Source: Endozoicomonas montiporae CL-33 (GTDB lineage: Bacteria > Pseudomonadota > Gammaproteobacteria > Pseudomonadales > Endozoicomonadaceae). Taken from it: DNA of 64,000 nt. Numbering within the stretch: the stretch's first letter is position 1; every line of letters starts with the position of its first letter. A program made the position numbers and the translations under genes. The stretch is from NCBI RefSeq assembly GCF_001583435.1, contig NZ_CP013251.1:1034501-1098500 (forward strand), in the 5' to 3' direction. Positions 1-64,000 of this stretch are shown here, piece by piece. The notes beneath the pieces are model-generated. The model worked only from the letters and a program-made list of their open reading frames with translations, made no database searches and was not told where the DNA came from.

Positions 1-438
1 GCCAATGCAGGTATTGGCGGTACGCCCGGCGGATTCAGTGGTGCAGATCCTTTGCAGTGGAAGGATATGTTGCTCACCAATGTGTATGGTGTTGGCTTGA
101 CCCTGCGGGCCAGCCTTGATGATCTCAGAAAAAACAAAGGACATGTTGTGCTGATGAGTTCAGCAGCAGGTCGCCTGCATCTGGCGGGTTCGATGTACGG
201 TGCCAGTAAGTGGGCTGTCACTGCTATTGGTCACAATTTGCGGGAAGAATTAAAAGGGACGGGTGTCAGAACCACCATTATTGAACCCGGTGTGGTAGAT
301 ACGCCCTTTTTTGATGAGTCAAAGCCGCATGGTTTGAAAGCTGAAGATATTGCCCGTTCTGTGGTATTTGCCCTGTCTCAGCCGGATGGCGTAAACCTGC
401 ATGAGATGACGATTTATCCCACCGAAAGCGCATTTTGA
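1..438 (+). CDS. SDR family oxidoreductase, C-terminal part
   Basis: This is the 3' part of a short-chain dehydrogenase/reductase gene; its start lies before the window. The reading frame is open from base 1, and the first residues give the family's NAG motif. The segment VVLMSSAAGR carries the catalytic Ser, and YGASK gives the catalytic Tyr-x-x-x-Lys pair. EPGVVDTPFF is the usual PG..T loop that follows the active site in classical SDRs. These enzymes are cytoplasmic NAD(P)H-dependent oxidoreductases, but the missing N-terminus holds the cofactor-specificity residues, so neither cofactor nor substrate can be named. It converges on ilvA with 45 bases between the stop codons. Confidence 0.85.
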   Translation, partial: ANAGIGGTPGGFSGADPLQWKDMLLTNVYGVGLTLRASLDDLRKNKGHVVLMSSAAGRLHLAGSMYGASKWAVTAIGHNLREELKGTGVRTTIIEPGVVDTPFFDESKPHGLKAEDIARSVVFALSQPDGVNLHEMTIYPTESAF

Positions 439-443
439 GAGCA

Positions 444-462
444 GGGAGCCGACAAGGCTCCC
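444..462. terminator. Hairpin between convergent SDR and ilvA genes
   Basis: A perfect 7-bp stem (GGGAGCC / GGCTCCC) with a 5-base loop lies between the two convergent stop codons. There is no clear U-tract on either side, so it is a plausible but not typical bidirectional terminator. Confidence 0.5.
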
Positions 463-483
463 GCTATCTGAGCAGAAGAGACA

Positions 484-1998
484 TTAGCCGAGAAATGCCT
501 TATACGCTTTATTGTTGGTTTCTTCACAGTAGTGATAACCAATTTCATCAAGAAAACCACTGACGTGTATTCGTTCTTCTGGAGGTACATCCAGTCCGAC
601 AGCAACACGACCGTAAGCTGCACCATGATTGCGATAATGGAACATGCTGATGTTCCAACGTTTACCTAACTTGTTCAGAAAGTTCAGAAGAGCACCCGGG
701 CGTTCGGGAAATTCAAAGCTATAGACCACTTCATTTTCAACGGCATTACTGTGTCCGCCCACCATATGACGAACGTGTAATTTTGCCATTTCATTATCGG
801 TAAGGTTTTCAACCGGATAACCTTTGTCGCGTAATTCGTTGATAAGGTTATCGATAGGCATCTGGTCAGGATGTACCTGAACACCGACAAATATACTGGC
901 ATTGATAGGGTCGTGATAACGATAGTTAAACTCGGTGACGTTTCGTTTACCCAGTGTTTCGCAGAAGGTTTTAAAGCTTCCCGGGCGTTCAGGAATAGTG
1001 ACTGAGATAATCGCTTCACGCTTTTCGCCCAGCTCGGCCCGTTCTGACACATAGCGAAGGCGGTCGAAATTAACATTGGCACCTGAGTCAATGGCCATTA
1101 ATGTCTGCTGTTGAACACCTTCCAGCTCAACGTATTTTTTCAACCCGGCAACGGCGGTTGCACCGGCTGTTTCACAGATCGAACGGGTGTCATCGAAGAT
1201 GTCTTTGATGGCCGCGCAGATTTCATCGGCGCTGACGGTAATTACCTGATCAATGTGCTCTCTGCACAGTTTGAAGGTTTCCTCGCCAATTTGTGCCACA
1301 GCTATACCATCAGCAAAGATTCCGACGTGGGGTAACACCACTCGTTCGCCAGCTTCCAGCGCGGCTTTCAGGCAAGCGGATTCTTCATATTCAACCCCAA
1401 TGACCTTAATGTCAGGGCGCAGATACTTGATGTAGGTGGCAATACCGGCAGCCAGACCGCCACCGCCTACGGGAACAAACACGGCGTCCAGAGGGCCGGT
1501 ATGCTGGCGCAGGATTTCCATACCAATGGTGCCCTGTCCGGCGATGGTGTCAGGGTCATCGTAAGGGTGGATAAAGGTGTAGCCATGTTGCTCAACCAGC
1601 TCCAGTGCGTGCTGCAATGCCTGGTCAAAAGCATCGCCGTGCAGAATGACTCTGGCGCCTCTCGCCTTGCAGGATCGAACCTTTATTTCCGGGGTGGTGG
1701 TGGGCATAACAATAATGGCCTCAATGCCCAGTTTTTTGGCCGCCAGTGCCACCCCCTGAGCATGGTTACCTGCTGAGGCAGCAATAACACCACGATTTTT
1801 TTCTTCAATACTGAGCTGGGCGATTTTGTTGTAGGCCCCACGAATTTTGAAAGAAAACACAGGCTGCAGGTCTTCCCGTTTAAGGAGGACGTTGTTGTCC
1901 AGTCGCTCGCTCAGAAACGGCGCTGGATGGACAGGCGTTTCCACCGCGACATCGTAGACCCTGGCTTCCAGAATCTTTCTTATATAGTGGTGAGGCAT
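484..1998 (-). CDS. ilvA: Threonine ammonia-lyase, biosynthetic
   Basis: The enzyme deaminates L-threonine to 2-oxobutanoate with pyridoxal phosphate, the first step of isoleucine synthesis. The PLP lysine is K51 in SFKIRGAYN and the phosphate-binding glycine loop PVGGGGLAAG is at residues 176-185. After about residue 325 come two ACT-like regulatory segments, each opening with a P-E-R-P-G motif, which in this family bind isoleucine and valine. The length of 504 residues matches the long biosynthetic form rather than the short catabolic TdcB. It is divergent from rpiA, with 127 bases between the starts. ilvD for the same pathway lies far away at 49.3 kb and livJHMGF, an importer for the same amino acids, starts at 3.25 kb. 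Confidence 0.96.
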   Translation of the reverse strand: MPHHYIRKILEARVYDVAVETPVHPAPFLSERLDNNVLLKREDLQPVFSFKIRGAYNKIAQLSIEEKNRGVIAASAGNHAQGVALAAKKLGIEAIIVMPTTTPEIKVRSCKARGARVILHGDAFDQALQHALELVEQHGYTFIHPYDDPDTIAGQGTIGMEILRQHTGPLDAVFVPVGGGGLAAGIATYIKYLRPDIKVIGVEYEESACLKAALEAGERVVLPHVGIFADGIAVAQIGEETFKLCREHIDQVITVSADEICAAIKDIFDDTRSICETAGATAVAGLKKYVELEGVQQQTLMAIDSGANVNFDRLRYVSERAELGEKREAIISVTIPERPGSFKTFCETLGKRNVTEFNYRYHDPINASIFVGVQVHPDQMPIDNLINELRDKGYPVENLTDNEMAKLHVRHMVGGHSNAVENEVVYSFEFPERPGALLNFLNKLGKRWNISMFHYRNHGAAYGRVAVGLDVPPEERIHVSGFLDEIGYHYCEETNNKAYKAFLG

Positions 1999-2080
1999 TT
2001 TGTTCTGCTATTTATACTGACTTTTTTTGGATTTTCATTACTTTTCGGCATTCTAAAGGAAATCAGCCGGAATTGAGTAG

Positions 2081-2086
2081 TATAAT
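2081..2086 (+). promoter_or_regulatory. Possible -10 box for rpiA
   Basis: A perfect TATAAT lies 40 bases before the rpiA start in the ilvA/rpiA divergent region. No good -35 box is found 16-18 bases upstream, so the call rests on the -10 hexamer and its position alone. Confidence 0.3.
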
Positions 2087-2125
2087 TCTTATTTTCCCCG
2101 TGTCTCATGCTGTTAAGGTAACGTA

Positions 2126-2797
2126 ATGACTCAGGACGAACTGAAGAAAGCAACGGCTGAAGCTGCCCTGGAACGTATTCTTCCGCATCTGGAAGAGGAC
2201 ATGATCATTGGTATTGGTACAGGCTCTACCGCCAACTTCTTTATTGATGCTCTGGCAGAACACAAAGCGAAGTTTGACGGCTGTGTTGCCAGCTCTGAAG
2301 CCTCAGCTGATCGCCTGAAAGGTCACGGCATTCCTGTTTATGACCTCAACAGTGTTTCCAGCCTTCGTTTTTACATCGATGGTGCTGATGAAGCCAATGA
2401 ACACCTGCACCTGATCAAAGGTGGTGGTGCTGCACTGACTCGCGAAAAGATTGTTGCTGCCGTTTCCGAGGAGTTTATCTGCATCGCTGATGGCAGCAAG
2501 AAGGTTGATGTACTTGGACAGTTCCCGCTGCCGGTTGAAGTGATTCCGATGGCACGCAGTTATGTGGCTCGCGAGTTGGTTAAGCTGGGTGGTGATCCGG
2601 TTTATCGTGAAGGTGTGCTCACCGATAATGGCAATGTCATTCTGGACGTCTGGAATATGCAGATTACCGACGCTGTTGCCACGGAAGATAAAATTAACCA
2701 GATTGTGGGTGTGGTCACTAATGGTTTGTTTGCTGCACGCGCTGCCAATGTGTTGTTATTGGGTACTGAAGAAGGTGTAGAAACCATTACGGTTTAA
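2126..2797 (+). CDS. rpiA: Ribose-5-phosphate isomerase A
   Basis: RpiA interconverts ribose 5-phosphate and ribulose 5-phosphate in the non-oxidative pentose phosphate pathway. The 223-residue protein is the usual length. Family motifs are in order: GIGTGST (residues 29-35) for phosphate binding, the acidic DGADE (85-89), and [11 protein letters not shown] (98-108), which carries catalytic and substrate-binding residues. The start ATG follows TAAGGTAACGTA, a moderate ribosome site. The neighbouring divergent ilvA is a common gammaproteobacterial arrangement. A strong hairpin with a T-run follows the stop, so the gene probably forms a single transcription unit. Confidence 0.97.
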
Positions 2798-2805
2798 TCA
2801 TCATA

Positions 2806-2832
2806 AACGGCTGGTTAAATCGGCCGTTTTTT
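2806..2832 (+). terminator. Rho-independent terminator of rpiA
   Basis: A perfect 6-bp stem AACGGC / GCCGTT with an 11-base loop ends in a run of six T, starting 9 bases after the rpiA stop. Confidence 0.8.
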
Positions 2833-2854
2833 CAATCTTGTTGTGTGACTGAAA

Positions 2855-2968
2855 TCAGAAGACGCTGGCAAAGAAAAAGTGCAGGGCGGCAATCACACTG
2901 CCGAATGAAAGAGATAAGATGACGAGTTCATTAAGTTCAAGATTGTACTTCTCTTTTTTCATGTCCAT
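2855..2968 (-). CDS. Small single-span membrane protein upstream of liv operon
   Basis: A 37-residue reading frame starts MDMKKEKYN, directly after a strong ribosome site (GGGAGAAG, 4 bases before the ATG). A charged N-terminal half is followed by one hydrophobic helix, roughly residues 15-37, containing VILSLSF and ending FFFASVF. It is divergent from livJ. A second small protein after the operon, at 8639-8755, shares the pattern acidic residue-x-I/V-x-LSLSF followed by a hydrophobic helix ending in an aromatic cluster, so the two look like paralogues. I do not recognise a named family. The strong ribosome site and the paralogue argue for a real gene; membrane topology is inferred from hydrophobicity only. 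Confidence 0.65.
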   Translation of the reverse strand: MDMKKEKYNLELNELVILSLSFGSVIAALHFFFASVF

Positions 2969-3253
2969 AGTACTTCTCCCTCTACGACAAGCTTGCGGCG
3001 TTGAGCGGTTCTGTTTTAGTTAGTTTCCTCTTTTAAAGCCTGTTTCAATTTATTTTTCCTTATACATCAATAAGTTTAGCGCTTTCAGGATACTTCTCCT
3101 TTAGACATTGGTCGATGATTCAACCTGCGTCATATAAAAAGAACACATAGTTGCTGATCTGACTGTAAAAAATTATTAATATAGCGAGTGGTAAGCACCA
3201 GGGATTTTAAAATAACAAAACGAAATCATCCTTTTGGAAGGGGCGTCAACACG

Positions 3254-4375
3254 ATGAAGAATAATAAAAAAACACTATTAAGCCTTGCAGCATCCATGCT
3301 GTTTGCAGGCAGTATTCAGGTGGCTCAGGCTGCTGACATCATCAAAATAGCTTTGGCGGGGCCTGTTACCGGGCCGGTTGCCCAGTATGGTGATATGCAG
3401 TTTACCGGTGCCAAAATGGCTATTGAGCAAATCAATAAGGCAGGCGGTGTCAATGGTAAACAATTACAAGCAGTCGTTTATGATGATGCCTGTGATCCTA
3501 AGCAGGCTGTCGCCGTAGCCAACAAAATTGTGAATGATGCTGTGAAGTTTGTTGTAGGGCATTTGTGTTCATCCTCTACTCAGCCCGCCTCTGACATTTA
3601 TGAAGACGAGGGCGTGCTGATGATTACTGCGGCTTCCACCAGTCCGGATATCACCAGTCGCGGCTATAAACTGATTTTCCGCACCATTGGTCTTGATAGC
3701 TTACAAGGGCCCACAGCAGGCAATTATATTGTCAACAAAGTCAAGCCAAAGAAAATGGCAGTGGTTCATGACAAACAGCAGTACGGTGAAGGCATTGCAA
3801 GAGCCGTTAAAAAAGTTGTAGAAGATGCGGGCATTGATGTTGCCGTGTTTGAAGGTGTGACCTCTGGTGACAAGGATTTCTCTGCGTTGATCGCCAAACT
3901 CAAGAAAGAGAATGTAGAGTTTGTTTATTACGGTGGCTATCACCCTGAGCTGGGATTAATCCTGAGACAGAGTGCAGAGAAGGGTTTGAAAGTACCTTTC
4001 ATGGGACCTGAAGGTGTCGGTAATAAAGATATCTCTGCGATTGCGGGGGCCGCTTCAGAAGGTCTGCTGGTGACACTGCCCAAGAGTTTTGACCAGGACC
4101 CGGCCAATGCCAAACTGGTTGAAGCGATCAAAGCCAAGGGTGATGACGCGTCAGGCCCCTTTGTATTTCCGGCTTACTCCGCGGTTCAGGTCATGGCTGA
4201 TGGCATGAAGCTGACCAAAAATGAAGACCCTGAAGATGTTGCAGATATTCTCCGCAGAAATGTATTTGCAACGCCTACCGGTCAGTTGGCGTTTGATGGC
4301 AGTGGTGACCTGAGAGACTTTAGCTTTGTCGTCTATGAGTGGCATGCAGATGGTACAAAAACGGCACTGGATTAA
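3254..4375 (+). CDS. livJ: Branched-chain amino acid ABC transporter, periplasmic binding protein
   Basis: This is the Leu/Ile/Val-type periplasmic binding protein that delivers substrate to LivHM. The ATG at 3254 was chosen over an in-frame GTG at 3188 because it gives a typical signal peptide: MKNNKK, a hydrophobic core, and AQA before a cleavage site after residue 26. A GGAAGGGG ribosome site lies 8-11 bases upstream. The mature protein opens IKIALAGPVTGPVAQYGD, the family's usual first strand and ligand loop, and has the paired Cys of the DDACDPKQA region. At 373 residues it has the normal length. It is first in the operon and is separated from livH by a strong hairpin, consistent with higher expression of the binding protein than of the membrane genes. 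Confidence 0.95.
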   Translation: MKNNKKTLLSLAASMLFAGSIQVAQAADIIKIALAGPVTGPVAQYGDMQFTGAKMAIEQINKAGGVNGKQLQAVVYDDACDPKQAVAVANKIVNDAVKFVVGHLCSSSTQPASDIYEDEGVLMITAASTSPDITSRGYKLIFRTIGLDSLQGPTAGNYIVNKVKPKKMAVVHDKQQYGEGIARAVKKVVEDAGIDVAVFEGVTSGDKDFSALIAKLKKENVEFVYYGGYHPELGLILRQSAEKGLKVPFMGPEGVGNKDISAIAGAASEGLLVTLPKSFDQDPANAKLVEAIKAKGDDASGPFVFPAYSAVQVMADGMKLTKNEDPEDVADILRRNVFATPTGQLAFDGSGDLRDFSFVVYEWHADGTKTALD

Positions 4376-4425
4376 TAGCTATACCTCAACATAAGACATT
4401 GATTGTCTAATAAAAATAAGAAGTA

Positions 4426-4463
4426 CAGAGCCTGATAACAGCGTTCGTTGTTATCAGGCTCTG
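4426..4463 (+). promoter_or_regulatory. Large hairpin between livJ and livH
   Basis: A perfect 15-bp inverted repeat (4426-4440 and 4449-4463) with an 8-base loop lies between the livJ stop and the livH start. The G-rich ribosome site of livH begins right at the base of the stem. No T-run follows, so it is unlikely to be a full terminator. In binding-protein transporter operons such intercistronic hairpins usually protect the upstream mRNA from 3' decay or reduce downstream translation. Confidence 0.7.
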
Positions 4464-4474
4464 GGGGTTCAATA

Positions 4475-5401
4475 ATGACAGACGCTCTTTACTACTTTAT
4501 CCAGCAACTTCTCAATGGGTTGACGGTCGGCAGCACCTACGCTCTGATCGCCATCGGTTATACAATGGTCTACGGCATCATTGGCATGATCAATTTTGCT
4601 CACGGCGAGATCTACATGATTGGCAGTTATATTGCCTTTATTGTGCTTGCCGCTCTCGCCATGATGGGCATCGACAGTGTCGTTTTGATGCTGACCGCTG
4701 CTTTTATTATCAGCATCATTATCACCAGCTCTTATGGGTTTGCTGTGGAAAGGGTCGCCTATCGTCCCCTGAGAAACAGCAACCGGCTCATTGCTCTCAT
4801 TTCCGCTATTGGTATGTCTATTTTCCTCCAAAACTATGTTCGTTTGGCGCAGGACTCCAGAGATATTGCCATGCCGGGAATGATTAATGGTGGGTGGGTT
4901 TTTGGGCCAGACGACGGCTTTAATGCAACGTTGTCGTATATGCAGGTCATCATTTTCATTGTTACTTTTGTATCGATGACGCTTTTAACACTGTTTATAT
5001 CCCGTTCTCGCATGGGTAGAGCCTGCCGCGCCTGTGCAGAAGACCTTGGCATGACAGGGCTGCTGGGCATTAATACCAACCAGATTATCTCCCTGACTTT
5101 TGTTATTGGTGCGGCACTGGCTGCTGTGGCTGGTGTTCTTCTGGGCATGTATTACGGCGTTGTTAATCCCTACATTGGTTTTATGGCGGGGTTAAAAGCG
5201 TTTACAGCGGCAGTGCTGGGCGGTATTGGCAGTATTCCCGGAGCGGTACTGGGAGGGCTGATACTGGGTGTGACGGAGGCGATGACTGCGGGCTATTTCA
5301 GTACTGAGTATAAAGACGCCGTAGCATTCAGTCTTTTGGTGTTGATCCTGTTGTTTCGGCCTACAGGTATCCTCGGTAAGCCGGAGGTTGAAAAAGTATG
5401 A
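4475..5401 (+). CDS. livH: Branched-chain amino acid ABC transporter permease LivH
   Basis: LivH is one of two inner-membrane permeases of the high-affinity Leu/Ile/Val importer. The ATG at 4475 ([11 protein letters not shown]) is preferred to an upstream in-frame start at 4448, which lies inside the intercistronic hairpin. The 308-residue product is almost wholly hydrophobic with about eight predicted spans. It has the family's N-terminal signature [21 protein letters not shown] and NFAHGE, and, towards the C-terminus, the G-rich [17 protein letters not shown] segment typical of the LivH permease-ATPase contact. The stop overlaps the livM start by four bases (ATGA), so translation is probably coupled. 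Confidence 0.95.
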
Positions 5402-6705
5402 AAACACTTCGCTGGACTCCGGCTGTTTTATCGTCCGTTGTTTTAATCATTCTTGCCAGCCTGATGCTGGGTGTGCAGCTTCAGTCGGACGGCATGATTC
5501 TGCGTGTTAAAGGGGTGGAAACCTCCGTCTATTTAACCATTGCCATCGCTTCCGCAGTCGTTTTTTTCTTTCAGCTATTTAGAGACTGGCTGGATCGGGG
5601 TTTTAAATCGTTAAAGGAAAAGTTGCCTTCTGTTCCTGCTCATAGGGAAAAGCCGGCTTATTTTATTCAGGCTCGAAGGCTGGCTATCTGTTTTGCGATT
5701 GCTGCCTTACTGGTATGGCCGTTTTATGCCTCAAGAGGTGCTATTGATCTTGCAACTCTGACGCTGATTTACGTCATGCTTGGTCTCGGGTTGAATGTTG
5801 TTGTGGGTCTGGCGGGGCTGTTGGATTTAGGTTATGTCGGTTTTTATGCCGTAGGCGCTTATGGTTACGCCCTGTTAAATCAGTATTTCGGTGTGGATTT
5901 CTGGACCGGGCTGTTAGCCGGAGGACTTCTGGCTGCGTTTTTCGGTTTTATTCTTGGTTTTCCGGTGTTGCGCTTGCGGGGTGATTACCTTGCCATTGTC
6001 ACACTGGGATTTGGCGAGATTATTCGTATTTTGCTGAACAACTGGACGGAATTAACCAACGGTCCTAACGGTATTTCCCAGATTCCCAAGCCGACGCTGT
6101 TTGGTCTGGAGTTTAACCGGCGCGCCAAAGAGGGCACAGCCTTTCATGAATTCTTTGGTATTGAATACAGTGGCGTCTATAAGGTGATCTTTCTTTATAT
6201 TCTTGCCTTATTACTGGTTTTTGCCACCTTGTTTGTGATTAATCGCTTGCTCAGAATGCCCATTGGCAGAGCCTGGGAAGCGTTAAGGGAAGATGATATT
6301 GCCTGCCGCTCTCTGGGCTTAAACCCTACGGCCATTAAACTGTCCGCTTTTACCATTGGTGCCACTTTTGCCGGTTTTGCCGGTACGTTCTTTGCTGCAC
6401 GACAGGGCTTTATTAGTCCTGAGTCGTTTACCTTTATTGAGTCGGCCATCATCCTCGCCATTGTGGTGCTTGGGGGAATGGGCTCTCAGTTGGGAGTGAT
6501 TCTTGCGGCCGTGATCATGACCATGCTGCCGGAACTGGCCAGAGAGTTTCAGGAATACCGGATGTTAATGTTTGGTTTGATGATGGTGTGCATGATGATC
6601 TGGCGCCCCGAAGGGTTGTTGCCGATGAAGCGCCCTCATCTGACGTTAAAAAACAAACATAAAACTTCTGAAGGTCAGGTTGTTGAAGCAGGAGCATCTT
6701 CATGA
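5398..6705 (+). CDS. livM: Branched-chain amino acid ABC transporter permease LivM
   Basis: LivM is the second permease of the transporter. At 435 residues it carries the extra N-terminal region seen in the long LivM proteins (two hydrophobic spans, about residues 8-70, DUF3382-like) followed by the core permease domain. The core includes [27 protein letters not shown] (about residues 128-154) and the conserved [16 protein letters not shown] segment. Near the C-terminus is the [13 protein letters not shown] loop that faces the ATPase. It overlaps livH and livG by four bases each, in both cases through ATGA, so the three genes are tightly coupled. Confidence 0.95.
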
Positions 6706-7469
6706 GCGAATGGTTACTGGAAGCTGATGATCTGAGTATGCGCTTTGGTGGCTTGCTGGCGGTGGATCAGGTGGCTTTAAAAGTACGACTGGGAGAGATC
6801 GTTTCGATTATCGGGCCAAACGGTGCCGGTAAAACAACGGTCTTTAATTGTCTGACCGGTTTTTATAAACCCACCGGCGGCGTGGTTCGCTTTAAGGGCA
6901 AAGCTATTCAGCATCTGCCCGGCTTTAAAATATCCAGGCTGGGGCTGGTTCGGACTTTTCAGAATGTACGTCTGTTTAAAAGCATGACGGTACTGGAAAA
7001 CTTACTGGTGGCTCAGCACCGTCACCTGAATACCAATCTGTTATCCGGTTTGTTTAAAACACCCGCTTTTCGGCGAAGTGAGCGGAAGGCGTTGGAACAG
7101 TCTGAATATTGGTTAAATAAAGTCGGGTTATCGGAGTTTGCTAATCGCGAGGCAGGTAACCTTGCCTATGGGCAGCAACGCAGGCTGGAGATTGCCCGCT
7201 GCATGGTGACCCGGCCTGAACTGCTGATGCTCGATGAACCGGCTGCCGGACTTAATCCGAATGAAACGGCTGAACTGGATCAGCTGATTTCAGATCTGCG
7301 CGCCAATCACAATGTTTCGGTGTTGCTGATAGAACACGATATGAAGCTGGTGATGGACATATCCGATCGAATTTATGTGATTAATCAGGGGCGGCCATTG
7401 GCTTCCGGCGTGCCGGACAGTGTTCGCAGTCATCCGGAAGTGATCAAGGCGTATCTGGGAGAGTCCTGA
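6702..7469 (+). CDS. livG: Branched-chain amino acid ABC transporter ATPase LivG
   Basis: LivG is one of the two cytoplasmic ATPases that power LivHM. Walker A is GPNGAGKTT at residues 38-46. The signature loop is degenerate, reading [11 protein letters not shown] instead of SGGQ, which is the normal LivG state. Walker B is [10 protein letters not shown], and the H-loop histidine is in [16 protein letters not shown] is the conserved LivG Q-loop. At 255 residues it has the usual length. The ATG overlaps the livM stop, and livF starts three bases after the livG stop. Confidence 0.96.
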
Positions 7470-7472
7470 ACC

Positions 7473-8213
7473 ATGGCAAATGATGTCATCGAGACGTTAA
7501 TGGGTAAGCCTTTGCTGAGTGTGAACAAGGTATCCACTTTTTATGGCAAGGTGCAGGCACTGGATGAGGTCAGTGTCGATATTTATCCCGGCGAAATTGT
7601 CACCCTGATTGGTGCCAATGGTGCAGGCAAAACATCATTGTTAATGACCATCTGTGGTGAGCCACGGGCGAGTTCGGGCAGCATTCATTATGATGGTCAG
7701 TTGATTACCGATAAGCCAACCTCTGAAATTATGCGCTCGGGGCTGGCTCTGGTTCCCGAAGGCCGGCGTATTTTTTCTCGCCTGACGGTTGAAGAAAATC
7801 TGACCATGGGCGGTTTTTTTGTCGAAGGAGAAGCCTTTCAGCGTAACCTCGATCATGTTTTACAGTTGTTTCCCCGATTAAAAGAGCGCATGAAACAACG
7901 GGGAGGCACGATGTCCGGTGGTGAGCAGCAGATGCTGGCCATCGCCAGAGGCTTGATGAGTTCGCCGCGGCTGTTATTGCTGGATGAGCCTTCCCTGGGA
8001 CTGGCTCCCATTATCATTCAGCAGATTTTCGAGATCATTGAAAAGCTGCGCAGTGACGGTGTCACCATCTTTCTGGTTGAACAAAACGCTAATCAGGCTT
8101 TAAAACTGGCTGATCGTGGTTATGTTCTGGAAAACGGCCGCATTGTTCTTCAGGATCAGGGAAGTGTCCTGTTGACCAACGAAGCGGTTCAGGAAGCCTA
8201 TCTAGGAGGCTGA
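7473..8213 (+). CDS. livF: Branched-chain amino acid ABC transporter ATPase LivF
   Basis: LivF is the partner ATPase of LivG. Walker A is GANGAGKTS (residues 47-55), the signature motif is MSGGEQQMLAIARG, Walker B is LLLLDEPSLG and the H-loop region is FLVEQNA. The 246-residue protein is about 10 residues longer than usual because of the N-terminal MANDVIETLMGKP. An in-frame ATG at 7500 (MGKPLL) is an alternative start. The last codons and stop (Leu-Gly-Gly-stop) lie inside the left terminal repeat of the palindromic element at 8202-8415. LivF proteins commonly end in this tripeptide, so the protein looks undamaged. Confidence 0.95.
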   Translation: MANDVIETLMGKPLLSVNKVSTFYGKVQALDEVSVDIYPGEIVTLIGANGAGKTSLLMTICGEPRASSGSIHYDGQLITDKPTSEIMRSGLALVPEGRRIFSRLTVEENLTMGGFFVEGEAFQRNLDHVLQLFPRLKERMKQRGGTMSGGEQQMLAIARGLMSSPRLLLLDEPSLGLAPIIIQQIFEIIEKLRSDGVTIFLVEQNANQALKLADRGYVLENGRIVLQDQGSVLLTNEAVQEAYLGG

Positions 8214-8415
8214 CCGAGAATAGCGCCCGTAGCGAGGATGGCAGAAAATTGAGGATGAAAAGTCGGTTTTGTGAGGAGAATAGCAAGCTATTTGACGAAC
8301 AGAAGCGACTTTTCAGACCAATTTACTGTCACCGCACGACTGCATGGATGCAGGAGTTAGTGCAACGCAGGAGCAGTTGCCGGTACGGCAGTCTATTCTC
8401 GGACAGCCTCCTTAG
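8202..8415. mobile_element. MITE-like palindromic element overlapping end of livF
   Basis: About 214 bp is bounded by inverted repeats of about 22 bp (8202-8223 and 8393-8415); 19 of the central 20 pairs match and the outer part has a 1-base insertion. Nested inside are a perfect 10-bp inverted repeat (TGAAAAGTCG at 8256 and its complement at 8306) and further short hairpins such as CTGCATGGATGCAG and TGCCGGTACGGCA. There is no coding capacity. Short length, terminal repeats and internal foldbacks fit a non-autonomous transposable element. No clear target duplication is visible, although TA occurs at or near both ends. Confidence 0.65.
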
Positions 8416-8469
8416 TGCCTGATTTGTCAAATGAGTGACGTTGCGTTGTTTTGCTCTCGCCCTTTAATG

Positions 8470-8502
8470 GTCGATACCTACCACTGATCGGTTGGTATCG
8501 AC
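8470..8502. terminator. Hairpin downstream of liv operon
   Basis: A perfect 9-bp inverted repeat GTCGATACC / GGTATCGAC with a 15-base loop lies about 260 bases after livF. A T-rich stretch begins 13 bases later. It could be the distal terminator of the liv operon or a protein-binding palindrome. Confidence 0.4.
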
Positions 8503-8638
8503 TTCCTGCCCCTCTCTTTTTTCTGAAATTCAACCGACAGGCCGTGAATACAGGCAATAACGACCTCTTGACTGGTTCACGAACCTTTTGAACTGCTTCC
8601 TATAATTTCAACTGATTAGGTAGTACGAGGTAAGCAGT

Positions 8639-8755
8639 ATGAAACCTTCGAATGATCAATTGAGCCGTCAGGAAATAATCCTGTTGTCTCTTTCTTTTTT
8701 GGCCCTGGGACTGTCTTTATTTTACTTTGCACAAAGCCTCTTTTTCGGGTTCTGA
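8639..8755 (+). CDS. Small single-span membrane protein downstream of liv operon
   Basis: A 38-residue reading frame starts MKPSNDQLSRQE after a GAGGTAA ribosome site. A short polar head is followed by one hydrophobic helix (residues 13-38) containing ILLSLSF and ending SLFFGF. It resembles the 37-residue protein encoded at 2855-2968 on the other side of the liv operon: both have an acidic residue, two or three aliphatic residues, LSLSF, and an aromatic-rich end. No family name is recognised. It stands alone between the palindromic element and the large hybrid kinase gene, on the same strand as both. Confidence 0.6.
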   Translation: MKPSNDQLSRQEIILLSLSFLALGLSLFYFAQSLFFGF

Positions 8756-8839
8756 GAGGCTGCAGCACCGCTAAAACTTTCATTGGCGGAGGCGATTGAA
8801 TAAAGGACAAAACCAGTCAATCCGGCTGATCAGGATGCA

Positions 8840-11800
8840 ATGGATTTGCCCTTTATGAAGCAATCAGACAGTCAACTTTCTCAGACCAAGTTCAGACATG
8901 GGCTGGCAGCCACGTTGTTTGGCTGGTTCATGATCTTGTCGTTAACACCGATCGCCATCATTGGTTTTAATGAGTACCGGGAAGGTAAAAAAAACATTGT
9001 TGATAGTCGTTATCAGGAGCTGACAACGATTAACCTGCTGCTGAGTCAGCAAGTTAATGATTATTTTGACTCAGTGGTAACTAACCTGTTTATCAAGGCT
9101 GGCACTGCACAGGATTTTTTACATCAGCTTAAAACCGGGTTTGTAGCATCAAACAACAGTCTTAATGACTTTGTTTACTCAGATCCTTACAACCGGATAC
9201 TGGATGAGTATTCCCGGGAATTTCTTGATTTTCTCCGTTTTTACGATTATTCCGACGTTATTCTTGCGGACTCGGAAGGCAACATTCTCTATACCGTCAA
9301 TGCGTATTCTGATCTTGGAAAAAACCTGTTTAATGATGAGGCTCTGAAAGAAACATCGTTCTTTTATGCCGTTAAAAACAGCATAGAGCAGGCAGAACCA
9401 CGCTATGCCGATGTGGATCTTTATCCGGCAGTACAGGATCAGCCGGTCAGTTTTTTCATTCTGCCTTTGGTTAATGACCGTGAAGAAGTCGTGGGCGTTC
9501 TGGCGGTTCAAATCCTTGCCTATAACGTGCAGAGCATTTTCGAGAATGATAACCAGTTTGGCGAAGGGTTGAAGTCTTACCTGGTGGGTACCGATCAGTA
9601 CGTCCGCTATGGAACCGAGCTGGGTTCTGACCAGACCATGAAAATCAAGGTTAACAACCCGCTGGTTGAGAACTGGATTGCTCATCTGGACGATGACACG
9701 TTTGAATTTGTTGAGCTCGATGAGCATCTGGATCACGATCATGGTCACGATGAACTTAGTGAAAGTGAGTTTGATGACCTGAGTCTGGATATGGAAGACG
9801 AAGGTGAGCACTCGAAAAAGAACGAGGTGCAGGTGGCGAGTGTTGCTCATATTCTCAGTTATAAAAATGCAGACAGTATGTCGGTATTAGGAACATTTCA
9901 TCCCATTAATGTTGCTGGAACCCCTCTGGTGATGATCTCTGAAGTACTGGAAACCGATGCGTTTGCTTCCGTTAAAAGCTTTCGAAATCGACTGTTGTTT
10001 ATTGCCGCGATCACCATTCTTCTGGTGTTGATGATTGCTCTGCTGATTACCCGCAGGCTGGTAAAACCCATTCGTACGATCACTGCCTGGGTAAATCGGG
10101 TGGCATCCGGAGACTATGTGCAGGTTGATGTCATCAGCGGTCACAATGAAATCAGTGAGCTCAGCAGCAGCTTTGCCGAGATGACCGAGAAACTGCGGCA
10201 GGTCATTAATGATAACAAGAGAAAGAGCTGGCAACAGGATGGTCAAGCAGGGCTGAATGACAGCATACGTGGTGATCATGAAATTGCGGAACTGTGCAAG
10301 AACATTGTCTCGTATCTTGCAAAGTATCTGGGTATGCAGACAGGGGCTATGTACGTCCTTGATGATGAGAAACAGTTACAGCTGATGGGTTCTTACGCCT
10401 GGAGCCGACGCAAGCAGACCAAAAACAGTTTTGAATTCGGTGAAGGCATGGTTGGGCAAGCGGCTCTTGAGCAGCAGACCATTGAGTTGACTAACCTGCC
10501 GGAAGACTACATGACTGTGGAATCCGGGCTGGGAATGACACCACCGCAATCAGTCATCGTAGTGCCGCTTATTTATGAAAATGAAGTGAAAGGTGTGCTT
10601 GAGTTTGGATTGCTCAAGCCATTGAATGAAGAACAAAAAGCCTTCCTTGAACGGTCGGTTGAGAATGTCGCCATTGGTATCAATTCAGCCCAGTACCGTA
10701 CCCGTGTCAATCAATTGTTGGACAAAACCACCAAACAGTCGGAAGCCATGCGTGAGCAGCAGGAAGAACTGAAGGCTGTGAATGATGAGCTGGAGAACCG
10801 CGCCAAGATTCTGGAAGAGTCACAGGAAGAGTTACAAGCTCAAAGTGAGGAAATGCAGAAGTCCAACGTTGAGCTGGAAGAAAAGACAGAAATGCTGCAA
10901 CAGCAAAAAGCTGAAATTGAACGAAAGAATCTTGATATAGAGCTGTCCAGTAAGTCACTGGAAGAAAAAGCCAAAGAATTAGAACTCGCCAGCAAGTACA
11001 AGTCAGAGTTTCTGGCCAATATGTCTCATGAACTCCGTACACCACTTAACTCATTGCTTCTGCTGGCACAAATGCTGGCTGACAACGATGAAGGTAACCT
11101 GACAGAAGATCAGATTGAATCCGCCGAGGTGATCTACAACGGTGGTAAAGAACTGCTCGACCTGATTAATGACATTCTTGATCTGTCGAAAGTAGAAGCA
11201 GGCAAGATGGCCATCAATCTTGAAGATGTTGATATTGAAGAACTGTGTACCAGTGCCAAAACGTTATTTAAACCGCTGGCTGATGACCGTGGGCTGGATT
11301 TTTCTGTTGAAGTGGACCCGGGAACCACTCAGGTCATTCTGTCAGACAGTCAGCGACTTATGCAGATTATCAAAAACTTCCTGTCTAACGGCTTCAAGTT
11401 CACAGAAAAAGGCGGTGTTTATATCCGCATTCACAACACCAGCCGCCAGACTGAGCATGGTGAAGAAACCTATGTGGCTTTTGATGTCAGGGATACAGGC
11501 ATAGGCATTCCTGAAGAAAAGCAGAAGTTGATTTTTGAGGCGTTCCAACAGGCGGATGGTTCAACCAGCCGGCAATATGGTGGCACAGGGTTAGGTCTGG
11601 CGATTTCGAGGGAAATGGCCAATATGCTGGGCGGCTATATCGGTATTGAAAGTACAGAGGGCGAGGGAACCACCTTTACGCTCTATTTGCCAGATAACGC
11701 GGTTTGTTCTCTGACCGGAGAGAGAGTGCTGGCAGACAGTTATTCTCCATCCGTTTCTGAAGGGTTGTCTGGTAACTCGACTAAAAAAGCAGACGCCAAG

Positions 11801-13042
11801 TCTGAAAAATCACGCAAGAAAATCAAGGAAATGGATTCGGCTCCACCGGTGGCTGCAGCGCCTTCTGTACCCAGAGCCGCGGCTGGAAAAACGCTGCTGC
11901 TGATAGAAGATGATGAACATTTTTCCGGAATACTGGCTCAAATCGGAGAAAGACATCATTTTGTCTGTTTGATAGCGCACAGCGGGCAGGAAGGGATCGA
12001 AATGGCGAAGTCCAGCCAGCCAGGTGCTATCGTGCTGGATCTTGGCTTGCCTGATATGGATGGTGAAGCTGTTCTGAACAAACTCAAGAGTGACCCTGCT
12101 ACCAAAGATATTCCAGTACACATTATTTCCGGACGGGTTCTGGATGACGTGAGAAATAATCATGCAGTGGGCTATTTGACCAAGCCTGTGACGGTGGCTG
12201 ATCTTGAGTCTGTTTTCACCACCTTAGAGCAGGCAATTTCAGCAGACATTAGCCATACCCTGTTGCTCGATGCCGACGACAACAGCAGGGTGCATATGAA
12301 AGAGCTGCTGGTGAAGAAAGGACTGAATGTGGGTGAAGCGGCAACGGCTGCTGATGCTATGTCTTCACAACTGGAACACAACTGGCAGTGCCTTGTAATG
12401 GATGTCGATTTGCCGGATATGAGTGGTCTGTCGTTTCTTGAAGGTCTGAATGAAAAACTACAGGGCAAGATGCCATCCATCGTTATCTATACCAGCAGAT
12501 CGCTTGAGCGTGAAGAACATAACCAGCTGCAGAAATACAGCAGCTCAATGGTCATGAAAGGGGATCTGGCCTCGGACCGTGTGTTAGATGAAGTCAGTCT
12601 GTTCATGCATTCCATTGACAAAAATAATGACGCTGAAGAAGAACCCGCCGCGATTGCAGAGCATTCACTGGAAGGGCACAAAATTTTGTTGGTGGACGAT
12701 GATTTGCGCAATACCTTTGCCCTGTCAAAAGGGCTTCAGGCTCTGGGGCTGGAAGTGCTTATTGCAGACAACGGTCAGAATGCCCTGATCAAACTTGAAG
12801 AAGAAGACGGCATTGAACTGGTATTGATGGATATCATGATGCCGGTGATGGATGGTTATGAAGCCATGACCAAAATGCGTGAAAACCCACATTTAAAAGA
12901 TCTGCCGGTGATAGCCCTGACAGCCAAAGCCATGTCCGATGATAAGGCTAAATGCATTGATGCAGGGGCTAATGATTATATGACCAAGCCAGTGGATATT
13001 GAAAAGCTGGTGGCCATGATGAAGCTGTGGTTATTCAAATGA
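8840..13042 (+). CDS. Hybrid histidine kinase: periplasmic sensor-HAMP-GAF-HisKA-HATPase-REC-REC-REC
   Basis: This 1400-residue inner-membrane sensor kinase has its domains in clear order. A membrane span lies near residues 21-46, a periplasmic sensor domain to about 380, a second span near 384-405, HAMP to about 465 and GAF at about 478-618. A long Glu/Gln-rich coiled coil covers 627-722. HisKA follows with phosphoacceptor H730 in MSHELRTP, then the ATPase domain to about 955 and three receivers with phosphoacceptors D1067, D1188 and D1331. The sensor domain is cache-like in size and carries a His/Asp-rich insert at about 295-330. The first and third receivers have full acidic pockets and KP lysines; the middle one is more divergent. 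CheR and CheB genes follow with overlapping ends. The stimulus is unknown. An in-frame ATG at 8855 is an alternative start. Confidence 0.9.
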   Translation: MDLPFMKQSDSQLSQTKFRHGLAATLFGWFMILSLTPIAIIGFNEYREGKKNIVDSRYQELTTINLLLSQQVNDYFDSVVTNLFIKAGTAQDFLHQLKTGFVASNNSLNDFVYSDPYNRILDEYSREFLDFLRFYDYSDVILADSEGNILYTVNAYSDLGKNLFNDEALKETSFFYAVKNSIEQAEPRYADVDLYPAVQDQPVSFFILPLVNDREEVVGVLAVQILAYNVQSIFENDNQFGEGLKSYLVGTDQYVRYGTELGSDQTMKIKVNNPLVENWIAHLDDDTFEFVELDEHLDHDHGHDELSESEFDDLSLDMEDEGEHSKKNEVQVASVAHILSYKNADSMSVLGTFHPINVAGTPLVMISEVLETDAFASVKSFRNRLLFIAAITILLVLMIALLITRRLVKPIRTITAWVNRVASGDYVQVDVISGHNEISELSSSFAEMTEKLRQVINDNKRKSWQQDGQAGLNDSIRGDHEIAELCKNIVSYLAKYLGMQTGAMYVLDDEKQLQLMGSYAWSRRKQTKNSFEFGEGMVGQAALEQQTIELTNLPEDYMTVESGLGMTPPQSVIVVPLIYENEVKGVLEFGLLKPLNEEQKAFLERSVENVAIGINSAQYRTRVNQLLDKTTKQSEAMREQQEELKAVNDELENRAKILEESQEELQAQSEEMQKSNVELEEKTEMLQQQKAEIERKNLDIELSSKSLEEKAKELELASKYKSEFLANMSHELRTPLNSLLLLAQMLADNDEGNLTEDQIESAEVIYNGGKELLDLINDILDLSKVEAGKMAINLEDVDIEELCTSAKTLFKPLADDRGLDFSVEVDPGTTQVILSDSQRLMQIIKNFLSNGFKFTEKGGVYIRIHNTSRQTEHGEETYVAFDVRDTGIGIPEEKQKLIFEAFQQADGSTSRQYGGTGLGLAISREMANMLGGYIGIESTEGEGTTFTLYLPDNAVCSLTGERVLADSYSPSVSEGLSGNSTKKADAKSEKSRKKIKEMDSAPPVAAAPSVPRAAAGKTLLLIEDDEHFSGILAQIGERHHFVCLIAHSGQEGIEMAKSSQPGAIVLDLGLPDMDGEAVLNKLKSDPATKDIPVHIISGRVLDDVRNNHAVGYLTKPVTVADLESVFTTLEQAISADISHTLLLDADDNSRVHMKELLVKKGLNVGEAATAADAMSSQLEHNWQCLVMDVDLPDMSGLSFLEGLNEKLQGKMPSIVIYTSRSLEREEHNQLQKYSSSMVMKGDLASDRVLDEVSLFMHSIDKNNDAEEEPAAIAEHSLEGHKILLVDDDLRNTFALSKGLQALGLEVLIADNGQNALIKLEEEDGIELVLMDIMMPVMDGYEAMTKMRENPHLKDLPVIALTAKAMSDDKAKCIDAGANDYMTKPVDIEKLVAMMKLWLFK

Positions 13043-13860
13043 CAGATGACTTTCAGGACCTTGAACTGCAGCTGCTGATGGATGCAGTGAAGGCCCGGTA
13101 TGGTTATGAGTTTGCCCATTATGCACGGGCTTCCATGATGCGGCGGATCCGTAAACATATGGAAGCGGCCAAAACCGATCGGATCAGTGATCTTATTCCC
13201 CTGTTTATTCACAACAAGGCGGCATTTGCCCATTTCGTGAAAGACATGTCGGTCACTGTGACTGAAATGTTCCGTGATCCTGACTTTTTTCAGGCATTGC
13301 GCAAGAGCATTGTGCCTTTACTCAAGACGTTTCCATTTATCAAAATCTGGCATGCCGGTTGTGCAACCGGGCAGGAAGCGTATTCCATGGCCATTATGCT
13401 GGACGAAGAAAATCTGCTGGAACGTTGCCAGATCTATGCCACGGATTTTAATGAAAACTCTTTGAAAATTGCCCGCAGTGGCATTTACCCCGATGCCGAT
13501 CTGGCGCTCTATCAGGAAAACTACAGCAAGTCGGGTGGTTGCAAGTCACTGGATCAATACTGCAGCCGTGGGTATGACTCGATAAAGTTCAATGGACGTT
13601 TAACCGAACATATTACTTTTGCAAACCACAATCTGGTGTCTGATGGTGTGTTTGGTGAAATGAATCTTATCCTCTGCCGCAATGTATTGATTTACTTTAA
13701 CAACGAACTGCAAGACCGAGTATTGAAGTTGTTAATAGACAGCTTACGGTCTCGTGGGATTCTGTGTCTGGGGCGTAGGGAAAATATTCGCTTCAGCGAA
13801 GCGGCAGGTTTGCTGGAAACCGTTGATCGTCATCAACGCATCTTCAGGAAGAAAGCCTGA
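13039..13860 (+). CDS. CheR-type protein-glutamate O-methyltransferase
   Basis: The 273-residue protein is a CheR-type methyltransferase that transfers methyl groups from S-adenosylmethionine to glutamates. An N-terminal helical CheR_N region (about 1-75) includes the basic helix with MMRRIRKHM. The SAM-binding motif HAGCATGQEAYS is at residues 105-116; canonical CheR has GCSTGEEPYS, so Glu is replaced by Gln here. It also has ATDFNENSL and NLILCRNVLIYF, both typical of the family. The ATG at 13039 overlaps the kinase stop (ATGA). No chemoreceptor, CheA or CheW is encoded nearby, so a non-chemotaxis role tied to the hybrid kinase is likely. An in-frame GTG at 13027 is less likely as start. 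Confidence 0.92.
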   Translation: MTDDFQDLELQLLMDAVKARYGYEFAHYARASMMRRIRKHMEAAKTDRISDLIPLFIHNKAAFAHFVKDMSVTVTEMFRDPDFFQALRKSIVPLLKTFPFIKIWHAGCATGQEAYSMAIMLDEENLLERCQIYATDFNENSLKIARSGIYPDADLALYQENYSKSGGCKSLDQYCSRGYDSIKFNGRLTEHITFANHNLVSDGVFGEMNLILCRNVLIYFNNELQDRVLKLLIDSLRSRGILCLGRRENIRFSEAAGLLETVDRHQRIFRKKA

Positions 13861-14438
13861 TGCCAGTGCCAGCAGTATCGATGGTTGAGCGTCTGGTGGT
13901 TATAGGCGCTTCGGCAGGCGGTTTTAGTGCTCTACAGACCATTTTTTCCGGGCTGGGAACCGATTTCGACTTTCCCATACTGGTTTGCAAGCATTTGGGC
14001 ATTGGTGATGAAAAAGGATTGGTGGATGTGTTAGCCAGCCGGACAGGCACAACCGTGATGTTATCGCAGGATAAATTGCCTATGTATAACGGCTGTATTT
14101 ATATGGCACCCGGCAACTATCACCTGCAGGTGGAATCCAGAGATACGATCAGCCTGAGCATTGATGAACGAATTTGCCATTCAAGGCCTGCAGTGGATGT
14201 TTTGTTCGAATCGGCTGCTGATGTTTTTAAAGATCAGGTAACGGCCGTCGTTCTGACCGGAGCCAACAGTGACGGTGCAGCCGGTGTTGAAGCCATTAAA
14301 AACTCGGGTGGCAAAGTTGTGGTTCAGTCACTGGATTCAGCTGAAGTGAAGATAATGCCAAAGGCAGCCATCGAGACCGGATGCGTAGACGAGATTCTTG
14401 ATTTAGAAGACATTGCCGCCTATCTCAGGCGGTCTTAA
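13860..14438 (+). CDS. Stand-alone CheB-type methylesterase
   Basis: The 192-residue protein is the catalytic domain of CheB without the usual N-terminal receiver. It would remove methyl groups from, or deamidate, glutamates modified by the neighbouring CheR. The catalytic triad can be placed: S18 in GASAGG, H45 in CKHLG and D138 in TGANSDGAAG. APGNYH, the conserved loop near the active site, is also present. The start overlaps the cheR stop by one base (TGATG), so the two are translationally coupled. Without a receiver it cannot be activated by direct phosphorylation; control through the kinase receivers or by protein contact is inferred. Confidence 0.92.
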   Translation: MPVPAVSMVERLVVIGASAGGFSALQTIFSGLGTDFDFPILVCKHLGIGDEKGLVDVLASRTGTTVMLSQDKLPMYNGCIYMAPGNYHLQVESRDTISLSIDERICHSRPAVDVLFESAADVFKDQVTAVVLTGANSDGAAGVEAIKNSGGKVVVQSLDSAEVKIMPKAAIETGCVDEILDLEDIAAYLRRS

Positions 14439-14497
14439 AGGATTGATATAAACGTTAACAATAGAGAATTAGAGGAAATCGCTCAGGGAAGGAACCT

Positions 14498-15832
14498 ATG
14501 AGTAACTCAAGCAAGGTAAAAATTCTGGTGGTTGATGACCGCAAGGAAAATCTACTGGCCATGGATAAACTTCTGAAACCATTAGGGGCGGAAGTTCGCA
14601 AGGTGGATTCCGGAGAAGCCGCACTGTCAGAAGTGTTGCATCATCAGTTTGCGGTCATTCTTCTGGATGTTCAAATGCCGGGGATGGATGGTTTCGAGTG
14701 CGCTACCCTGTTGCACAGTAACAAGCAGACAGCGAATATTCCAATTATCTTTGTGACGGCGATCAACAAGGATCAGGCCTACGTTAACAAAGGTTATAAG
14801 GCAGGTGCCGTAGACTATCTGCCCAAACCTATAGTTCCGGAAATTCTGCTGGGTAAGGTTAAAGTATTTTTACAGCTGGAAAAGCAGCGGTTAGAGCTGG
14901 AAGATGTGACCAAACAGTTACGCTGGATCAGCCGTAAAAACAAACTATTGCTGGACTGTGCCAGTGAAGGCATTGTCGGTCTGGATAATGATGGGCACAT
15001 ATCTTTTAGTAACCCTGCGGCGTGCGCATTGCTCAGTGGAACTGAAGAGTCTCTGCTGGGAAAACATATCAGTCAGTTTATGTATGAGCCGGAGAACAGT
15101 GACCCCATGAGCACATGGGATCATTCTGAAATGAAAGAAGAGTGTTTGCAAAATGGTGGAACTTTTCAGGTGGCTGCTGACCTATGGCGGCTCACAGAAG
15201 GCAGTTTTCCCGCTGAACTGAATGCAGCTGCTCTGGTGAATGGCAAGAACAAGGTTAAGGGTGCAGTTTTGGTCTTTAACGACATTACAGAGCGGAAAAA
15301 GCTGGAAGATCAGCTGACCAAAATGGCAAAGTACGACAACCTGACAGGGTTGGCTAACCGGGCCTTGTTTAAGGAGTTTCTGCAAATGTCACTGGCCAGA
15401 AGTGAGCGACGGAATAAGAATACCGGTGTTATGTATCTTGATCTTGACCACTTTAAGGAAATAAACGACACACTGGGTCATGATGCCGGAGATGCTTTAT
15501 TGGTGAGTGTTGCAAACCGCTTGCAGGAGTGTGTGCGGGATGGGGACATGGTGGCGCGACTAGGTGGCGATGAATTTGCCATCGTATTGGATGATGTAGC
15601 TGATCCTGAGGACGCCAAAACCATTGCAGAAAAAATTCTGGAACAGTTCGCTTTACCTCATGACTTGTCCGGTGAAATGCGTAAGGTGGGAACCAGTATT
15701 GGCATTGCGACATCTAGCCATTCTGGCGATGACCCGGATGGTCTGATCAAAGCAGCGGATGATGCAATGTATGTAGCAAAAAAAGCGGGTCGCAACGATT
15801 ATCGAATTGCCCATGAGTTGAAGGATTCGTAA
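14498..15832 (+). CDS. Response regulator with PAS and GGDEF diguanylate cyclase domain
   Basis: The 444-residue cytoplasmic protein has a receiver (about 7-125, acidic pocket D13/D14, phosphoacceptor D57 in LLDVQMPGMDG), a PAS domain (about 145-262) and a GGDEF domain to the end. The active site GGDEF is intact at residues 356-360, and an RxxD inhibitory site (RDGD, 347-350) sits exactly five residues before it. The cyclase should therefore make c-di-GMP from GTP and be product-inhibited. There is no EAL domain. The gene lies 59 bases after cheB behind a GGGAAGGAACCT ribosome site, so it is probably the output of the kinase-CheR-CheB cluster. A strong terminator follows. Confidence 0.94.
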   Translation: MSNSSKVKILVVDDRKENLLAMDKLLKPLGAEVRKVDSGEAALSEVLHHQFAVILLDVQMPGMDGFECATLLHSNKQTANIPIIFVTAINKDQAYVNKGYKAGAVDYLPKPIVPEILLGKVKVFLQLEKQRLELEDVTKQLRWISRKNKLLLDCASEGIVGLDNDGHISFSNPAACALLSGTEESLLGKHISQFMYEPENSDPMSTWDHSEMKEECLQNGGTFQVAADLWRLTEGSFPAELNAAALVNGKNKVKGAVLVFNDITERKKLEDQLTKMAKYDNLTGLANRALFKEFLQMSLARSERRNKNTGVMYLDLDHFKEINDTLGHDAGDALLVSVANRLQECVRDGDMVARLGGDEFAIVLDDVADPEDAKTIAEKILEQFALPHDLSGEMRKVGTSIGIATSSHSGDDPDGLIKAADDAMYVAKKAGRNDYRIAHELKDS

Positions 15833-15857
15833 TTACGATTGTTATCAAATCTCGGTA

Positions 15858-15895
15858 GATACAAAGAAGCCCGCAACTGCGGGCTTCTTTGTATC
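15858..15895. terminator. Strong bidirectional terminator
   Basis: A perfect 18-bp inverted repeat with a 2-base centre (15858-15875 / 15878-15895), GC-rich at its core (GCCCGC / GCGGGC) and with TTCTTT on one side and AAAGAA on the other, lies between the convergent cyclase and AbgT genes. Confidence 0.85.
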
Positions 15896-15913
15896 TGGCA
15901 TTAAGCGTCAGAG

Positions 15914-17488
15914 TTACATTATCGGGTAGGTGTAAGTAGCACCGATACCCAGAGGCAGACCCAGAGCCCAGAACAGCAGCAGGAACGCGGTCCAGCCAAT
16001 CATGAAGACGATGGAATAAGGCATCATCATGGAAGCAACGGTACCGATACCGGCGTTCTTAACATAACGTTGGGTGAATACAATGATAACCGGGTAGTAG
16101 GACATCATTGGGGTAATGATATTGGAAGAGGAGTCACCAATACGGTAAGCCGCCTGCGCCAGTTCCGGAGAAATGCCCACAGCCATCAGCATTGGAACAA
16201 AGATTGGACCAATGATAGCCCACTTCGCGGAAGCCGAACCCACACACAGGTTTACGACAGCTGTCAGCAGAACAATACCAACAATAGTCACCTGACCAGG
16301 CAGGTTCATAGCTTGCAGCAAGTCGGCGCCAGACAGTGCCAGCAGTGTGCCCAGGTTGGAATCACCAAATGCTTTCAGGAACTGGGAGCAGAAGAACGCC
16401 ATAACGATGTAGCTGCTCATGGTCTTCATGGAACCACTCATGCTGCCAATCACGTCACGGTGATTCTTGAAGGTGCCAGTCATACGACCGTAAATCACAC
16501 CCGGTGTGAGGAAGAAAATGAAAATCAGAGGCACAATAGAGCGCATCAGCGGAGAGCTGAACGCGGTCAGGCTGCCGTCTGCGGCACGCATTGGAGAGGT
16601 TTCCGGCAGGCACAGGGCAAACAGAGCAAGACCCATACCCAGCAGAACCAGAGAACTGACGGTAAACGCTCGGTTTTCCTGGGCACTGTAACTGCTCATG
16701 TCTTCCACTGAACCTTCTTCATCACTGACCTCAACGGACTGCAGATGAGGCTCAACAATGCGCTCGGTCACGAACCAGCCCATCAGGGTCACCAGGAAGG
16801 TGGAGCAGAAAGTGAAGTAGTAGTTGGCCAGAGGATTCATCTGGTAATCCGGATCAAACAACTGGGCTGCAGACTGGGTAAAGCTTTGCAGCAGAGGGTC
16901 CAGTGCTGATGGCAGAAGACCGGCAGAGAAGCCACCGGAAACACCGGCAAACGCGGCAGCCAGACCGGCCAGAGGGTGACGACCCGCAGCCTTGAAGATG
17001 ATGGCACCGATTGGAATAACCAGTACATAACCGGCGTCGGTGGCAATAGAGCTGACCGCACCAATAAAGACTACAGCTGGAGCCAGCAGTTTGTCCGGTG
17101 TGACACGAACCATTTTCTTCAGGGCGATGTTGATGTAGCCGGAAGACTCGGCAATACCGACACCCATAACGGATGCCAGAACCATACCCAGTGGCGCAAA
17201 GCTGGTGAAGGTGTTCACCATGGAAGCAAACAGATCGGCAAGATAATCCGCATCAATCAGGTTAGCTACCTGAAGGGCTTCACCGGTTCTTGGGTTGATG
17301 TAACTGAAGCTGAACATGGAAAACAGTGCAGACAGCACCAGGACCAGGCCCAGACAGTAAACAAACAGCATAGCCGGATCAGGAAGACGGTTCCCTGTCC
17401 GCTCTATTCTGTCAAGAAAGCGATCCATAAAGGTGGACTGGGCACTCGAACCACCCGAGTGACTCGCCGCACTACTCGCATTATTCAT
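15914..17488 (-). CDS. AbgT family transporter
   Basis: The 524-residue protein belongs to the AbgT family of inner-membrane transporters. E. coli AbgT takes up p-aminobenzoyl-glutamate; other members export sulfonamide-like antimetabolites. After a hydrophilic start with DRFLDRIERTGNRLPDP (family-typical) come about a dozen hydrophobic segments. The conserved GSASAKWAIIGPIFVPMLM region occurs in the C-terminal half, and YRIGDSSSNIITPMMSY is the second re-entrant hairpin signature. Its length is normal. The direction of transport cannot be decided from sequence. It stands alone between a terminator and about 310 bases of non-coding DNA. Confidence 0.9.
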   Translation of the reverse strand: MNNASSAASHSGGSSAQSTFMDRFLDRIERTGNRLPDPAMLFVYCLGLVLVLSALFSMFSFSYINPRTGEALQVANLIDADYLADLFASMVNTFTSFAPLGMVLASVMGVGIAESSGYINIALKKMVRVTPDKLLAPAVVFIGAVSSIATDAGYVLVIPIGAIIFKAAGRHPLAGLAAAFAGVSGGFSAGLLPSALDPLLQSFTQSAAQLFDPDYQMNPLANYYFTFCSTFLVTLMGWFVTERIVEPHLQSVEVSDEEGSVEDMSSYSAQENRAFTVSSLVLLGMGLALFALCLPETSPMRAADGSLTAFSSPLMRSIVPLIFIFFLTPGVIYGRMTGTFKNHRDVIGSMSGSMKTMSSYIVMAFFCSQFLKAFGDSNLGTLLALSGADLLQAMNLPGQVTIVGIVLLTAVVNLCVGSASAKWAIIGPIFVPMLMAVGISPELAQAAYRIGDSSSNIITPMMSYYPVIIVFTQRYVKNAGIGTVASMMMPYSIVFMIGWTAFLLLFWALGLPLGIGATYTYPIM

Positions 17489-17729
17489 TATAACTACCTT
17501 GAGTTTATCTATTTAATCGTCAGTCGCCTTTTATTCTTATTTTGCAGGACTTTAGCAAATACTTGGCGCTACAGGTTATTGATATAAATCAGTTTTCTGT
17601 TGATATTTCTGTTTCGCGAGGATGGTTGGGTGATTTTACTGCTTAAAATGTAAGTGCTGGTTTTTTAATCTGCCGGCTTGGTAGGTATGAATAACTATTC
17701 ATTGGTGGTCGTATAAAATAAACAGTTAT
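17489..17729. other. AT-rich non-coding stretch upstream of abgT
   Basis: Together with the pfp terminator and tail repeats this makes a gap of about 310 bases. It should hold the promoter of the AbgT gene. No clear -35/-10 pair, operator palindrome or small gene with a ribosome site was found. Confidence 0.4.
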
Positions 17730-17759
17730 CCCCCGTCTGAATGGTTATGCAAACGGGGG
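17730..17759 (-). terminator. Hairpin downstream of pfp
   Basis: A GC-rich inverted repeat CCCCCGT / ACGGGGG with a 16-base loop, extendable by pairs in the loop, lies about 40 bases beyond the pfp stop. There is no clear U-tract. Confidence 0.55.
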
Positions 17760-17775
17760 TAGTGGAAGTGTCTTT

Positions 17776-17811
17776 TTATAGTTCGAATTATAGTTCGAAT
17801 TATAGTTCGAA
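17776..17811. repeat. 12-bp unit repeated three times at the 3' end of pfp
   Basis: Three perfect head-to-tail copies of TTATAGTTCGAA (17776-17787, 17788-17799, 17800-17811). Read on the minus strand each unit encodes Phe-Glu-Leu-stop, the natural C-terminus of the pfp product. The first copy met by the ribosome ends the protein and the two others follow as untranslated copies. Confidence 0.95.
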
Positions 17812-19065
17812 GGGCTTGTTGAGTCTTTTTTCGACCATGACTTTCTTCAGTCGGGCAAAGCGGGGCAGGCCGTTCAGGTAGGCGGGGTACTCTTCTCCCT
17901 CAATCAGTGGCTCCAGATATTCACGACAACTTCTGGTTATTCCAAAACTGTCTTCTGTAATGAAGTCCATGGGCATTTTGCGCTCGAAATTAGCGACTTT
18001 GTCCAGCGATGCTTCGCCGACAGACCAGCGATAGGGAGCATTGGATTCACGAATGATCGCAGACATGACTGCATTTCTTCCGGTCACTGCCAGTTCTACC
18101 GCCGCTTTGCCAACGGCGTAAGCCTGCTCGACATCAACCCGGGAAGCAATGTGTCTGGCGGAGCGTTGCAGGTAATCGGCGACAGCATAATGGTATTTGT
18201 AACCCAGTTCCTGCTTGATGGTGGTACACAGGGCAGGCGCTACACCACCGAGCTGTTGGTGGCCAAAGGAGTCAACGACCGTAGTTGATGCCGACACAAA
18301 GCTGCCGTCTTCGTATCGTGCGCCTTCCGAAGCCACAATCACACAGTAGCCTTCCTGCTCTGTGGTTTCTTTGACCTTTTGCAGGAATCGCTCGCGGTTC
18401 AGGGGTATTTCCGGAAAGACAATGATATGTGGAGGATCATTTTCCTGCCGGGCTGCCAACCCCGCTGCTGCGGCCAGCCAGCCAGCATTTCGTCCCATCA
18501 CTTCCATGACAAACACCTTTGTTGATGTGTCACACATGGAAGCAATGTCGTGACTGGCTTCTTTGGTGGAGACCGCCAAATACTTTGCAGCAGAGCCAAA
18601 CCCCGGGCAGTTATCGGTGACTGTCAGGTCATTGTCGATTGTTTTCGGTACGCCAATGCACGTCAGTGGATAACCCATCTGTTCACTCAGTTGAGACACT
18701 TTCAGGGCCGTGTCCATAGAGTCATTGCCGCCATTGTAGAAAAAGTAACCAATGTCGTGCGCCCGAAAGACCTCAATCAGACGACGGTACTCGGCTTCGC
18801 TTTCTCCAATCGGTTTTAACTTGTAGCGGCAGGAGCCAAACGCCCCTCCTGGCGTTCGTAGCAATGCACCAATGGTTTCATGGGACTCAAGGCTGGTGTC
18901 TATCAGCTCTTCCCTGAGTGCGCCAAGGATGCCGTTATGACCGGCATAGACTTTCCCGATTTTGTCGTCGTAGCGGCGAGCTGTTTCAATAACGGCGCAG
19001 GCACTGGCATTGATAACAGCGGTGACACCGCCTGACTGGGCATAAAATGCGTGTTTGACTGACAT
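17800..19065 (-). CDS. pfp: Diphosphate-dependent 6-phosphofructokinase
   Basis: The enzyme reversibly phosphorylates fructose 6-phosphate with pyrophosphate, serving glycolysis or gluconeogenesis. The 421-residue protein has the PFK fold motifs but with PPi-type residues: GGNDS at 112-116, where ATP enzymes have GGDGS, and PKTIDND at 140-146, where ATP enzymes have Gly in place of the Lys. The Asp/Lys pair (D115, K141) is the known marker for PPi use in this family, and D144 is the catalytic base. The start ATG lies on the left side of a 255-base divergent region shared with mpl. The stop lies within a triplicated 12-bp repeat. Confidence 0.93.
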   Translation of the reverse strand: MSVKHAFYAQSGGVTAVINASACAVIETARRYDDKIGKVYAGHNGILGALREELIDTSLESHETIGALLRTPGGAFGSCRYKLKPIGESEAEYRRLIEVFRAHDIGYFFYNGGNDSMDTALKVSQLSEQMGYPLTCIGVPKTIDNDLTVTDNCPGFGSAAKYLAVSTKEASHDIASMCDTSTKVFVMEVMGRNAGWLAAAAGLAARQENDPPHIIVFPEIPLNRERFLQKVKETTEQEGYCVIVASEGARYEDGSFVSASTTVVDSFGHQQLGGVAPALCTTIKQELGYKYHYAVADYLQRSARHIASRVDVEQAYAVGKAAVELAVTGRNAVMSAIIRESNAPYRWSVGEASLDKVANFERKMPMDFITEDSFGITRSCREYLEPLIEGEEYPAYLNGLPRFARLKKVMVEKRLNKPFEL

Positions 19066-19320
19066 CCTTAATGGCTCTTGTAGCGATAGGTGTTTCTTGT
19101 TGTTCCGTAAAAAGCATACTCAAAGTTGGTGTAATGCGGTATCCCCCAGATTAAGTAATGTACATGACCTGACGTTATGTTTAGTGAGGTAGCCGTTGCT
19201 GTTGCAGGCAGCTCATATTCACTGTGAATTTTTCGATAATTTCATAGTAAACTGGTCAGGTTTTATTTTATCGCTGTTAAGCAAGTAGCTACCTGTGGGG
19301 TAGTTGCCTGGAGTCGCTGG

Positions 19321-20691
19321 ATGCACATACATATTCTTGGAATTTGTGGCACATTTATGGGGAGTCTGGCTCTGTTAGCCAAAGAGATGGGATTAACCGT
19401 CAGCGGCTCGGATCAGAACGTTTATCCCCCCATGAGTACTCAGTTGGAAGCCCAGGGAATTGATCTTATTCAGGGATACGATCCCGAGGTGCTGTATCAA
19501 TTAAACCCCGATCTGGTGGTGATTGGTAACGCCATGACCAGAGGTAATCCGGTGGTTGAAGCCGTACTGGATAAAGGCATCCCTTATACGTCAGGTCCCC
19601 AGTTTCTGGCAGAGCAGGTTCTGCGTGACAAGTGGGTAATGGCTGTAGCGGGTACCCATGGAAAAACCACAACCACCAGCATGCTGGCCTGGGTACTTGA
19701 ATACGCCGGTATGTCTCCGGGCTTCCTGATTGGCGGAGTGCCGGAAAATTTTGGCATTTCAGCACGATCAGGCGATACGCCGTTTTTTGTGGTGGAAGCC
19801 GATGAGTACGATACGGCGTTTTTTGATAAACGTTCAAAGTTTGTTCATTATCATCCCCGCACTCTGATTCTGAATAACCTTGAATACGACCATGCCGATA
19901 TTTTTCCAGACCTGTCGTCTATTCAGAAACAGTTCCATCACCTTATTCGTACCATTCCTGCCAGTGGGCGCATTATCATGCCCGGTGGTGATACTGCTCT
20001 GGAAGAAGTGGTTGGCATGGGCTGCTGGTCGGAAATGGAACAGGTCAGCTTAAACGACAATAGCTGTGAGTGGTCTGCCAATGTGCTTGAAGAAGACGGT
20101 AGTCATTTTGAAGTGCTGCGAAACGGCCTGATTGTTGGACAGGTTCGCTGGGAACATCAGGGTTTACACAATGTCAGTAATGCTCTGGCAACCATTGCCG
20201 CCGCCAGACATGTTGGCGTATTGCCAGCCCTGTGCTGTGAAGCCCTGTCTCTTTTTTGCGGTGTCAAGCGCCGTATGGAGTTGATCGGAGAGGTGGGCGG
20301 TGTACACATCTATGACGACTTTGCCCACCACCCAACGGCTATTGCCAGTACGCTGGAAGGGTTGCGGGCAAAGGTCGGTTCCCAAACCATTAAGGCGGTG
20401 ATTGAGCCTCGCTCGAATACCATGAAAATGGGCTATCACAAAGATGTGCTGGCACAGGCCACGGCAGCGGCTTCAGAGGTTCTCTGGTTTGCGCCTGAAG
20501 AGATTGACTGGTTGGAAGATGCAGTCAAAGAGAAGAGTCCGGTTGCTGCGAGGGTAATGGATTCAACCAGTGAGATTATTGATTATCTGCTGGCTGAAGT
20601 TCAGCCTGATGAACACTGGGTCATTATGAGTAATGGTGGGTTTGAAAACATACACAGCCGTCTGCTGGAAGCACTTAAGAACCGCACATAA
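19321..20691 (+). CDS. mpl: UDP-MurNAc:L-Ala-gamma-D-Glu-mDAP ligase
   Basis: Mpl is the murein recycling ligase that joins the salvaged tripeptide (or tetra/pentapeptide) to UDP-MurNAc. The 456-residue protein has the Mur ligase plan: an N-terminal Rossmann-like domain beginning MHIHILGICGTFMG, ATP-binding GTHGKTTTT at 111-119, EADEYDTAFFDKR, the conserved NLEYDHADIF, and a C-terminal ligase domain with IYDDFAHHPTAI and EPRSNTMKMG. These last motifs separate Mpl from MurC. ubiX follows 13 bases after the stop, so the two are probably one transcript. Confidence 0.96.
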   Translation: MHIHILGICGTFMGSLALLAKEMGLTVSGSDQNVYPPMSTQLEAQGIDLIQGYDPEVLYQLNPDLVVIGNAMTRGNPVVEAVLDKGIPYTSGPQFLAEQVLRDKWVMAVAGTHGKTTTTSMLAWVLEYAGMSPGFLIGGVPENFGISARSGDTPFFVVEADEYDTAFFDKRSKFVHYHPRTLILNNLEYDHADIFPDLSSIQKQFHHLIRTIPASGRIIMPGGDTALEEVVGMGCWSEMEQVSLNDNSCEWSANVLEEDGSHFEVLRNGLIVGQVRWEHQGLHNVSNALATIAAARHVGVLPALCCEALSLFCGVKRRMELIGEVGGVHIYDDFAHHPTAIASTLEGLRAKVGSQTIKAVIEPRSNTMKMGYHKDVLAQATAAASEVLWFAPEEIDWLEDAVKEKSPVAARVMDSTSEIIDYLLAEVQPDEHWVIMSNGGFENIHSRLLEALKNRT

Positions 20692-20704
20692 TCAGGATAT
20701 TAAC

Positions 20705-21346
20705 GTGTCTGAATGGAAAACAGATAGACAGCATAAAACAAAACGCATCACGCTGGCGATTACCGGAGCTTCCGGGGTGCAGTATGGTTTTCGGTTGTTG
20801 GAATGCCTGGTGGCTTCGGATGTTCAGGTGTTTTGCCTGATTTCAAAAGCTGCAAGGGTGGTTTCTGACGTTGAGACTGATTTGAAACTTCCTGAAAGCG
20901 ATCCGGAACTGGAGGCATTGCTGACAGATTATGCCCGGGCCGAACCCGGGCAGGTTAAGGTGTTTGGTGATGAACAGTGGATGTCTCCGGTGGCTTCAGG
21001 CAGTGGGGCACCCAGCCAGATGGTGGTGTGTCCGTGCAGTGCCGGGTCGTTATCGGCCATTGCAACAGGTGCCAGTAATAACCTCATTGAGCGGGCAGCA
21101 GATGTGATACTGAAGGAACGGGGGAAGCTTATTCTGGTGCCTCGGGAAGCGCCTTACTCGGAAATTCATCTGGAACATATGTTAAAGCTGACCCGAATGG
21201 GAGCTGTTGTAATCCCGGCTTCTCCCGGCTTTTACAACAAACCTGAGTCGGTTGAAGACATGGTGGACTTTGTTGTTGCAAGAATTTTAAGTCAGCTGGG
21301 CTTTGAGCAGGAGCTGATGCCCAACTGGGGACATCAGCTTTTATAA
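20705..21346 (+). CDS. ubiX: Flavin prenyltransferase UbiX
   Basis: UbiX prenylates FMN to make the cofactor for the UbiD decarboxylase in ubiquinone synthesis. The GTG at 20705 is chosen because it follows mpl by 13 bases and has AGGA seven bases upstream; longer in-frame starts fall inside mpl. The 213-residue product has ITGASGVQYG near residue 20 (FMN phosphate binding), the family segment PCSAGSLSAIATGASNNLIE, and LVPREAPYSEIHLEHML near the C-terminus. The first 15 residues are a polar extension. The gene converges on the next one with an 8-base gap. Confidence 0.95.
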   Translation: MSEWKTDRQHKTKRITLAITGASGVQYGFRLLECLVASDVQVFCLISKAARVVSDVETDLKLPESDPELEALLTDYARAEPGQVKVFGDEQWMSPVASGSGAPSQMVVCPCSAGSLSAIATGASNNLIERAADVILKERGKLILVPREAPYSEIHLEHMLKLTRMGAVVIPASPGFYNKPESVEDMVDFVVARILSQLGFEQELMPNWGHQLL

Positions 21347-21354
21347 ATGTAGAG

Positions 21355-22317
21355 CTACTGGTTAGCCGAGACACGTTTTTGCAGGTTATGTAGCCACAGT
21401 GCGAGTGCGTCCAGGTAGATAGCAGTACGGGTTTCATCGGCGGCCTTTTCGCCGGTCACTTCGGTTTTGAAAGATTCGGGCAGCTCCTGTCTGACCACTT
21501 CGTGTTGATACAAAGCATGTGGTTGGTCAGAAACCACGAGCGTTTTGCCGCCAGCCGGTTTTCCGTCAGGTGTCTTGTATTCCTGAATCCATTTTTTCAG
21601 AGTGTCCCGGGTGTTGGCACGTTGCCAGTAATTTTCATTCCAGTATCTGGGAGTATCGATGTAGATAACCGGTATTTTACGCATAGCTTCAGGCATCTCT
21701 GTGGCTTCAAAGACCATGCGGGCGCCTTCGGTTTCGGTTTGTGGCCGGGCATTTTTTTGTGCCGATTCGGGGGCTCCCTTGCCAATCACTCTGCTGATCA
21801 ACGTGTCCACCTGATCAATGCCTGCAATTAAGGGGCGCTGAGCAACAAGAAAGACAATCTGGTTGAAACGAACGCCTTCATGCCAGAGCTTTACGAGCTG
21901 CTTCAGTCGGGTTTCCATTCTCGGTACTGTGGCTCCCAGTAGCAGAGCGTATTCAAAGTGCTTACTGGAAGGCTTTAGTTCATCAACCAGTCCAATCTTC
22001 TTCAAATGCGCCATGACTTTCTGGTGCTGCTCATCATCCAGTTTGATATCCGGCATTTCCCACCGTTCCTGACCGGGCTTTCTTCGCCAGCGTTGGGCGG
22101 CATTCGTTATTGAGTCCAGATCCAGAGAGTGAGGAACATCCAGTTCATCCAACAGGGATGACAGGGTGTTGATTAATTCGTCACTGTGAATGGGAGAAAG
22201 GGGCTGTGCAGGGGCTGAATAAAGTGTTTGTGCATTCATTACCGTCATCCATAACAGTACAAAAAAACATGGGCGTACCAGTCGCCGCCGGTACTGAAGG
22301 AGATAAGACAAGGACAT
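21355..22317 (-). CDS. Predicted exported protein with YdcF/DUF218-like pattern
   Basis: The 320-residue protein starts with a basic stretch and one hydrophobic segment (about residues 10-33), so it is exported or membrane-anchored. The remainder has a pattern reminiscent of the YdcF/ElyC (DUF218) Rossmann-like family: a hydrophobic strand then GATVPRMETRLKQLVKL, TEGARMVFEATEMPEAM, PVIYIDTP, RANTRDTLKKW, and LVVSDQPHALYQ. This resemblance is weak and made by eye; the core is preceded by an unusual region of about 110 residues. DUF218 proteins in other bacteria act on envelope polysaccharide carriers. No operon partner is evident. Confidence 0.6.
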   Translation of the reverse strand: MSLSYLLQYRRRLVRPCFFVLLWMTVMNAQTLYSAPAQPLSPIHSDELINTLSSLLDELDVPHSLDLDSITNAAQRWRRKPGQERWEMPDIKLDDEQHQKVMAHLKKIGLVDELKPSSKHFEYALLLGATVPRMETRLKQLVKLWHEGVRFNQIVFLVAQRPLIAGIDQVDTLISRVIGKGAPESAQKNARPQTETEGARMVFEATEMPEAMRKIPVIYIDTPRYWNENYWQRANTRDTLKKWIQEYKTPDGKPAGGKTLVVSDQPHALYQHEVVRQELPESFKTEVTGEKAADETRTAIYLDALALWLHNLQKRVSANQ

Positions 22318-22397
22318 AGAAAGCTGCCTTATGAAGATTTTTATTTCGGCATCAGCTTAGACCGGTTTAGTTTCGCGGGTAGAACTAAACTGCAGAC

Positions 22398-22709
22398 TCA
22401 GAATGGTTGGTTCGGGGTAGCTGATGGGTTCTGCCTGGTGTACTGCAAAAAACTCTGATCAAGCTCGGGAGCGTCCCAACCGTCCGGAAAGTGCTTGGCA
22501 AGCTCTGCCATCATGACCGAGTATTCGTTTGCCGGTTTGCTCAACAGGTACGTGAGAAAGGTGTAGAGTTTGTTCGACATCTGCTGGTTAAAACTGTCCA
22601 GTTGTTCCTGAGAGAGTTTGCCCTGCTTGAGGCTCTCATTGAGTTCGGATTCACGGGTGCAGTTGGCAGCGATAATCAGGGCAAGCTTTTTGATGGTATT
22701 GTCATTCAT
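22398..22709 (-). CDS. Hypothetical protein, 103 residues
   Basis: The ATG at 22709 (MNDNTIKKLALIIAANC) is preferred because AAAGGA lies seven bases upstream; an in-frame start 39 bases earlier would include that ribosome site. The product is soluble and mostly helical, with no signal peptide or membrane span, and a Pro/Gln/Asn-rich tail. I recognise no family. It is on the same strand as its neighbours but is separated from the next upstream gene by a long inverted repeat, so it may be transcribed alone. Confidence 0.6.
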   Translation of the reverse strand: MNDNTIKKLALIIAANCTRESELNESLKQGKLSQEQLDSFNQQMSNKLYTFLTYLLSKPANEYSVMMAELAKHFPDGWDAPELDQSFLQYTRQNPSATPNQPF

Positions 22710-22817
22710 GGCAGTTCCTTTGCCTCCCGAAAGGAATGTAATGGACATATACCTTAAAACTAGCAGTTGAAGTACACCTTTTCCCTGATGAAGGTGACGG
22801 GAAGGTTGATCAAGGGC

Positions 22818-22864
22818 TTTAAGACCATTAAAAGAGGCTGAAAGCGATTTTTAATGGTCTTAAA
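22818..22864. terminator. AT-rich 16-bp inverted repeat
   Basis: A perfect 16-bp inverted repeat (22818-22833 / 22849-22864) with a 15-base spacer lies just past the stop of the minus-strand gene at 22868. Its T/A-rich arms resemble a terminator, but there is no separate U-tract. Confidence 0.55.
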
Positions 22865-22867
22865 CAG

Positions 22868-23284
22868 TCAAAGTCTTGTCAGGGCGACTCCAAAACCGAT
22901 GCCTGTTCCGATCAGCATTCCGGCAGGTCCGCCAATTGAACCGATCAGCAAACCGAGCATAGCGCCTGCTTTTAACTTTGTTGCAGCGCTGACATGGGGT
23001 GCCTTCAGGTTCTTGTATGATGTAACCACATAGTCTTTGATTGATTTTGCTTTCGTCCCGATGGCTTCCCATGCTTTTTTGGCATAGCTTGTTAAATACA
23101 GTCTCGGCACCATTATCGATTTAACCGATCTTGAAACCGACTTCCAAAAAGACTTTACGCCAGAGACTGACGGTTGGCCTTTTCCCGGTTTACCTGGAAC
23201 GCTTTCCTGAAGTAGGGCATTACGTTGTCGTTCAAGTTCGTACGGGTCTGCAAAAGGTTGATAGTCATCTGTGGTAGGTAACAT
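22868..23284 (-). CDS. Hypothetical protein with C-terminal glycine zipper
   Basis: The ATG at 23284 (MLPTTDDYQPF) is chosen because AAGGAG lies seven bases upstream; a longer in-frame start lacks a ribosome site. The 138-residue product is basic and polar for about 100 residues, then ends with a hydrophobic Gly-rich stretch of about 32 residues: GAMLGLLIGSIGG, PAGMLIGTG and IGFGVALTRL. This GxxxG spacing is a glycine zipper, often found in membrane-inserting or oligomerising proteins. No signal peptide is seen and no family recognised. A membrane-active or secreted protein is possible but unproven. Confidence 0.6.
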   Translation of the reverse strand: MLPTTDDYQPFADPYELERQRNALLQESVPGKPGKGQPSVSGVKSFWKSVSRSVKSIMVPRLYLTSYAKKAWEAIGTKAKSIKDYVVTSYKNLKAPHVSAATKLKAGAMLGLLIGSIGGPAGMLIGTGIGFGVALTRL

Positions 23285-23431
23285 AGCAATTCTCCTTGTT
23301 TTATCTTCCTGATATTCCGTTGGTAAGGAACCTCTGTGAGTCAAGATAATGCATGTTTGGAGAGCGGTGATCACTGACAGTGATGTCAGAATGACTGACA
23401 AAAGGATATTGCTTAGAAGGAATCAGCTAAT

Positions 23432-23818
23432 TTATTGATTTTTAGGGCAGTTTAATTGTGAGTACCACCGACTGAGGCTATCGACTTCTTCCTCGGTCAG
23501 CATTTTGGCAATGTTCACCATGGGGATATGATTAGTCCGCCGACCTTCCCGGTAATCCCTCAGCTGTCTGGCGAGGTAAACCTGCTTCTGGCAGGCAAGG
23601 TTCGGATTGAAGTCGGCAGTGCCGATGCCTTCCGGGCCATGGCAACCGGAGCAGAGTACCAGGGCTTTATTTCTGGCAGCCTGCATTTCGGGTGACAGCA
23701 CTTCTTTTTGAGGCTCAGGTGCTGGTTTTGAACAGCCACTAAGCAGCAGAAAGATAGTAATAAGAAGGAGCGGGAATCGGGTGAGTGCTGATTTTAGTTC
23801 GATCACGCTGGGTGTCAT
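23432..23818 (-). CDS. Cytochrome c family lipoprotein
   Basis: The 128-residue protein has a hydrophobic N-terminal segment ending in a lipobox (LLLSGC, lipid-bearing C29), so it is a membrane-anchored periplasmic lipoprotein. One haem c site, CSGCH, is at residues 56-60. A Met in HIPMVNIAKML about 40 residues later is the likely distal haem ligand, as in small class I cytochromes. It resembles the c553/c4-type domains that carry electrons to oxidases. A GTG one codon earlier could also serve as start. No oxidase or dehydrogenase gene lies nearby to indicate its partner. Confidence 0.85.
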   Translation of the reverse strand: MTPSVIELKSALTRFPLLLITIFLLLSGCSKPAPEPQKEVLSPEMQAARNKALVLCSGCHGPEGIGTADFNPNLACQKQVYLARQLRDYREGRRTNHIPMVNIAKMLTEEEVDSLSRWYSQLNCPKNQ

Positions 23819-23855
23819 CACTACAAATTCCCGCTCAATGACAATGAAAAAGAAA

Positions 23856-24938
23856 TCAGTCGATAGCCGTTCCGTCTTTTTTCAGGCGCAGCCACTGGTG
23901 AGAGTACCAGTAGTAACGTCTGCCATCCATAGACGGCGCGGTGCAATTATAGCGACTTCTGCCAACAGGCAAGCTGTCAGGTGTTGCTGTAGTGAATCGG
24001 GTTTTCTCATCGTCCAGCCATGTCACGGGAATTTCACCCGCATTGGAGGCATAGCATTGCAGCTGATTTTTCTGAAAGTCGCCCTTTGCCAGCTCCAGTG
24101 TCAGCGATGGTTTAAGGTTGTCGTCAGTGACCATGGCAGAAGCAGGCTGCTGCTTTTTAACCGGAAGTGGCAGGCTGTTGACTTTGGTTCTGAAGCCTCG
24201 CATTTCGGCATAGTCCGCAGCCATTGGGTAACGGGGTAACAGGGTAAAGTCTGACAATGGTCCGACAACGCCCGACTGCTGACCAAAGCCCACATAGCCC
24301 ATGCTGGACAACAGCTGTTGCAGTTCCGGATTCGCTTCACCAAACGGCCAGGCAAACAGCTTGACGTTCTGGCCGGTTTGCTCCTTGATACGGGCTTCTG
24401 TGGCCTGAATTTCGTCACGATTGCGGTTTATCCACGCCTGACGGGTTTCATCTGGGTGTTTCACCACCATATGGGAGTGGGTAATGGAATGGTTGGCGAT
24501 GGTTGCCCCATGCTGACCCATCTCTTTCAGCTGCTCCCAACTGAGGAACTGGCTGAAGCCTTTGTCAACCGGTTCAATGGCTACAAAAATAGTGAAGGGG
24601 TAGCCTTTTTCTTTAAGCAGGGGGAAGGCATTTTCATAGATGTTCAGATAGGCATCATCGAAGGTAATAACAACGGTTTTATCCGGCAAAGGTTTACCAT
24701 CACGAATGGCGTCAACGACATCAACACTATTTTTCACACTAAAGCCATTGTCGTCCAGATAGTCCAGATGTTGCTTCAGCTGATCGGGCGTGACGCTGGT
24801 GGATCTGGGAGTATGCTCACTGACGTGGTGGTACTGCAAAAACACGGCACTGTCAGCACTGTTTGCCAGAGCAGGTAACAGCATCAGGGCACATAAAGCA
24901 GTTTTCAGCGACAGAAAACAGGAAAGCAGCTGCTTCAT
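23856..24938 (-). CDS. Secreted polysaccharide deacetylase family protein
   Basis: The ATG at 24938 (MKQLLSCFLSLK) follows AAAGGA by six bases and gives a signal peptide ending near ALANSA; upstream in-frame codons lack these features. The 360-residue product has a NodB-type deacetylase domain: TFDDAY at 92-97 with the catalytic and metal Asp residues D94/D95, and the metal-binding NHSITHSH with H150 and H154. PFGEANPELQQLL supplies a later family motif. The domain resembles the N-terminal deacetylase half of PgaB-like proteins. A C-terminal region of about 100 residues follows with no recognised domain. It probably deacetylates an extracellular or periplasmic polysaccharide. Confidence 0.85.
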   Translation of the reverse strand: MKQLLSCFLSLKTALCALMLLPALANSADSAVFLQYHHVSEHTPRSTSVTPDQLKQHLDYLDDNGFSVKNSVDVVDAIRDGKPLPDKTVVITFDDAYLNIYENAFPLLKEKGYPFTIFVAIEPVDKGFSQFLSWEQLKEMGQHGATIANHSITHSHMVVKHPDETRQAWINRNRDEIQATEARIKEQTGQNVKLFAWPFGEANPELQQLLSSMGYVGFGQQSGVVGPLSDFTLLPRYPMAADYAEMRGFRTKVNSLPLPVKKQQPASAMVTDDNLKPSLTLELAKGDFQKNQLQCYASNAGEIPVTWLDDEKTRFTTATPDSLPVGRSRYNCTAPSMDGRRYYWYSHQWLRLKKDGTAID

Positions 24939-25209
24939 CGGGCATCCTTTATTAATTGGTATAAGCCCACACAATATCAAAATACAAGACAGTGGGCATC
25001 GACAGCAGGCATAAATGGAAAGGCATGAGGGAAGGTTAAAAAGAGGCACTCAGGGCGAGTGCCTGCATCTGGTCCAAAAGGAGAGGAGCATGCCGGCCGC
25101 AGGAAATGGCGGAACCTGCAACCAGCGACTCTTTTATTGACCAAAATCTATCAGACTAATAGCCACAGCTGGGTACTGCCTTTAGACGTTAGTCTATCAA
25201 CCTTTGGTC

Positions 25210-26067
25210 TTATCGTTGCCGTATCAGCCCTTCCTGCATGGTTGAGGCGACCAGACGCCCCTGCTGGTCAAATACCTGACCTCTTACCAGCCCTCTGGCT
25301 CCGCTGGCGGAAGGGCTGTCGATGGAATACAGCAGCCATTCATCCATACGGAACGGGCGATGGAACCACATGGCGTGGTCAAGGCTGGCTACCTGCAGGT
25401 TGGGCTGCAGGAAACGGACGCCATGAGGGAACAGAGCGGTTGGCAGGAATGGCATATCCGAAGCAAAGGCCAGCAGGTATTTGTGCACACCGGGCACATC
25501 AGGCATGGTGCCAGCGGCTTTAAACCAGACTTTATTCAGCGGTGGACACTTTTCCGGACGATAAGGGTTGGTGGGTTCTTCATAGCGGATGTCGATAGGG
25601 GACTCGCTTTGCAGCCTTTCCCGAACCGATGGCGGCAGAAAATCTTTCATCTGATTCTTCAGAGCCTGGTCGGAAATCAGGCCTTCCGGATCCTGACTGG
25701 CTGGCATGTCGTCCTGATGTTCAAACCCTTCCTCTTCAATGTGGAAAGAAGCGGACAGGTTGAAAATGGGTTTGCCTTTTTGAATGGCAACGACACGGCG
25801 GGTAGTAAAACTTTTGCCGTCACGAATGCAGTCAACGTTGTAAACAATGGGCAGGTTGACGTCGCCTTCACGCAGGAAGTAACTATGGAAGGAGTGAACA
25901 TGCCTTTCCGTTGGAACCGTTTGCCGAGCCGCTGACAGAGCCTGCCCGATCACCTGACCACCATAAACTCTGCCCAGACCGTAATCCTGACTCTGACCGC
26001 GAAAAATATTTTCTTCAATGGCTTCCAGTTTGAGCAGCTCTAACAGCTCATCCAGAACTTTACTCAT
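25210..26067 (-). CDS. tesB: Acyl-CoA thioesterase II
   Basis: TesB hydrolyses medium- and long-chain acyl-CoAs. The ATG at 26067 (MSKVLDELLELLKLE) gives 285 residues, the usual length, and follows GAGG by eight bases; an upstream ATG at 26121 would add 18 unusual residues inside trmH. The double hot-dog fold is marked by NIFRGQSQDYGLGRVYGGQVIGQAL in the first half and SLDHAMWFHRPFR with the catalytic-region Asp in the second. The C-terminus GRLVASTMQEGLIR is diagnostic. The start overlaps the trmH end by eight bases, so the two minus-strand genes are probably cotranscribed. Confidence 0.94.
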   Translation of the reverse strand: MSKVLDELLELLKLEAIEENIFRGQSQDYGLGRVYGGQVIGQALSAARQTVPTERHVHSFHSYFLREGDVNLPIVYNVDCIRDGKSFTTRRVVAIQKGKPIFNLSASFHIEEEGFEHQDDMPASQDPEGLISDQALKNQMKDFLPPSVRERLQSESPIDIRYEEPTNPYRPEKCPPLNKVWFKAAGTMPDVPGVHKYLLAFASDMPFLPTALFPHGVRFLQPNLQVASLDHAMWFHRPFRMDEWLLYSIDSPSASGARGLVRGQVFDQQGRLVASTMQEGLIRQR

Positions 26068-26779
26068 GCTCAGTGCCTCTTTCATCAATGGATTCATGTT
26101 TACAGGTACGAACTTTTTCATACCAGAGAGATGGATTAATCAACTGACCATGATCGTTCAATTCAGGATAAGGCAAACGACGTTCGTCGCAGTACCTTGC
26201 CAGCTCGGGGTAGCCCCATTGAAACAAGGCTTTCCGGTAACACGCTTCAGGCAGTTTAGGCTGGTCGTACATGCCTTTAATTAACCGCTGACGCTGGGCT
26301 TCGACCAGAATGACTGCGGCAGCGACTGAAACATTATAAGAAGCCACCATCCCCTGCATTGGAATAATGATGTGCTGATCGGCCAGAGCAGCAGCTTCAC
26401 TGGAAATACCACGTTTCTCGGCGCCCAGCATCAGGGCGCAGGGTTGGGTGAAATCAACTTCATGATACGGAATGGCCTGCTCGGAAAAGTGAGCGGCGTA
26501 AATCGTAAAACCCTGTTGCTTCAGGTGGGCAGCAGTGTCCTGAACCCGGTCATAGTGATGCACATTGACGTATTTGTGGCTGCCCATGGAACGACGGCGA
26601 ATGCCCCGGTAGCCCTCTTTGGGCTGGGTCAGGTGCAAGTCTGCAATGCCTACGGCATCACAGGTTCTGATAATGGCAGAAAGGTTGTGGTTTTTGTGAA
26701 CCTGATCGGTCATCACCGTGAGATCCGGCTGACGACGATCGAGCACTGCGCGAAATTTCTGGTAACGCTCCGGTGTCAT
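26060..26779 (-). CDS. trmH: tRNA (guanosine(18)-2'-O)-methyltransferase
   Basis: TrmH methylates the 2'-hydroxyl of G18 in the D-loop of tRNAs. The protein has the SPOUT family features: an N-terminal RRQPDLTVMTDQVHKNHNLSAI segment with the Asn/Arg catalytic region (IIRTCDAVG), and the C-terminal knot motifs LMLGAEKRGIS, IIIPMQGMVASYNVSVAAA and LVEAQRQR. The ATG at 26779 (MTPERYQKFR) aligns with the E. coli start, but its ribosome site is poor; an in-frame ATG at 26791 is an alternative. It is divergent from the DedA gene. Confidence 0.93.
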   Translation of the reverse strand: MTPERYQKFRAVLDRRQPDLTVMTDQVHKNHNLSAIIRTCDAVGIADLHLTQPKEGYRGIRRRSMGSHKYVNVHHYDRVQDTAAHLKQQGFTIYAAHFSEQAIPYHEVDFTQPCALMLGAEKRGISSEAAALADQHIIIPMQGMVASYNVSVAAAVILVEAQRQRLIKGMYDQPKLPEACYRKALFQWGYPELARYCDERRLPYPELNDHGQLINPSLWYEKVRTCKHESIDERGTEHE

Positions 26780-26880
26780 GGGTGTGATCATTGCCTGTTG
26801 AAAGTTCAGCGATTTTAACTTTGGCAAAAGCGGGCGGCAAACGTTATGCTGCCGACACGACGAATAAGATTCCGGTTGTT

Positions 26881-27504
26881 ATGGAACTAAGCTATTTTGA
26901 CAGCATTCATGCCTGGCTGGAGATACACCATATCTGGCTGGGGCCAGTGATTGCCATTGCAGCATTTCTGGAAACGCTGGTGGTGGTCGGTTTTCTGCTT
27001 CCCGGTGTCGCTATTCTTTTTGCGCTGGGAGCTTTGGCTGGCGGCGGATTGCTGGGCATAGTACCGGTTTTTCTGTGGGCTTTTCTGGGGGCGGCTCTGG
27101 GCGATGCCGTCAGCTACCAGCTTGGATACCACTACCATGACCGGGTGAGGGGCTGGTGGCCATTCAGTAAACATGCCGACTGGCTGAACAAGGGCGAGCG
27201 TTTTGTTCGACGGTTTGGAGTGATGAGCATTGCTCTCGGGCGCTTTGTAGGGCCTATTCGTCCGGTGGTTCCCGTAGTCGCGGGAATGCTGAATATGTCG
27301 CCCAGACAGTTTTATATTACTAACTTATTGTCGTCTGTTCCCTGGGCTGTAGTGTACCTGACGCCCGGTTATCTTGCAGGCTCTGCAGTTGAGCTAGACA
27401 AAATCAAAAACATACCGGACTGGGGCTGGTGGACAATAGGCGTCTCATGTCTTGTTTTAGGTCTGGTCGTCTGGCTGATTAAAGCGTTCAGGAAAAAGTA
27501 TTGA
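26881..27504 (+). CDS. DedA family membrane protein
   Basis: The 207-residue inner-membrane protein belongs to the DedA/VTT family, whose members act in lipid-carrier (undecaprenyl phosphate) recycling and membrane homeostasis. The ATG at 26881 (MELSYFDSIHAW) is the usual start; codons upstream in frame lack homology. Family motifs are visible: FLETLVVVGFLLPG, GDAVSYQLGYHYHDR with the conserved acidic residue, and GRFVGPIRPVVPVVAGMLNM, which carries the essential arginines. It converges on the next gene with one base between the stops. Confidence 0.9.
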   Translation: MELSYFDSIHAWLEIHHIWLGPVIAIAAFLETLVVVGFLLPGVAILFALGALAGGGLLGIVPVFLWAFLGAALGDAVSYQLGYHYHDRVRGWWPFSKHADWLNKGERFVRRFGVMSIALGRFVGPIRPVVPVVAGMLNMSPRQFYITNLLSSVPWAVVYLTPGYLAGSAVELDKIKNIPDWGWWTIGVSCLVLGLVVWLIKAFRKKY

Positions 27505-27505
27505 A

Positions 27506-28270
27506 TTAATGCCCGGAATACACATATTTTTCCCGTTTGACCTGCCTGACTCCAAAACCCATATCAAGCAGCACTTTGGCGGCATCGTCGATCATATTCG
27601 GGTTGCCACACAAGTAAACAAGGTCTGATCCGGTATCCAGATTCAGATGCTCGAAGCGCTCCTGAACATAGCCGTTGAACTCATTAATGTTTTCATCAAC
27701 ATCCGTTTCCCGGCTTATACAAACCTGATAATCAAGGTTCGAGTGCTGTTTGGCAGCGTCTCTGAAAGCCTGTTCATAGATCAGGTCGGAACGATGCCGG
27801 ACACCCATAATAACGGTGACGGGAATACCGTTGTCTGCCATTGATATCAGTGTGGGCAGCATAGACCGGTAAGGTGCCAGACCAGTACCGGTGCCAGCCA
27901 GCACAATCTGTCCGGAATGATCTGCCGGAGCCGTCAGAATGCCAAAGGGACCTGCCATATCCAGCTTTAATCCAAGGTCTGCCTGACTGAACAGTTCCGA
28001 TGCCAGCCCGCCTTTAACAAGGCTGATGGCAATTTCAAGATGACCGTCGGCGCGAAAAGCTTCTGGTGAGTTGGCAATACTGTAACTGCGTTTATGAGTC
28101 TTCCCATCGTGATCAATCATAAACTGCACAAACTGCCCGGCGATAAAATCAAATTCACCGTCCACCTGAAAATCCAGCTGAATGGTATTGCTACTGAGAG
28201 TGTGTCGATTGATCAGGGTCACCGGGTAGGTAGGGCGTGGCATAGGTTCTGTACCTGTTGTTATTTCCAT
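27506..28270 (-). CDS. Ferredoxin-NADP reductase-like FAD/NAD(P)-binding oxidoreductase
   Basis: The 254-residue flavoprotein belongs to the ferredoxin-NADP(+) reductase superfamily. RSYSIANSP is the FAD-binding motif, and GTGTGLAPYRSML is the pyridine-nucleotide motif. LVYLCGNPNMIDDAAKVL is the C-terminal nucleotide-binding loop. No iron-sulfur or ferredoxin domain is fused, so it needs a separate electron partner (ferredoxin, flavodoxin or an oxygenase). The ending REKYVYSGH differs from the short aromatic end of classical Fpr. A second in-frame ATG at 28243 (MPRPTYPV) has a better-spaced AGG and could be the true start. Confidence 0.85.
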   Translation of the reverse strand: MEITTGTEPMPRPTYPVTLINRHTLSSNTIQLDFQVDGEFDFIAGQFVQFMIDHDGKTHKRSYSIANSPEAFRADGHLEIAISLVKGGLASELFSQADLGLKLDMAGPFGILTAPADHSGQIVLAGTGTGLAPYRSMLPTLISMADNGIPVTVIMGVRHRSDLIYEQAFRDAAKQHSNLDYQVCISRETDVDENINEFNGYVQERFEHLNLDTGSDLVYLCGNPNMIDDAAKVLLDMGFGVRQVKREKYVYSGH

Positions 28271-28323
28271 GAAATGACTACGAAGTGTACAGAACCAGTT
28301 TAGTATTCAATTGTGGTCAGATG

Positions 28324-30873
28324 CTAGCCTTTCGGGCGAACCCTGTGTGTGGCAGTTGCGGTATAAGGATCATCAGGCCAGTAATGTTTCGGATAGCGCC
28401 CTTTCAAATCCTTCTTCACTTCCTGATACGTGTTTGCCCAGAAACTGGCAAGGTCGCAGGTAATCTGCACCGGTCGTTGCGCCGGTGAAAGCATTTCAAT
28501 GGTCAACGGTTGTTGATGAAATGCAATGACCGGAGTTTCCAGCAGGCCAAACAACTCCTGTAGACGCAGCGATACTTTAGGCTCATCCGGATTGCTGTAA
28601 TTCACCCGAATGTTGGAACCACTGGGTGCCTGCCAGCGCTCAGGAGCTTCCTGATCAAGCAGCTGTTGCTGAGGCCAGCTTAAGCGACTGACCAGTGCTT
28701 CACGAAGATTTAACTTCTTTAAGTGTTCCAGTCGGGTCATGCCGTCCAGATAGGGTGTCAGCCAGGTTTCCATGGTATCGAGCAGAGCCTGTTCATTACT
28801 GTCGGGCAGTGGCTCATTCATCCGGTCATTAAAGCGATTTAAAAAGACCAGTCGTTCCCTGAGTTGTATGGATGCTTTATCCCAGGGCAGGCTTTGCAAT
28901 CCTTTTTGTCGGATACCATCCAGCAATGCCTGTTTGATCATTTCAGGATCAGGGTTCGGTATGTTCTGGTATTCCAGCACCAATGCTCCCAGACGATCCT
29001 GCCGGGCAGCAACACCCCGTTCGGCTTTGCTGTCCCAGCGGGTTTCCTGATGCTCTTCTATATCGGTAAGGCACTCGTCGTATATAACGGCTTTATCAAT
29101 GGCGCAGGCCATAAAGACTTTTGCATTGCGATGGTGGCTGGCTCCACCTAGTGCCGGAACCACCAGAAAGTCCTCGGAGGCAAGGGGGTCTTCCGGAGAC
29201 AGCTCCACACCCTGACCGGATCGGAGCAGGTAGTTGCTGGTGTTGCCTCGGCGTTGGGCGATGCGGTCAGGGTAAGCGGCCATTAATAAACGACCAGCGG
29301 TGTCATTGTCTGGTTCAACAGGGGTTGCTGCTTGTTTTTTCAAGCGACTTTCCCAACGTTTAATTAGCTGTTGCGCACGAAACAAAGCACCTTTGCTGTT
29401 TTTTTGTGAAGCTGCCGACTGAAACAGTGCCAACCGGTGATGAATGTTGGCAGACCGTTCTTTGGCTGAACCCAGCAGATCCCGTTCTGATAAAATCGCG
29501 GCCAGCTGGCTGCCTATACGCAGATAACCGCGTTCAGCAGCTCTTAATAACATATGAGCAATGCGTGGGTGTGTGCCAAGAGCTGCCATTTGCAATCCCT
29601 CAGGGGTGATCTGCAGATGACCTGACGATGTTTTGGTAATGGCTTCCAGCTGTTCTAACAGTGCCAGTGCTTCCTGATAACGACCGGCATTAGGCTTTGT
29701 CAGCCAGAACAGTTCATTACTGTCACTACAACCCCAGCTGCACAGTTCCAGTGCCAGTGGTGCCAGATCCGCTTCGGCAATCTCGGCGGTTTCATGATGT
29801 TCCAGTCGCTGGTGTTCGGACTCGGTCCAGAGGCGATAGCACACACCGTCTTCCAGTCGTCCGGCTCGACCTTTACGCTGGTCGGCACTGCTGATGCTCA
29901 GGCGACGGGTTTCCAGTCGTGTCATTCCCATGCCCGGATCGTAAACCGCGCGTCGGGTAAGGCCGGAATCCACAACGATACGAATACCTTCAATGGTCAG
30001 GCTGGTTTCGGCAATATTGGTGGCCAGCACTACCTTGCGTCGCCCTGACGGTGCAGGCTGTATGGCGGCTCTTTGTTGAGCCAGTGACAGTTCTCCGAAC
30101 AGTGGGCGCAGGTCAACCGATTCCGATGAAATACTGTCTTCCAACAGGCTTTGTTCCAATAGACTTTGCACCTGACGGATTTCACCGGCTCCGGGTAGAA
30201 ATACGAGAATGGAGCCTGATTCTTCGCGCAAAGCTTTTGCAACCGTATTGCTCACCTCTCGACAGATGTTGTAAAAGTTGCGATCTGCCAGAGGCCGGCT
30301 CAGATAATGGATGGCAACTGGATAGCTGAAGCCTTCAGAGATGACGACAGGCGCATCGAGCGCTTTACTTAATTCACCAGCCTGAAGAGTTGCAGACATA
30401 ATCAGCAGTTTCAGGGGTGTCTCGCGATAATGATCCTGACTTTGCAGCGTCAGTGCCAGTCCAAGATCGGCCTGCAGAGAGCGTTCGTGAAATTCGTCAA
30501 AAATAATTGTACTGATGCCCTGCAGCTCAGGATCTTCCTGAATCATCCGGGTCAGAACGCCTTCTGTGACCACTTCTACGCGGGTATCGCGGCTGGTTCG
30601 GTTTTCCAGCTGCATACGATAGCCAACAGTTTTTCCCACCGGCTCATGCAGCAGTTCCGCCATTCTTGTTGCGGCAGAGGATGCCGCAATACGACGGGGT
30701 TCCAGCATCAGGATTTTGCCTTCAGGGTTTTGCTGCAGCAAATGCAAAGGCACCAGGGTGGTTTTACCGGCACCCGTAGGTGCCTGAAGAATGACTCTGT
30801 CTTGGGTCTTAAGGGTAGAAGACAGTTCTGCCAGTACGTCAGACACTGGCAGTTCAGGTAGTTCGAACGACAT
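28324..30873 (-). CDS. hrpB: ATP-dependent helicase HrpB
   Basis: HrpB is a DExH-box helicase of the RNA helicase DEAH family, cytoplasmic and still poorly characterised. The 849-residue protein matches the family length. Walker A is APTGAGKTTL (31-40), the DEAH-box variant is DEFH at 126-129, motif III is MSATLQ, and the helicase C domain has NIAETSLTIEGI and QRKGRAGR. The C-terminal half carries the HrpB-specific region ending in YPKHYWPDDP. Its start is next to the stop of the RmlD-like gene (shared base at 30873), so the two minus-strand genes form an operon. Confidence 0.96.
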   Translation of the reverse strand: MSFELPELPVSDVLAELSSTLKTQDRVILQAPTGAGKTTLVPLHLLQQNPEGKILMLEPRRIAASSAATRMAELLHEPVGKTVGYRMQLENRTSRDTRVEVVTEGVLTRMIQEDPELQGISTIIFDEFHERSLQADLGLALTLQSQDHYRETPLKLLIMSATLQAGELSKALDAPVVISEGFSYPVAIHYLSRPLADRNFYNICREVSNTVAKALREESGSILVFLPGAGEIRQVQSLLEQSLLEDSISSESVDLRPLFGELSLAQQRAAIQPAPSGRRKVVLATNIAETSLTIEGIRIVVDSGLTRRAVYDPGMGMTRLETRRLSISSADQRKGRAGRLEDGVCYRLWTESEHQRLEHHETAEIAEADLAPLALELCSWGCSDSNELFWLTKPNAGRYQEALALLEQLEAITKTSSGHLQITPEGLQMAALGTHPRIAHMLLRAAERGYLRIGSQLAAILSERDLLGSAKERSANIHHRLALFQSAASQKNSKGALFRAQQLIKRWESRLKKQAATPVEPDNDTAGRLLMAAYPDRIAQRRGNTSNYLLRSGQGVELSPEDPLASEDFLVVPALGGASHHRNAKVFMACAIDKAVIYDECLTDIEEHQETRWDSKAERGVAARQDRLGALVLEYQNIPNPDPEMIKQALLDGIRQKGLQSLPWDKASIQLRERLVFLNRFNDRMNEPLPDSNEQALLDTMETWLTPYLDGMTRLEHLKKLNLREALVSRLSWPQQQLLDQEAPERWQAPSGSNIRVNYSNPDEPKVSLRLQELFGLLETPVIAFHQQPLTIEMLSPAQRPVQITCDLASFWANTYQEVKKDLKGRYPKHYWPDDPYTATATHRVRPKG

Positions 30874-31760
30874 CAGTTGTTTTTCTGCTCTTCGTGGTAG
30901 AGGCGGATGATGTCTGAAAGGGCGTTACGCCATGGTCGGGCATGAACCCCGAAGGTGTTCAGAATTTTAGTACAGTGAAAAGTGGCGTTGGCAGGTGGTT
31001 TGAACCCTTCGCGGGAGTCCATTTTAGCCATAATCAGTTTGCGAACCTTGAGTTCCCAGAACTGGGAGGCTTCGGCAATCATGATTTCAGCAAAGCCGCT
31101 TTCGGACACCGGTTCGGAAGCGCAGTAGTGATAAGTCCCCCAGGCTTTGGCACCGCAGTTAACCTGCTGCAGGACGGCGACGATCACTCTGGCGACATCA
31201 CTGGCGGGGGTTGGGCAGCCGAGCTGATCAGGGGTTACATAGACTTCCCGGTGTTTAACCATTTGTTCTGCCTGACGACGCAACAGGTTTGGCCGACGGT
31301 CGCTGATCACCCAGGACAGGCGCAGAATAATATGTTCCGGACAGCGTTCCCGTATTTGCTGTTCCGCTTGTAGACGACTGGTACCCAGTACTCCAATGGG
31401 ATTGGTCGGGTCTTTTTCAGAGTAGGGTTCCTGCTTTTCACCATCGAATACCCGGTAACTGGAGGCATGGATCAGAATGATGTTCATGCGGTTACACAGG
31501 TCGGCCAGTTCTGCCACCGCGTCGCGATTAACAGCAAAGCATCGGGAGGGTTCGTTCTCGGCCATGACAGGGTTGTTGTACGCTGCAGCGTTTACAACAA
31601 TGGTGGGTTGATAATGTTTCAGACAGGATTGCAGTTGTACAGCATCACAGATATCCAGCTCACTCCGGTCAGGAGCGTCATAGGTGATGTCTTTGCTGTC
31701 CAGCAGTTTGCACAGTTCATGGCCTATCTGACCGGTTTTACCGAGAACCAGTACTCTCAT
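30873..31760 (-). CDS. RmlD-like sugar-nucleotide-binding protein lacking catalytic Tyr/Lys
   Basis: The 295-residue protein has the extended SDR fold of dTDP-4-dehydrorhamnose reductase. VLGKTGQIG (residues 5-13) is the nucleotide-binding glycine motif, and VVNAAAYNNP and ASSYRVFDG match RmlD segments. The catalytic YxxxK motif is replaced by LGTSR: L125 stands for Tyr and R129 for Lys. It is therefore probably not an active reductase and may be a regulatory or binding protein, as MAT2B is in animals, although MAT2B keeps the motif. The ATG at 31760 follows GGA by six bases. Other rhamnose genes are absent from the window; the partner here is hrpB. Confidence 0.8.
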   Translation of the reverse strand: MRVLVLGKTGQIGHELCKLLDSKDITYDAPDRSELDICDAVQLQSCLKHYQPTIVVNAAAYNNPVMAENEPSRCFAVNRDAVAELADLCNRMNIILIHASSYRVFDGEKQEPYSEKDPTNPIGVLGTSRLQAEQQIRERCPEHIILRLSWVISDRRPNLLRRQAEQMVKHREVYVTPDQLGCPTPASDVARVIVAVLQQVNCGAKAWGTYHYCASEPVSESGFAEIMIAEASQFWELKVRKLIMAKMDSREGFKPPANATFHCTKILNTFGVHARPWRNALSDIIRLYHEEQKNN

Positions 31761-31859
31761 ATGTATTCCAGACTCAGAATCGAAAATATGGGTATTGAAA
31801 CACATTCATCGCCGAAATGCTGTTTGATCAAAAATCTGTCAGAATGTGCCACCGGCAGT

Positions 31860-32124
31860 TAGGGGCTGTTGGGGTTTTATCGCGAGCTCAGTGGTTTGTA
31901 AAACGCTTTTCCGCAAGGCGGACTGGCGCAGTGTGTAGTTAATCTACATCAAGCCAGTTCAACGCAGTGGAAGGGCGTTTTACGAACCACCCGAAGGGCC
32001 AAAGCCAGAGTTTCTGTGCCGTTGTTGCAGCAGCTTGAAAGACGTTTGTATTCCTGCGCTGCTGCGCCTAGCCACAAAAACTCTGGCTTTGGCTGAGCAC
32101 GCGATAAAACCCCAACAGCCCCTA
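31860..32124. mobile_element. MITE-like element with three-way foldback structure
   Basis: A 265-bp element has 31-bp terminal inverted repeats with one mismatch (31860-31890 / 32094-32124), the outer 25 bp perfect. Between them lie two further long hairpins placed back to back. Arms 31891-31906 / 31975-31990 match 15 of 16 and enclose an inner stem with GTAGTTAATCTAC. Arms 31999-32018 / 32073-32092 match 19 of 20 and enclose GCAGCAG / CTGCTGC. Almost every base can pair, giving a three-way junction. Ends read TAGGGGCTG, so a TA target duplication, as used by IS630 and some IS5-group transposases, is plausible. It has no coding capacity. Confidence 0.8.
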
Positions 32125-32174
32125 GATATTATGACTATGCTGTCTCTCAGAAGAACCTATTGAGCTGGTTTAAG

Positions 32175-33749
32175 ATGTATCTGGCAGAACATTCTACAGA
32201 ATCCCCGGAAGATTCAGAGCGTATTCTTCTGGTTGACGATAACCCCACCAATTTACAGGTGTTGTTACAAACCCTGAACGGTCGCGGCTATAAATTGCTG
32301 ATTGCCAAGAATGGTGAAAGCGCTTTGCGCATTGCCCATAAAGCCAAACCTGCACTGGTGTTGTTGGATATTATGATGCCGGGCATGGACGGCTACGAGG
32401 TTTGCCGACAGCTGAAGGAAGATCCGGCCACCAGTAAAATAACGGTCATTTTCCTGTCCGCTCTGGATGACACCAAGGATAAGGTGCGTGGTCTGGAAAC
32501 CGGTGCTGTTGATTTCATTTCCAAGCCGTTTCAGGCAGAAGAAGTCATTGCCCGGGTTGAGACTCAGCTGAAAATTCATCGCCTGGAACAGGCTTTATCT
32601 GCCCGTAACCGTCAGCTGGAAGCAGACAAGGCCAATATCCTGGAAAGCATGAACGAAGGGATATTTGGCCTCGACAGCCGGGGTCACATTACCTTCGCGA
32701 ATGCCGCTGCTGCCAGTATGTTGGGCTGGTCCATTGATAACCTGATTGGTCAGGGGCTGATTGCCATGATGCTCGGTGAGGCAGGTGACGGGGCTCGCAG
32801 CCAGAACCTTGCCCCGATTCAGGTGGCGTTGAATAAAGGTGTCAGTAAAGCGGTGGAAGATACCTTGTTCTGGCACAAGGATGGCACTTCCTTTCCGGTT
32901 TATTACTCGTGCACGCCCATTCTGGAAGAGGACAAAATCACCGGTGCGGTAGTGGTTTTTCGAGACATTACCGAGCGCAAGCGTAATCAGGAAGCGTTGC
33001 AGAAAGCTCTGGATGAACTGGATCAGCAGAAAGACAAACTGACCCATGTTTCCCGCCTGAGCACGATGGGTGAAATGGCTGCAGGTTTTGCCCACGAAGT
33101 GAATCAGCCACTGACGGCGATTTCCAACTATGCACAGGTTGCCAAACGTATGATGACTCGTCTGGAGCACAAAGATGATCCTATGTACGATTCCATCTAC
33201 GAAGCGATGGATAAAATCAACACTCAGGCACGTCGGGCGGGTGAAATCATTGCTCGTATCCGCTCCTTCGTGAAGAAACCGGATCATGTACTCAGTAGTG
33301 TTGATCCGCACAAACTGTTGAGTGATACCGTCAAACTGGCAGAGGTGGATGCCCGCAATAACCATATGGAAATCCATATGGATGTGCCTGTCGATTTGCC
33401 TGCGGTCAAGGTGGATCCTGTGCAGATTCAGCAGGTGGCGCTGAACCTGATTCGCAATGGTATGGAAGCGATGTGCGACTCTGAAAATCGCCACATTGGT
33501 GTGTGGGTGAAGGCAGAGCCGTTTGAGGAGCGTTTTGTAAAAGTGTCAGTCATTGACCGGGGCTATGGACTGGCGGACGATGCTGAAGAAAAGCTGTTCA
33601 CGCCTTTCTATACCACCAAGTCTGATGGAATGGGCATTGGTTTGTCTGTCTGTCATTCGATTATCCAATCTCACAATGGTCGCATGAGTTTCCAGCGCCA
33701 TCCGGAAGGTGGGACGATTTTTGAGTTCACTATGCCGGTGGTTGACTAA
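32175..33749 (+). CDS. Sensor kinase with REC-PAS-HisKA-HATPase order
   Basis: The 524-residue protein has no membrane span. A receiver comes first (acidic pocket in LLVDDNPTN, phosphoacceptor D65 in LLDIMMPGMDG, K in SKPF), then a short coiled coil and PAS domain (about 150-275, ending DITERKR). A HisKA domain follows with H307 in FAHEVNQPL, then an ATPase domain with NLIRNGMEAM, DRGYGLADD and GMGIGLSV. The kinase core resembles the FixL/DctB group, while the receiver is N-terminal. Such proteins usually take a phosphoryl group from another kinase. A TTG at 32160 could start the protein five codons earlier. No cognate regulator lies next to it. Confidence 0.9.
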   Translation: MYLAEHSTESPEDSERILLVDDNPTNLQVLLQTLNGRGYKLLIAKNGESALRIAHKAKPALVLLDIMMPGMDGYEVCRQLKEDPATSKITVIFLSALDDTKDKVRGLETGAVDFISKPFQAEEVIARVETQLKIHRLEQALSARNRQLEADKANILESMNEGIFGLDSRGHITFANAAAASMLGWSIDNLIGQGLIAMMLGEAGDGARSQNLAPIQVALNKGVSKAVEDTLFWHKDGTSFPVYYSCTPILEEDKITGAVVVFRDITERKRNQEALQKALDELDQQKDKLTHVSRLSTMGEMAAGFAHEVNQPLTAISNYAQVAKRMMTRLEHKDDPMYDSIYEAMDKINTQARRAGEIIARIRSFVKKPDHVLSSVDPHKLLSDTVKLAEVDARNNHMEIHMDVPVDLPAVKVDPVQIQQVALNLIRNGMEAMCDSENRHIGVWVKAEPFEERFVKVSVIDRGYGLADDAEEKLFTPFYTTKSDGMGIGLSVCHSIIQSHNGRMSFQRHPEGGTIFEFTMPVVD

Positions 33750-33876
33750 GAGTTTGTCGGAATTAAGCCTGTCCTGCTTGCTCTCAGGCCTGCAGGTGTT
33801 GATGCCTGTTTGAACAGGGTATAATGCTTCGCTGAATTGATCCGGGTATCGAAAGTGTTTCAGGAGGGAAGCAACA

Positions 33877-35139
33877 GTGACAGAACAGGTAACTGAATAT
33901 ATGCACGGCCTCGGGCGGAAAGCCCGGGAAGCCAGTGCCGGGATGGCAAAGGCTGAAACCAGTGACAAAAACAGGGCGCTGCTGGCTATTGCTGAAGAGT
34001 TACAGGCGGCAAGAGGCGCTTTGCGCAAAGCGAATGCCGCTGATCTTGAAAGTGGTCGTGAAAGAGGACTGGACAGTGCCTTGCTGGATCGTCTGGAACT
34101 GACTGATGCCCGTATTGATACCATGGTTGAGAATCTGGAACAGGTAGCGGCTCTGCCTGACCCTGTGGGTACCATTGACGATATGAAATACGTGCCCAGC
34201 GGTATACAGATTGGCCAGATGCGGGTACCTTTGGGCGTGATTGGCATCATTTACGAATCCCGTCCTAATGTCACCATAGAAGCCGCCAGCCTTTGCCTGA
34301 AGTCCGGTAATGCCGTGATTCTGCGGGGTGGCAGTGAGTCGATTGCTTCCAATCAGGCGATTGCAGCCTGCGTTCAGAAAGGGTTGGCGAAAGCCGGTTT
34401 GCCGGAAGCGGCTGTGCAGGTGGTAGAAACTACTGACCGTGTTGCGGTGGGTACTTTGATTGCCATGCCTGAGTATGTGGATGTTATTGTGCCCCGTGGT
34501 GGTAAAGGTCTGATTGAGCGCATCAGTAAAGATGCCAGAGTGCCTGTGATCAAACATCTGGACGGCATCTGCCATGTGTACCTTGATGACAGGGCGGATG
34601 TGTCTAAAGCGGTGAATATCGCTATTAATGCTAAAACCCACCGTTATGGTGTCTGCAATGCCATGGAAACGTTGTTGGTGCATCAGAGCGTTGCTGACCA
34701 GTTGTTACCAGAACTGGCCACACAATACCGTGAAATCGGTGTGGAACTCCGCGGCTGTTCCGAGGTCTGTCGTATACTGCCTGATGCTGTGGCTGCCACA
34801 GAAGAAGACTGGGTCACTGAATACCTTGGTCCGGTGCTTTCCATCAAGGTGGTGGCGGATATGGATGAGGCCATCGCGCATATCAACCGGTACGGTTCGC
34901 ATCATACCGATGCCATGGTGACTGAAGACTACAGCCGTAGTCGCCGGTTCCTGCGCGAAGTCGATTCCAGCTCGGTAATGATTAATGCTTCCACCCGGTT
35001 TGCGGACGGGTTTGAGTATGGTCTGGGGGCTGAAATCGGTATCTCAACCGATAAAATCCATGCTCGGGGGCCAGTAGGTCTTTTGGGGCTGACTTCGCAA
35101 AAATACGTAGTGTTGGGGGACGGTCATATCCGGAAATAA
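33877..35139 (+). CDS. proA: Gamma-glutamyl phosphate reductase
   Basis: ProA reduces gamma-glutamyl phosphate to glutamate semialdehyde with NADPH in proline synthesis. The GTG start at 33877 is supported by CAGGAGGG eight bases upstream. The 420-residue product has the aldehyde-dehydrogenase-like fold, with [16 protein letters not shown] for cofactor and phosphate binding, [10 protein letters not shown], and the catalytic Cys C260 in [11 protein letters not shown]. In Pseudomonas and E. coli relatives nadD and rsfS follow or lie nearby; here rsfS follows after a 114-base gap that contains a hairpin. Confidence 0.96.
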
Positions 35140-35183
35140 CGGATTGCAGACTGACTCTTGACACGACATTATGCCATCATGTG

Positions 35184-35218
35184 AAAAGCCTGTTTTCAGG
35201 AATACCTGACAGGCTTTC
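35184..35218 (+). terminator. Hairpin after proA
   Basis: An inverted repeat AAAGCCTGT / ACAGGCTTT (35185-35193 / 35209-35217) with a 15-base loop and a T-rich tail (TCTATTTATTT) lies 45 bases after proA. Confidence 0.65.
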
Positions 35219-35253
35219 TATTTATTTGAAAGAGACAGGTCCTTAAAGCGTTT

Positions 35254-35610
35254 ATGCAATCTGATCAATTAAAGCAGCTGGTTATCGAAGCCATTGAGGA
35301 AATGAAAGGCAATGACCTGACATGTTTAGATGTTTCCGAGATGACGGACGTAACTGACTACATGATTATCGCCTGTGGTACGTCGAACCGCCATGTTAAG
35401 TCTGTGGCCGACAACGTTGTGCAAAAGTGCAAGGGTAACGGTGTTCAGCCTCTGGGCATGGAGGGTGAAGACAAGTCCGAGTGGGTTCTGGTGGATCTGG
35501 GAGACGTAGTGGTTCACATTATGCTGCCTGCTACCCGCGCGTTCTATGATCTGGAGCGTCTGTGGGAAACCGGTCGCGTCGAGCCGACAGCAGAAGCTGC
35601 TGAAGCCTGA
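35254..35610 (+). CDS. rsfS: Ribosomal silencing factor RsfS
   Basis: RsfS binds ribosomal protein uL14 on the 50S subunit and blocks subunit joining when nutrients are short. The 118-residue protein has the Iojap-like motifs: [27 protein letters not shown] in the N-terminal half and [30 protein letters not shown] in the C-terminal half. The last bases overlap rlmH by one (TGATG), the conserved arrangement in gammaproteobacteria. In many relatives nadD lies directly before it; here it does not. Confidence 0.96.
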
Positions 35611-36077
35611 TGCGAATCAGGCTGATCACGGTTGGGTCAAAAATGCCCGGCTGGGTGGAAGAAGGTTACACCGAATATAGCCGCCGTCTGGGAGCCGACC
35701 TGAAGCTGGAACTGGTTGAAATTCCTCTCAACCGTCGCAGCAAAGGGGCAGACGTCAACCGTTTGCAGGAAAAGGAAGCAAACCAGATGCTCGCTGCTGT
35801 TGGGCAGGGTGATCTGGTGGTGACCATGGAGATCAAGGGTAAAGCCTGGAGTACCGAACAGCTCGCCGACAAAATGGGCGAATGGATGCACTCTGGCCGT
35901 AATGTCAGTTTGCTGGTGGGTGGTCCGGAAGGGTTACACCCGAGCTGTATGGCTCAGGCTGATCTACGCTGGTCTTTATCGCCACTGACGCTGCCCCACC
36001 CGCTGGTTCGCGTGGTGGTGGCTGAACAGGTGTATCGAGCCTGGAGTATTTTAAAAAATCATCCCTATCATAAATAG
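35610..36077 (+). CDS. rlmH: 23S rRNA pseudouridine(1915) N3-methyltransferase
   Basis: RlmH methylates pseudouridine 1915 in helix 69 of 23S rRNA on the assembled ribosome. The 155-residue product is the standard length for this small SPOUT enzyme. It has the N-terminal strand [20 protein letters not shown], the knot motif [32 protein letters not shown] and the C-terminal [14 protein letters not shown], where the last residues contact S-adenosylmethionine. It overlaps rsfS and precedes mrdA by 75 bases, as in the conserved cell-wall block. Confidence 0.97.
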
Positions 36078-36152
36078 TCAGGAGCTTGTACGGCTCCCAG
36101 AGCGGAAGCACTGTTCCCTGCCTGCAGGGAAAGCACTTCACGGAAACGAGTA

Positions 36153-38027
36153 ATGCCAGCGAATACCTTAAAGGATCATAAAGCGGAGCAACGGATTGTC
36201 GGCACCCGAGTCTGGCTGGCGTTGTTCATTATGATTGTTTTGGTGTTTGTGCTGATAGCCCGGTTATTTTATCTTCAGGTACTGCGTTATGATGAAATGT
36301 CTACGCAGTCTGAAGAAAACCGGGTTCTGCTACAAACCATCCCCCCGGTTCGCGGTCTGATTTATGACACCCATGGCAAACTGCTGGCGATGAATCGATC
36401 CAGTCGCAGTCTGACCATTGTGCGTGAACTGGCAGGCGATCTTGATCAACTGATCGCAGATATATCGACGTTAGTACCGATTACTGATAATGAACGACGC
36501 CGCTTTGACCAGCGGATAAGACGTCGCCGACCTTTTGAACCCATTCCCCTGAAATTTAATCTGGATGATGAACAGATTGCCACGGTGGCCGTCAATCAGT
36601 TCCGGTTACCCGGTGTTGAAATTGATGCGGACCTGGTTCGCTATTATCCGGAAGGCAGTATTTTTGCCCACTCGGTAGGCTACGTCGGACGTATTAATGA
36701 CCGGGAACTGAGAACCCTTGATCCGGCCCTTTATAGTGGCACTTATGTGACCGGAAAAATTGGTCTGGAAAAATATTACGAATCCATCCTGCTGGGTAAG
36801 CCCGGTTATCAGGAAGTGGAAACCAATGCCCGTGGTCGGGTGCTCAGAATATTGAATCAGGTTCCACCGGAACCGGGTAAAGACCTTGAGTTGTATCTGG
36901 ATACGGAGCTGCAGAAAGTGGCCATTGAGGCACTGGATGGACGACGTGGGGCTGTTGTTGCCATGGACCCCAAGACCGGTGGAGTGTTATCCATGGTCAG
37001 TAACCCGTCATTTGATCCCAACCTGTTTGTCACCGGCATCGATTTTGAAAGCTTTGACGGGTTGAACAAAAACATTGAACGGCCTTTGTATAACCGTGCG
37101 ACGCTGGGTGAGTACCCACCGGCATCCACCATTAAGCCCGTTATAGGACTTGCGCTTCTGGCGAACGATGTGGTGGATAAAAATACCAAAATCTTCGATC
37201 AGGGCTGGTTTCAGTTGCCGGGCAGTGATCACCGCTTTCGTAACTGGAATCGCCGTGGTGACGGTTGGGTAAACCTGTATCAGGCGATGGTGCGTTCAAA
37301 CGATACCTTTTTCTACAAGCAGGCTGGCGAACTGGGTATTGATAGAATGCATGACTTCCTTAGCCAGTTTGGTCTGGGGCGACGAACCGGTATTGATATT
37401 GGTGAAGAACGTCCGGGTCTTTTGCCGTCACGGGAATGGAAGCGTGGTGCTTATGGACAGCCCTGGTATCCGGGAGAAACCGTCATCGCCATTATTGGCC
37501 AGGGCTACAATTTGGCGACTCCTCTGCAACTGGCCGAGTTCACAACGATTCTGGCAAACCGTGGCAAACACGTTCAGCCCCGGCTGGTGAAGGAGGATAT
37601 GCCCGAAATTCAGAGTCCCGAGTGGGGGCAGGATGTGGATGTCAGGGATGAAGACTGGGATCTGATCATTGACTCCATGGAGGATGTGATTAAAAGCCCG
37701 CGGGGAACCGCACACTGGCGTATTGGTCGAAACCTGAAGTACCGTATTGCGGGGAAAACCGGTACTGCACAGGTGGTCAGTATTCCTCAGGGGGAAGAAT
37801 ACGACGCTGAACGTTTGAAAGAGTTTGAGCGGGATCATAGTCTGTTTGTAGCTTTTGCACCGGTTGAAGATCCCCAGATAGCTATTTCCGTGATTGTAGA
37901 AAACAGCGGTGGTGCGGCCAATGTTGCAAAAACGGTGATGGATCATTATTTGCTCCCCAGGTTAAATCCATCTCTGACCCATGGTTTATCAGTGGATGAA
38001 GCTTTGAAAGCGAAGGTAACCAACTGA
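36153..38027 (+). CDS. mrdA: Penicillin-binding protein 2
   Basis: PBP2 is the transpeptidase of the elongasome that crosslinks lateral wall peptidoglycan with RodA. The 624-residue protein has a cytoplasmic N-terminus, one membrane anchor (about residues 20-42), a pedestal domain and the transpeptidase domain. Active-site motifs are S325-x-x-K328 in PPASTIKPV, SND in RSNDTFFYKQ, and KTG at 535-537 in GKTGTAQV. The stop overlaps the rodA start by one base. The 5' context is rsfS-rlmH, as in E. coli and Pseudomonas. Confidence 0.97.
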   Translation: MPANTLKDHKAEQRIVGTRVWLALFIMIVLVFVLIARLFYLQVLRYDEMSTQSEENRVLLQTIPPVRGLIYDTHGKLLAMNRSSRSLTIVRELAGDLDQLIADISTLVPITDNERRRFDQRIRRRRPFEPIPLKFNLDDEQIATVAVNQFRLPGVEIDADLVRYYPEGSIFAHSVGYVGRINDRELRTLDPALYSGTYVTGKIGLEKYYESILLGKPGYQEVETNARGRVLRILNQVPPEPGKDLELYLDTELQKVAIEALDGRRGAVVAMDPKTGGVLSMVSNPSFDPNLFVTGIDFESFDGLNKNIERPLYNRATLGEYPPASTIKPVIGLALLANDVVDKNTKIFDQGWFQLPGSDHRFRNWNRRGDGWVNLYQAMVRSNDTFFYKQAGELGIDRMHDFLSQFGLGRRTGIDIGEERPGLLPSREWKRGAYGQPWYPGETVIAIIGQGYNLATPLQLAEFTTILANRGKHVQPRLVKEDMPEIQSPEWGQDVDVRDEDWDLIIDSMEDVIKSPRGTAHWRIGRNLKYRIAGKTGTAQVVSIPQGEEYDAERLKEFERDHSLFVAFAPVEDPQIAISVIVENSGGAANVAKTVMDHYLLPRLNPSLTHGLSVDEALKAKVTN

Positions 38028-39175
38028 TGGCTGAACAGGATTTTGTACGACAGCTTAATGATGATCATGGTTTTGCCCAGACCCGGGACTGGTCGGAGAA
38101 GTTTCATATTGATTTTCTCCTGATGGGTCTTCTGATGATTCTTTGCTGTGCCGGATTGCTGATTCTCTACAGCGCCAGCGGCAAGGATACGGATGTGGTG
38201 GTTCGTCAAGCTCTGTATATGCTGGTGGGTTTTGTCGGCATGGTGGTGATTGCCCAGTTTTCACCACGAATGTTGATGCGCTTTTCACCCTGGATGTACG
38301 CCGGTGGTGTTGTACTTTTATTAGCAGTGCTGTTGATTGGTATACAGTCAAAAGGCGCACAACGATGGATTCAGTTGCCTTTTATACGGTTTCAGCCGTC
38401 TGAAATTATCAAACTGATCATGCCCATCGTGGTGGCGACTTATCTGTCGAGTCGTCCATTACCACCTTCTGTGAAGGATATAGTGATCACCCTGATTATT
38501 ATCGGCGTTCCTGTGGGGCTGATAGCCAAGCAGCCTGATCTGGGTACCTCGTTGTTGATTGGCTCGTCGGGTGCCTTTGTATTGCTGTTGGCGGGATTAC
38601 GCAAACGACTGATTTTTTCCGCCATTATGTTGGCTATTCCTGCCGTGTTTGTGTTCTGGCAGTTCCTGATGCGGGATTACCAGAAACAACGGGTACTGAC
38701 TTTCCTGAACCCGGAAAGTGATCCATGGGGCGCAGGCTGGAATATTATTCAGTCAAAAATCGCTATTGGTTCTGGTGGCCTTTATGGCAAAGGCTGGCTG
38801 CAGGGTACTCAGTCGCACCTGGACTTTCTGCCGGAAAGCCATACCGACTTTATTATTGCAGTGCTGGCTGAAGAAATGGGCCTGGTGGGATGTCTGATGC
38901 TGCTGGTACTGTATGCGTTGATTATTGGAAGAGGGCTGTTTATCACTCTGAAAGCCCAAACCTTGTTTGGTCGCCTGCTGGCAGGCAGCATCACGTTGAC
39001 GTTTTTTGTCTATATCTTCGTCAATATTGGTATGGTCAGTGGTTTGCTGCCTGTAGTGGGAGTACCTCTGCCGCTGGTCAGTCGGGGGGGAACCTCTCTG
39101 GTAACACTGATGGCGGGCTTTGGAATGCTGATGTCGGTTCATACCCACAAGACCTTTCATCACCGGATGCGCTGA
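38027..39175 (+). CDS. rodA: Rod shape-determining SEDS glycosyltransferase RodA
   Basis: RodA is the SEDS-family peptidoglycan polymerase of the elongasome and partners PBP2. The 382-residue protein is polytopic, with about ten hydrophobic spans after a hydrophilic N-terminus of about 35 residues. Family signatures include RWIQLPFIRFQPSEIIKL, KQPDLGTSLL, WGAGWNIIQSKIAIGSGGLYGKG, LPESHTDFI with the catalytic-region Asp, and the C-terminal PLPLVSRGGTSL. A terminator hairpin follows directly, cutting the gene off from the disrupted region before mltB. Confidence 0.97.
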   Translation: MAEQDFVRQLNDDHGFAQTRDWSEKFHIDFLLMGLLMILCCAGLLILYSASGKDTDVVVRQALYMLVGFVGMVVIAQFSPRMLMRFSPWMYAGGVVLLLAVLLIGIQSKGAQRWIQLPFIRFQPSEIIKLIMPIVVATYLSSRPLPPSVKDIVITLIIIGVPVGLIAKQPDLGTSLLIGSSGAFVLLLAGLRKRLIFSAIMLAIPAVFVFWQFLMRDYQKQRVLTFLNPESDPWGAGWNIIQSKIAIGSGGLYGKGWLQGTQSHLDFLPESHTDFIIAVLAEEMGLVGCLMLLVLYALIIGRGLFITLKAQTLFGRLLAGSITLTFFVYIFVNIGMVSGLLPVVGVPLPLVSRGGTSLVTLMAGFGMLMSVHTHKTFHHRMR

Positions 39176-39181
39176 GTCATT

Positions 39182-39208
39182 GTGAGCCGTTTTCGCGGCT
39201 CACCTTTC
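39182..39208 (+). terminator. Terminator of rodA
   Basis: A perfect 8-bp stem GTGAGCCG / CGGCTCAC with a 6-base loop, followed by CTTTCT, begins seven bases after the rodA stop. Confidence 0.7.
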
Positions 39209-39284
39209 TGCTTATGATTTTGTCAAGATACTGATTGTTTTTTCATAGACTCGGCTGCTTGAAGTGCTCAGCCCCCCCTCTCGG

Positions 39285-39466
39285 CCTATCTCTTTAACAC
39301 AAATCCTGAAACCCTTGCGGCACAAGCTCTGTAGAAATAACGACAAAAGTCGTATAGCGAGCCGGTCGTGTTTTCATAGTCTTCATTTATCAAGGGTTTC
39401 AGGACGGTCGCCCCGTCATAAATTGTCAGAAGGTTAAATATTCAATATTTGTGTTAAAGAGATAGG
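39285..39466. mobile_element. MITE-like element at the broken end of a lipase gene
   Basis: A 182-bp element with perfect 20-bp terminal inverted repeats (39285-39304 / 39447-39466). Directly inside the left arm begins a second perfect 13-bp repeat (39305-39317 / 39391-39403) that encloses the small hairpin ACGACAAAAGTCGT. Another short hairpin, ACGGTCGCCCCGT, follows at 39404-39416. There is no coding capacity. No target duplication is evident. Its right end abuts the first readable codon of the lipase remnant. Confidence 0.75.
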
Positions 39467-39468
39467 AT

Positions 39469-40059
39469 AATGCCAAGGCTTTAGTGGTTCGTCAGGGAGA
39501 CGACATTGTACTGGCGTTTGCAGGAACCGAGCCCGGTTCTGCAGATGAAACCGGACGCAGTGATACCGTAAAAACGGATGTTACCCAGTGGCTTGGCATG
39601 TCATCGCCCATGTACCGAAGTGCTGCAGCCGTTATGGACCTTCTGCTTTCTCATGAGCCGTTGTCAAACTGTAAAGTTAGTGTCGCGGGCCATTCATTAG
39701 GCGGTGGTCTGGCTCAGTTTGCTTATACGGCTATGCAGGGAAGACATGATCCGGAGCGTCTGGGAGGCGCGATTACGATCAATCCGGCCGGGTTATCACA
39801 GGGTACTCTCGATCAGCTGGGTGATGAAAGAGTCAGTATGGCTAAAGACAATATTCAGAATATTCGTATCAAGGGTGATCCGGTTTCTCCGAGTGGAAAA
39901 AAAGGCAAAATGGAGATTGCGGTTAAAGGAAACTTGATTGGCTCAATTATGACATTGCCTGACCCTGAAAAAAGAGGGATGGGCGTTCATAGTAGCGATG
40001 TAGCGATCGATGTTTTGGACTTTCACTCAAATGAATCACCCCGAAGACATATTCTTTGA
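39469..40059 (+). pseudogene. Class 3 lipase-like gene, N-terminus missing
   Basis: The frame reads as lipase-like protein from the very edge of the palindromic element: NAKALVVRQGDDIVLAFAGTE is the strand and oxyanion region that normally lies deep inside a class 3 lipase. The nucleophile elbow GHSLGGG follows, then about 125 residues ending HIL-stop. An in-frame stop lies inside the element, and the 100 bases between the element and rodA do not supply an N-terminus. About 197 codons remain. The catalytic Ser is kept, a later Asp and His are plausible, but the fold's first half is absent and no ribosome site precedes the internal GTG at 39484. Confidence 0.75.
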
Positions 40060-40087
40060 TGCTATGTGCACGTTTTGTCATCATTTG

Positions 40088-40116
40088 TTGACAGCTGCCT
40101 TACATGTTCATGCTAG
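40088..40116 (+). promoter_or_regulatory. Candidate sigma-70 promoter for mltB
   Basis: TTGACA at 40088-40093 and TGCTAG at 40111-40116 are separated by 17 bases, about 170 bases before the mltB start. The -35 box is perfect; the -10 box matches TATAAT at three positions. Confidence 0.4.
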
Positions 40117-40285
40117 TTGTTCACAGATTACTGCTGTAGAGTAGAAAAAATAGCGTCCTGTTTTTTTATATATTGTAACGGGGCGTGTACTCCAGACTAC
40201 AGTTCTGACCAGTATTGCCTTAGCAGGGTCATGAACAAATGTGTGTCTGTTTGAGTATGACAGCAGTATTCAGAGGACTTTAGAC

Positions 40286-41416
40286 ATGGCCATTTTTTCC
40301 AAAAACAAAATACTGGCACTGACCACGGGCTGTCTGATCTCAACGGTGATGATGGCTGCTCCTGTGCCAGAAAGTACACAGGGCGGAAAACAGGCTTCTA
40401 CTCAACAGCAGGCTTCTACTCAACAGCAGGCTTCTACTCAACAGAAAGCCTCTTATGCGCCAGCCCGGCCAGAGGTTGAAGCGTTTATTAATGATCTGGT
40501 CAAAAATGAACAGTTTTCCAGAAAAGAACTGGAAACGTTGCTCGGCAAAGCAAAGAAGTCTGATCGGGTACTTGAGTTGATCAGCCGTCCGGCTGAAAGA
40601 ACGCTGGAATGGAAAGATTATCGCAAGATCTTTATGACCGATCAGCGAGTGAACGAAGGCATCGACTTCTGGATGGCTCACGCCGACACACTGGCCAAGG
40701 CCGAAAAAGAGTATGGTGTGCCCGCTTCCATTATCGTTGCCATTATCGGTGTAGAAACGTACTACGGCCGACAAACCGGTGGCTTCAAGGTACTGGATGC
40801 CCTTTCAACCCTGAGTTTTGATTACCCACCCCGCAGCACGTTTTTTACCCAGCAGTTAAAAGAGTTCCTGATCCTGGTACGTGAACAAAAGCTTGACCCT
40901 CATGAGCTGACCGGCTCTTATGCCGGAGCTATGGGTATTCCACAGTTTATACCGTCCAGCTACAGGGCTTATGCCGTTGATTTTACCGGTGATGGTCAAT
41001 CCAATATCTGGCAACAGGAAGAAGATGCCATTGGCAGTGTGGGTAATTACCTCAAAGAAAATGGCTGGCGGGCTGGAAAACCTATTGCCAGTAAAGCCCG
41101 GGTTCAGGGAACCAAATATGAGCAAGCTATTGGTAAAACCGTCAGACCGGCCAAAACCCTGAAACAGCTGGAAGCAGCAGGCTGGAAGCCGGTAAACGTG
41201 TTACCATCGGCGACCAAAGCGGCTGCCATGTCCTTTGAAGGGGACAATGGCACAGAGTACTGGCTGGGGATGGAAAACTTTCGTGTCATCACCACCTACA
41301 ATCGCAGCAAGCTGTATGCGATGGCCGTTCATCAGTTGGCAAAAGAAGTCAATACTGGCTATAAGACAGCCTTACAAAAGAAAAAAACAGACGCCACCAT
41401 GGCGAATAAGTCCTGA
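40286..41416 (+). CDS. mltB: Membrane-bound lytic murein transglycosylase B
   Basis: MltB cleaves the glycan strand of peptidoglycan to 1,6-anhydroMurNAc ends. The ATG at 40286 (MAIFSKNKILAL) follows GAGG by nine bases and gives a hydrophobic export signal; an upstream start at 40241 adds a polar stretch. No clear lipobox is seen (GCLIST is not one), so it may be a soluble periplasmic form. The catalytic Glu is E157 in IIGVETYYGRQTG, and SYAGAMGIPQFIPSSYR and DFTGDG are family motifs. A low-complexity linker of three perfect QASTQQ repeats (residues 36-53) joins signal and catalytic domain. The total is 376 residues. Confidence 0.93.
   Translation: MAIFSKNKILALTTGCLISTVMMAAPVPESTQGGKQASTQQQASTQQQASTQQKASYAPARPEVEAFINDLVKNEQFSRKELETLLGKAKKSDRVLELISRPAERTLEWKDYRKIFMTDQRVNEGIDFWMAHADTLAKAEKEYGVPASIIVAIIGVETYYGRQTGGFKVLDALSTLSFDYPPRSTFFTQQLKEFLILVREQKLDPHELTGSYAGAMGIPQFIPSSYRAYAVDFTGDGQSNIWQQEEDAIGSVGNYLKENGWRAGKPIASKARVQGTKYEQAIGKTVRPAKTLKQLEAAGWKPVNVLPSATKAAAMSFEGDNGTEYWLGMENFRVITTYNRSKLYAMAVHQLAKEVNTGYKTALQKKKTDATMANKS
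40391..40444 (+). repeat. Three perfect 18-bp tandem repeats inside mltB
   Basis: Three identical 18-bp units starting CAGGCTTCTACTCAACAG encode three QASTQQ repeats in frame. Copy changes would not shift the frame, only lengthen or shorten the linker. Confidence 0.95.
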
Positions 41417-41436
41417 AGAGTAAAATAACGCGGTTT

Positions 41437-42231
41437 ATGCATTCCACAAAAACCTTTAGACAGGCCAGCTTTGCTGGCCTGATTGTCCTCTTTCTGTCTG
41501 GTTGTGCCGGAGTTGCGCAGAAAGACGGGGCGCCAGCTAATCCCAGAGATGTCAGTGATATTCCCGATGCGATTCCGGTGGTTCATCAGGGCGCCATAAA
41601 AAACTCGCCTTACCAGCATGATGGTGTTCTGTACGAACCGATGATGTCAGCCAATGAGTATTCGGAAGTGGGCATTGCTTCCTGGTACGGCACCAAGTTT
41701 CATGGCAAACAGACGGCGAATGGCGAAGTCTATGACCTTTATGGCATGACTGCAGCCCATAAAACATTGCCTTTGCCATCCTATGTCAAAGTGACCAACA
41801 GGGCTAACGATCGTTCTGTTGTGCTAAGGGTGAATGATCGTGGACCGTTTGTTGAAGACCGGGTGATTGATCTTTCCTTTGCTGCGGCGAAGAAACTGGG
41901 ATTTGCCGAGGACGGCATTACAGAAGTTCTGGTTGAAGGTATAGATGTAGGGGCATTTGCAGCAGCGCACATTGAAGGTGAGCATCAGGAAGTGTTTTTG
42001 CAGATGGCAGCCTTTAGCAATTATCATAATGCCCAGGTGATGCGACGACAGTTGTCTGCTTCTACCGATACTCCGGTGAAAATAGTAAAAAGTGAAAACG
42101 AAGAAGAACTTTTGTACAAAGTAAGAATTGGTCCGGTGCAGACACCGGAGCATATGGAAGCGCTGCTGGATACATTGGAAGCGGGACGATTTGACTCGCC
42201 GTATCTGGTTTACGAAACCGTTGCACAATAA
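41437..42231 (+). CDS. rlpA: RlpA-family septal lytic transglycosylase lipoprotein
   Basis: RlpA is a septal-ring outer-membrane lipoprotein that cleaves denuded glycan strands. The 264-residue protein has a signal peptide with a lipobox (LFLSGC, C23), a double-psi beta-barrel domain (about 75-165) with GIASWYGTKFHGKQTANGE and the catalytic-region RVNDRGPF, and a C-terminal SPOR domain (about 185-264) that binds denuded glycan. It follows mltB by 20 bases without a strong ribosome site of its own. Order mltB-rlpA-dacA is conserved in Pseudomonas-like genomes. Confidence 0.95.
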   Translation: MHSTKTFRQASFAGLIVLFLSGCAGVAQKDGAPANPRDVSDIPDAIPVVHQGAIKNSPYQHDGVLYEPMMSANEYSEVGIASWYGTKFHGKQTANGEVYDLYGMTAAHKTLPLPSYVKVTNRANDRSVVLRVNDRGPFVEDRVIDLSFAAAKKLGFAEDGITEVLVEGIDVGAFAAAHIEGEHQEVFLQMAAFSNYHNAQVMRRQLSASTDTPVKIVKSENEEELLYKVRIGPVQTPEHMEALLDTLEAGRFDSPYLVYETVAQ

Positions 42232-42300
42232 CTTATTACTTTTAATCGACGGGCGGGATTATAATGTCCCGTTATTGAAAAATTTCAGAGCTGTTTCTTA

Positions 42301-43497
42301 ATGATCAAAAGAAAACACCCTGCCCGGCGTTTGGCTGGGTTGGTCACAATGATGTTTTGCCTGAGTACCGGTATTGCCCGGGTTCAGGCTTCTGCATTGA
42401 TTCCTGCGGCCCCGAAACTGGGCTCTAAAAGTTACATCCTGATGGATGCCGACAGCGGTGAAATTCTGGCTGCCGAGAAAATCGACGAACCCATGCATCC
42501 GGCCAGTCTGACCAAAATGATGACGTCGTACATTGGCGAAGCGGAAGTGGCCGCGGGCAACATCGGACGCAGTGATAAGGTACTGGTGAGTGAAAAAGCC
42601 TGGCGTATGGGCGGCTCTACCATGTTTATCGAAGTGGGCGACCGTGTGCCGGTTGAGGAGCTGCTGAAAGGCATTATCATTGTTTCCGGTAATGACGCCA
42701 GCGTTGCACTGGCCGAGCATATTGCCGGTAGCGAAGAAGGCTTTTCCCAGATGATGAATGGCACTGCGCGCAAGCTCGGCATGGTGAATACCCATTTTGT
42801 TAATTCATCCGGCTGGCCCGCAGAGGACCACTATTCTACAGCCCGGGACCTGGCGGTTTTGTCCAAACACATTGTTCAGGACTATCCGGAAGACTATCAC
42901 CTGTATGCACAGAAATATTTCCAGTACGGTGTGAACAAGCGTACTGGAGAGCCTCTGCGCCGTCAGGCGAATCGCAACCGTTTGCTGTGGACGAATCCCA
43001 GTGTCGATGGTCTGAAAACCGGTCATATTGAAGCTACCGGTTACCATTTGGCTGCTACTGCCCTGCGCGATAATCGTCGTTTGATCACGGTCATCATGGG
43101 CTCCAACAGTGAGAAACAGCGTGCCGAGGAAGCCCAGAAGCTGCTGACATACGGCTTCCGCTTTTTCGAAAACGTCGATGTTAAACGCGGTGGCCAGCCG
43201 CTGGAGTCGGTTCGAATCTGGAAAGGTGCCGAGGATGAAGTCAATGTCATGATCGAAAAAGACCTGATTGTGACCGTGCCGCGTGGTACAGGGAAAGATC
43301 TGACAGCGGTTTTGAAGGTGGATTCCACCATTGAAGCCCCGATTACCCGTGGTCAGCCACTGGGTAGTCTGAAAGTAATGCGCGGCGAAGAAGTTGTGAA
43401 AGAAGTGCCACTGCTGGCACAGCGTTCTGTAGAACGTGGCGGCTTCTTCAAGCGTGTTTGGGACAGCATTGTGATGTTCTTTAGTAACCTGTTTTAA
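42301..43497 (+). CDS. dacA: D-alanyl-D-alanine carboxypeptidase (PBP5/6 type)
   Basis: The enzyme removes the terminal D-alanine from peptidoglycan pentapeptides and sets wall crosslinking. The 398-residue protein has a signal peptide ending near VQA (residues 27-29). Active-site motifs are S69-L-T-K72 in HPASLTKMM, SGN in IIVSGNDAS, and KTG at 239-241 in GLKTGHIE. A beta-rich C-terminal domain and an amphipathic end (FFKRVWDSIVMFFSNLF) anchor it to the inner membrane face. It lies 69 bases after rlpA and is followed by a terminator hairpin. Confidence 0.96.
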   Translation: MIKRKHPARRLAGLVTMMFCLSTGIARVQASALIPAAPKLGSKSYILMDADSGEILAAEKIDEPMHPASLTKMMTSYIGEAEVAAGNIGRSDKVLVSEKAWRMGGSTMFIEVGDRVPVEELLKGIIIVSGNDASVALAEHIAGSEEGFSQMMNGTARKLGMVNTHFVNSSGWPAEDHYSTARDLAVLSKHIVQDYPEDYHLYAQKYFQYGVNKRTGEPLRRQANRNRLLWTNPSVDGLKTGHIEATGYHLAATALRDNRRLITVIMGSNSEKQRAEEAQKLLTYGFRFFENVDVKRGGQPLESVRIWKGAEDEVNVMIEKDLIVTVPRGTGKDLTAVLKVDSTIEAPITRGQPLGSLKVMRGEEVVKEVPLLAQRSVERGGFFKRVWDSIVMFFSNLF

Positions 43498-43530
43498 GCA
43501 GTATTGCTAACTGTTATGAAGCTTCGCGAT

Positions 43531-43566
43531 CGGACAGACTATATTCTGTCCGCTTCTTATGATTTT
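43531..43566 (+). terminator. Terminator after dacA
   Basis: A perfect 8-bp stem CGGACAGA / TCTGTCCG with a 6-base loop is followed by a T-rich stretch ending ATTTTT, 33 bases after dacA. Confidence 0.65.
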
Positions 43567-43626
43567 TGCTCCTGAAGCAGTTAATTTAAGGAGCTTCATT
43601 GTTTATTCAGAGTTTTGTGAAAATTA

Positions 43627-43899
43627 ATGGCTGAACAGCAACCGCAACCACCAAAAATTGAATTTCCCTGTGACTACGAAATCCGCATTATGGGCAATGC
43701 CGCCCCGGATTTTAAAGATGTCTGCGTAGAAGTTATCAGAAAGCACGCAGCTGACTACGATGGTAACTGTCGCGTGAAACCAAGCCGTGCCGGTAACTTC
43801 GAGTCTGTCATGGTTAAAATTATCGCGACTGGTGAAGACCAGCTCAGGGCCATTTATGAAGACCTGAAAGCGACGGGTCGGGTGAAAATGGTGCTCTGA
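43627..43899 (+). CDS. ybeD: YbeD family protein (DUF493)
   Basis: A 90-residue ACT-like small cytoplasmic protein of the DUF493 family. It has the conserved FPCDYEIRIMGN opening and the ending LRAIYEDLKATGRVKMVL. E. coli YbeD is a structural homologue of allosteric ACT domains and its gene always sits before lipB, but its exact role is not settled. The stop overlaps the lipB start by one base (TGATG), so it is cotranslated with lipB. Confidence 0.93.
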   Translation: MAEQQPQPPKIEFPCDYEIRIMGNAAPDFKDVCVEVIRKHAADYDGNCRVKPSRAGNFESVMVKIIATGEDQLRAIYEDLKATGRVKMVL

Positions 43900-44615
43900 T
43901 GCCTGTAGAGGGGGATAACATCAGGGAAGAGGGGGAAGCGAACAGCATTTCTACTGCTGTTCAGGCATTGCCACTGAACATAAGAATGCTGGGCAGGCAG
44001 GCCTACGAGCCGGTCTGGCAGGCGATGAAAGCATTTACAGAAACCCGTAATGAAGCCACTGTCGATGAGCTTTGGTTTGTGGAGCATGATCCTGTATTTA
44101 CTCAGGGACAGGCGGGCAAAGCCGAGCATGTTCTGAAACCCGGCGATATTCCGGTGGTTCAGGTGGATCGCGGTGGGCAGGTGACCTATCACGGCCCAGG
44201 ACAGCTGGTCGTTTATCTGCTTCTGGACGTTAAACGTTCCCGCAAAGGACCAAGAGCCATTGTTTCAGGGATAGAGCAGGCCATTATCAACGTGCTGCAT
44301 ACTTACGGGATTGAGTCCTGTGCCCGGGCGGATGCCCCCGGAGTCTATATTCAGGGTGCTAAAATAGCGGCTCTGGGGCTTCGGTTTCGAAAACAGCGGT
44401 CCTACCATGGATTGAGCTTTAATCTTGATATGGACATGGAGCCTTTCAGCCGGATAAATCCTTGTGGTTATGAGGGGTTGAAAGTAGCACAGCTGGCTGA
44501 TTACGTTACAGCGTTTAATAAACAGGATGTTATCGATAAACTATTACGCAGTCTTATGGATGAGCTGGGTTACGATCGTATAGAAATAACAGGTCAGGGT
44601 CTGCCCAGAACCTGA
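43899..44615 (+). CDS. lipB: Octanoyl transferase LipB
   Basis: LipB moves octanoate from octanoyl-ACP to lipoyl domains, the first step of protein lipoylation. The 238-residue protein is slightly extended at the N-terminus by about 20 residues (MPVEGDNIREEGEANSIS). Family motifs are VDRGGQVTYHGPGQLV, the active-site Lys in IQGAKIAALGLR, SYHGLSFNLDMD and NPCGYEG with the acyl-accepting Cys. Overlap with ybeD and a 27-base gap to lipA make one lipoate operon. Confidence 0.96.
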   Translation: MPVEGDNIREEGEANSISTAVQALPLNIRMLGRQAYEPVWQAMKAFTETRNEATVDELWFVEHDPVFTQGQAGKAEHVLKPGDIPVVQVDRGGQVTYHGPGQLVVYLLLDVKRSRKGPRAIVSGIEQAIINVLHTYGIESCARADAPGVYIQGAKIAALGLRFRKQRSYHGLSFNLDMDMEPFSRINPCGYEGLKVAQLADYVTAFNKQDVIDKLLRSLMDELGYDRIEITGQGLPRT

Positions 44616-44642
44616 ACCAAAAGATTAAGTCTGGAGTGGGAA

Positions 44643-45668
44643 ATGTCGGGTCATACAACATCAACAGAGAGCGGGCTGATTCCTACAGTACAGGTTGAAC
44701 CGGCAGTCAAAGTAGAAAGTGGTACCAAGTTTGTTAACGATAACGGTATCACAGCCATCAAGAATGGTATTAAAGCCAGTCATCAGGATCCTGCTCCGGT
44801 CATGCGTAAACCGGAATGGCTTCGGATTAAAGCGCAGTACGGTACCGGGTTTAAAAAAGTAAAAAGCACGGTTCATCAGCATAAACTCAGCACGGTTTGT
44901 GAAGAAGCCATGTGTCCGAATATCAACGAATGCTGGAGTGCGGGCACTGCCACCATTATGTTGATGGGGGATGTTTGTACCCGTGCCTGCAAATTCTGTG
45001 CTGTGAATACCGGCAACCCGAAAGGCTGGCTGGATGCCGATGAACCCGAACATACGGCCATCAGCGTAAAGCTGATGAATCTGAAATATCTGGTGCTGAC
45101 TTCGGTGAACCGGGATGATTTGGAAGACGGTGGTGCAGGGCACTATGCCGAAGTCGTGCGCAGGGTCAAAGCCGAAAACCCTGAAACCGACGTGGAAGTG
45201 CTGACTCCGGATTTCATGGGGGTGATGACTGACGTCGAGAAAGTGATGGACAGCGGTATCTCGGTGTTTGCCCAGAATGTTGAAACCGTTAATCGCCTTA
45301 CACATCCGGTACGCGACCCTCGTGCCAGTTATGAGCAGACACTGGCTGTGCTTGCCCACGCTAAACAATATCGTCCTGATGTTCTCACTAAAACCAGCCT
45401 CATGCTGGGACTGGGTGAGACTGACGAGGAAATACTGGAAACCATGGATGATCTGCGTGCCATTGGGGTGGACATCATTACCTTTGGTCAGTATTTGCAG
45501 CCCACCAAAAACCACTTGCCGATAGAGCGTTATGTCACCCCCGAGCAGTTTGAGCAGTATCGTCAGTGGGGGCTGGAAAAGGGGTTTCTGGAAGTGGTTT
45601 CAGGTGCGCTGGTTCGTTCAAGTTATCGGGCAGAGCAGGTACTGCAAAAAAATAACGTGGGTTTATAA
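44643..45668 (+). CDS. lipA: Lipoyl synthase LipA
   Basis: LipA is the radical-SAM enzyme that inserts two sulfur atoms into octanoyl groups. The 341-residue protein binds two 4Fe-4S clusters. The auxiliary cluster uses C86, C91 and C97 ([12 protein letters not shown]) plus the C-terminal Ser in RSSYRAEQ; the radical-SAM cluster uses C112, C116 and C119 (CTRACKFC). The N-terminal 50 residues are polar and variable. The preceding ribosome site is GGAGTGGGAA. It is the last gene of the conserved proA-to-lipA block here. Confidence 0.97.
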
Positions 45669-45684
45669 CGGCTTTTCAGGTTTC

Positions 45685-45705
45685 AGGCAGCGTTTTTGGC
45701 TGCCT
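45685..45705 (+). terminator. Hairpin after lipA
   Basis: A perfect 7-bp stem AGGCAGC / GCTGCCT with a T-rich loop lies 17 bases after lipA. No U-tract follows, so termination strength is uncertain. Confidence 0.5.
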
Positions 45706-45759
45706 CTGATGGCTGATTATGAAGTAATACCAATCGCACTTTCAAAATCCCTATTGCGC

Positions 45760-45852
45760 AGCTATTTGAGTCCAATATTCTGCGTTGGGTATCGTCGCCA
45801 TAGCTACGGCTATGACTCCTCTACCCGCCTTGCTTATTGGACTCAAATAGCT
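45760..45852. repeat. 93-bp palindromic intergenic repeat
   Basis: Perfect 18-bp inverted arms (45760-45777 / 45835-45852) enclose a central hairpin CATAGCTACGGCTATG. There is no coding capacity. It lies in the 437-base gap between lipA and the DUF3581 gene; the rest of that gap (45853-46105) shows an A-run and no convincing promoter or small gene. Its form fits a dispersed palindromic repeat or a small MITE. Confidence 0.65.
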
Positions 45853-46105
45853 TGCTCATAACCGGCTTGCCATTCTCCGGAAAACAAAAAAAAACCATTT
45901 TGTTACAGTAGTTCTAAAATTAATCCGGTATCATTCACCACGTTAATCAGGGTAGATACATTTCTTTTCCTGTCCATGCTGTTGAAAACGTCTGGCAGTT
46001 TAAGGGCATATGGACGGCTGGTACGGTTTGAGCCGTTGAGAATAAAAGAGTTTTTATCTGCCGCTGACGGCATGATGAAAAGCCTCTGTAATTAAATTGT
46101 GAGCC

Positions 46106-46816
46106 ATGTTTTTAAAACCATATTTTACTGAACTCGATAACAATAAATTTTCTTTCAGTCGGCAGCAGTCCAGCGATTTTGCCAAATGCGTAGCGAACGA
46201 CTTCAACCCGATTCATGACATTGATGCCAGAAAGTTCTGCGTGCCGGGTGATTTGCTGTTTGCCAAAATCCTCACCAGTCAGGGTTTGTACGAAACCATG
46301 GAAGTCAACTTCAATGGTATGGTGGGTGGCGAAACCGAGCTATCGATTGTTGCAGACCACAATGAGCAGTTGCTCATTGTGGATGACAATGAAAAAGAGT
46401 ACCTGAGCATTCGTCACAGTGGAGCATCCTCACAGGATCAGGCGCTGATTGAGCAGCTGATTCGCAGCTATGTGGCCTTTTCCGGCGAAAACTTCCCTCA
46501 TGTGCTGGTCCCGTTGATGAAAGACAACAATGTCATGATCAATGCTGTCCGTCCGCTGGTGATGTATGAAAGCATGTCGGTACAGCTTGATCGTCTGAAC
46601 CTGACGAACCTGACTCTGGAGTCGACAGACAGCCATCTGGAAGTGTCTGGCAAGCGAGGTAAAGTGACCTTGTATTTTGTGTTCAAAGACGGTGGTAAAC
46701 GGGTGGGTAAAGGTAAAAAAACCATGCTGCTTTCCGGTTTGCGTGAGTATGAACAAAGCGCTGTTGAACAGTTGATTAATAGTTACTCTGAACGCAAACA
46801 ACAGTTTGCAGCCTGA
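46106..46816 (+). CDS. DUF3581-type protein
   Basis: The 236-residue cytoplasmic protein resembles the gammaproteobacterial DUF3581 family, recognised by FSFSRQQSSDFAKCVANDFNPIHD near the N-terminus and the spacing of VMYESMSVQL later. The N-terminal segment recalls MaoC-like hot-dog hydratases, but no experimentally known function is attached to the family as far as I know. It has no signal peptide or membrane span. The gene stands alone and ends in a strong terminator. Confidence 0.75.
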   Translation: MFLKPYFTELDNNKFSFSRQQSSDFAKCVANDFNPIHDIDARKFCVPGDLLFAKILTSQGLYETMEVNFNGMVGGETELSIVADHNEQLLIVDDNEKEYLSIRHSGASSQDQALIEQLIRSYVAFSGENFPHVLVPLMKDNNVMINAVRPLVMYESMSVQLDRLNLTNLTLESTDSHLEVSGKRGKVTLYFVFKDGGKRVGKGKKTMLLSGLREYEQSAVEQLINSYSERKQQFAA

Positions 46817-46892
46817 AAGCCTGCACCGGACGGGAAGTAACGGTTTGCTCTGAAGAACAGCAGTCAATTACGGCAGAATGTGCCAAGGTAAT

Positions 46893-46920
46893 CGGGAGGC
46901 TATAGCTTCCCGTTTTTTTT
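46893..46920 (+). terminator. Strong Rho-independent terminator
   Basis: A GC-rich hairpin (CGGGAGGC / GCTTCCCG, 46893-46912) is followed directly by eight T, after the DUF3581 gene. Confidence 0.9.
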
Positions 46921-46985
46921 GGGGGAACATATAAGTCATTGCTATGCTCTAATCGCTGTCTCGGAAAATAGAGGATGTGGGCGGT

Positions 46986-47990
46986 ATGAGTAATAGTATA
47001 AGTAATAAATGTATCCTGATTCTGGTTCTGCTTTTCTCGTCAATGACCTTGACGGTTGAAGCAAAGGTTGTCGCGCTTGTTTTTCATAATTCATACTGTC
47101 AGTCAATTCCCGAAGTACTTGAGTCTTATAAGGCAGCGGTCAGGAAAAAGGGGTACGATGTGGTTGACTTGTGTGTTTCAACCATGTCGGACTATGAATT
47201 GAAAAGAAGCATTGAGGTGGAAGCTGAAAAAAAGACTATAAGATGGACTGATATTGAAGGCGTTAATATTGTCGGATCGGTGGTTAATACCGTGCTGGAT
47301 ACTTCATTATCCAAAAATATTAAACAACCGCTGCCTTCTGTGTCCAGGCTGGTATTTGATGACTTCCGGTTCTCGTATAACAATACTTTGCTAACCGGCG
47401 TAGAGTCCGGTTTTTTTATGCCCAGTCGGGTGCGTTGGGTTTCTCAGTTATTTGCAAACAATCCTCCTCTGAAGCAAGTTGTTGAAGGATTGTCAGAGGC
47501 TGAAGACCATCTAGCTGCTCCAGAGGAAGTGAGTTGTGGCAGGCGTTTCAGTGATGAGCTGCTTACATGGTTGAATAGGAGGAAAGTCAGGATGACTGAT
47601 AACTGGTCTTCTTTTCCAGATGGGCTCGGCTGGAATCTGATGGTTTATGTATCTACTGTCAGTCTCTGGTACATTACCGGCGAAAGTCGAGTGGCAGAGG
47701 GATACTCAAGAACTAACAGGCAGCAAACGACTTGTGACAAAGTGATGTATAGTATCTTCATTTATCCGGCGTTTGCCATTTTTAATATGCACTCGACCTA
47801 TCACCTTGCAAATCATGTTTTTGGCAGTTCGCTGCCAAATGATCAGTCAGGCTGGAAAAGGTACGTTTTAAATAAAAGGTTGTTGGTTGACGGTTTGGCT
47901 AAACAGCTTTTTTGCCCTGAAAATTTCCTGATGAAGGCACAAAAAAAACCGTCCTCTTCTCAGTGGAAAAGGGACTATCATGCTTTATAA
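46986..47990 (+). CDS. Orphan secreted protein, 334 residues
   Basis: The ATG at 46986 (MSNSISNKCIL) gives a clear signal peptide with cleavage after VEA near residue 26; a GTG nine bases earlier is also possible. The mature protein begins KVVALVFHNSYCQSIPEVL, then alternates predicted strands and helices (KGYDVVDLC, GVNIVGSVVN) in a way that recalls caspase/gingipain-like Rossmann folds, but no Cys-His catalytic pair can be assigned with confidence. A later hydrophobic stretch (LGWNLMVYVSTVSLWYI) may be a membrane segment. I do not recognise the family. It is bracketed by a terminator and a palindromic repeat, without partners. Confidence 0.65.
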   Translation: MSNSISNKCILILVLLFSSMTLTVEAKVVALVFHNSYCQSIPEVLESYKAAVRKKGYDVVDLCVSTMSDYELKRSIEVEAEKKTIRWTDIEGVNIVGSVVNTVLDTSLSKNIKQPLPSVSRLVFDDFRFSYNNTLLTGVESGFFMPSRVRWVSQLFANNPPLKQVVEGLSEAEDHLAAPEEVSCGRRFSDELLTWLNRRKVRMTDNWSSFPDGLGWNLMVYVSTVSLWYITGESRVAEGYSRTNRQQTTCDKVMYSIFIYPAFAIFNMHSTYHLANHVFGSSLPNDQSGWKRYVLNKRLLVDGLAKQLFCPENFLMKAQKKPSSSQWKRDYHAL

Positions 47991-48017
47991 ACTCCTCCTC
48001 CAGCTACATTAAGGATC

Positions 48018-48143
48018 AGTCCTGAAATAACTTCCCGATTATTCAGTTTTAGTTCGTCATCCCCGCGAAGGCGGGGATCCACTGTTCGTGGTGGATTCCC
48101 ACCTTCGTGGGAATGACGGAAATACGGAAGTTATTTTGGGACT
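48018..48143. repeat. Nested palindromic repeat of the GTCATTCCCGCGAA type
   Basis: Outer arms of about 18 bp (48018-48035 / 48126-48143, imperfect near the ends) enclose a 64-bp core whose 28-base halves (48055-48082 / 48091-48118) are imperfect inverted copies with four mismatches. Each half is itself a hairpin (CCCCGCGAAGGCGGGG and CCCACCTTCGTGGG). Cores of the GTCAT-CCCGCG-AA-CGCGGG kind occur as dispersed repeats in many proteobacteria. The remaining 48144-48418 before the next terminator shows only small hairpins and no gene. Confidence 0.75.
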
Positions 48144-48418
48144 ATTCCTAAGTCAGACGGCAGTAGAATCCAAAGACAGATCGAAGGCCATGAGTCGTGA
48201 GACGACAAAGGGCTTTTTGCTCTTCGTTCACTACCAGTGGTAGGAGACAATACGGGGTTCGGGCGATCAGCCAAGGTCAGTTTGTATACAGGGTCTGAGC
48301 CACTAAAAAAATACCGTCCATTACAGGTTTACTGCCTGTGTGAAGCATGGTTCAGGCTTCAAGAATTTTCATCGTACGGGGTGGACAATTACTGCCCATG
48401 ACTGTTTGTGGAGCAGAG

Positions 48419-48440
48419 TAAAAAGCGCCGGGAGGCGCTT
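48419..48440 (-). terminator. Terminator of nitroreductase gene
   Basis: Read on the minus strand, AAGCGCC and GGCGCTT form a perfect 7-bp stem with a 4-base loop, followed by five T, about 37 bases after the nfsB stop. Confidence 0.8.
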
Positions 48441-48476
48441 CAGGAACTGTTTATCCACTGTTGCCCGGGTGGCGGC

Positions 48477-49121
48477 TCAACGAATTTCAGTCAGGACATC
48501 TTCCATCGGAAAGCGGGCTTTAATGGTTCTATCCGGCTGGTTAAAGTCTTCCGGGTCGCGATGGCCAATAGCAACCATGGCAACACTGGTTAGTCCTTTT
48601 TCATTCAGACCCAGCAGTTGATCCATTTCTTCTGGGTGAAAACCTTCTATCGGGCACGAGTCCAGATCCAGCAAGGCGGCAGACATCAGCAACTGGCCCA
48701 GAGGCAAATAAATCTGATGCTTCACCCAGTTGGCGCGTTCTGCCGGTTCCATACTGTTCAGGTAGTTGTTCAGGTAGGCAAGGCGCGTCTCATTCAATGG
48801 CTCGCCACGAACATCAGCTGTTAACGCTTCAACTTTTTTCACATCGTCCGGCGTAAAATCGGTTTTTGCTGTGAAAATGAAAATATGAGAAGCAGAGGTC
48901 ATTTTGCCTTTGTTGCTGTCCCAGCAAACATCGACCAGCTTTTCGCGGAACTCCGCACTGCTGATGACAAAGAAATGCCAGGGCTGGCTATTAATTGAAG
49001 ACGGAGCCAGTCTCAGGGTTTCCTTGAGAATCTCAATTTTTTCTTCATCCGCCACCCGGTTCGGGTCGAACATTTTGGTGCTATAGCGATTGGCAAGCAA
49101 ATTGACAATATTAACGGTCAT
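48477..49121 (-). CDS. nfsB: NfsB-type oxygen-insensitive nitroreductase
   Basis: The FMN enzyme reduces nitroaromatics, quinones and flavins with NAD(P)H. The ATG at 49121 (MTVNIVNLLANRYSTK) follows AGGAG by six bases; longer starts reach into unrelated sequence. The 214-residue product tracks E. coli NfsB: RYSTKMFDP (FMN phosphate), LAPSSINSQPWHFFVISS, KHQIYLPLGQLLMSAALLDLDSCPIEGF and the ending EDFNQPDRTIKARFP. The gene is divergent from ilvD with 188 bases between the starts. Confidence 0.92.
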   Translation of the reverse strand: MTVNIVNLLANRYSTKMFDPNRVADEEKIEILKETLRLAPSSINSQPWHFFVISSAEFREKLVDVCWDSNKGKMTSASHIFIFTAKTDFTPDDVKKVEALTADVRGEPLNETRLAYLNNYLNSMEPAERANWVKHQIYLPLGQLLMSAALLDLDSCPIEGFHPEEMDQLLGLNEKGLTSVAMVAIGHRDPEDFNQPDRTIKARFPMEDVLTEIR

Positions 49122-49309
49122 CAGTAGCTCCTGCATCAGGATGGTATTCCTCTGGTGTGTGTTGTACAGAGGTGCCATCGGAAAATCCATACTCTTTACT
49201 GCTTTTTGATATACTCCGGTGTCTTCATAAAGGAACACGCGCAGGGCTGACACTGCGTTAAGAACAACAACAGGAAATAACTGAAGAAGTAACAGGAAGG
49301 AATGTAACC

Positions 49310-51151
49310 ATGCCCGCATACCGTTCGAGAACCTCGACCCATGGTCGCAATATGGCTGGAGCTCGCTCACTCTGGCGTGCGACGGGTATGAAGGATGACG
49401 ATTTTAACAAGCCAATCATTGCGGTGGCGAATTCCTTTACCCAGTTTGTACCGGGACATGTGCACCTGAAAGACATGGGGCAGCTGGTCGCCCGGGAAAT
49501 TGAAAAGCACGGTGGTGTCGCCAAGGAATTCAATACCATTGCCATTGATGACGGTATTGCCATGGGGCATGACGGTATGCTCTATTCCCTGCCCAGTCGG
49601 GATCTCATTGCAGATTCGGTGGAGTACATGGTGAATGCCCATACCGCCGATGCTCTGGTGTGTATATCCAACTGCGACAAAATCACTCCGGGGATGCTCA
49701 ATGCAGCATTGAGATTGAATATTCCGGTGATTTTTGTTTCCGGTGGCCCAATGGAAGCAGGCAAAACCAAACTGGCAAATCATGGTCTGGATCTGGTGGA
49801 TGCCATGGTTATTGCCGCTTCGGATGCCAGTGATGAAACCGTCGCTGAATATGAACGCTCTGCCTGTCCTACCTGTGGTTCCTGTTCAGGCATGTTCACA
49901 GCTAATTCCATGAACTGTCTGACGGAAGCTCTGGGGTTGTCGTTACCTGGCAATGGCTCAATGCTGGCGACCCATGCAGACCGGCGGGGGCTTTTTGAAG
50001 AGGCCGGACGTCGTATTGTCGAAATCACCAAACGTTATTACGAGCAGGACGATGAGGGTGTTCTGCCGCGCAGTGTTGCCAGCTATCAGGCTTTTGAGAA
50101 TGCCATGAGTCTGGATATTGCTATGGGCGGTTCAACCAATACCATTCTGCACTTGCTGGCAGCGGCTCAGGAAGGACAGGTGGATTTCACCATGAAGGAC
50201 ATTGATGTTCTGTCCCTCAAAGTGCCCCAGCTGTGTAAAGTGGCACCTAATACCCAAAAGTACCATATGGAAGATGTGCATCGCGCTGGTGGTGTGATGG
50301 GTATTCTGGGCGAGCTGGATCGTGCCGGTTTATTGAATAATGAAATACCGACGGTGCACAGTGCATCGTTTGCCGAGGCCTTGCAGAAGTGGGATATCAA
50401 ACGTACAGAGGATGAATCGGTTAAATCCTTCTATCGCGCAGGCCCAGCCGGTATTCGAACAACCGAAGCCTTTAGTCAGGCTACTCGCTGGGACACACTG
50501 GATGATGATCGTGAGAGTGGCTGCATCCGTAGCCTGGAACACGCTTTCAGTCTGGAAGGTGGTCTTGCGGTTCTGACCGGCAATATCGCTAAAGACGGCT
50601 GTGTGGTGAAAACCTCGGGTGTTGATGACAGCATTCTGGTATTTGAAGGCTCTGCCCATATTTGTGAAAGTCAGGAAGACGCGGTGAATGACATTCTTGA
50701 AGGCAGGGTGAAGTCCGGAGATGTGGTCATTGTTCGATACGAAGGCCCTAAAGGTGGCCCGGGCATGCAGGAAATGCTGTATCCAACCAGTTACCTGAAG
50801 TCCAAAGGGCTGGGCAAGGAGTGTGCACTGCTGACAGACGGACGTTTCTCTGGCGGAACCTCCGGCTTATCGATTGGTCACGCCTCGCCGGAAGCGGCTG
50901 CAGGTGGAGCTATTGGGCTGGTTGAGCAGGGCGATCGGATTCGGATTGATATACCAAACCGAACGATTGACGTGCTGGTGTCTGATGAAGTATTGGCGCA
51001 GCGCCGTCAGGCAATGGATGCTAAAGGCAAGGCTGGCTGGAAGCCGCTGAAAGATCGACCACGCAAGGTGTCGGCAGCTTTGAAAGCCTATGCTGCCATG
51101 GTGACCAGTGCGGATAAAGGCGCTATCAGGGATATTTCAGCTCTGGATTAA
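49310..51151 (+). CDS. ilvD: Dihydroxy-acid dehydratase
   Basis: IlvD dehydrates 2,3-dihydroxy acids to 2-oxo acids in valine, leucine and isoleucine synthesis. The 613-residue protein is the full bacterial length. Iron-sulfur and active-site motifs are [12 protein letters not shown] and [19 protein letters not shown] in the N-terminal domain, and [24 protein letters not shown] near the C-terminus with the catalytic Ser. A strong ribosome site (AGGAAGGA, eight bases before the ATG) precedes it, and a strong terminator follows. It is apart from ilvA and no other ilv synthesis gene is in the window. Confidence 0.97.
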
Positions 51152-51173
51152 TTCTCTTTATCAAACGCAAATA

Positions 51174-51208
51174 AAAGCCACCCTGAAACACGTATTCAGG
51201 GTGGCTTT
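51174..51208. terminator. Bidirectional terminator between ilvD and RhtB-type gene
   Basis: A perfect 14-bp GC-rich stem (51174-51187 / 51195-51208, core GCCACCCTGAA) with a 7-base loop and T/A flanks lies between convergent genes. Confidence 0.88.
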
Positions 51209-51240
51209 GTTAATCATTTTCTTACTGTTTGACCATTGCC

Positions 51241-51855
51241 TTATTGAATAACAATTCTCAGGGCAACCAGTATCAGAAACAGTCCACATAAGCGATTAAT
51301 CAGTAAGCCTTGCTTTCGCAGGGTTGGTAATACGGCGGAATGACCGGCAACCGAAGCAATCAGGCAATACCAGATACCATCACACAGAGTAGCCATCAAT
51401 GCCATGAGCAGCTGGGTGGTGCGGGTTGATTCCGGAGTCACAAACTGGCTGAACAGTGCCAGAAAGAAAACAGCGATTTTAGGGTTTAAAAACGCAATCA
51501 GAAAACCGTCTCTTGCTGCCTGATACAGAGGCAGATTGTTTTCCTGTTTAACGGCATCGGGGGTGATGCTGCCCTTGGAAATAATGGATTGATAACCCAG
51601 CCAGGCCAGATAGCCTGCTCCGACAATCGTCATTACTTTCAGTAACTGGGGTGACTCTGTGATCACTACTGCCAGACCTGCTGCAACAAGAAAGGCATAA
51701 AGCCCAATGCCTGCAGCATGAGATGTCGCTGTTATCAGTCCGTGCAATTTCGAGCCCTGAACCGTGTATTTCATCACCGCAACAAGACTGGGACCGGGAG
51801 AAATAGCACCAAGAACACAGATGGTTAACAATGATAACCAGGCAGAGGTTTCCAT
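51241..51855 (-). CDS. LysE/RhtB family amino acid exporter
   Basis: The 204-residue inner-membrane protein is of the RhtB group of amino acid exporters. The family signature lies at the N-terminus, CVLGAISPGPSLVAVMKYTV, followed by hydrophobic spans and DGFLIAFLNPKIAVFFLALFSQFV in the middle. About six membrane spans are expected. Substrates of the family include homoserine, threonine, leucine and lysine; none can be assigned here. The location beside ilvD and a sodium symporter is suggestive of amino acid traffic but is not proof. Confidence 0.9.
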   Translation of the reverse strand: METSAWLSLLTICVLGAISPGPSLVAVMKYTVQGSKLHGLITATSHAAGIGLYAFLVAAGLAVVITESPQLLKVMTIVGAGYLAWLGYQSIISKGSITPDAVKQENNLPLYQAARDGFLIAFLNPKIAVFFLALFSQFVTPESTRTTQLLMALMATLCDGIWYCLIASVAGHSAVLPTLRKQGLLINRLCGLFLILVALRIVIQ

Positions 51856-51938
51856 AATACAGCCTTTGGAAGAACGAGGAGGGGAGCAGCTTGCTCCCCT
51901 TTGATTATTGGAATAGTTAACCGGCAGAGTATATCGGT

Positions 51939-53354
51939 TTATAGATTCTGAATCAGCAGCAGTAAAATCAGCCCCGGACAGACAAGGCGGGTGTACCAGG
52001 GCCAGATTTTCCAGAACAGACTGCTTTCAAGTTCCGGGTAACCCTGACTGAGCTCGGATAGCAAGCGATCCTGCCGTATCACCCAGCTACCGTAAATCGC
52101 AATCATTAAGCAAAGTAGAGGCTGCATGTACTGGGTGGCGAAGGTCACTGCCAAACCCAGCAGTGTGTCAATGTGAACAATTATTACGCTGGAAATCGCT
52201 GCAGAAACAAGCGACAGCAGCCAGCAGGCTCTCTGACGCACAAGTGACAGGCGCTCTACCATGGCTGCAATGACCGGTTCCATCATGGAAATGGATGACG
52301 TCAGGGCGGCAATAGTCAGCAATAGGAAAAATGCTGCTGCCACAAGCTGGCCAACCATTCCCAGCTGATCAAACAAGGTGGGCAGAACATTGAATACCAG
52401 CTTGTCTGCACTGTATAGGTGCCCTTGAGCATTGAATATTTCAACGCCCTGATGCGTGGCAGCGTACATGCAGGGAATGATTAGCATGCCTGCCAGAAAA
52501 GCAACAGAGCTATCCACCAGTGTCACCTGAAGTGCGGTTTTGGGCAGATTGGCTTTTCTGCTCAGATACGACCCGTAAACCATCATGCATCCGGTACCCA
52601 GAGACATGGAAAAGAAAGACTGCCCCAGAGCGCTGATCAGCAGCTTGTGATCCAGAATACGGGAAAAGTCGGGCAACAGGTAAACCCTGAGTCCTTCCAT
52701 ACCACCGGGACGAGTGAGGGCAAAGGCAATCAATACCGCCAGCAGAACAAACAAAGAAGGCATCAGTCTATTGCACCATCGCTCAATACCGTCTTTTACG
52801 CCTTCAGTCACAATCAGGGTGGTCAGCGTCATAAACAACAGGGTGACGACAATGGAGCTGGATGTTGTAAAGCCTGACAACCATTGGCTGACACCGGTCA
52901 TACCTGCGAGACTGGCAACCGGAGCGATTGAAAAGCCAATAAACCAGCCTCCTACAATGCTGTAGAAGCTGTAGATCAGGGTCATGGTCAGCAGACCTGC
53001 AACTGCCGTTCCTGCTCCAAGAAGGCGTAACGCCGGGAGTTTACTCAGGGAAGCCATGGCAGAAATATTATTACTCTGCCGGTATCGGCCTATGTTCAGC
53101 TCTGCAACCAGTGTGGGATAAGCAAGAATAAAAGAGAAACACAGATAAACCAGCGTAAACGCTGCACCACCGTTTTCTGCTGTCTGGATGGGAAAACTCC
53201 AGATATTTCCAACACCAACAGCGCAACCGGCTGCTGCGATAATAAACCCGATGCGGGAACTGAACTGCTCCCGTTCGACCTCGTGGGCAGGGTCGTTGCT
53301 ACAGTTTGTCATTGTTCTGGGCAAAGCCTTTACTCCGGACACTGGCGCAGTCAT
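51939..53354 (-). CDS. Sodium-dependent transporter of the NSS family
   Basis: The 471-residue protein belongs to the neurotransmitter:sodium symporter family (LeuT fold). The diagnostic N-terminal segment is SRIGFIIAAAGCAVGVGNIWSFPIQTAENGG, which lines the Na+ and substrate sites. About eleven or twelve hydrophobic spans follow. Bacterial members import amino acids with sodium, which suits a marine organism; the substrate is not predictable here. An in-frame ATG at residue 15 could be the start. The 161 bases before it contain a 9-bp palindrome (CGTTTGCCT / AGGCAAACG, 53381-53414) in its leader region. Confidence 0.9.
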   Translation of the reverse strand: MTAPVSGVKALPRTMTNCSNDPAHEVEREQFSSRIGFIIAAAGCAVGVGNIWSFPIQTAENGGAAFTLVYLCFSFILAYPTLVAELNIGRYRQSNNISAMASLSKLPALRLLGAGTAVAGLLTMTLIYSFYSIVGGWFIGFSIAPVASLAGMTGVSQWLSGFTTSSSIVVTLLFMTLTTLIVTEGVKDGIERWCNRLMPSLFVLLAVLIAFALTRPGGMEGLRVYLLPDFSRILDHKLLISALGQSFFSMSLGTGCMMVYGSYLSRKANLPKTALQVTLVDSSVAFLAGMLIIPCMYAATHQGVEIFNAQGHLYSADKLVFNVLPTLFDQLGMVGQLVAAAFFLLLTIAALTSSISMMEPVIAAMVERLSLVRQRACWLLSLVSAAISSVIIVHIDTLLGLAVTFATQYMQPLLCLMIAIYGSWVIRQDRLLSELSQGYPELESSLFWKIWPWYTRLVCPGLILLLLIQNL

Positions 53355-53515
53355 GAAGGATTCACTTCAATGCTCGGACTCGTTTGCCTGTGTTCCTGTT
53401 AATAGAGGCAAACGAACTCTTGTGCTGAGGGCAATGACTTTATGCCAACAGCAGCAAGACCTCCTTTTGCTGGGACCCGGATACTATAGCAGTCTTCTTG
53501 GCGAGAGCAGTTCTC

Positions 53516-54385
53516 TCAGCGAGCAGGCCGGATAAACAGCAGGGGCTTGCCTTTTTCCAGAACGTAGGGGTAAGCAATGGTGGCATTGTTATCACCGGTG
53601 CCCACTTCGTCCGGAGCCAGATAAAGGTAGACCCAGCCGGGCAGTCTGGCACTCAGCTTTTGGTAGAAGACATTTTCACTGATGCTTTCCAGACCTTCCC
53701 CCTGAGTAATGGCCAGTCTCGGGTAGGCATCATTGTCTTCGGAAGGAAAGAACCAGGCGGGTTGTCCGGCAATACTGTAATAAGAGAAAAACGGTGCCTG
53801 ATCGACGGCTACCGGTTCCGGTACATAAAGGCTCAGAACACAATTAAGGCGGGCAAAGTTACAGATGCCTCCGGACTGTTCCAGATACCACTGCTTGAAA
53901 GCCAGTCCGTTCAGCTCAAAAGGTTTCCTGATGGCCTGAGCCTTGTATCCCATTTCTTCGAGAATGGCCAGCGATGCTCTGCCGAGCATGGCTTCCATCT
54001 TGTCTCTTGCCCTGCCTTCATTGTCAGCCATCTCATCAGGCATCCAGGCGAACAGGCGGTGGTCGCTGTAATGGCTGGCACCGGGTACCGACCAGCCCCA
54101 GTAAAAGCTTTCAAAAGCTCCATAGGGCTGAACATTAACCCCTACTATTCCACTGCCGCTACCGTAAGCAGGGTGGGATATATTCCCCAGTTTATTATCC
54201 TGAAGCTTGCCTTCTTTATCATAAGCGCCGCTGGGCAGCTGCTGATCGTGTATCTGCTGACTCATGCCGGCAGAATGAACCATGTTTTTGGCTTTGGACC
54301 ATTCATCGTTGTAGGAAGATTGGTTATACATGGCGCAGCCTGTCATCATCGCTGTGGCTATGACCAGCAGGTAACGGATTGTCAT
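53516..54385 (-). CDS. Hypothetical lipoprotein, 289 residues
   Basis: A signal peptide with the lipobox MMTGC (C17) marks it as a lipoprotein; the residue after Cys is Ala, so outer-membrane sorting is likely. The ribosome site GAGGAGAC lies six bases before the ATG. The mature part has aromatic and Gly-rich stretches (AYGSGSGIVGVNVQPYGAF, FESFYWGWSVPG) and two close Cys residues (GGICNFARLNC) that may form a disulfide. I recognise no family and no domain. It is transcribed away from the next lipoprotein gene at 54730. Confidence 0.75.
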   Translation of the reverse strand: MTIRYLLVIATAMMTGCAMYNQSSYNDEWSKAKNMVHSAGMSQQIHDQQLPSGAYDKEGKLQDNKLGNISHPAYGSGSGIVGVNVQPYGAFESFYWGWSVPGASHYSDHRLFAWMPDEMADNEGRARDKMEAMLGRASLAILEEMGYKAQAIRKPFELNGLAFKQWYLEQSGGICNFARLNCVLSLYVPEPVAVDQAPFFSYYSIAGQPAWFFPSEDNDAYPRLAITQGEGLESISENVFYQKLSARLPGWVYLYLAPDEVGTGDNNATIAYPYVLEKGKPLLFIRPAR

Positions 54386-54729
54386 GCCGTTGTCTCCTCT
54401 CCTCTCCTGAGCGCTTATGAGAACTACCCGTCACTGGATAGTTATTGATTAGGCTTTAGCCGTTTCTGTCATTCGGGGCATCGGCCGGGCAAAAGCCGCC
54501 TTTATGGAATAACGATCCTTGTTGCAAATACTTCTAGTAAGGCTCTGTCTTTAGTATGATAGGTAGTAACCACAATGCTTTTTGGGGTTGTTACAGAGTG
54601 AAAAAAACTCTGCTTTTCGAGAGCTGACTGTTTTTTGACCCTGCCTGCTTTTTTCGGGGTGCTACTGTCGGTCAGTTCCGGGTTAAGGATTTTTATCGAT
54701 GCTGTCGGTGATAGAAGGCTTTATCAAAG
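54386..54729. other. Non-coding divergent region between two lipoprotein genes
   Basis: About 344 bases hold the control regions of both divergent lipoprotein genes. The stretch has several T- and A-runs and short imperfect hairpins, such as AGAG / CTCT around 54596-54625. I see no convincing promoter pair, riboswitch or small gene. Confidence 0.4.
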
Positions 54730-55272
54730 ATGTACCGAATAACAACTATATTGCTTTTCGTTTTGCTTCTTGCTGGTTGTGACCAGAGAACTCTACCTCC
54801 TAAAAACTATAAGCTGGACGAAGGGGTCATGACGCTTTTGCTTGATGCCAAGGAAGATGCCATCCGTCGCAAAGATGCTGCTGCGGTGAGAGGCTTTTAT
54901 TCAAAGCATGTCGTCATGGATATTACGGGCCCGAAAGGTCAGATGTTTCAGGGTTCTTACAAAATGGTGTCCCGGCAGGCGGAAATAAATGCTGAATATG
55001 GCAGGGATTTTTATTCGGAAATTCTGGAACGAGTGGTTTATGTTTCAGCGAATCAGGATAAAGCGATAGTACAGCAGCGCATCAAGGAGTCCTGGCTGTT
55101 CAACTCCCACTTCAACGATGTCATGGTGGAATCCATTAACCGGATGGAGTGGGAGCTGGTGGATAACGTTCCGCAAATCACTCGCGTCAGCAAGCGTATT
55201 CTGGATCGCAAAGTATTGAACGAAGTTGACCGGCAATTACCGGCAGGGGAATACCTGTTAAACGACGCCTGA
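54730..55272 (+). CDS. Hypothetical NTF2-like lipoprotein
   Basis: The 180-residue protein has a signal peptide with lipobox LLLAGC (C17) followed by Asp, the residue that in many Gram-negative lipoproteins causes retention at the inner membrane. The rest (DAKEDAIRRKDAAAVRGFYSKHVVMDI, then alternating strands) resembles the cone-shaped SnoaL/NTF2-like fold, which binds small hydrophobic ligands or acts as a scaffold. The match is by pattern only. It converges on holA with the two stop codons directly adjacent. Confidence 0.7.
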   Translation: MYRITTILLFVLLLAGCDQRTLPPKNYKLDEGVMTLLLDAKEDAIRRKDAAAVRGFYSKHVVMDITGPKGQMFQGSYKMVSRQAEINAEYGRDFYSEILERVVYVSANQDKAIVQQRIKESWLFNSHFNDVMVESINRMEWELVDNVPQITRVSKRILDRKVLNEVDRQLPAGEYLLNDA

Positions 55273-56310
55273 TCAGATGACAGGCGCTCCTGCCAGTGTC
55301 ATCGAGAGTGTCAGAAGCTCATCCCACTCGTTAATCTGGGTCAGTCCTTTTATGCCCTGATCAATGATGCCGACATGCTCCAGCATTTGTCGTAGTTCCC
55401 GTTCTGATTGACGACTCATTCCCTTTTCCAGAAGCCCCCGACGTTTCTTCAACATAAAAGGGGAAAAGCCATGGGCTTTAGCGGCCTGCTCAATCGCCAG
55501 CTCGGTACTGATACCTCTGGATTTAAGACGGCTGAGGTGGCACAACAAACGTACTTCTCTTGCCAGTGCCCAGAGAACAATGGGTGGCTCTATGCCTTCC
55601 GACCGGAGACCGCCCAGAATACGCACAGTATTCCTGACATCACCCTGCAAAGCCGTATCGGCCAGCTGAAAGACATCAAACCGGGCATTATCTGAGACCA
55701 CTTCACGAACGGTTTCGACATCAATGGTGTTGCCATTGGCCAGCAGTTTGAGTTTTTCAATCTCCTGTGCTGCCGCCAGCAGGTTGCCTTCAATCCTTTC
55801 GGCCAGCAGTGCTACGGCATCTTTCGAGGCTTCATAACCTGCCATTTTAAAACGATGGGCAACCCAGCCCGGTAGCTGACGGTGTTCAACCGGCCAGATC
55901 TGGATGAACACACCGGCTTTTTCCAACTGCTGAAACCACTTGGCTTTCTGTGTTGCGGCATCCAGCCGGTCGGTAATGATCAGCAACAGATTATCCGGAG
56001 AAGGGTTTTGCAGATACTCCAGCAGTGCTTTGCGCCCTTTGTCTCCGGGTTTGCCATTGGGCATTCGCAGTTCGAGAATCTGCTTTTCAGCAAACAGGGA
56101 GAGCGAGTTAGCTGTTTCCAGAAACTCGCCCCAGTCAAAGCTGTTGTCGATATGGTAGGAGTGTCGCTCGGTAAACCCCTGCTGGCGAGCTTCCTGACGG
56201 ATAGCATCGCAGCATTCTGAGATTTGCAGGGGTTCATCGCCACTGACGATGTAGAGACTGCCAAGCTGGCGCTGTAACTGCGCACCAAGCTGCTCAGGTT
56301 TTAATTTCAT
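55273..56310 (-). CDS. holA: DNA polymerase III subunit delta
   Basis: HolA is the clamp-loader subunit that opens the beta sliding clamp. The 345-residue protein is the usual length. It starts MKLKPEQLGAQLQRQLGSLYIVSGDEPLQ, which contains the beta-binding region, and continues with LLEYLQNPSPDNLLLIITDRLDA and the C-terminal clamp-loader collar helices (VLWALAREVRLLCHL). The lptE stop lies just upstream with a four-base overlap, the conserved lptE-holA pair; leuS, which usually precedes lptE, is absent here. Confidence 0.95.
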   Translation of the reverse strand: MKLKPEQLGAQLQRQLGSLYIVSGDEPLQISECCDAIRQEARQQGFTERHSYHIDNSFDWGEFLETANSLSLFAEKQILELRMPNGKPGDKGRKALLEYLQNPSPDNLLLIITDRLDAATQKAKWFQQLEKAGVFIQIWPVEHRQLPGWVAHRFKMAGYEASKDAVALLAERIEGNLLAAAQEIEKLKLLANGNTIDVETVREVVSDNARFDVFQLADTALQGDVRNTVRILGGLRSEGIEPPIVLWALAREVRLLCHLSRLKSRGISTELAIEQAAKAHGFSPFMLKKRRGLLEKGMSRQSERELRQMLEHVGIIDQGIKGLTQINEWDELLTLSMTLAGAPVI

Positions 56311-56909
56311 TCCCTGGCCTCAAGTGCCTCCAGTTCCTGTTTGCGAACCTCCCGGGCGCGTTCAGTTTCCTGACGCAGGGCATCGCCTGACATGGCCGCC
56401 ACCCGACGAACTGTAGAGCTGATGATGTCCTGACGCAGTTCATTAAAGATAATGCGCTCTTCGTTGCTGGAAGCATTGGACTGGTTCTGGTTCTGGGTAA
56501 AGAAACGCTCGTTACGCAGCTCCATGGGGGCAAACAGTTTCAGGCCGTCATCGGTTTCCAGCTGATAGGTGACAGACAGGGTTAACAGCCGGTCATAACT
56601 GCCAGCAGCGGATTGAGAACGTTGCTCGGAATCCTGATTGATGCGGGTGACTACCAGGCGATAAGGTGCGTCATCGTTCATGCTGATGCCAGACAGGGTA
56701 AGTGCTCTGCGAAGATCCCGGACAAAGGTTCTGTCAGAACCGCTGACAGACAGTTCGGACAGCTCACTGGCAATATCCATTTGTCCCCGCAGCTGAAAAC
56801 CGCATGCAGTTAACAGGCTGGTGATCAGTAACAATGGCAGAATGGCACTTTTGTATATGGCACTTCGGTGAAAGTGTATTGCTCGTTGTGTTGATAGCTG
56901 TCTGAACAT
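56307..56909 (-). CDS. lptE: LPS assembly lipoprotein LptE
   Basis: LptE is the outer-membrane lipoprotein that plugs the LptD barrel and helps insert lipopolysaccharide. The ATG at 56909 follows GGAG by five bases. An unusually long N-terminal stretch of about 22 residues precedes the signal core; the lipobox is LLTAC with C36, then GFQLRGQ, the hallmark of LptE. The mature part ends in a long Glu/Arg-rich helix, as in homologues. It overlaps holA by four bases. The normal upstream neighbour leuS is missing, and about 290 bases of AT-rich DNA separate it from the divergent sapC gene. Confidence 0.92.
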   Translation of the reverse strand: MFRQLSTQRAIHFHRSAIYKSAILPLLLITSLLTACGFQLRGQMDIASELSELSVSGSDRTFVRDLRRALTLSGISMNDDAPYRLVVTRINQDSEQRSQSAAGSYDRLLTLSVTYQLETDDGLKLFAPMELRNERFFTQNQNQSNASSNEERIIFNELRQDIISSTVRRVAAMSGDALRQETERAREVRKQELEALEARE

Positions 56910-57113
56910 GATCTCTCCATAGCACACAAGACCGACGGTTAATCGCCCAACAATAACATGCTGACCACTTGGGGTTAAAGGGAAGGATGTATCGCTAGCG
57001 CGGTTTTATTTTGTCAGGGTTTAAATTTTGTTTCTCCTCACCAAAAAAATAAAACAATATAGGCGGAGCTTTTCGATAATAAAGTGCTACATAAATTTGT
57101 GGAACCAAAGTAT

Positions 57114-57159
57114 TTGTTATCTTGAATTTAAAGGCTATAAAATGACACTATGTAGTGTC
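57114..57159 (+). promoter_or_regulatory. Candidate promoter with operator-like palindrome before sapC
   Basis: TTGTTA (57114-57119) and TATAAA (57136-57141) are spaced by 16 bases. Directly after the -10 box lies a 16-base palindrome, GACACTATGTAGTGTC (57144-57159), which would cover the transcription start. A repressor site is a natural reading, but no regulator gene lies beside it. Confidence 0.45.
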
Positions 57160-57203
57160 CTTCATATAATTCTGAAAAATAATAAAAAGAGTTGAATGCC
57201 TCC

Positions 57204-57902
57204 ATGCCTGAACTGCTTTTTTACAAAGAACCTGCGCCCCTGAATCGTGAAGCTCACAAGGCGTTGAAATATAAATCATCAACAGACTATCGCTTTACTG
57301 AAGATGTTAACTCTGTTCCATTGACGGGGATTGAATTTTTCGAAGCCAGCCGGGATATGCCGGTACTGTTCAGCAAAGATAATGAAGGTCATTATTTTCC
57401 TCTTGCATTGCTATCCCTGATGGAAGCCGGACATAAACAGCTGGACGACGGTGGTCGTTGGGAGAACAGCTATGTTCCGGCTTTTGTTCGTCGTTATCCT
57501 TTTGCCATGACGGACGAAGGAACGGTTTGTTTCGATAAAGCAGCCGGTCAAGTGGGTAAAGAGGAGGGCGATGCACTGTTTGATGAAGACGGTGAAAATT
57601 CAGAAACGCTGAGTAATATTATCAGTTTCCTCAACAACTACGATCAGCAATATAAAAATACCAGAGCCTACTGTGACGAATGTGACGAACTGGAACTGTT
57701 TACCCCTTTCAATTTGCAGGTGCTTGTCGATAAAGATAAACCACTGAGACTTGAAGGCCTTTATGCCATTGATGAAAAGAAGCTGGCTGAATTGCCAGAA
57801 GATAAAATCAATCACTGGTTTAAATCAGGATGGCTGGCATGGAGCTATGCACATCAGCATTCACTCGGAGCCTTAAAGCGGCTACTGAAAAAACAACAAT
57901 AA
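57204..57902 (+). CDS. SapC family protein
   Basis: The 232-residue protein matches the SapC family, named from the S-layer secretion locus of Campylobacter fetus. Recognisable pieces are EPAPLNREAHKALKYK at the start, EFFEASRDMPVLFSKD in the middle, and GRWENSYVPAFVRRYPFAM. There is no signal peptide. The family is widespread in proteobacteria and often next to surface-protein genes, but its biochemistry is unclear. A TTG at 57192 could add four residues; the ATG at 57204 is my choice. It is followed by a terminator and then by the giant adhesin gene on the same strand. Confidence 0.85.
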   Translation: MPELLFYKEPAPLNREAHKALKYKSSTDYRFTEDVNSVPLTGIEFFEASRDMPVLFSKDNEGHYFPLALLSLMEAGHKQLDDGGRWENSYVPAFVRRYPFAMTDEGTVCFDKAAGQVGKEEGDALFDEDGENSETLSNIISFLNNYDQQYKNTRAYCDECDELELFTPFNLQVLVDKDKPLRLEGLYAIDEKKLAELPEDKINHWFKSGWLAWSYAHQHSLGALKRLLKKQQ

Positions 57903-57934
57903 CAGAGAGAGTCACTCAATAAACAAAAAAACAG

Positions 57935-57956
57935 AAGAGGGCTTTTGCCCTCTTTT
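57935..57956 (+). terminator. Terminator of sapC
   Basis: A perfect 8-bp stem AAGAGGGC / GCCCTCTT with a 4-base loop and further T residues lies about 30 bases after sapC. Confidence 0.8.
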
Positions 57957-58012
57957 CTTCTGACGAAGACGTATCAAAAATTAATTCAGAATAATAAAGA
58001 GAAGGAATCGCC

Positions 58013-61000
58013 ATGGAAGGCTTTCATCGTACAACGCTGTCCAGTTCTATCGATCTGGTCAACAGAAAGGCCTTTAGTCACCTTCACTGGCCAGCAGTGA
58101 CAGGCGCATTGCTTTCTACTCAAGCGCTTGCGGTTGACAATGATATTCAGGCGGTCGATGGCATCACTTCGGTCACCAGTGTCAATAACGTTCATACCAT
58201 TACTTCCCTCAAGCGTTCTAATTCTTCTGCCATTAATGTGTTTGATAAGTTTGTTGTGGGTAATGCTCATACCGCCAATCTGACGGTACCTGCTGATGCC
58301 AGCAACCTGGTGAATATTGTCAGGGGAAGTGACGCACCTGAGATACACGGCATTCTCAATAGCTATAAAAACGGTACGCTGGGCGGCGATGTTGTGTTTG
58401 CCAGTTCGGCAGGGTTTGTCGTCGGTGAAACCGGTGTTGTTAATGTGGGCAGTCTTTCTGTCAAAACACCCGACGGCAGCCTGATGGATGCCCTGCTGAG
58501 TGGTGGTGAGCCGGTTAATGCCGAGGTGAGTAATCTTCTCAATAACAGTTTCAGTGTGTCGTCTTCAGGGTTGGTCAGGATTCAGGGGAAAATCAATACG
58601 GCATCGGGTGTTGATATTCATGCTCACAGTATTGAGGTTGGTGATAACGCCATTGTAATAGCCGGTAATGCGGCCTCTGCCACCGGTGTCAGCAATTACG
58701 GTGTGAATGATGATTACACCGCGGTTAACGTTGATGACCTGACGATTCCAACGGAATTAAAAGTTGACGGTGGCAGCATTGTGCTGAAGGCCGCCAGCAC
58801 GGCGGATAATGCCATTAACCTGTCGGGTGATTTGTACGCCGATGGCGGTTTTACAATCACCGCCAGCGACATTAATCTTGCCTCGGATGCAACGCTGGAT
58901 GCGCGTCATGCCAATGGTTCCAGCCGAGGCGATATAACCCTTACGGCGGCCGTGAGTGAAGAAGCGGGTCTTGGTGTGGTGAATGTCAGCACGGCAATCG
59001 ACCTTGATGGTCAAGTGTATGCCGCTAACCTGACGGCAACGGCGGAATCCAAAGCCGCCAGTAGCATTAAAGAAGAGCCCGGCGCTGCCATAGGCTCTGC
59101 TGTGGGCGGGGCTTTCGCAGGCGCTTCATTTTATCTGATGGAAGCGGACGCAGAAGCTACCGTTAACGTCAACAGCAATGCTCATATAAACGCCAGTGGT
59201 AATGTAATCCTGAGTACGGAATCCCATGCGATTGCGGATGCTTCTGCCATTACATTGGGGAATGCGTTGCCCGGTGCCGTAGCGGCTATTTACGCCTCCA
59301 GTGATGCCACCAGTATAACTCATGTAAAATCCGGCGCCACCATTGAAGCCGGGGGCGATTTAGAGGTTTCAGCCCATAACGAATCGTATGTATCAGCAAC
59401 GGCGTTTAACCTGATTGCAGAGGATGCCAACAAGGTTGTGATTGCGGCGGCTGTGGGTGAATCTGACGTTGATGCAACCGCAAAAATTGACAGCGGCGTG
59501 ACTCTGGATGCTGATAATTTGGTGGTTGCCGCAGACAACCAGAATTACTATCACGTTTCTGCTTCGGCTTATGGTTTGAAAGCAACCCGTTATGGTTTGG
59601 CAGTGGCGGTGGGTGACTTTAATACCAATGCCACTGCGGAACTGGGCAGTAGCCTTGGCACGGATCAGGATAAAACCGGCGATGTCACGATTACGGCTTT
59701 AGACCGGACTCTGAACCAGAGGGTTCATTCCGGTGTGACGGTGGGTAGCAACCTGTTTATGCGCACCATTGGCTCTAAAGCCATCAGTGGCATTTCGGCG
59801 CTGCAAAATGGTGTTCATAACTATACGACCAAGTACCTGCCTATTGGGCACTCGGCACCCACGGATGAAAGTGGAAAGATCAACTTTAAAGGCGGCTTGT
59901 CGTTTTCTTTAAACCTTTCTGACCACGAAGCGTACAGCTATCTCGGTACCAATGTGTCCGGACAGGCCGATGCGCCTCATATCCATGCCACCGGCAATGT
60001 GCTTGTTGCCAGCCAGACGGATCTGGGCTCGGATAACGCGCCCGTGGCGGGGGGGAATAGCAGTGGTGCTCTGGGTGGTGATCAAGGAGGGTATCGCACT
60101 TCGTCGGAAACAGCGGTTTCATCACCGAATAAGCAGTCGGGAGGGGACAATCAGACTCCAGCTTCTGACAAAAGCCTTGCTTTGGCACTCAATTTTGCCA
60201 TTAACGACAGTGACGCCGTGGCAGAAGTTGGCGAATCGGTTCAGATTGATGCCGCTAATCTTGGCGTGATCGCGGCGCAGCACATGCCCATTGTGTCCAC
60301 TTATGATAAGTGGGATAACTTTTCCGATGTAGTCAGCAAGTTTAATGGTGTCGGAGGTCTACAGAATAATATCCTTACGGCCTTTGCCAATGCCGGAGCC
60401 GCGGCAGATAAAGAAGCCTATGGTGGCAGTTTTAATGTTATCTGGAATGACATGGACACCAAAGCCTGGATAGACGACAACGCAAAGGTAACAACCACGG
60501 GAACAGGCAATTGGAGTGCCAGTCGAACTGTTGAAGCCAACAGCCGCATTCCCGGTTTTCTTGGTGACAGCAGCGTTTTCAAAGACATTACGTACACCTT
60601 CGATTTTACGGACTCAGTCACCGTCCATGCGTATAACCTGATGGAAACGGCGACGGTAGCGGGCAACCTCGGTACGCTTGGTTTGTTGCCCAATGCCAAT
60701 GGCACCAATGAAAAAGGCAAGTCCATTGGTGGTTCCATTTCTTACAATCAGCAGTCCGGTTCGGCGGTGGCGGGTATTGGCAAGGCCACGGTTAACGCGG
60801 CGGGTAATGTGGGCGTTTACAGTGAAACCGACGAACGTCATTTTCTGGTGACACCGTCGTCGGGTCAGGGCAGTGGCGTTGGTTTTAGTGGTGTGCTGGG
60901 CTTTTTAAATTCTGAAGTACTGACCCACTCTTCATTGCATCATCAGGCGCAATTAAGCGCAGATAACCTGCTGATTGTGGCGAGTCATGATTTTGGAAAC

Positions 61001-64000
61001 TGGGCGGCGGCCGGTGCCTTTAACTGGTCAGATGAGTCCGCAGTGGGCATTGCGATTGCTGCCAATGTTTCTCAGGGTGATACCAAAGCGTTTATTGGCG
61101 ATAACAGCAGCGAGTACAACAAGGTCACGTTTGAAAACAGCAACAACGTGAAGACCGACAAGCCTGTGCCAGATTCACCTACGGCGCCTGCACCCACGAA
61201 AGGGATTGTGGTGAATTCGGTAGCTGTCCGTGGTCGTGCGGCGGGTACGAATGGCTCGCTGGCAGTGGCGGGTGCCGCAACAACGGAACCTTCTGATAAG
61301 CCGGGAATGGGCACCAAGTTTGAAAAATGGTTCAACGGGCTGTCTTCCAAAGTGGCTTCGAATTACACCGGCGCTTCCGGCAGTGGCGGCGATGCTTCCG
61401 TAGGCAGTGCGTCTGAAAGCGGAAAAAATGACTCAGGCGGTTCCGGTAACAGCTCTGCCGAGGTGTCCGCCGATCAGACCGGATTAGCCGGTGCGGGCAG
61501 CTTTACCGTGTCGGTTAATAACATTGATGCCAAAGCTATGATTGAGGGTGCTTCTATCAGCGGGCACTACAATGGCAGCAGTTACAATGATGTGGATGTC
61601 GACGTTCAGGCTCTGGAAAAAGTGGTGTCTGCCAGTGCCTCGGGTTCAGCGGCATTGTCATTGCTGGGCGCACAATCACCGACCAACCAGAATACGATTG
61701 CCGGTGCTATTGCTTATCAAATCAGCTTTAACGACGCACTGGCCTGGATAAAAGATTCAACCATTTCCTACGCCGACGATGTCAGTGTGCAGGCTCTGCA
61801 TGGTGGCGATCAGACCTCGGTTGCACTGGCGCTGTCTGTGACCAAACCGGATTCGTCATCCGGACAGACACGCAATGGCGCACTGTCCGTTTCTGGTGCT
61901 CAAATCTTCGACGGCACGTCTGCACGCATACAAGGCTCTTCCATCAGCTCCAACCAAGGCAGCGATAATAATCTGGAAGTGTCGGCTTATAACAACAGTC
62001 ATGTGGGAGTCGGTGGCGGTACATTGTACGCCGGTGGTAAGCAGGGTGCTGGTCTTGCTATTACGTTTGCTGAAATCAACGATCCTTCAGCCATTATCGG
62101 TGATGCCAATCCCGATGGTAATAATACCCTCAGTACTGCTTACGACGAGGACGTTTATGATGGCGCAGCCACGGAAGCCATTATTGATTTTAGTGGCAGT
62201 AACCGCTCTTATCTGAACGACTTTGACCGTGTAGATGTCAGTGCCCGCAGTCTGAGTCAGATTGGTATTGGCGCGGCAGGCATTGGCTACAACAATAATC
62301 AGGAAGATTCGCTCGGTTTTCAGGGCAGCTTTGCCATAGGTTCTATTGGCGCGGATACCAAAGCGTTAATCAAAGGCACGAATATTACCGGTGCTGGTGT
62401 CGTCAATGCGAACGCCAGTGGCGACAAAGACGGTAGTCTTGACTCCATTCTCAGCGGATTGGGTTCCAGCAAGTTAAATAAGGATTATGACTTTAGCGGC
62501 GCTGAAGCCATTGATAATACCAACGTTCATACCAATGAAAACGGCAGTGGTTCGACCTACAGCTATTCATCGGAAGGCAAGCGGATTATTGCTGTAGCGG
62601 GTGCTGTTCAGATGGGCAAAAAGAATCTGGGCATTTCCTATGCCCATGCCGACGTTAAAAGCGAAACCAAAGCCCGCTTGGTAGACGTCAATATCAATAA
62701 AAACGATGCCGCCGCAGACGTTAGCGTGAATGCCCGTGATGATTCATTGCTTTACACCGTAGCCATTGGCGTTGGTGTGGGGACGGGTGGTTTTTCCGGC
62801 GTTGGCTCTGTGGCGGTTAACCGTTTGAATAATCAAGTGCTGGCAGAAATTGGCAATTGGAATGGTTCGGATAAAGGCACCATTAATGCCAGCAATGTGT
62901 CGGTTGTTGCCCAGAACGATATGGATCTTATCAACGTTGCAGGTTCGGTTGCTGTTGGCAGTGGTCAGGGCGGGGCATTAGCCGGTGGTTTGGCAGTGGC
63001 TTTGAATCTGGTGGGTACGGATGAGCATTCCACTAAAGCCAGAGTCAGCAACACCAGCCTGAAAGTCGATGAAAACCTGACGGTCAGAGCGCTCAGTGGC
63101 ACCTCGAATGATCATAATTTGCTGGTCGGTAATGCCATTGCCATCGGTGCCAACCTGAGTCAGAGCGGCATTGGTTTTGCCGGTGCTATTTCAACCAACA
63201 ACATTGACCAGTCGGTTGAAGCCGGTATTAAAGACATCGCCACCAATCGAAGTAGCGATGCTGCTTCAGACAGTGGCGGCGATGTGATTGTTCAGGGGCA
63301 AGACTACAGTGACAGCGTAGCAACAGCTTGGATGGGGGCGGGTTCCGGTAACGGTTCGGCGGGTGGTGTGGCTATTGCCACTAATCGGGTGGATTCCGAT
63401 GTCACCGCAGAAATTCTGGGTAATAATGGCAATCCGGGCAGCACGACCCTGAAAGCAAAAAATGTGGTCGTGGACGCTTATCGTCGCAACTGGTTGTTGA
63501 CCATTGATGCAGGCGTAGCCGCTTCCAAACAGGTGTCGCTGGCAGGCTCTGTCGGTACGGGGATTATAGACGGCGATGTTACCGCACGTATTGCTAAGGA
63601 TGCCCGTATTGAAGCATGGAACAATGTGTTGGTGAACGCCGATGCCCTCAGTGTCAATTTAGTGGGCAGTGGTGCAGTGGGTATTGGTCTGGATGCCGGA
63701 GCCGGTGCCGTTGCCATATCCACCGCAATGGAATATGGCAAAACAGAAGCGTACATTGATGACGCCGTGGTCATTGCTAAAGGTAAAGGTGCCACCATGC
63801 GGGTGGATACCGGAGACCTTGAAGGGTATGGCGATCTTCCTGATCTTTCTACCGCGGGTGATGATTCCAACCCCGATGCTGTGTCCATGAATGACCTGAC
63901 CAGCGGGTTCGATCTGCTCTCTGTTGAACGCACCAAAGACTCGGTGAATGGCTTGGTGGTCAACGCCACCTCCAGAACCAAACAGCGAGCCATCACTGTC
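58013..64000 (+). CDS. Giant filamentous haemagglutinin/leukotoxin LktA-like adhesin, 5' part
   Basis: The frame is open for 1996 codons from an ATG after AAGGA (seven bases) and continues past the window end. A long signal region ends near STQALA (about residue 41). Residues 43-165 resemble the two-partner secretion domain of leukotoxin LktA-type filamentous adhesins: TSVTSVNNVHTI, NLVNIVRG, DVVFASSAGFVVGETGVVNVGSL. The rest is repetitive beta-helix-like sequence of imperfect units with Gly-rich turns and repeated Ala-Val-x-Asn patterns. Gly/Ser-rich linkers near residues 682-720 and 1121-1155, and a Pro-rich one near 1050-1063, split it into blocks. Such proteins are exported by a TpsB partner, which is not in view. 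A role in host or surface attachment is inferred. Confidence 0.9.
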   Translation, partial: MEGFHRTTLSSSIDLVNRKAFSHLHWPAVTGALLSTQALAVDNDIQAVDGITSVTSVNNVHTITSLKRSNSSAINVFDKFVVGNAHTANLTVPADASNLVNIVRGSDAPEIHGILNSYKNGTLGGDVVFASSAGFVVGETGVVNVGSLSVKTPDGSLMDALLSGGEPVNAEVSNLLNNSFSVSSSGLVRIQGKINTASGVDIHAHSIEVGDNAIVIAGNAASATGVSNYGVNDDYTAVNVDDLTIPTELKVDGGSIVLKAASTADNAINLSGDLYADGGFTITASDINLASDATLDARHANGSSRGDITLTAAVSEEAGLGVVNVSTAIDLDGQVYAANLTATAESKAASSIKEEPGAAIGSAVGGAFAGASFYLMEADAEATVNVNSNAHINASGNVILSTESHAIADASAITLGNALPGAVAAIYASSDATSITHVKSGATIEAGGDLEVSAHNESYVSATAFNLIAEDANKVVIAAAVGESDVDATAKIDSGVTLDADNLVVAADNQNYYHVSASAYGLKATRYGLAVAVGDFNTNATAELGSSLGTDQDKTGDVTITALDRTLNQRVHSGVTVGSNLFMRTIGSKAISGISALQNGVHNYTTKYLPIGHSAPTDESGKINFKGGLSFSLNLSDHEAYSYLGTNVSGQADAPHIHATGNVLVASQTDLGSDNAPVAGGNSSGALGGDQGGYRTSSETAVSSPNKQSGGDNQTPASDKSLALALNFAINDSDAVAEVGESVQIDAANLGVIAAQHMPIVSTYDKWDNFSDVVSKFNGVGGLQNNILTAFANAGAAADKEAYGGSFNVIWNDMDTKAWIDDNAKVTTTGTGNWSASRTVEANSRIPGFLGDSSVFKDITYTFDFTDSVTVHAYNLMETATVAGNLGTLGLLPNANGTNEKGKSIGGSISYNQQSGSAVAGIGKATVNAAGNVGVYSETDERHFLVTPSSGQGSGVGFSGVLGFLNSEVLTHSSLHHQAQLSADNLLIVASHDFGNWAAAGAFNWSDESAVGIAIAANVSQGDTKAFIGDNSSEYNKVTFENSNNVKTDKPVPDSPTAPAPTKGIVVNSVAVRGRAAGTNGSLAVAGAATTEPSDKPGMGTKFEKWFNGLSSKVASNYTGASGSGGDASVGSASESGKNDSGGSGNSSAEVSADQTGLAGAGSFTVSVNNIDAKAMIEGASISGHYNGSSYNDVDVDVQALEKVVSASASGSAALSLLGAQSPTNQNTIAGAIAYQISFNDALAWIKDSTISYADDVSVQALHGGDQTSVALALSVTKPDSSSGQTRNGALSVSGAQIFDGTSARIQGSSISSNQGSDNNLEVSAYNNSHVGVGGGTLYAGGKQGAGLAITFAEINDPSAIIGDANPDGNNTLSTAYDEDVYDGAATEAIIDFSGSNRSYLNDFDRVDVSARSLSQIGIGAAGIGYNNNQEDSLGFQGSFAIGSIGADTKALIKGTNITGAGVVNANASGDKDGSLDSILSGLGSSKLNKDYDFSGAEAIDNTNVHTNENGSGSTYSYSSEGKRIIAVAGAVQMGKKNLGISYAHADVKSETKARLVDVNINKNDAAADVSVNARDDSLLYTVAIGVGVGTGGFSGVGSVAVNRLNNQVLAEIGNWNGSDKGTINASNVSVVAQNDMDLINVAGSVAVGSGQGGALAGGLAVALNLVGTDEHSTKARVSNTSLKVDENLTVRALSGTSNDHNLLVGNAIAIGANLSQSGIGFAGAISTNNIDQSVEAGIKDIATNRSSDAASDSGGDVIVQGQDYSDSVATAWMGAGSGNGSAGGVAIATNRVDSDVTAEILGNNGNPGSTTLKAKNVVVDAYRRNWLLTIDAGVAASKQVSLAGSVGTGIIDGDVTARIAKDARIEAWNNVLVNADALSVNLVGSGAVGIGLDAGAGAVAISTAMEYGKTEAYIDDAVVIAKGKGATMRVDTGDLEGYGDLPDLSTAGDDSNPDAVSMNDLTSGFDLLSVERTKDSVNGLVVNATSRTKQRAITV

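Follow-up and report, generated by a model that had tools for sequence, protein, structure and literature searches.

An operon of Endozoicomonas montiporae CL-33 probably encodes, judging from comparative sequence evidence, a two-component system that is self-contained and adapts by methylation: CheR and CheB would reversibly methylate the coiled coil within its hybrid histidine kinase. The operon lies in a window of 64,000 nucleotides (the whole stretch of DNA that was analysed) and comprises, in this order, genes for the hybrid kinase, a CheR, a receiver-less CheB and a REC-PAS-GGDEF protein, all four being intact open reading frames of the forward strand according to the ORF and Pfam analyses (Table 1). 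The ATG start of CheR overlaps the end of the kinase gene by 4 bases, the ATG start of CheB overlaps CheR by 1 base, and the fourth gene starts 59 bases past the end of CheB; the spacing and the domain calls given in the initial annotation agree with the ORF coordinates and with Pfam, respectively. Between positions 8150 and 16000, a promoter scan returned one promoter-like site, on the opposite strand (9.3 expected by shuffling), and a terminator scan returned 10 terminator-like sites against 7.3 expected.

Table 1. Features of the operon (positions within the window)
Feature	Position	Strand	Basis
Membrane hybrid histidine kinase, 1400 aa	8840..13042	+	Pfam
His/Asp-rich loop DEHLDHDHGHDE, kinase N-terminal sensor region	9719..9754	+	Sequence
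Coiled coil, residues 627-722, GAF-HisKA interval; proposed methyl-accepting segment	10718..11005	+	Alignments
E642-E643 dyad (QQEEL), proposed methylation site	10763..10768	+	Family conservation
E663-E664 dyad (SQEEL), proposed methylation site	10826..10831	+	Family conservation
E670-E671 dyad (QSEEM), proposed methylation site	10847..10852	+	Column counts
H730, HisKA phospho-acceptor	11027..11029	+	Residue numbering
CheR methyltransferase, 273 aa (CheR_N + CheR)	13039..13860	+	Pfam
CheB methylesterase domain alone (CheB_methylest), 192 aa	13860..14438	+	Pfam; 3sft, 1chd matches
REC-PAS-GGDEF response regulator, 444 aa	14498..15832	+	Pfam; PleD matches

The kinase is composed of a Cache-like sensor (a match under the Pfam cut-off), HAMP, GAF, a coiled coil, HisKA, HATPase and three REC domains with the receiver aspartates D1067, D1188 and D1331. 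The His/Asp-rich loop of its sensor region is a possible metal site, and an H/D/E-rich loop is also present in the four other family kinases that were examined. Between GAF and HisKA lies the Glu/Gln-rich coil singled out by the initial annotation; the motifs it quoted map to residues 640 and 661 of the kinase. Within the coil, the gaps that separate homologues have a length of 7 or a multiple of it. The E642-E643 dyad would occupy heptad positions b/c if the leucine is taken as d. In CheR-containing members of the family its two residues are kept in 15/15 and 14/15 cases and those of E663-E664 in 15/15 and 15/15, and the corresponding residues of L249, the kinase of a family genome without CheR (G002), are HD and NK. 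The third dyad, E670-E671, is QA in L249; its E671 corresponds to E47 of kinase alignment A2, which is invariant (30/30).

No MCPsignal domain (PF00015) was found in the kinase with Pfam, and the consensus for methylation sites of MCPs in its strict form, [ASTG][ASTG]xx[EQ][EQ]xx[ASTG][ASTG] (PMC6391922), is absent from the window kinase and matches only 4/196 kinase segments, so that the coil was rejected as a strict-consensus methylation site. This mismatch counts in favour of an unlikely alternative, according to which CheR and CheB bind the E-E coil without methylating it, the dyads serving for docking or charge coupling and CheR as a SAM/SAH-sensing partner; docking alone would also yield a constraint on the b/c face that goes with CheR. 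However, both enzymes retain their catalytic and SAM motifs, and CheB stands beside CheR in 68 of the best 80 CheR-anchored loci, which is difficult to account for if there is no methyl group to take off. Indeed, CheR carries the motifs GCATGQE, ATDFN and CRNVLIYF, with the SAM-binding motifs kept, and matches 5ftw (E=2.5e-33) and 1bc5 (E=7e-18); its domains and SAM motifs predict a methyltransferase, with putative glutamyl methyltransferase activity. In CheB, S18, H45 and D138 align with solved CheBs (3sft) and are presumably the Ser/His/Asp catalytic triad, and the classical N-terminal receiver is absent from this single-domain protein according to Pfam. The fourth protein has the REC aspartate (D57), the GGDEF motif (at 356) and the RxxD I-site (at 347) intact; it is thus predicted to be a response-regulator diguanylate cyclase, which could receive phosphoryl groups from the kinase.

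The 5.43-Mb Endozoicomonas genome contains one CheR match and one CheB match, both in this operon. No MCP, CheA or CheW is encoded in the operon, and the earlier remark that none is near can be sharpened: the sole MCP match of the genome is PilJ (C1:446384), about 600 kb away, and the three CheW-domain matches are all in PilJ's pil-chp cluster. With PilJ as the only MCP match, and no other CheR or CheB found in the genome, the pair could be thought to serve the distant Pil-Chp system by methylating PilJ. This is very improbable, since PilJ has NQ at the dyad position, where 5/5 PilK-containing relatives have QQ; an E/Q dyad is retained in 2/16 others. Moreover, two genomes (G023, G024) have PilJ but no CheR match, and five (G003, G015, G065, G151, G365) combine this kinase and CheR without an MCP or CheW match, no CheB being detected beside CheR in G151 (L149). 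PilJ was set aside as a target on account of this dyad loss and of the genomes that have one protein and lack the other.

Linkage of kinase, CheR and CheB recurs in other genomes. In the sample of the best 80 CheR-anchored loci, drawn from many phyla, a coil kinase was found in 61 under a strict rule (at least two E-E heptads ahead of the H-box, at most 7 kb from CheR) and in 65 under a laxer one; for the loci with more than 5 kb of upstream sequence the counts are 49/58 and 53/58. A receiver was detected in 0/68 CheB ORFs (no CheB was detected in the other 12 loci), and the 80 loci include MCP in 2 and CheW in 0. Of the four-gene set that the initial annotation proposed to look for in other genomes, kinase, CheR and CheB recur, but a REC-GGDEF partner is present in just 28 of the best 80 loci, with REC-HK and others elsewhere. 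The REC-PAS-GGDEF protein of the operon, whose motifs are intact, is a putative output, as the initial annotation proposed for the receivers and the cyclase. Despite upstream room, no coil kinase was found at L046, L055, L065, L087, L090 and L097; in L098 and L102, listed with the CheR loci without one, a single frame encodes both CheR and CheB, and L057 retains the coil though a PAS domain stands between it and HisKA. Among 390 genomes of the order, 77 have kinase and CheR, 10 the kinase alone, one CheR alone and 302 neither, and 84/89 CheR genes lie at most 8 kb from a coil kinase; in the exception loci L155, L156, L163 and L165, coil kinases are on other contigs of the same genomes.

The coil motif itself goes with proximity to CheR. 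At least two [QNEDSK]EE[LMI] motifs precede the H-box in 57/66 HK ORFs located at most 60 bp from CheR, whereas 38 of the 60 other HK ORFs of the same loci have none or one; the remaining 22, with at least two, belong to the same type of coil kinase but lie farther from CheR. Judged by these sequences, the E-E dyads characterise the family and are not chance. Furthermore, the QQ[EE]L dyad is kept in 115/145 CheR-linked kinases, 15/19 with CheR elsewhere in the genome and 4/19 (L169, L175, L211, L256) of those with no such CheR, and the N[EE]L dyad in 96/145, 11/19 and 3/19, respectively, while core positions persist with and without such a CheR, N and L being kept in 19/19 kinases of the last group; here, "no such CheR" means none of this type (at least 260 bits with CheR alignment A1), some of these genomes carrying other CheR types. 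Gapped rows were omitted dyad by dyad, each set of identical rows was treated as one, and 11 of the 196 kinases were dropped (2 linked, 6 with CheR elsewhere, 3 without CheR), their pre-HisKA segment not being a coiled coil. The dyads are weak or lost in five CheR-linked kinases (L091, L100, L204, L206, L310). The kinase search (alignment A2) favours look-alikes of CheR-linked kinases and therefore under-samples CheR-less ones, and Fisher values on the association ignore relatedness. Tree-based independent contrasts (about 10 pairs, 5.9 for and 1.5 against, median p 0.22) were not significant, with three pairs only on well-supported branches; L209 was omitted from the second tree. The rod-like linker of the kinase usually keeps its E-E dyads with CheR/CheB and tends to lack them without, which suggests that the kinase itself may be what is tuned.

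One lineage, another genus of the family (G001/G002), has the kinase operon without CheR and CheB. In its kinase L249, conserved b/c positions are changed in 10/14 cases versus 3/38 for the others (a/d 0/17, e/f/g 3/21), as compared with 3/12, 2/16 and 6/21 at b/c, a/d and e/f/g in L225, a CheR-containing member of similar divergence. Because CheB and most receivers are missing as well (at most one REC in each kinase), the b/c change is not attributable to CheR alone; these further losses are a confound, yet they also show that CheR and CheB are missing together, as one unit. The joint loss of CheR, CheB and most receivers would also suit an alternative that is quite unlikely, in which the enzymes modify another protein of the operon (a receiver, GAF or GGDEF protein) and the dyads track CheR for other reasons; a precedent is the response regulator PhoP of Salmonella, which is methylated by CheR, in vitro at R112 (PMC8546571). 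On the other hand, the coil motif recurs from locus to locus although the downstream partner varies, as seen above, the G001/G002 coil has changed chiefly on its b/c face, and other CheR-less kinases mostly have two or three receivers. Indeed, the 17 CheR-less kinases counted comprise the two of G001/G002 (at most one REC), 13 with two or three, that of G188 with one and a 399-aa fragment in G210; at CheR loci, 70/77 uncut kinases have three REC. The idea that kinases without CheR generally lose their receivers as well was rejected on the basis of these 13/17. The earlier proposal that the kinase coil may be the CheR/CheB substrate is partly supported: the comparative tests mostly favour it (sole pair, MCP-free genomes, linkage, dyad pattern and the fusions described below), with the strict consensus, the restriction of the REC-GGDEF partner to 28 of the 80 loci, the non-significant contrasts and the confounded G001/G002 case on the opposite side.

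In the methylated-coil reading, the kinase would sense through its Cache-like and GAF domains and pass the signal down the dimeric coiled coil into HisKA. CheR would methylate dyad glutamates that lie on the coil's outer (b/c) face, CheB would strip the methyl esters off, and the resulting charge change would shift the set point of the kinase, as CheR/CheB do for chemoreceptors. The kinase would phosphorylate its own receivers and the REC-PAS-GGDEF protein and thereby change c-di-GMP, and CheB could be controlled by substrate conformation, or in trans by a kinase receiver. Methylation itself and the direction in which it acts are inferred here, as are phosphoryl transfer to the cyclase and the control of CheB. 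More broadly, we lean slightly towards the view that many phyla possess chemoreceptor-free "methyl-accepting histidine kinases", with E-E dyads esterified by CheR/receiver-less CheB and often with c-di-GMP output, where kinase receivers may replace the one missing from CheB. CheR/CheB methylation is the textbook form of sensory adaptation, regarded as a property of chemoreceptors, and no paper on CheR methylation of kinases was found in the open-licence literature searched. If hybrid kinases are methylated likewise, covalent-memory adaptation would extend to two-component and c-di-GMP signalling in organisms that lack chemotaxis altogether; a substrate, with specific residues (the E-E dyads of the coil), would be supplied for many CheR/CheB genes apart from chemoreceptors. 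A possible case is Pseudomonas putida CheR1, which we take to be the CheR of the cfc cluster. The title of a 2013 study by Garcia-Fontana et al. links CheR1 with biofilm formation.

Among known systems, the closest to this operon in description is cfcABCDE/CfcR of P. putida KT2440 (CfcA being PP_3761), a characterised relative that the initial annotation did not name. As in the published descriptions of that cluster (PMC4951495, PMC6849547), the first gene encodes a GAF-containing hybrid kinase, and genes for CheR, CheB and a REC protein (CfcD in cfc) are clustered with it. The sensor differs, being Cache-like with a His/Asp-rich loop here and CHASE3 in CfcA, and the REC-PAS-GGDEF protein is encoded in the operon, whereas in P. 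putida the gene for the GGDEF/EAL protein CfcR lies outside the cluster, the cfc set being compared by description. According to PMC4951495 and PMC6849547, a chemotaxis role of the cfc CheR/CheB pair was ruled out. In an unpublished statement of the authors (PMC4951495), mutants of the other cfc genes kept the crinkly phenotype, which makes CheR/CheB dispensable for output as such. The Wsp system (WspA-F, WspR) likewise ties CheR/CheB-type methylation control to a c-di-GMP output regulator (PMC8919034), but its MCP, its two CheW and its CheA hybrid have no counterpart in this operon. Separately, a cheR suppressor is on record in Pseudoalteromonas.

CheB-CheR fusions have an N-E-E-L heptad coil after the CheR domain; in the fusion loci L139-L147, NEEL/SEEL heptads follow this domain in 7/8 judgeable cases (L144 not being judgeable). 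In these fusions enzymes and coil are one chain, whereas in the present operon the kinase carries the coil, and CheR and CheB are proteins of their own. MCPs, according to PMC6391922 and PMC3543383, also pair coiled-coil E/Q dyads with CheR/CheB, and their classes differ in heptad number; in contrast, the present kinase has no MCP signalling domain, does not match the strict consensus and is not accompanied by CheA/CheW.

The initial annotation described four genes on one strand encoding a hybrid kinase, CheR, a receiver-less CheB and a REC-PAS-GGDEF protein, and this arrangement was borne out down to the overlaps and the gap between the genes.

Coordinates of the operon, of neighbouring features and of the minimal operon form in two related genomes
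Feature	Position	Strand	Basis or remark
Putative branched-chain amino-acid-type ABC transporter	window 3188-8213	+	two ATPases by Pfam; binding protein and permeases by eye
Hybrid kinase	window 8840-13042	+	ORF; domains by Pfam, Cache match below cut-off
His/Asp/Glu-rich loop of the kinase	window 9719-9754		residues ~294-305
CheR	window, ATG at 13039	+	ORF, Pfam; 4-base overlap with kinase
CheB	window 13860-14438	+	ORF, Pfam; 1-base overlap with CheR
REC-PAS-GGDEF	window 14498-15832	+	ORF, Pfam; 59-base gap after CheB
Minimal operon form (kinase, then REC-GGDEF)	L348 10364-14971		genome G001
Minimal operon form (kinase, then REC-GGDEF)	L349 1805-6418		genome G002

In brief, (i) the nearest PDB CheR to the window protein by sequence is 5ftw (E=2.5e-33), followed by 1bc5/1af7, and its best named relatives come from Endozoicomonas, (ii) CheB aligns to solved CheB domains, the catalytic-triad residues included, and (iii) the cyclase, which contains GGDEF and RxxD motifs, matches PleD and WspR. 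The transporter, encoded upstream on the kinase strand, ends 626 bases before the kinase. The N-terminal sensor region of the kinase carries a His/Asp/Glu-rich loop, DEHLDHDHGHDE, and such loops are common to the four further family kinases checked (L038, L151, L166, L167); this loop is a candidate metal-binding site and may hint at the stimulus. The kinase C-terminus, MMKLWLFK, differs from NWETF, the pentapeptide reported as the CheR tether of Tar and Tsr (PMC7390727, in extract).

The operon belongs to a widespread, little-described kind. The best 80 named loci from bacterial genomes, obtained with an alignment of 20 CheR relatives (A1), are a top-scoring set and no census; judged by record title, they span Pseudomonadota, Bacteroidota, Desulfobacterota-type taxa, Bacillota, Spirochaetales, Acidobacteria, Nitrospirae, cyanobacteria, Planctomycetota, Calditrichota, Myxococcales and others. 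Under a strict rule (at least two [QNEDSK]EE[LMI] in the ~100 residues before the H-box, same strand, within 7 kb), a coil kinase lies near CheR in 61 of these 80 loci, and in 49 of the 58 whose upstream flank exceeds 5 kb; a laxer rule gives 65/80 and 53/58. Some histidine kinase is present in 72 of the 80, CheB in 68, REC-GGDEF in 28, an MCP in two and CheW in none, and a REC domain was sought in the CheB proteins and detected in 0/68. Among the 19 loci without a strict coil kinase, 10 have less than 5 kb upstream and nine have room (L046, L055, L057, L065, L087, L090, L091, L097, L100); a PAS domain separates coil and HisKA in L057, and the coil is present with degraded repeats in L091 and L100. 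The latter, from the cyanobacterium Aliterella, is an exception to the pattern: the coil of its CheR-adjacent kinase reads QQNEL, NQRL, QQEQL and NADL, with only two EEL left, upstream. Four further loci (L155, L156, L163, L165) have no adjoining coil kinase, but their genomes encode at least one on other contigs. Of 390 genomes in the order, 77 have both coil kinase and CheR, 10 only the kinase, one only CheR and 302 neither (Fisher p 4e-69, relatedness ignored), and a coil kinase lies within 8 kb of 84 of the 89 CheR; the thresholds were at least 268 bits with A1 for CheR and at least 144 bits for the kinase with A2, an alignment of 30 coil and HisKA segments.

The window genome is a single contig of 5,430,256 bases with completeness 100. 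It gave one match each for CheR, CheB and MCP and three for the CheW domain, so the kinase-adjacent CheR/CheB pair is the sole pair found. The MCP, PilJ, and the CheW domains sit ~600 kb away in the pil-chp cluster (L006, 3649-13968), where neither PilK nor ChpB was seen. Within the family, CheR is matched in 30/37 genomes and MCP in 31/37; within the class, CheR of the window type (A1, at least 260 bits) occurs in 20/369 genomes and an MCP match in 275, three of the 20 CheR genomes (G065, G151, G365) not being among the latter. Adding G003 and G015, identified in the family, brings to five the genomes with CheR and neither an MCP nor a CheW match (completeness 97-100%, except for G015, a 1,220-contig assembly at 90%), and in all five CheR adjoins a hybrid kinase (loci L151, L148, L149, L150, L347); CheB was looked for beside CheR in G151 and none was detected at the locus. 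Conversely, two genomes, G023 and G024, encode an MCP (PilJ) yet gave no match for CheR. As an alternative target, PilJ shows a single strict-consensus site, in 3/21 sequences; the corresponding columns hold QQ in 5/5 genomes with PilK, an E/Q dyad in 2/16 without adjacent PilK (G025, G031) and NQ in the PilJ of the window genome. Sites that deviate from the strict consensus may also occur.

In A2, gaps within the coil measure seven residues or multiples of seven, and E47, N52, E54 and L55 (window E671, N676, E678, L679) are invariant in 30/30 segments, as is the H-box. In the heptad frame with the invariant Leu at d and Asn at a, the E-E dyads fall at b and c, on the outer face. Conservation at a/d would follow from a structural core, but that at b/c would not. 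A total of 196 kinases were sorted by CheR of the window type (linked, elsewhere in the genome, none), and dyads were scored at fixed columns of an alignment of the 185 that have a coil. The QQ[EE]L dyad is present in 115/145 linked kinases, 15/19 with CheR elsewhere and 4/19 CheR-less ones, and the N[EE]L dyad in 96/145, 11/19 and 3/19; the core L, N and L are kept in 142, 144 and 145 of 145 linked kinases and in 19, 19 and 19 of 19 CheR-less ones. After collapse at 75% identity, QQ[EE]L stands at 68/89 versus 3/13 CheR-less (Fisher 3e-4) and N[EE]L at 59/89 versus 2/13 (7e-4). A HisKA/HATPase-region tree gave ~10 contrasts, 5.9 for the dyad-CheR link and 1.5 against (median p 0.22), with only three contrasts on well-supported branches. 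Raw and clustered counts alike show a strong association, but one that may depend on descent. Another coil repeat (e.g. NAQMEEQQQQL), with E-E in a different heptad register, occurs in the kinases of L204, L206 and L197. Some of the CheR-type proteins in their genomes, G254 and G366, are longer, with frames of 572-589 aa; this is possibly a second coil/CheR pairing.

In G001 and G002, from another genus of the window's family, the REC-GGDEF ORF directly follows the kinase ORF; CheR and CheB were found neither between them nor elsewhere on those contigs, and a family search gave no CheR or MCP match in either genome. These kinases have ~156 residues after HATPase, with at most one receiver, versus three in 70/77 kinases of CheR loci. 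Coil length is unchanged relative to 15 CheR-positive family members. In the E-E repeat part, dyad residues are changed 6/6 and core residues kept 12/12; over the whole coil, taking only the positions that at least 80% of CheR-positive family members share, changes affect 10/14 b/c, 0/17 a/d and 3/21 e/f/g positions (Fisher 1.4e-5), G001 and G002 counting as one lineage. The best control, the CheR-positive L225, has 3/12, 2/16 and 6/21 (HisKA identity to consensus 0.80, versus 0.76 for the G001/G002 type). The b/c change is not assignable to CheR alone, because CheB and receivers are also gone. We infer that this state arose by loss; kinase and cyclase staying while CheR, CheB and receivers are absent together fits a removable adaptation unit. 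This line of argument has been used before: where a genome lacks the CheR and CheB that would match its PilJ orthologue, that PilJ is devoid of methylation sites (PMC6391922, in part).

CheB-CheR fusions were found at L139-L147, with CheB detected in 8/9 (in L142 the locus border truncates the ORF). In seven (L139, L141-L143, L145-L147), a NEEL/SEEL heptad coil with 3 to 6 [QNEDSK]EE[LMI] follows the CheR domain; the L140 chain stops shortly past CheR, and L144 was left unjudged, its ORF being cut by a contig end. A further fusion, L067, has 6 EE[LMI] after CheR. In the seven, the long N-E-E-L coil is possibly a built-in substrate.

Operon anatomy, linkage, chemoreceptor independence and an outer-face coil conservation that goes with CheR are established. 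Putative reversible methylation of E642/E643, E663/E664 and E670/E671 could alter coil stability and, in turn, kinase output both to the receivers in its own chain and to REC-PAS-GGDEF. As CheB lacks a receiver, feedback by its phosphorylation in cis is impossible; it might instead respond to substrate conformation or to a kinase receiver in trans. A CheR can have targets other than MCPs: that of Salmonella methylates PhoP, with R112 as the site in vitro, while in vitro assays with CheR did not reproduce the glutamate methylation observed on PhoP (PMC8546571, in extract). The putative methylated-kinase mechanism, supported by comparative evidence, would be a novel variation on the adaptation known from chemoreceptors. 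In the open-licence literature, mostly judged from listings, no paper was recognised as stating that the kinase coil is the CheR substrate. Among known systems, Pseudomonas putida cfcABCDE resembles the window operon in having a hybrid kinase at its head, CfcA, and a CheR/CheB pair, together with a REC protein; in the portions consulted of PMC4951495, CfcR cyclase activity requires CfcA, via H496, a chemotaxis role of the pair is ruled out, and other cfc mutants retain the crinkly phenotype (authors' unpublished statement), while CfcA is elsewhere described as a CHASE3/GAF kinase (PMC6849547, in part) and cited as a salt sensor (PMC12421958, in part).
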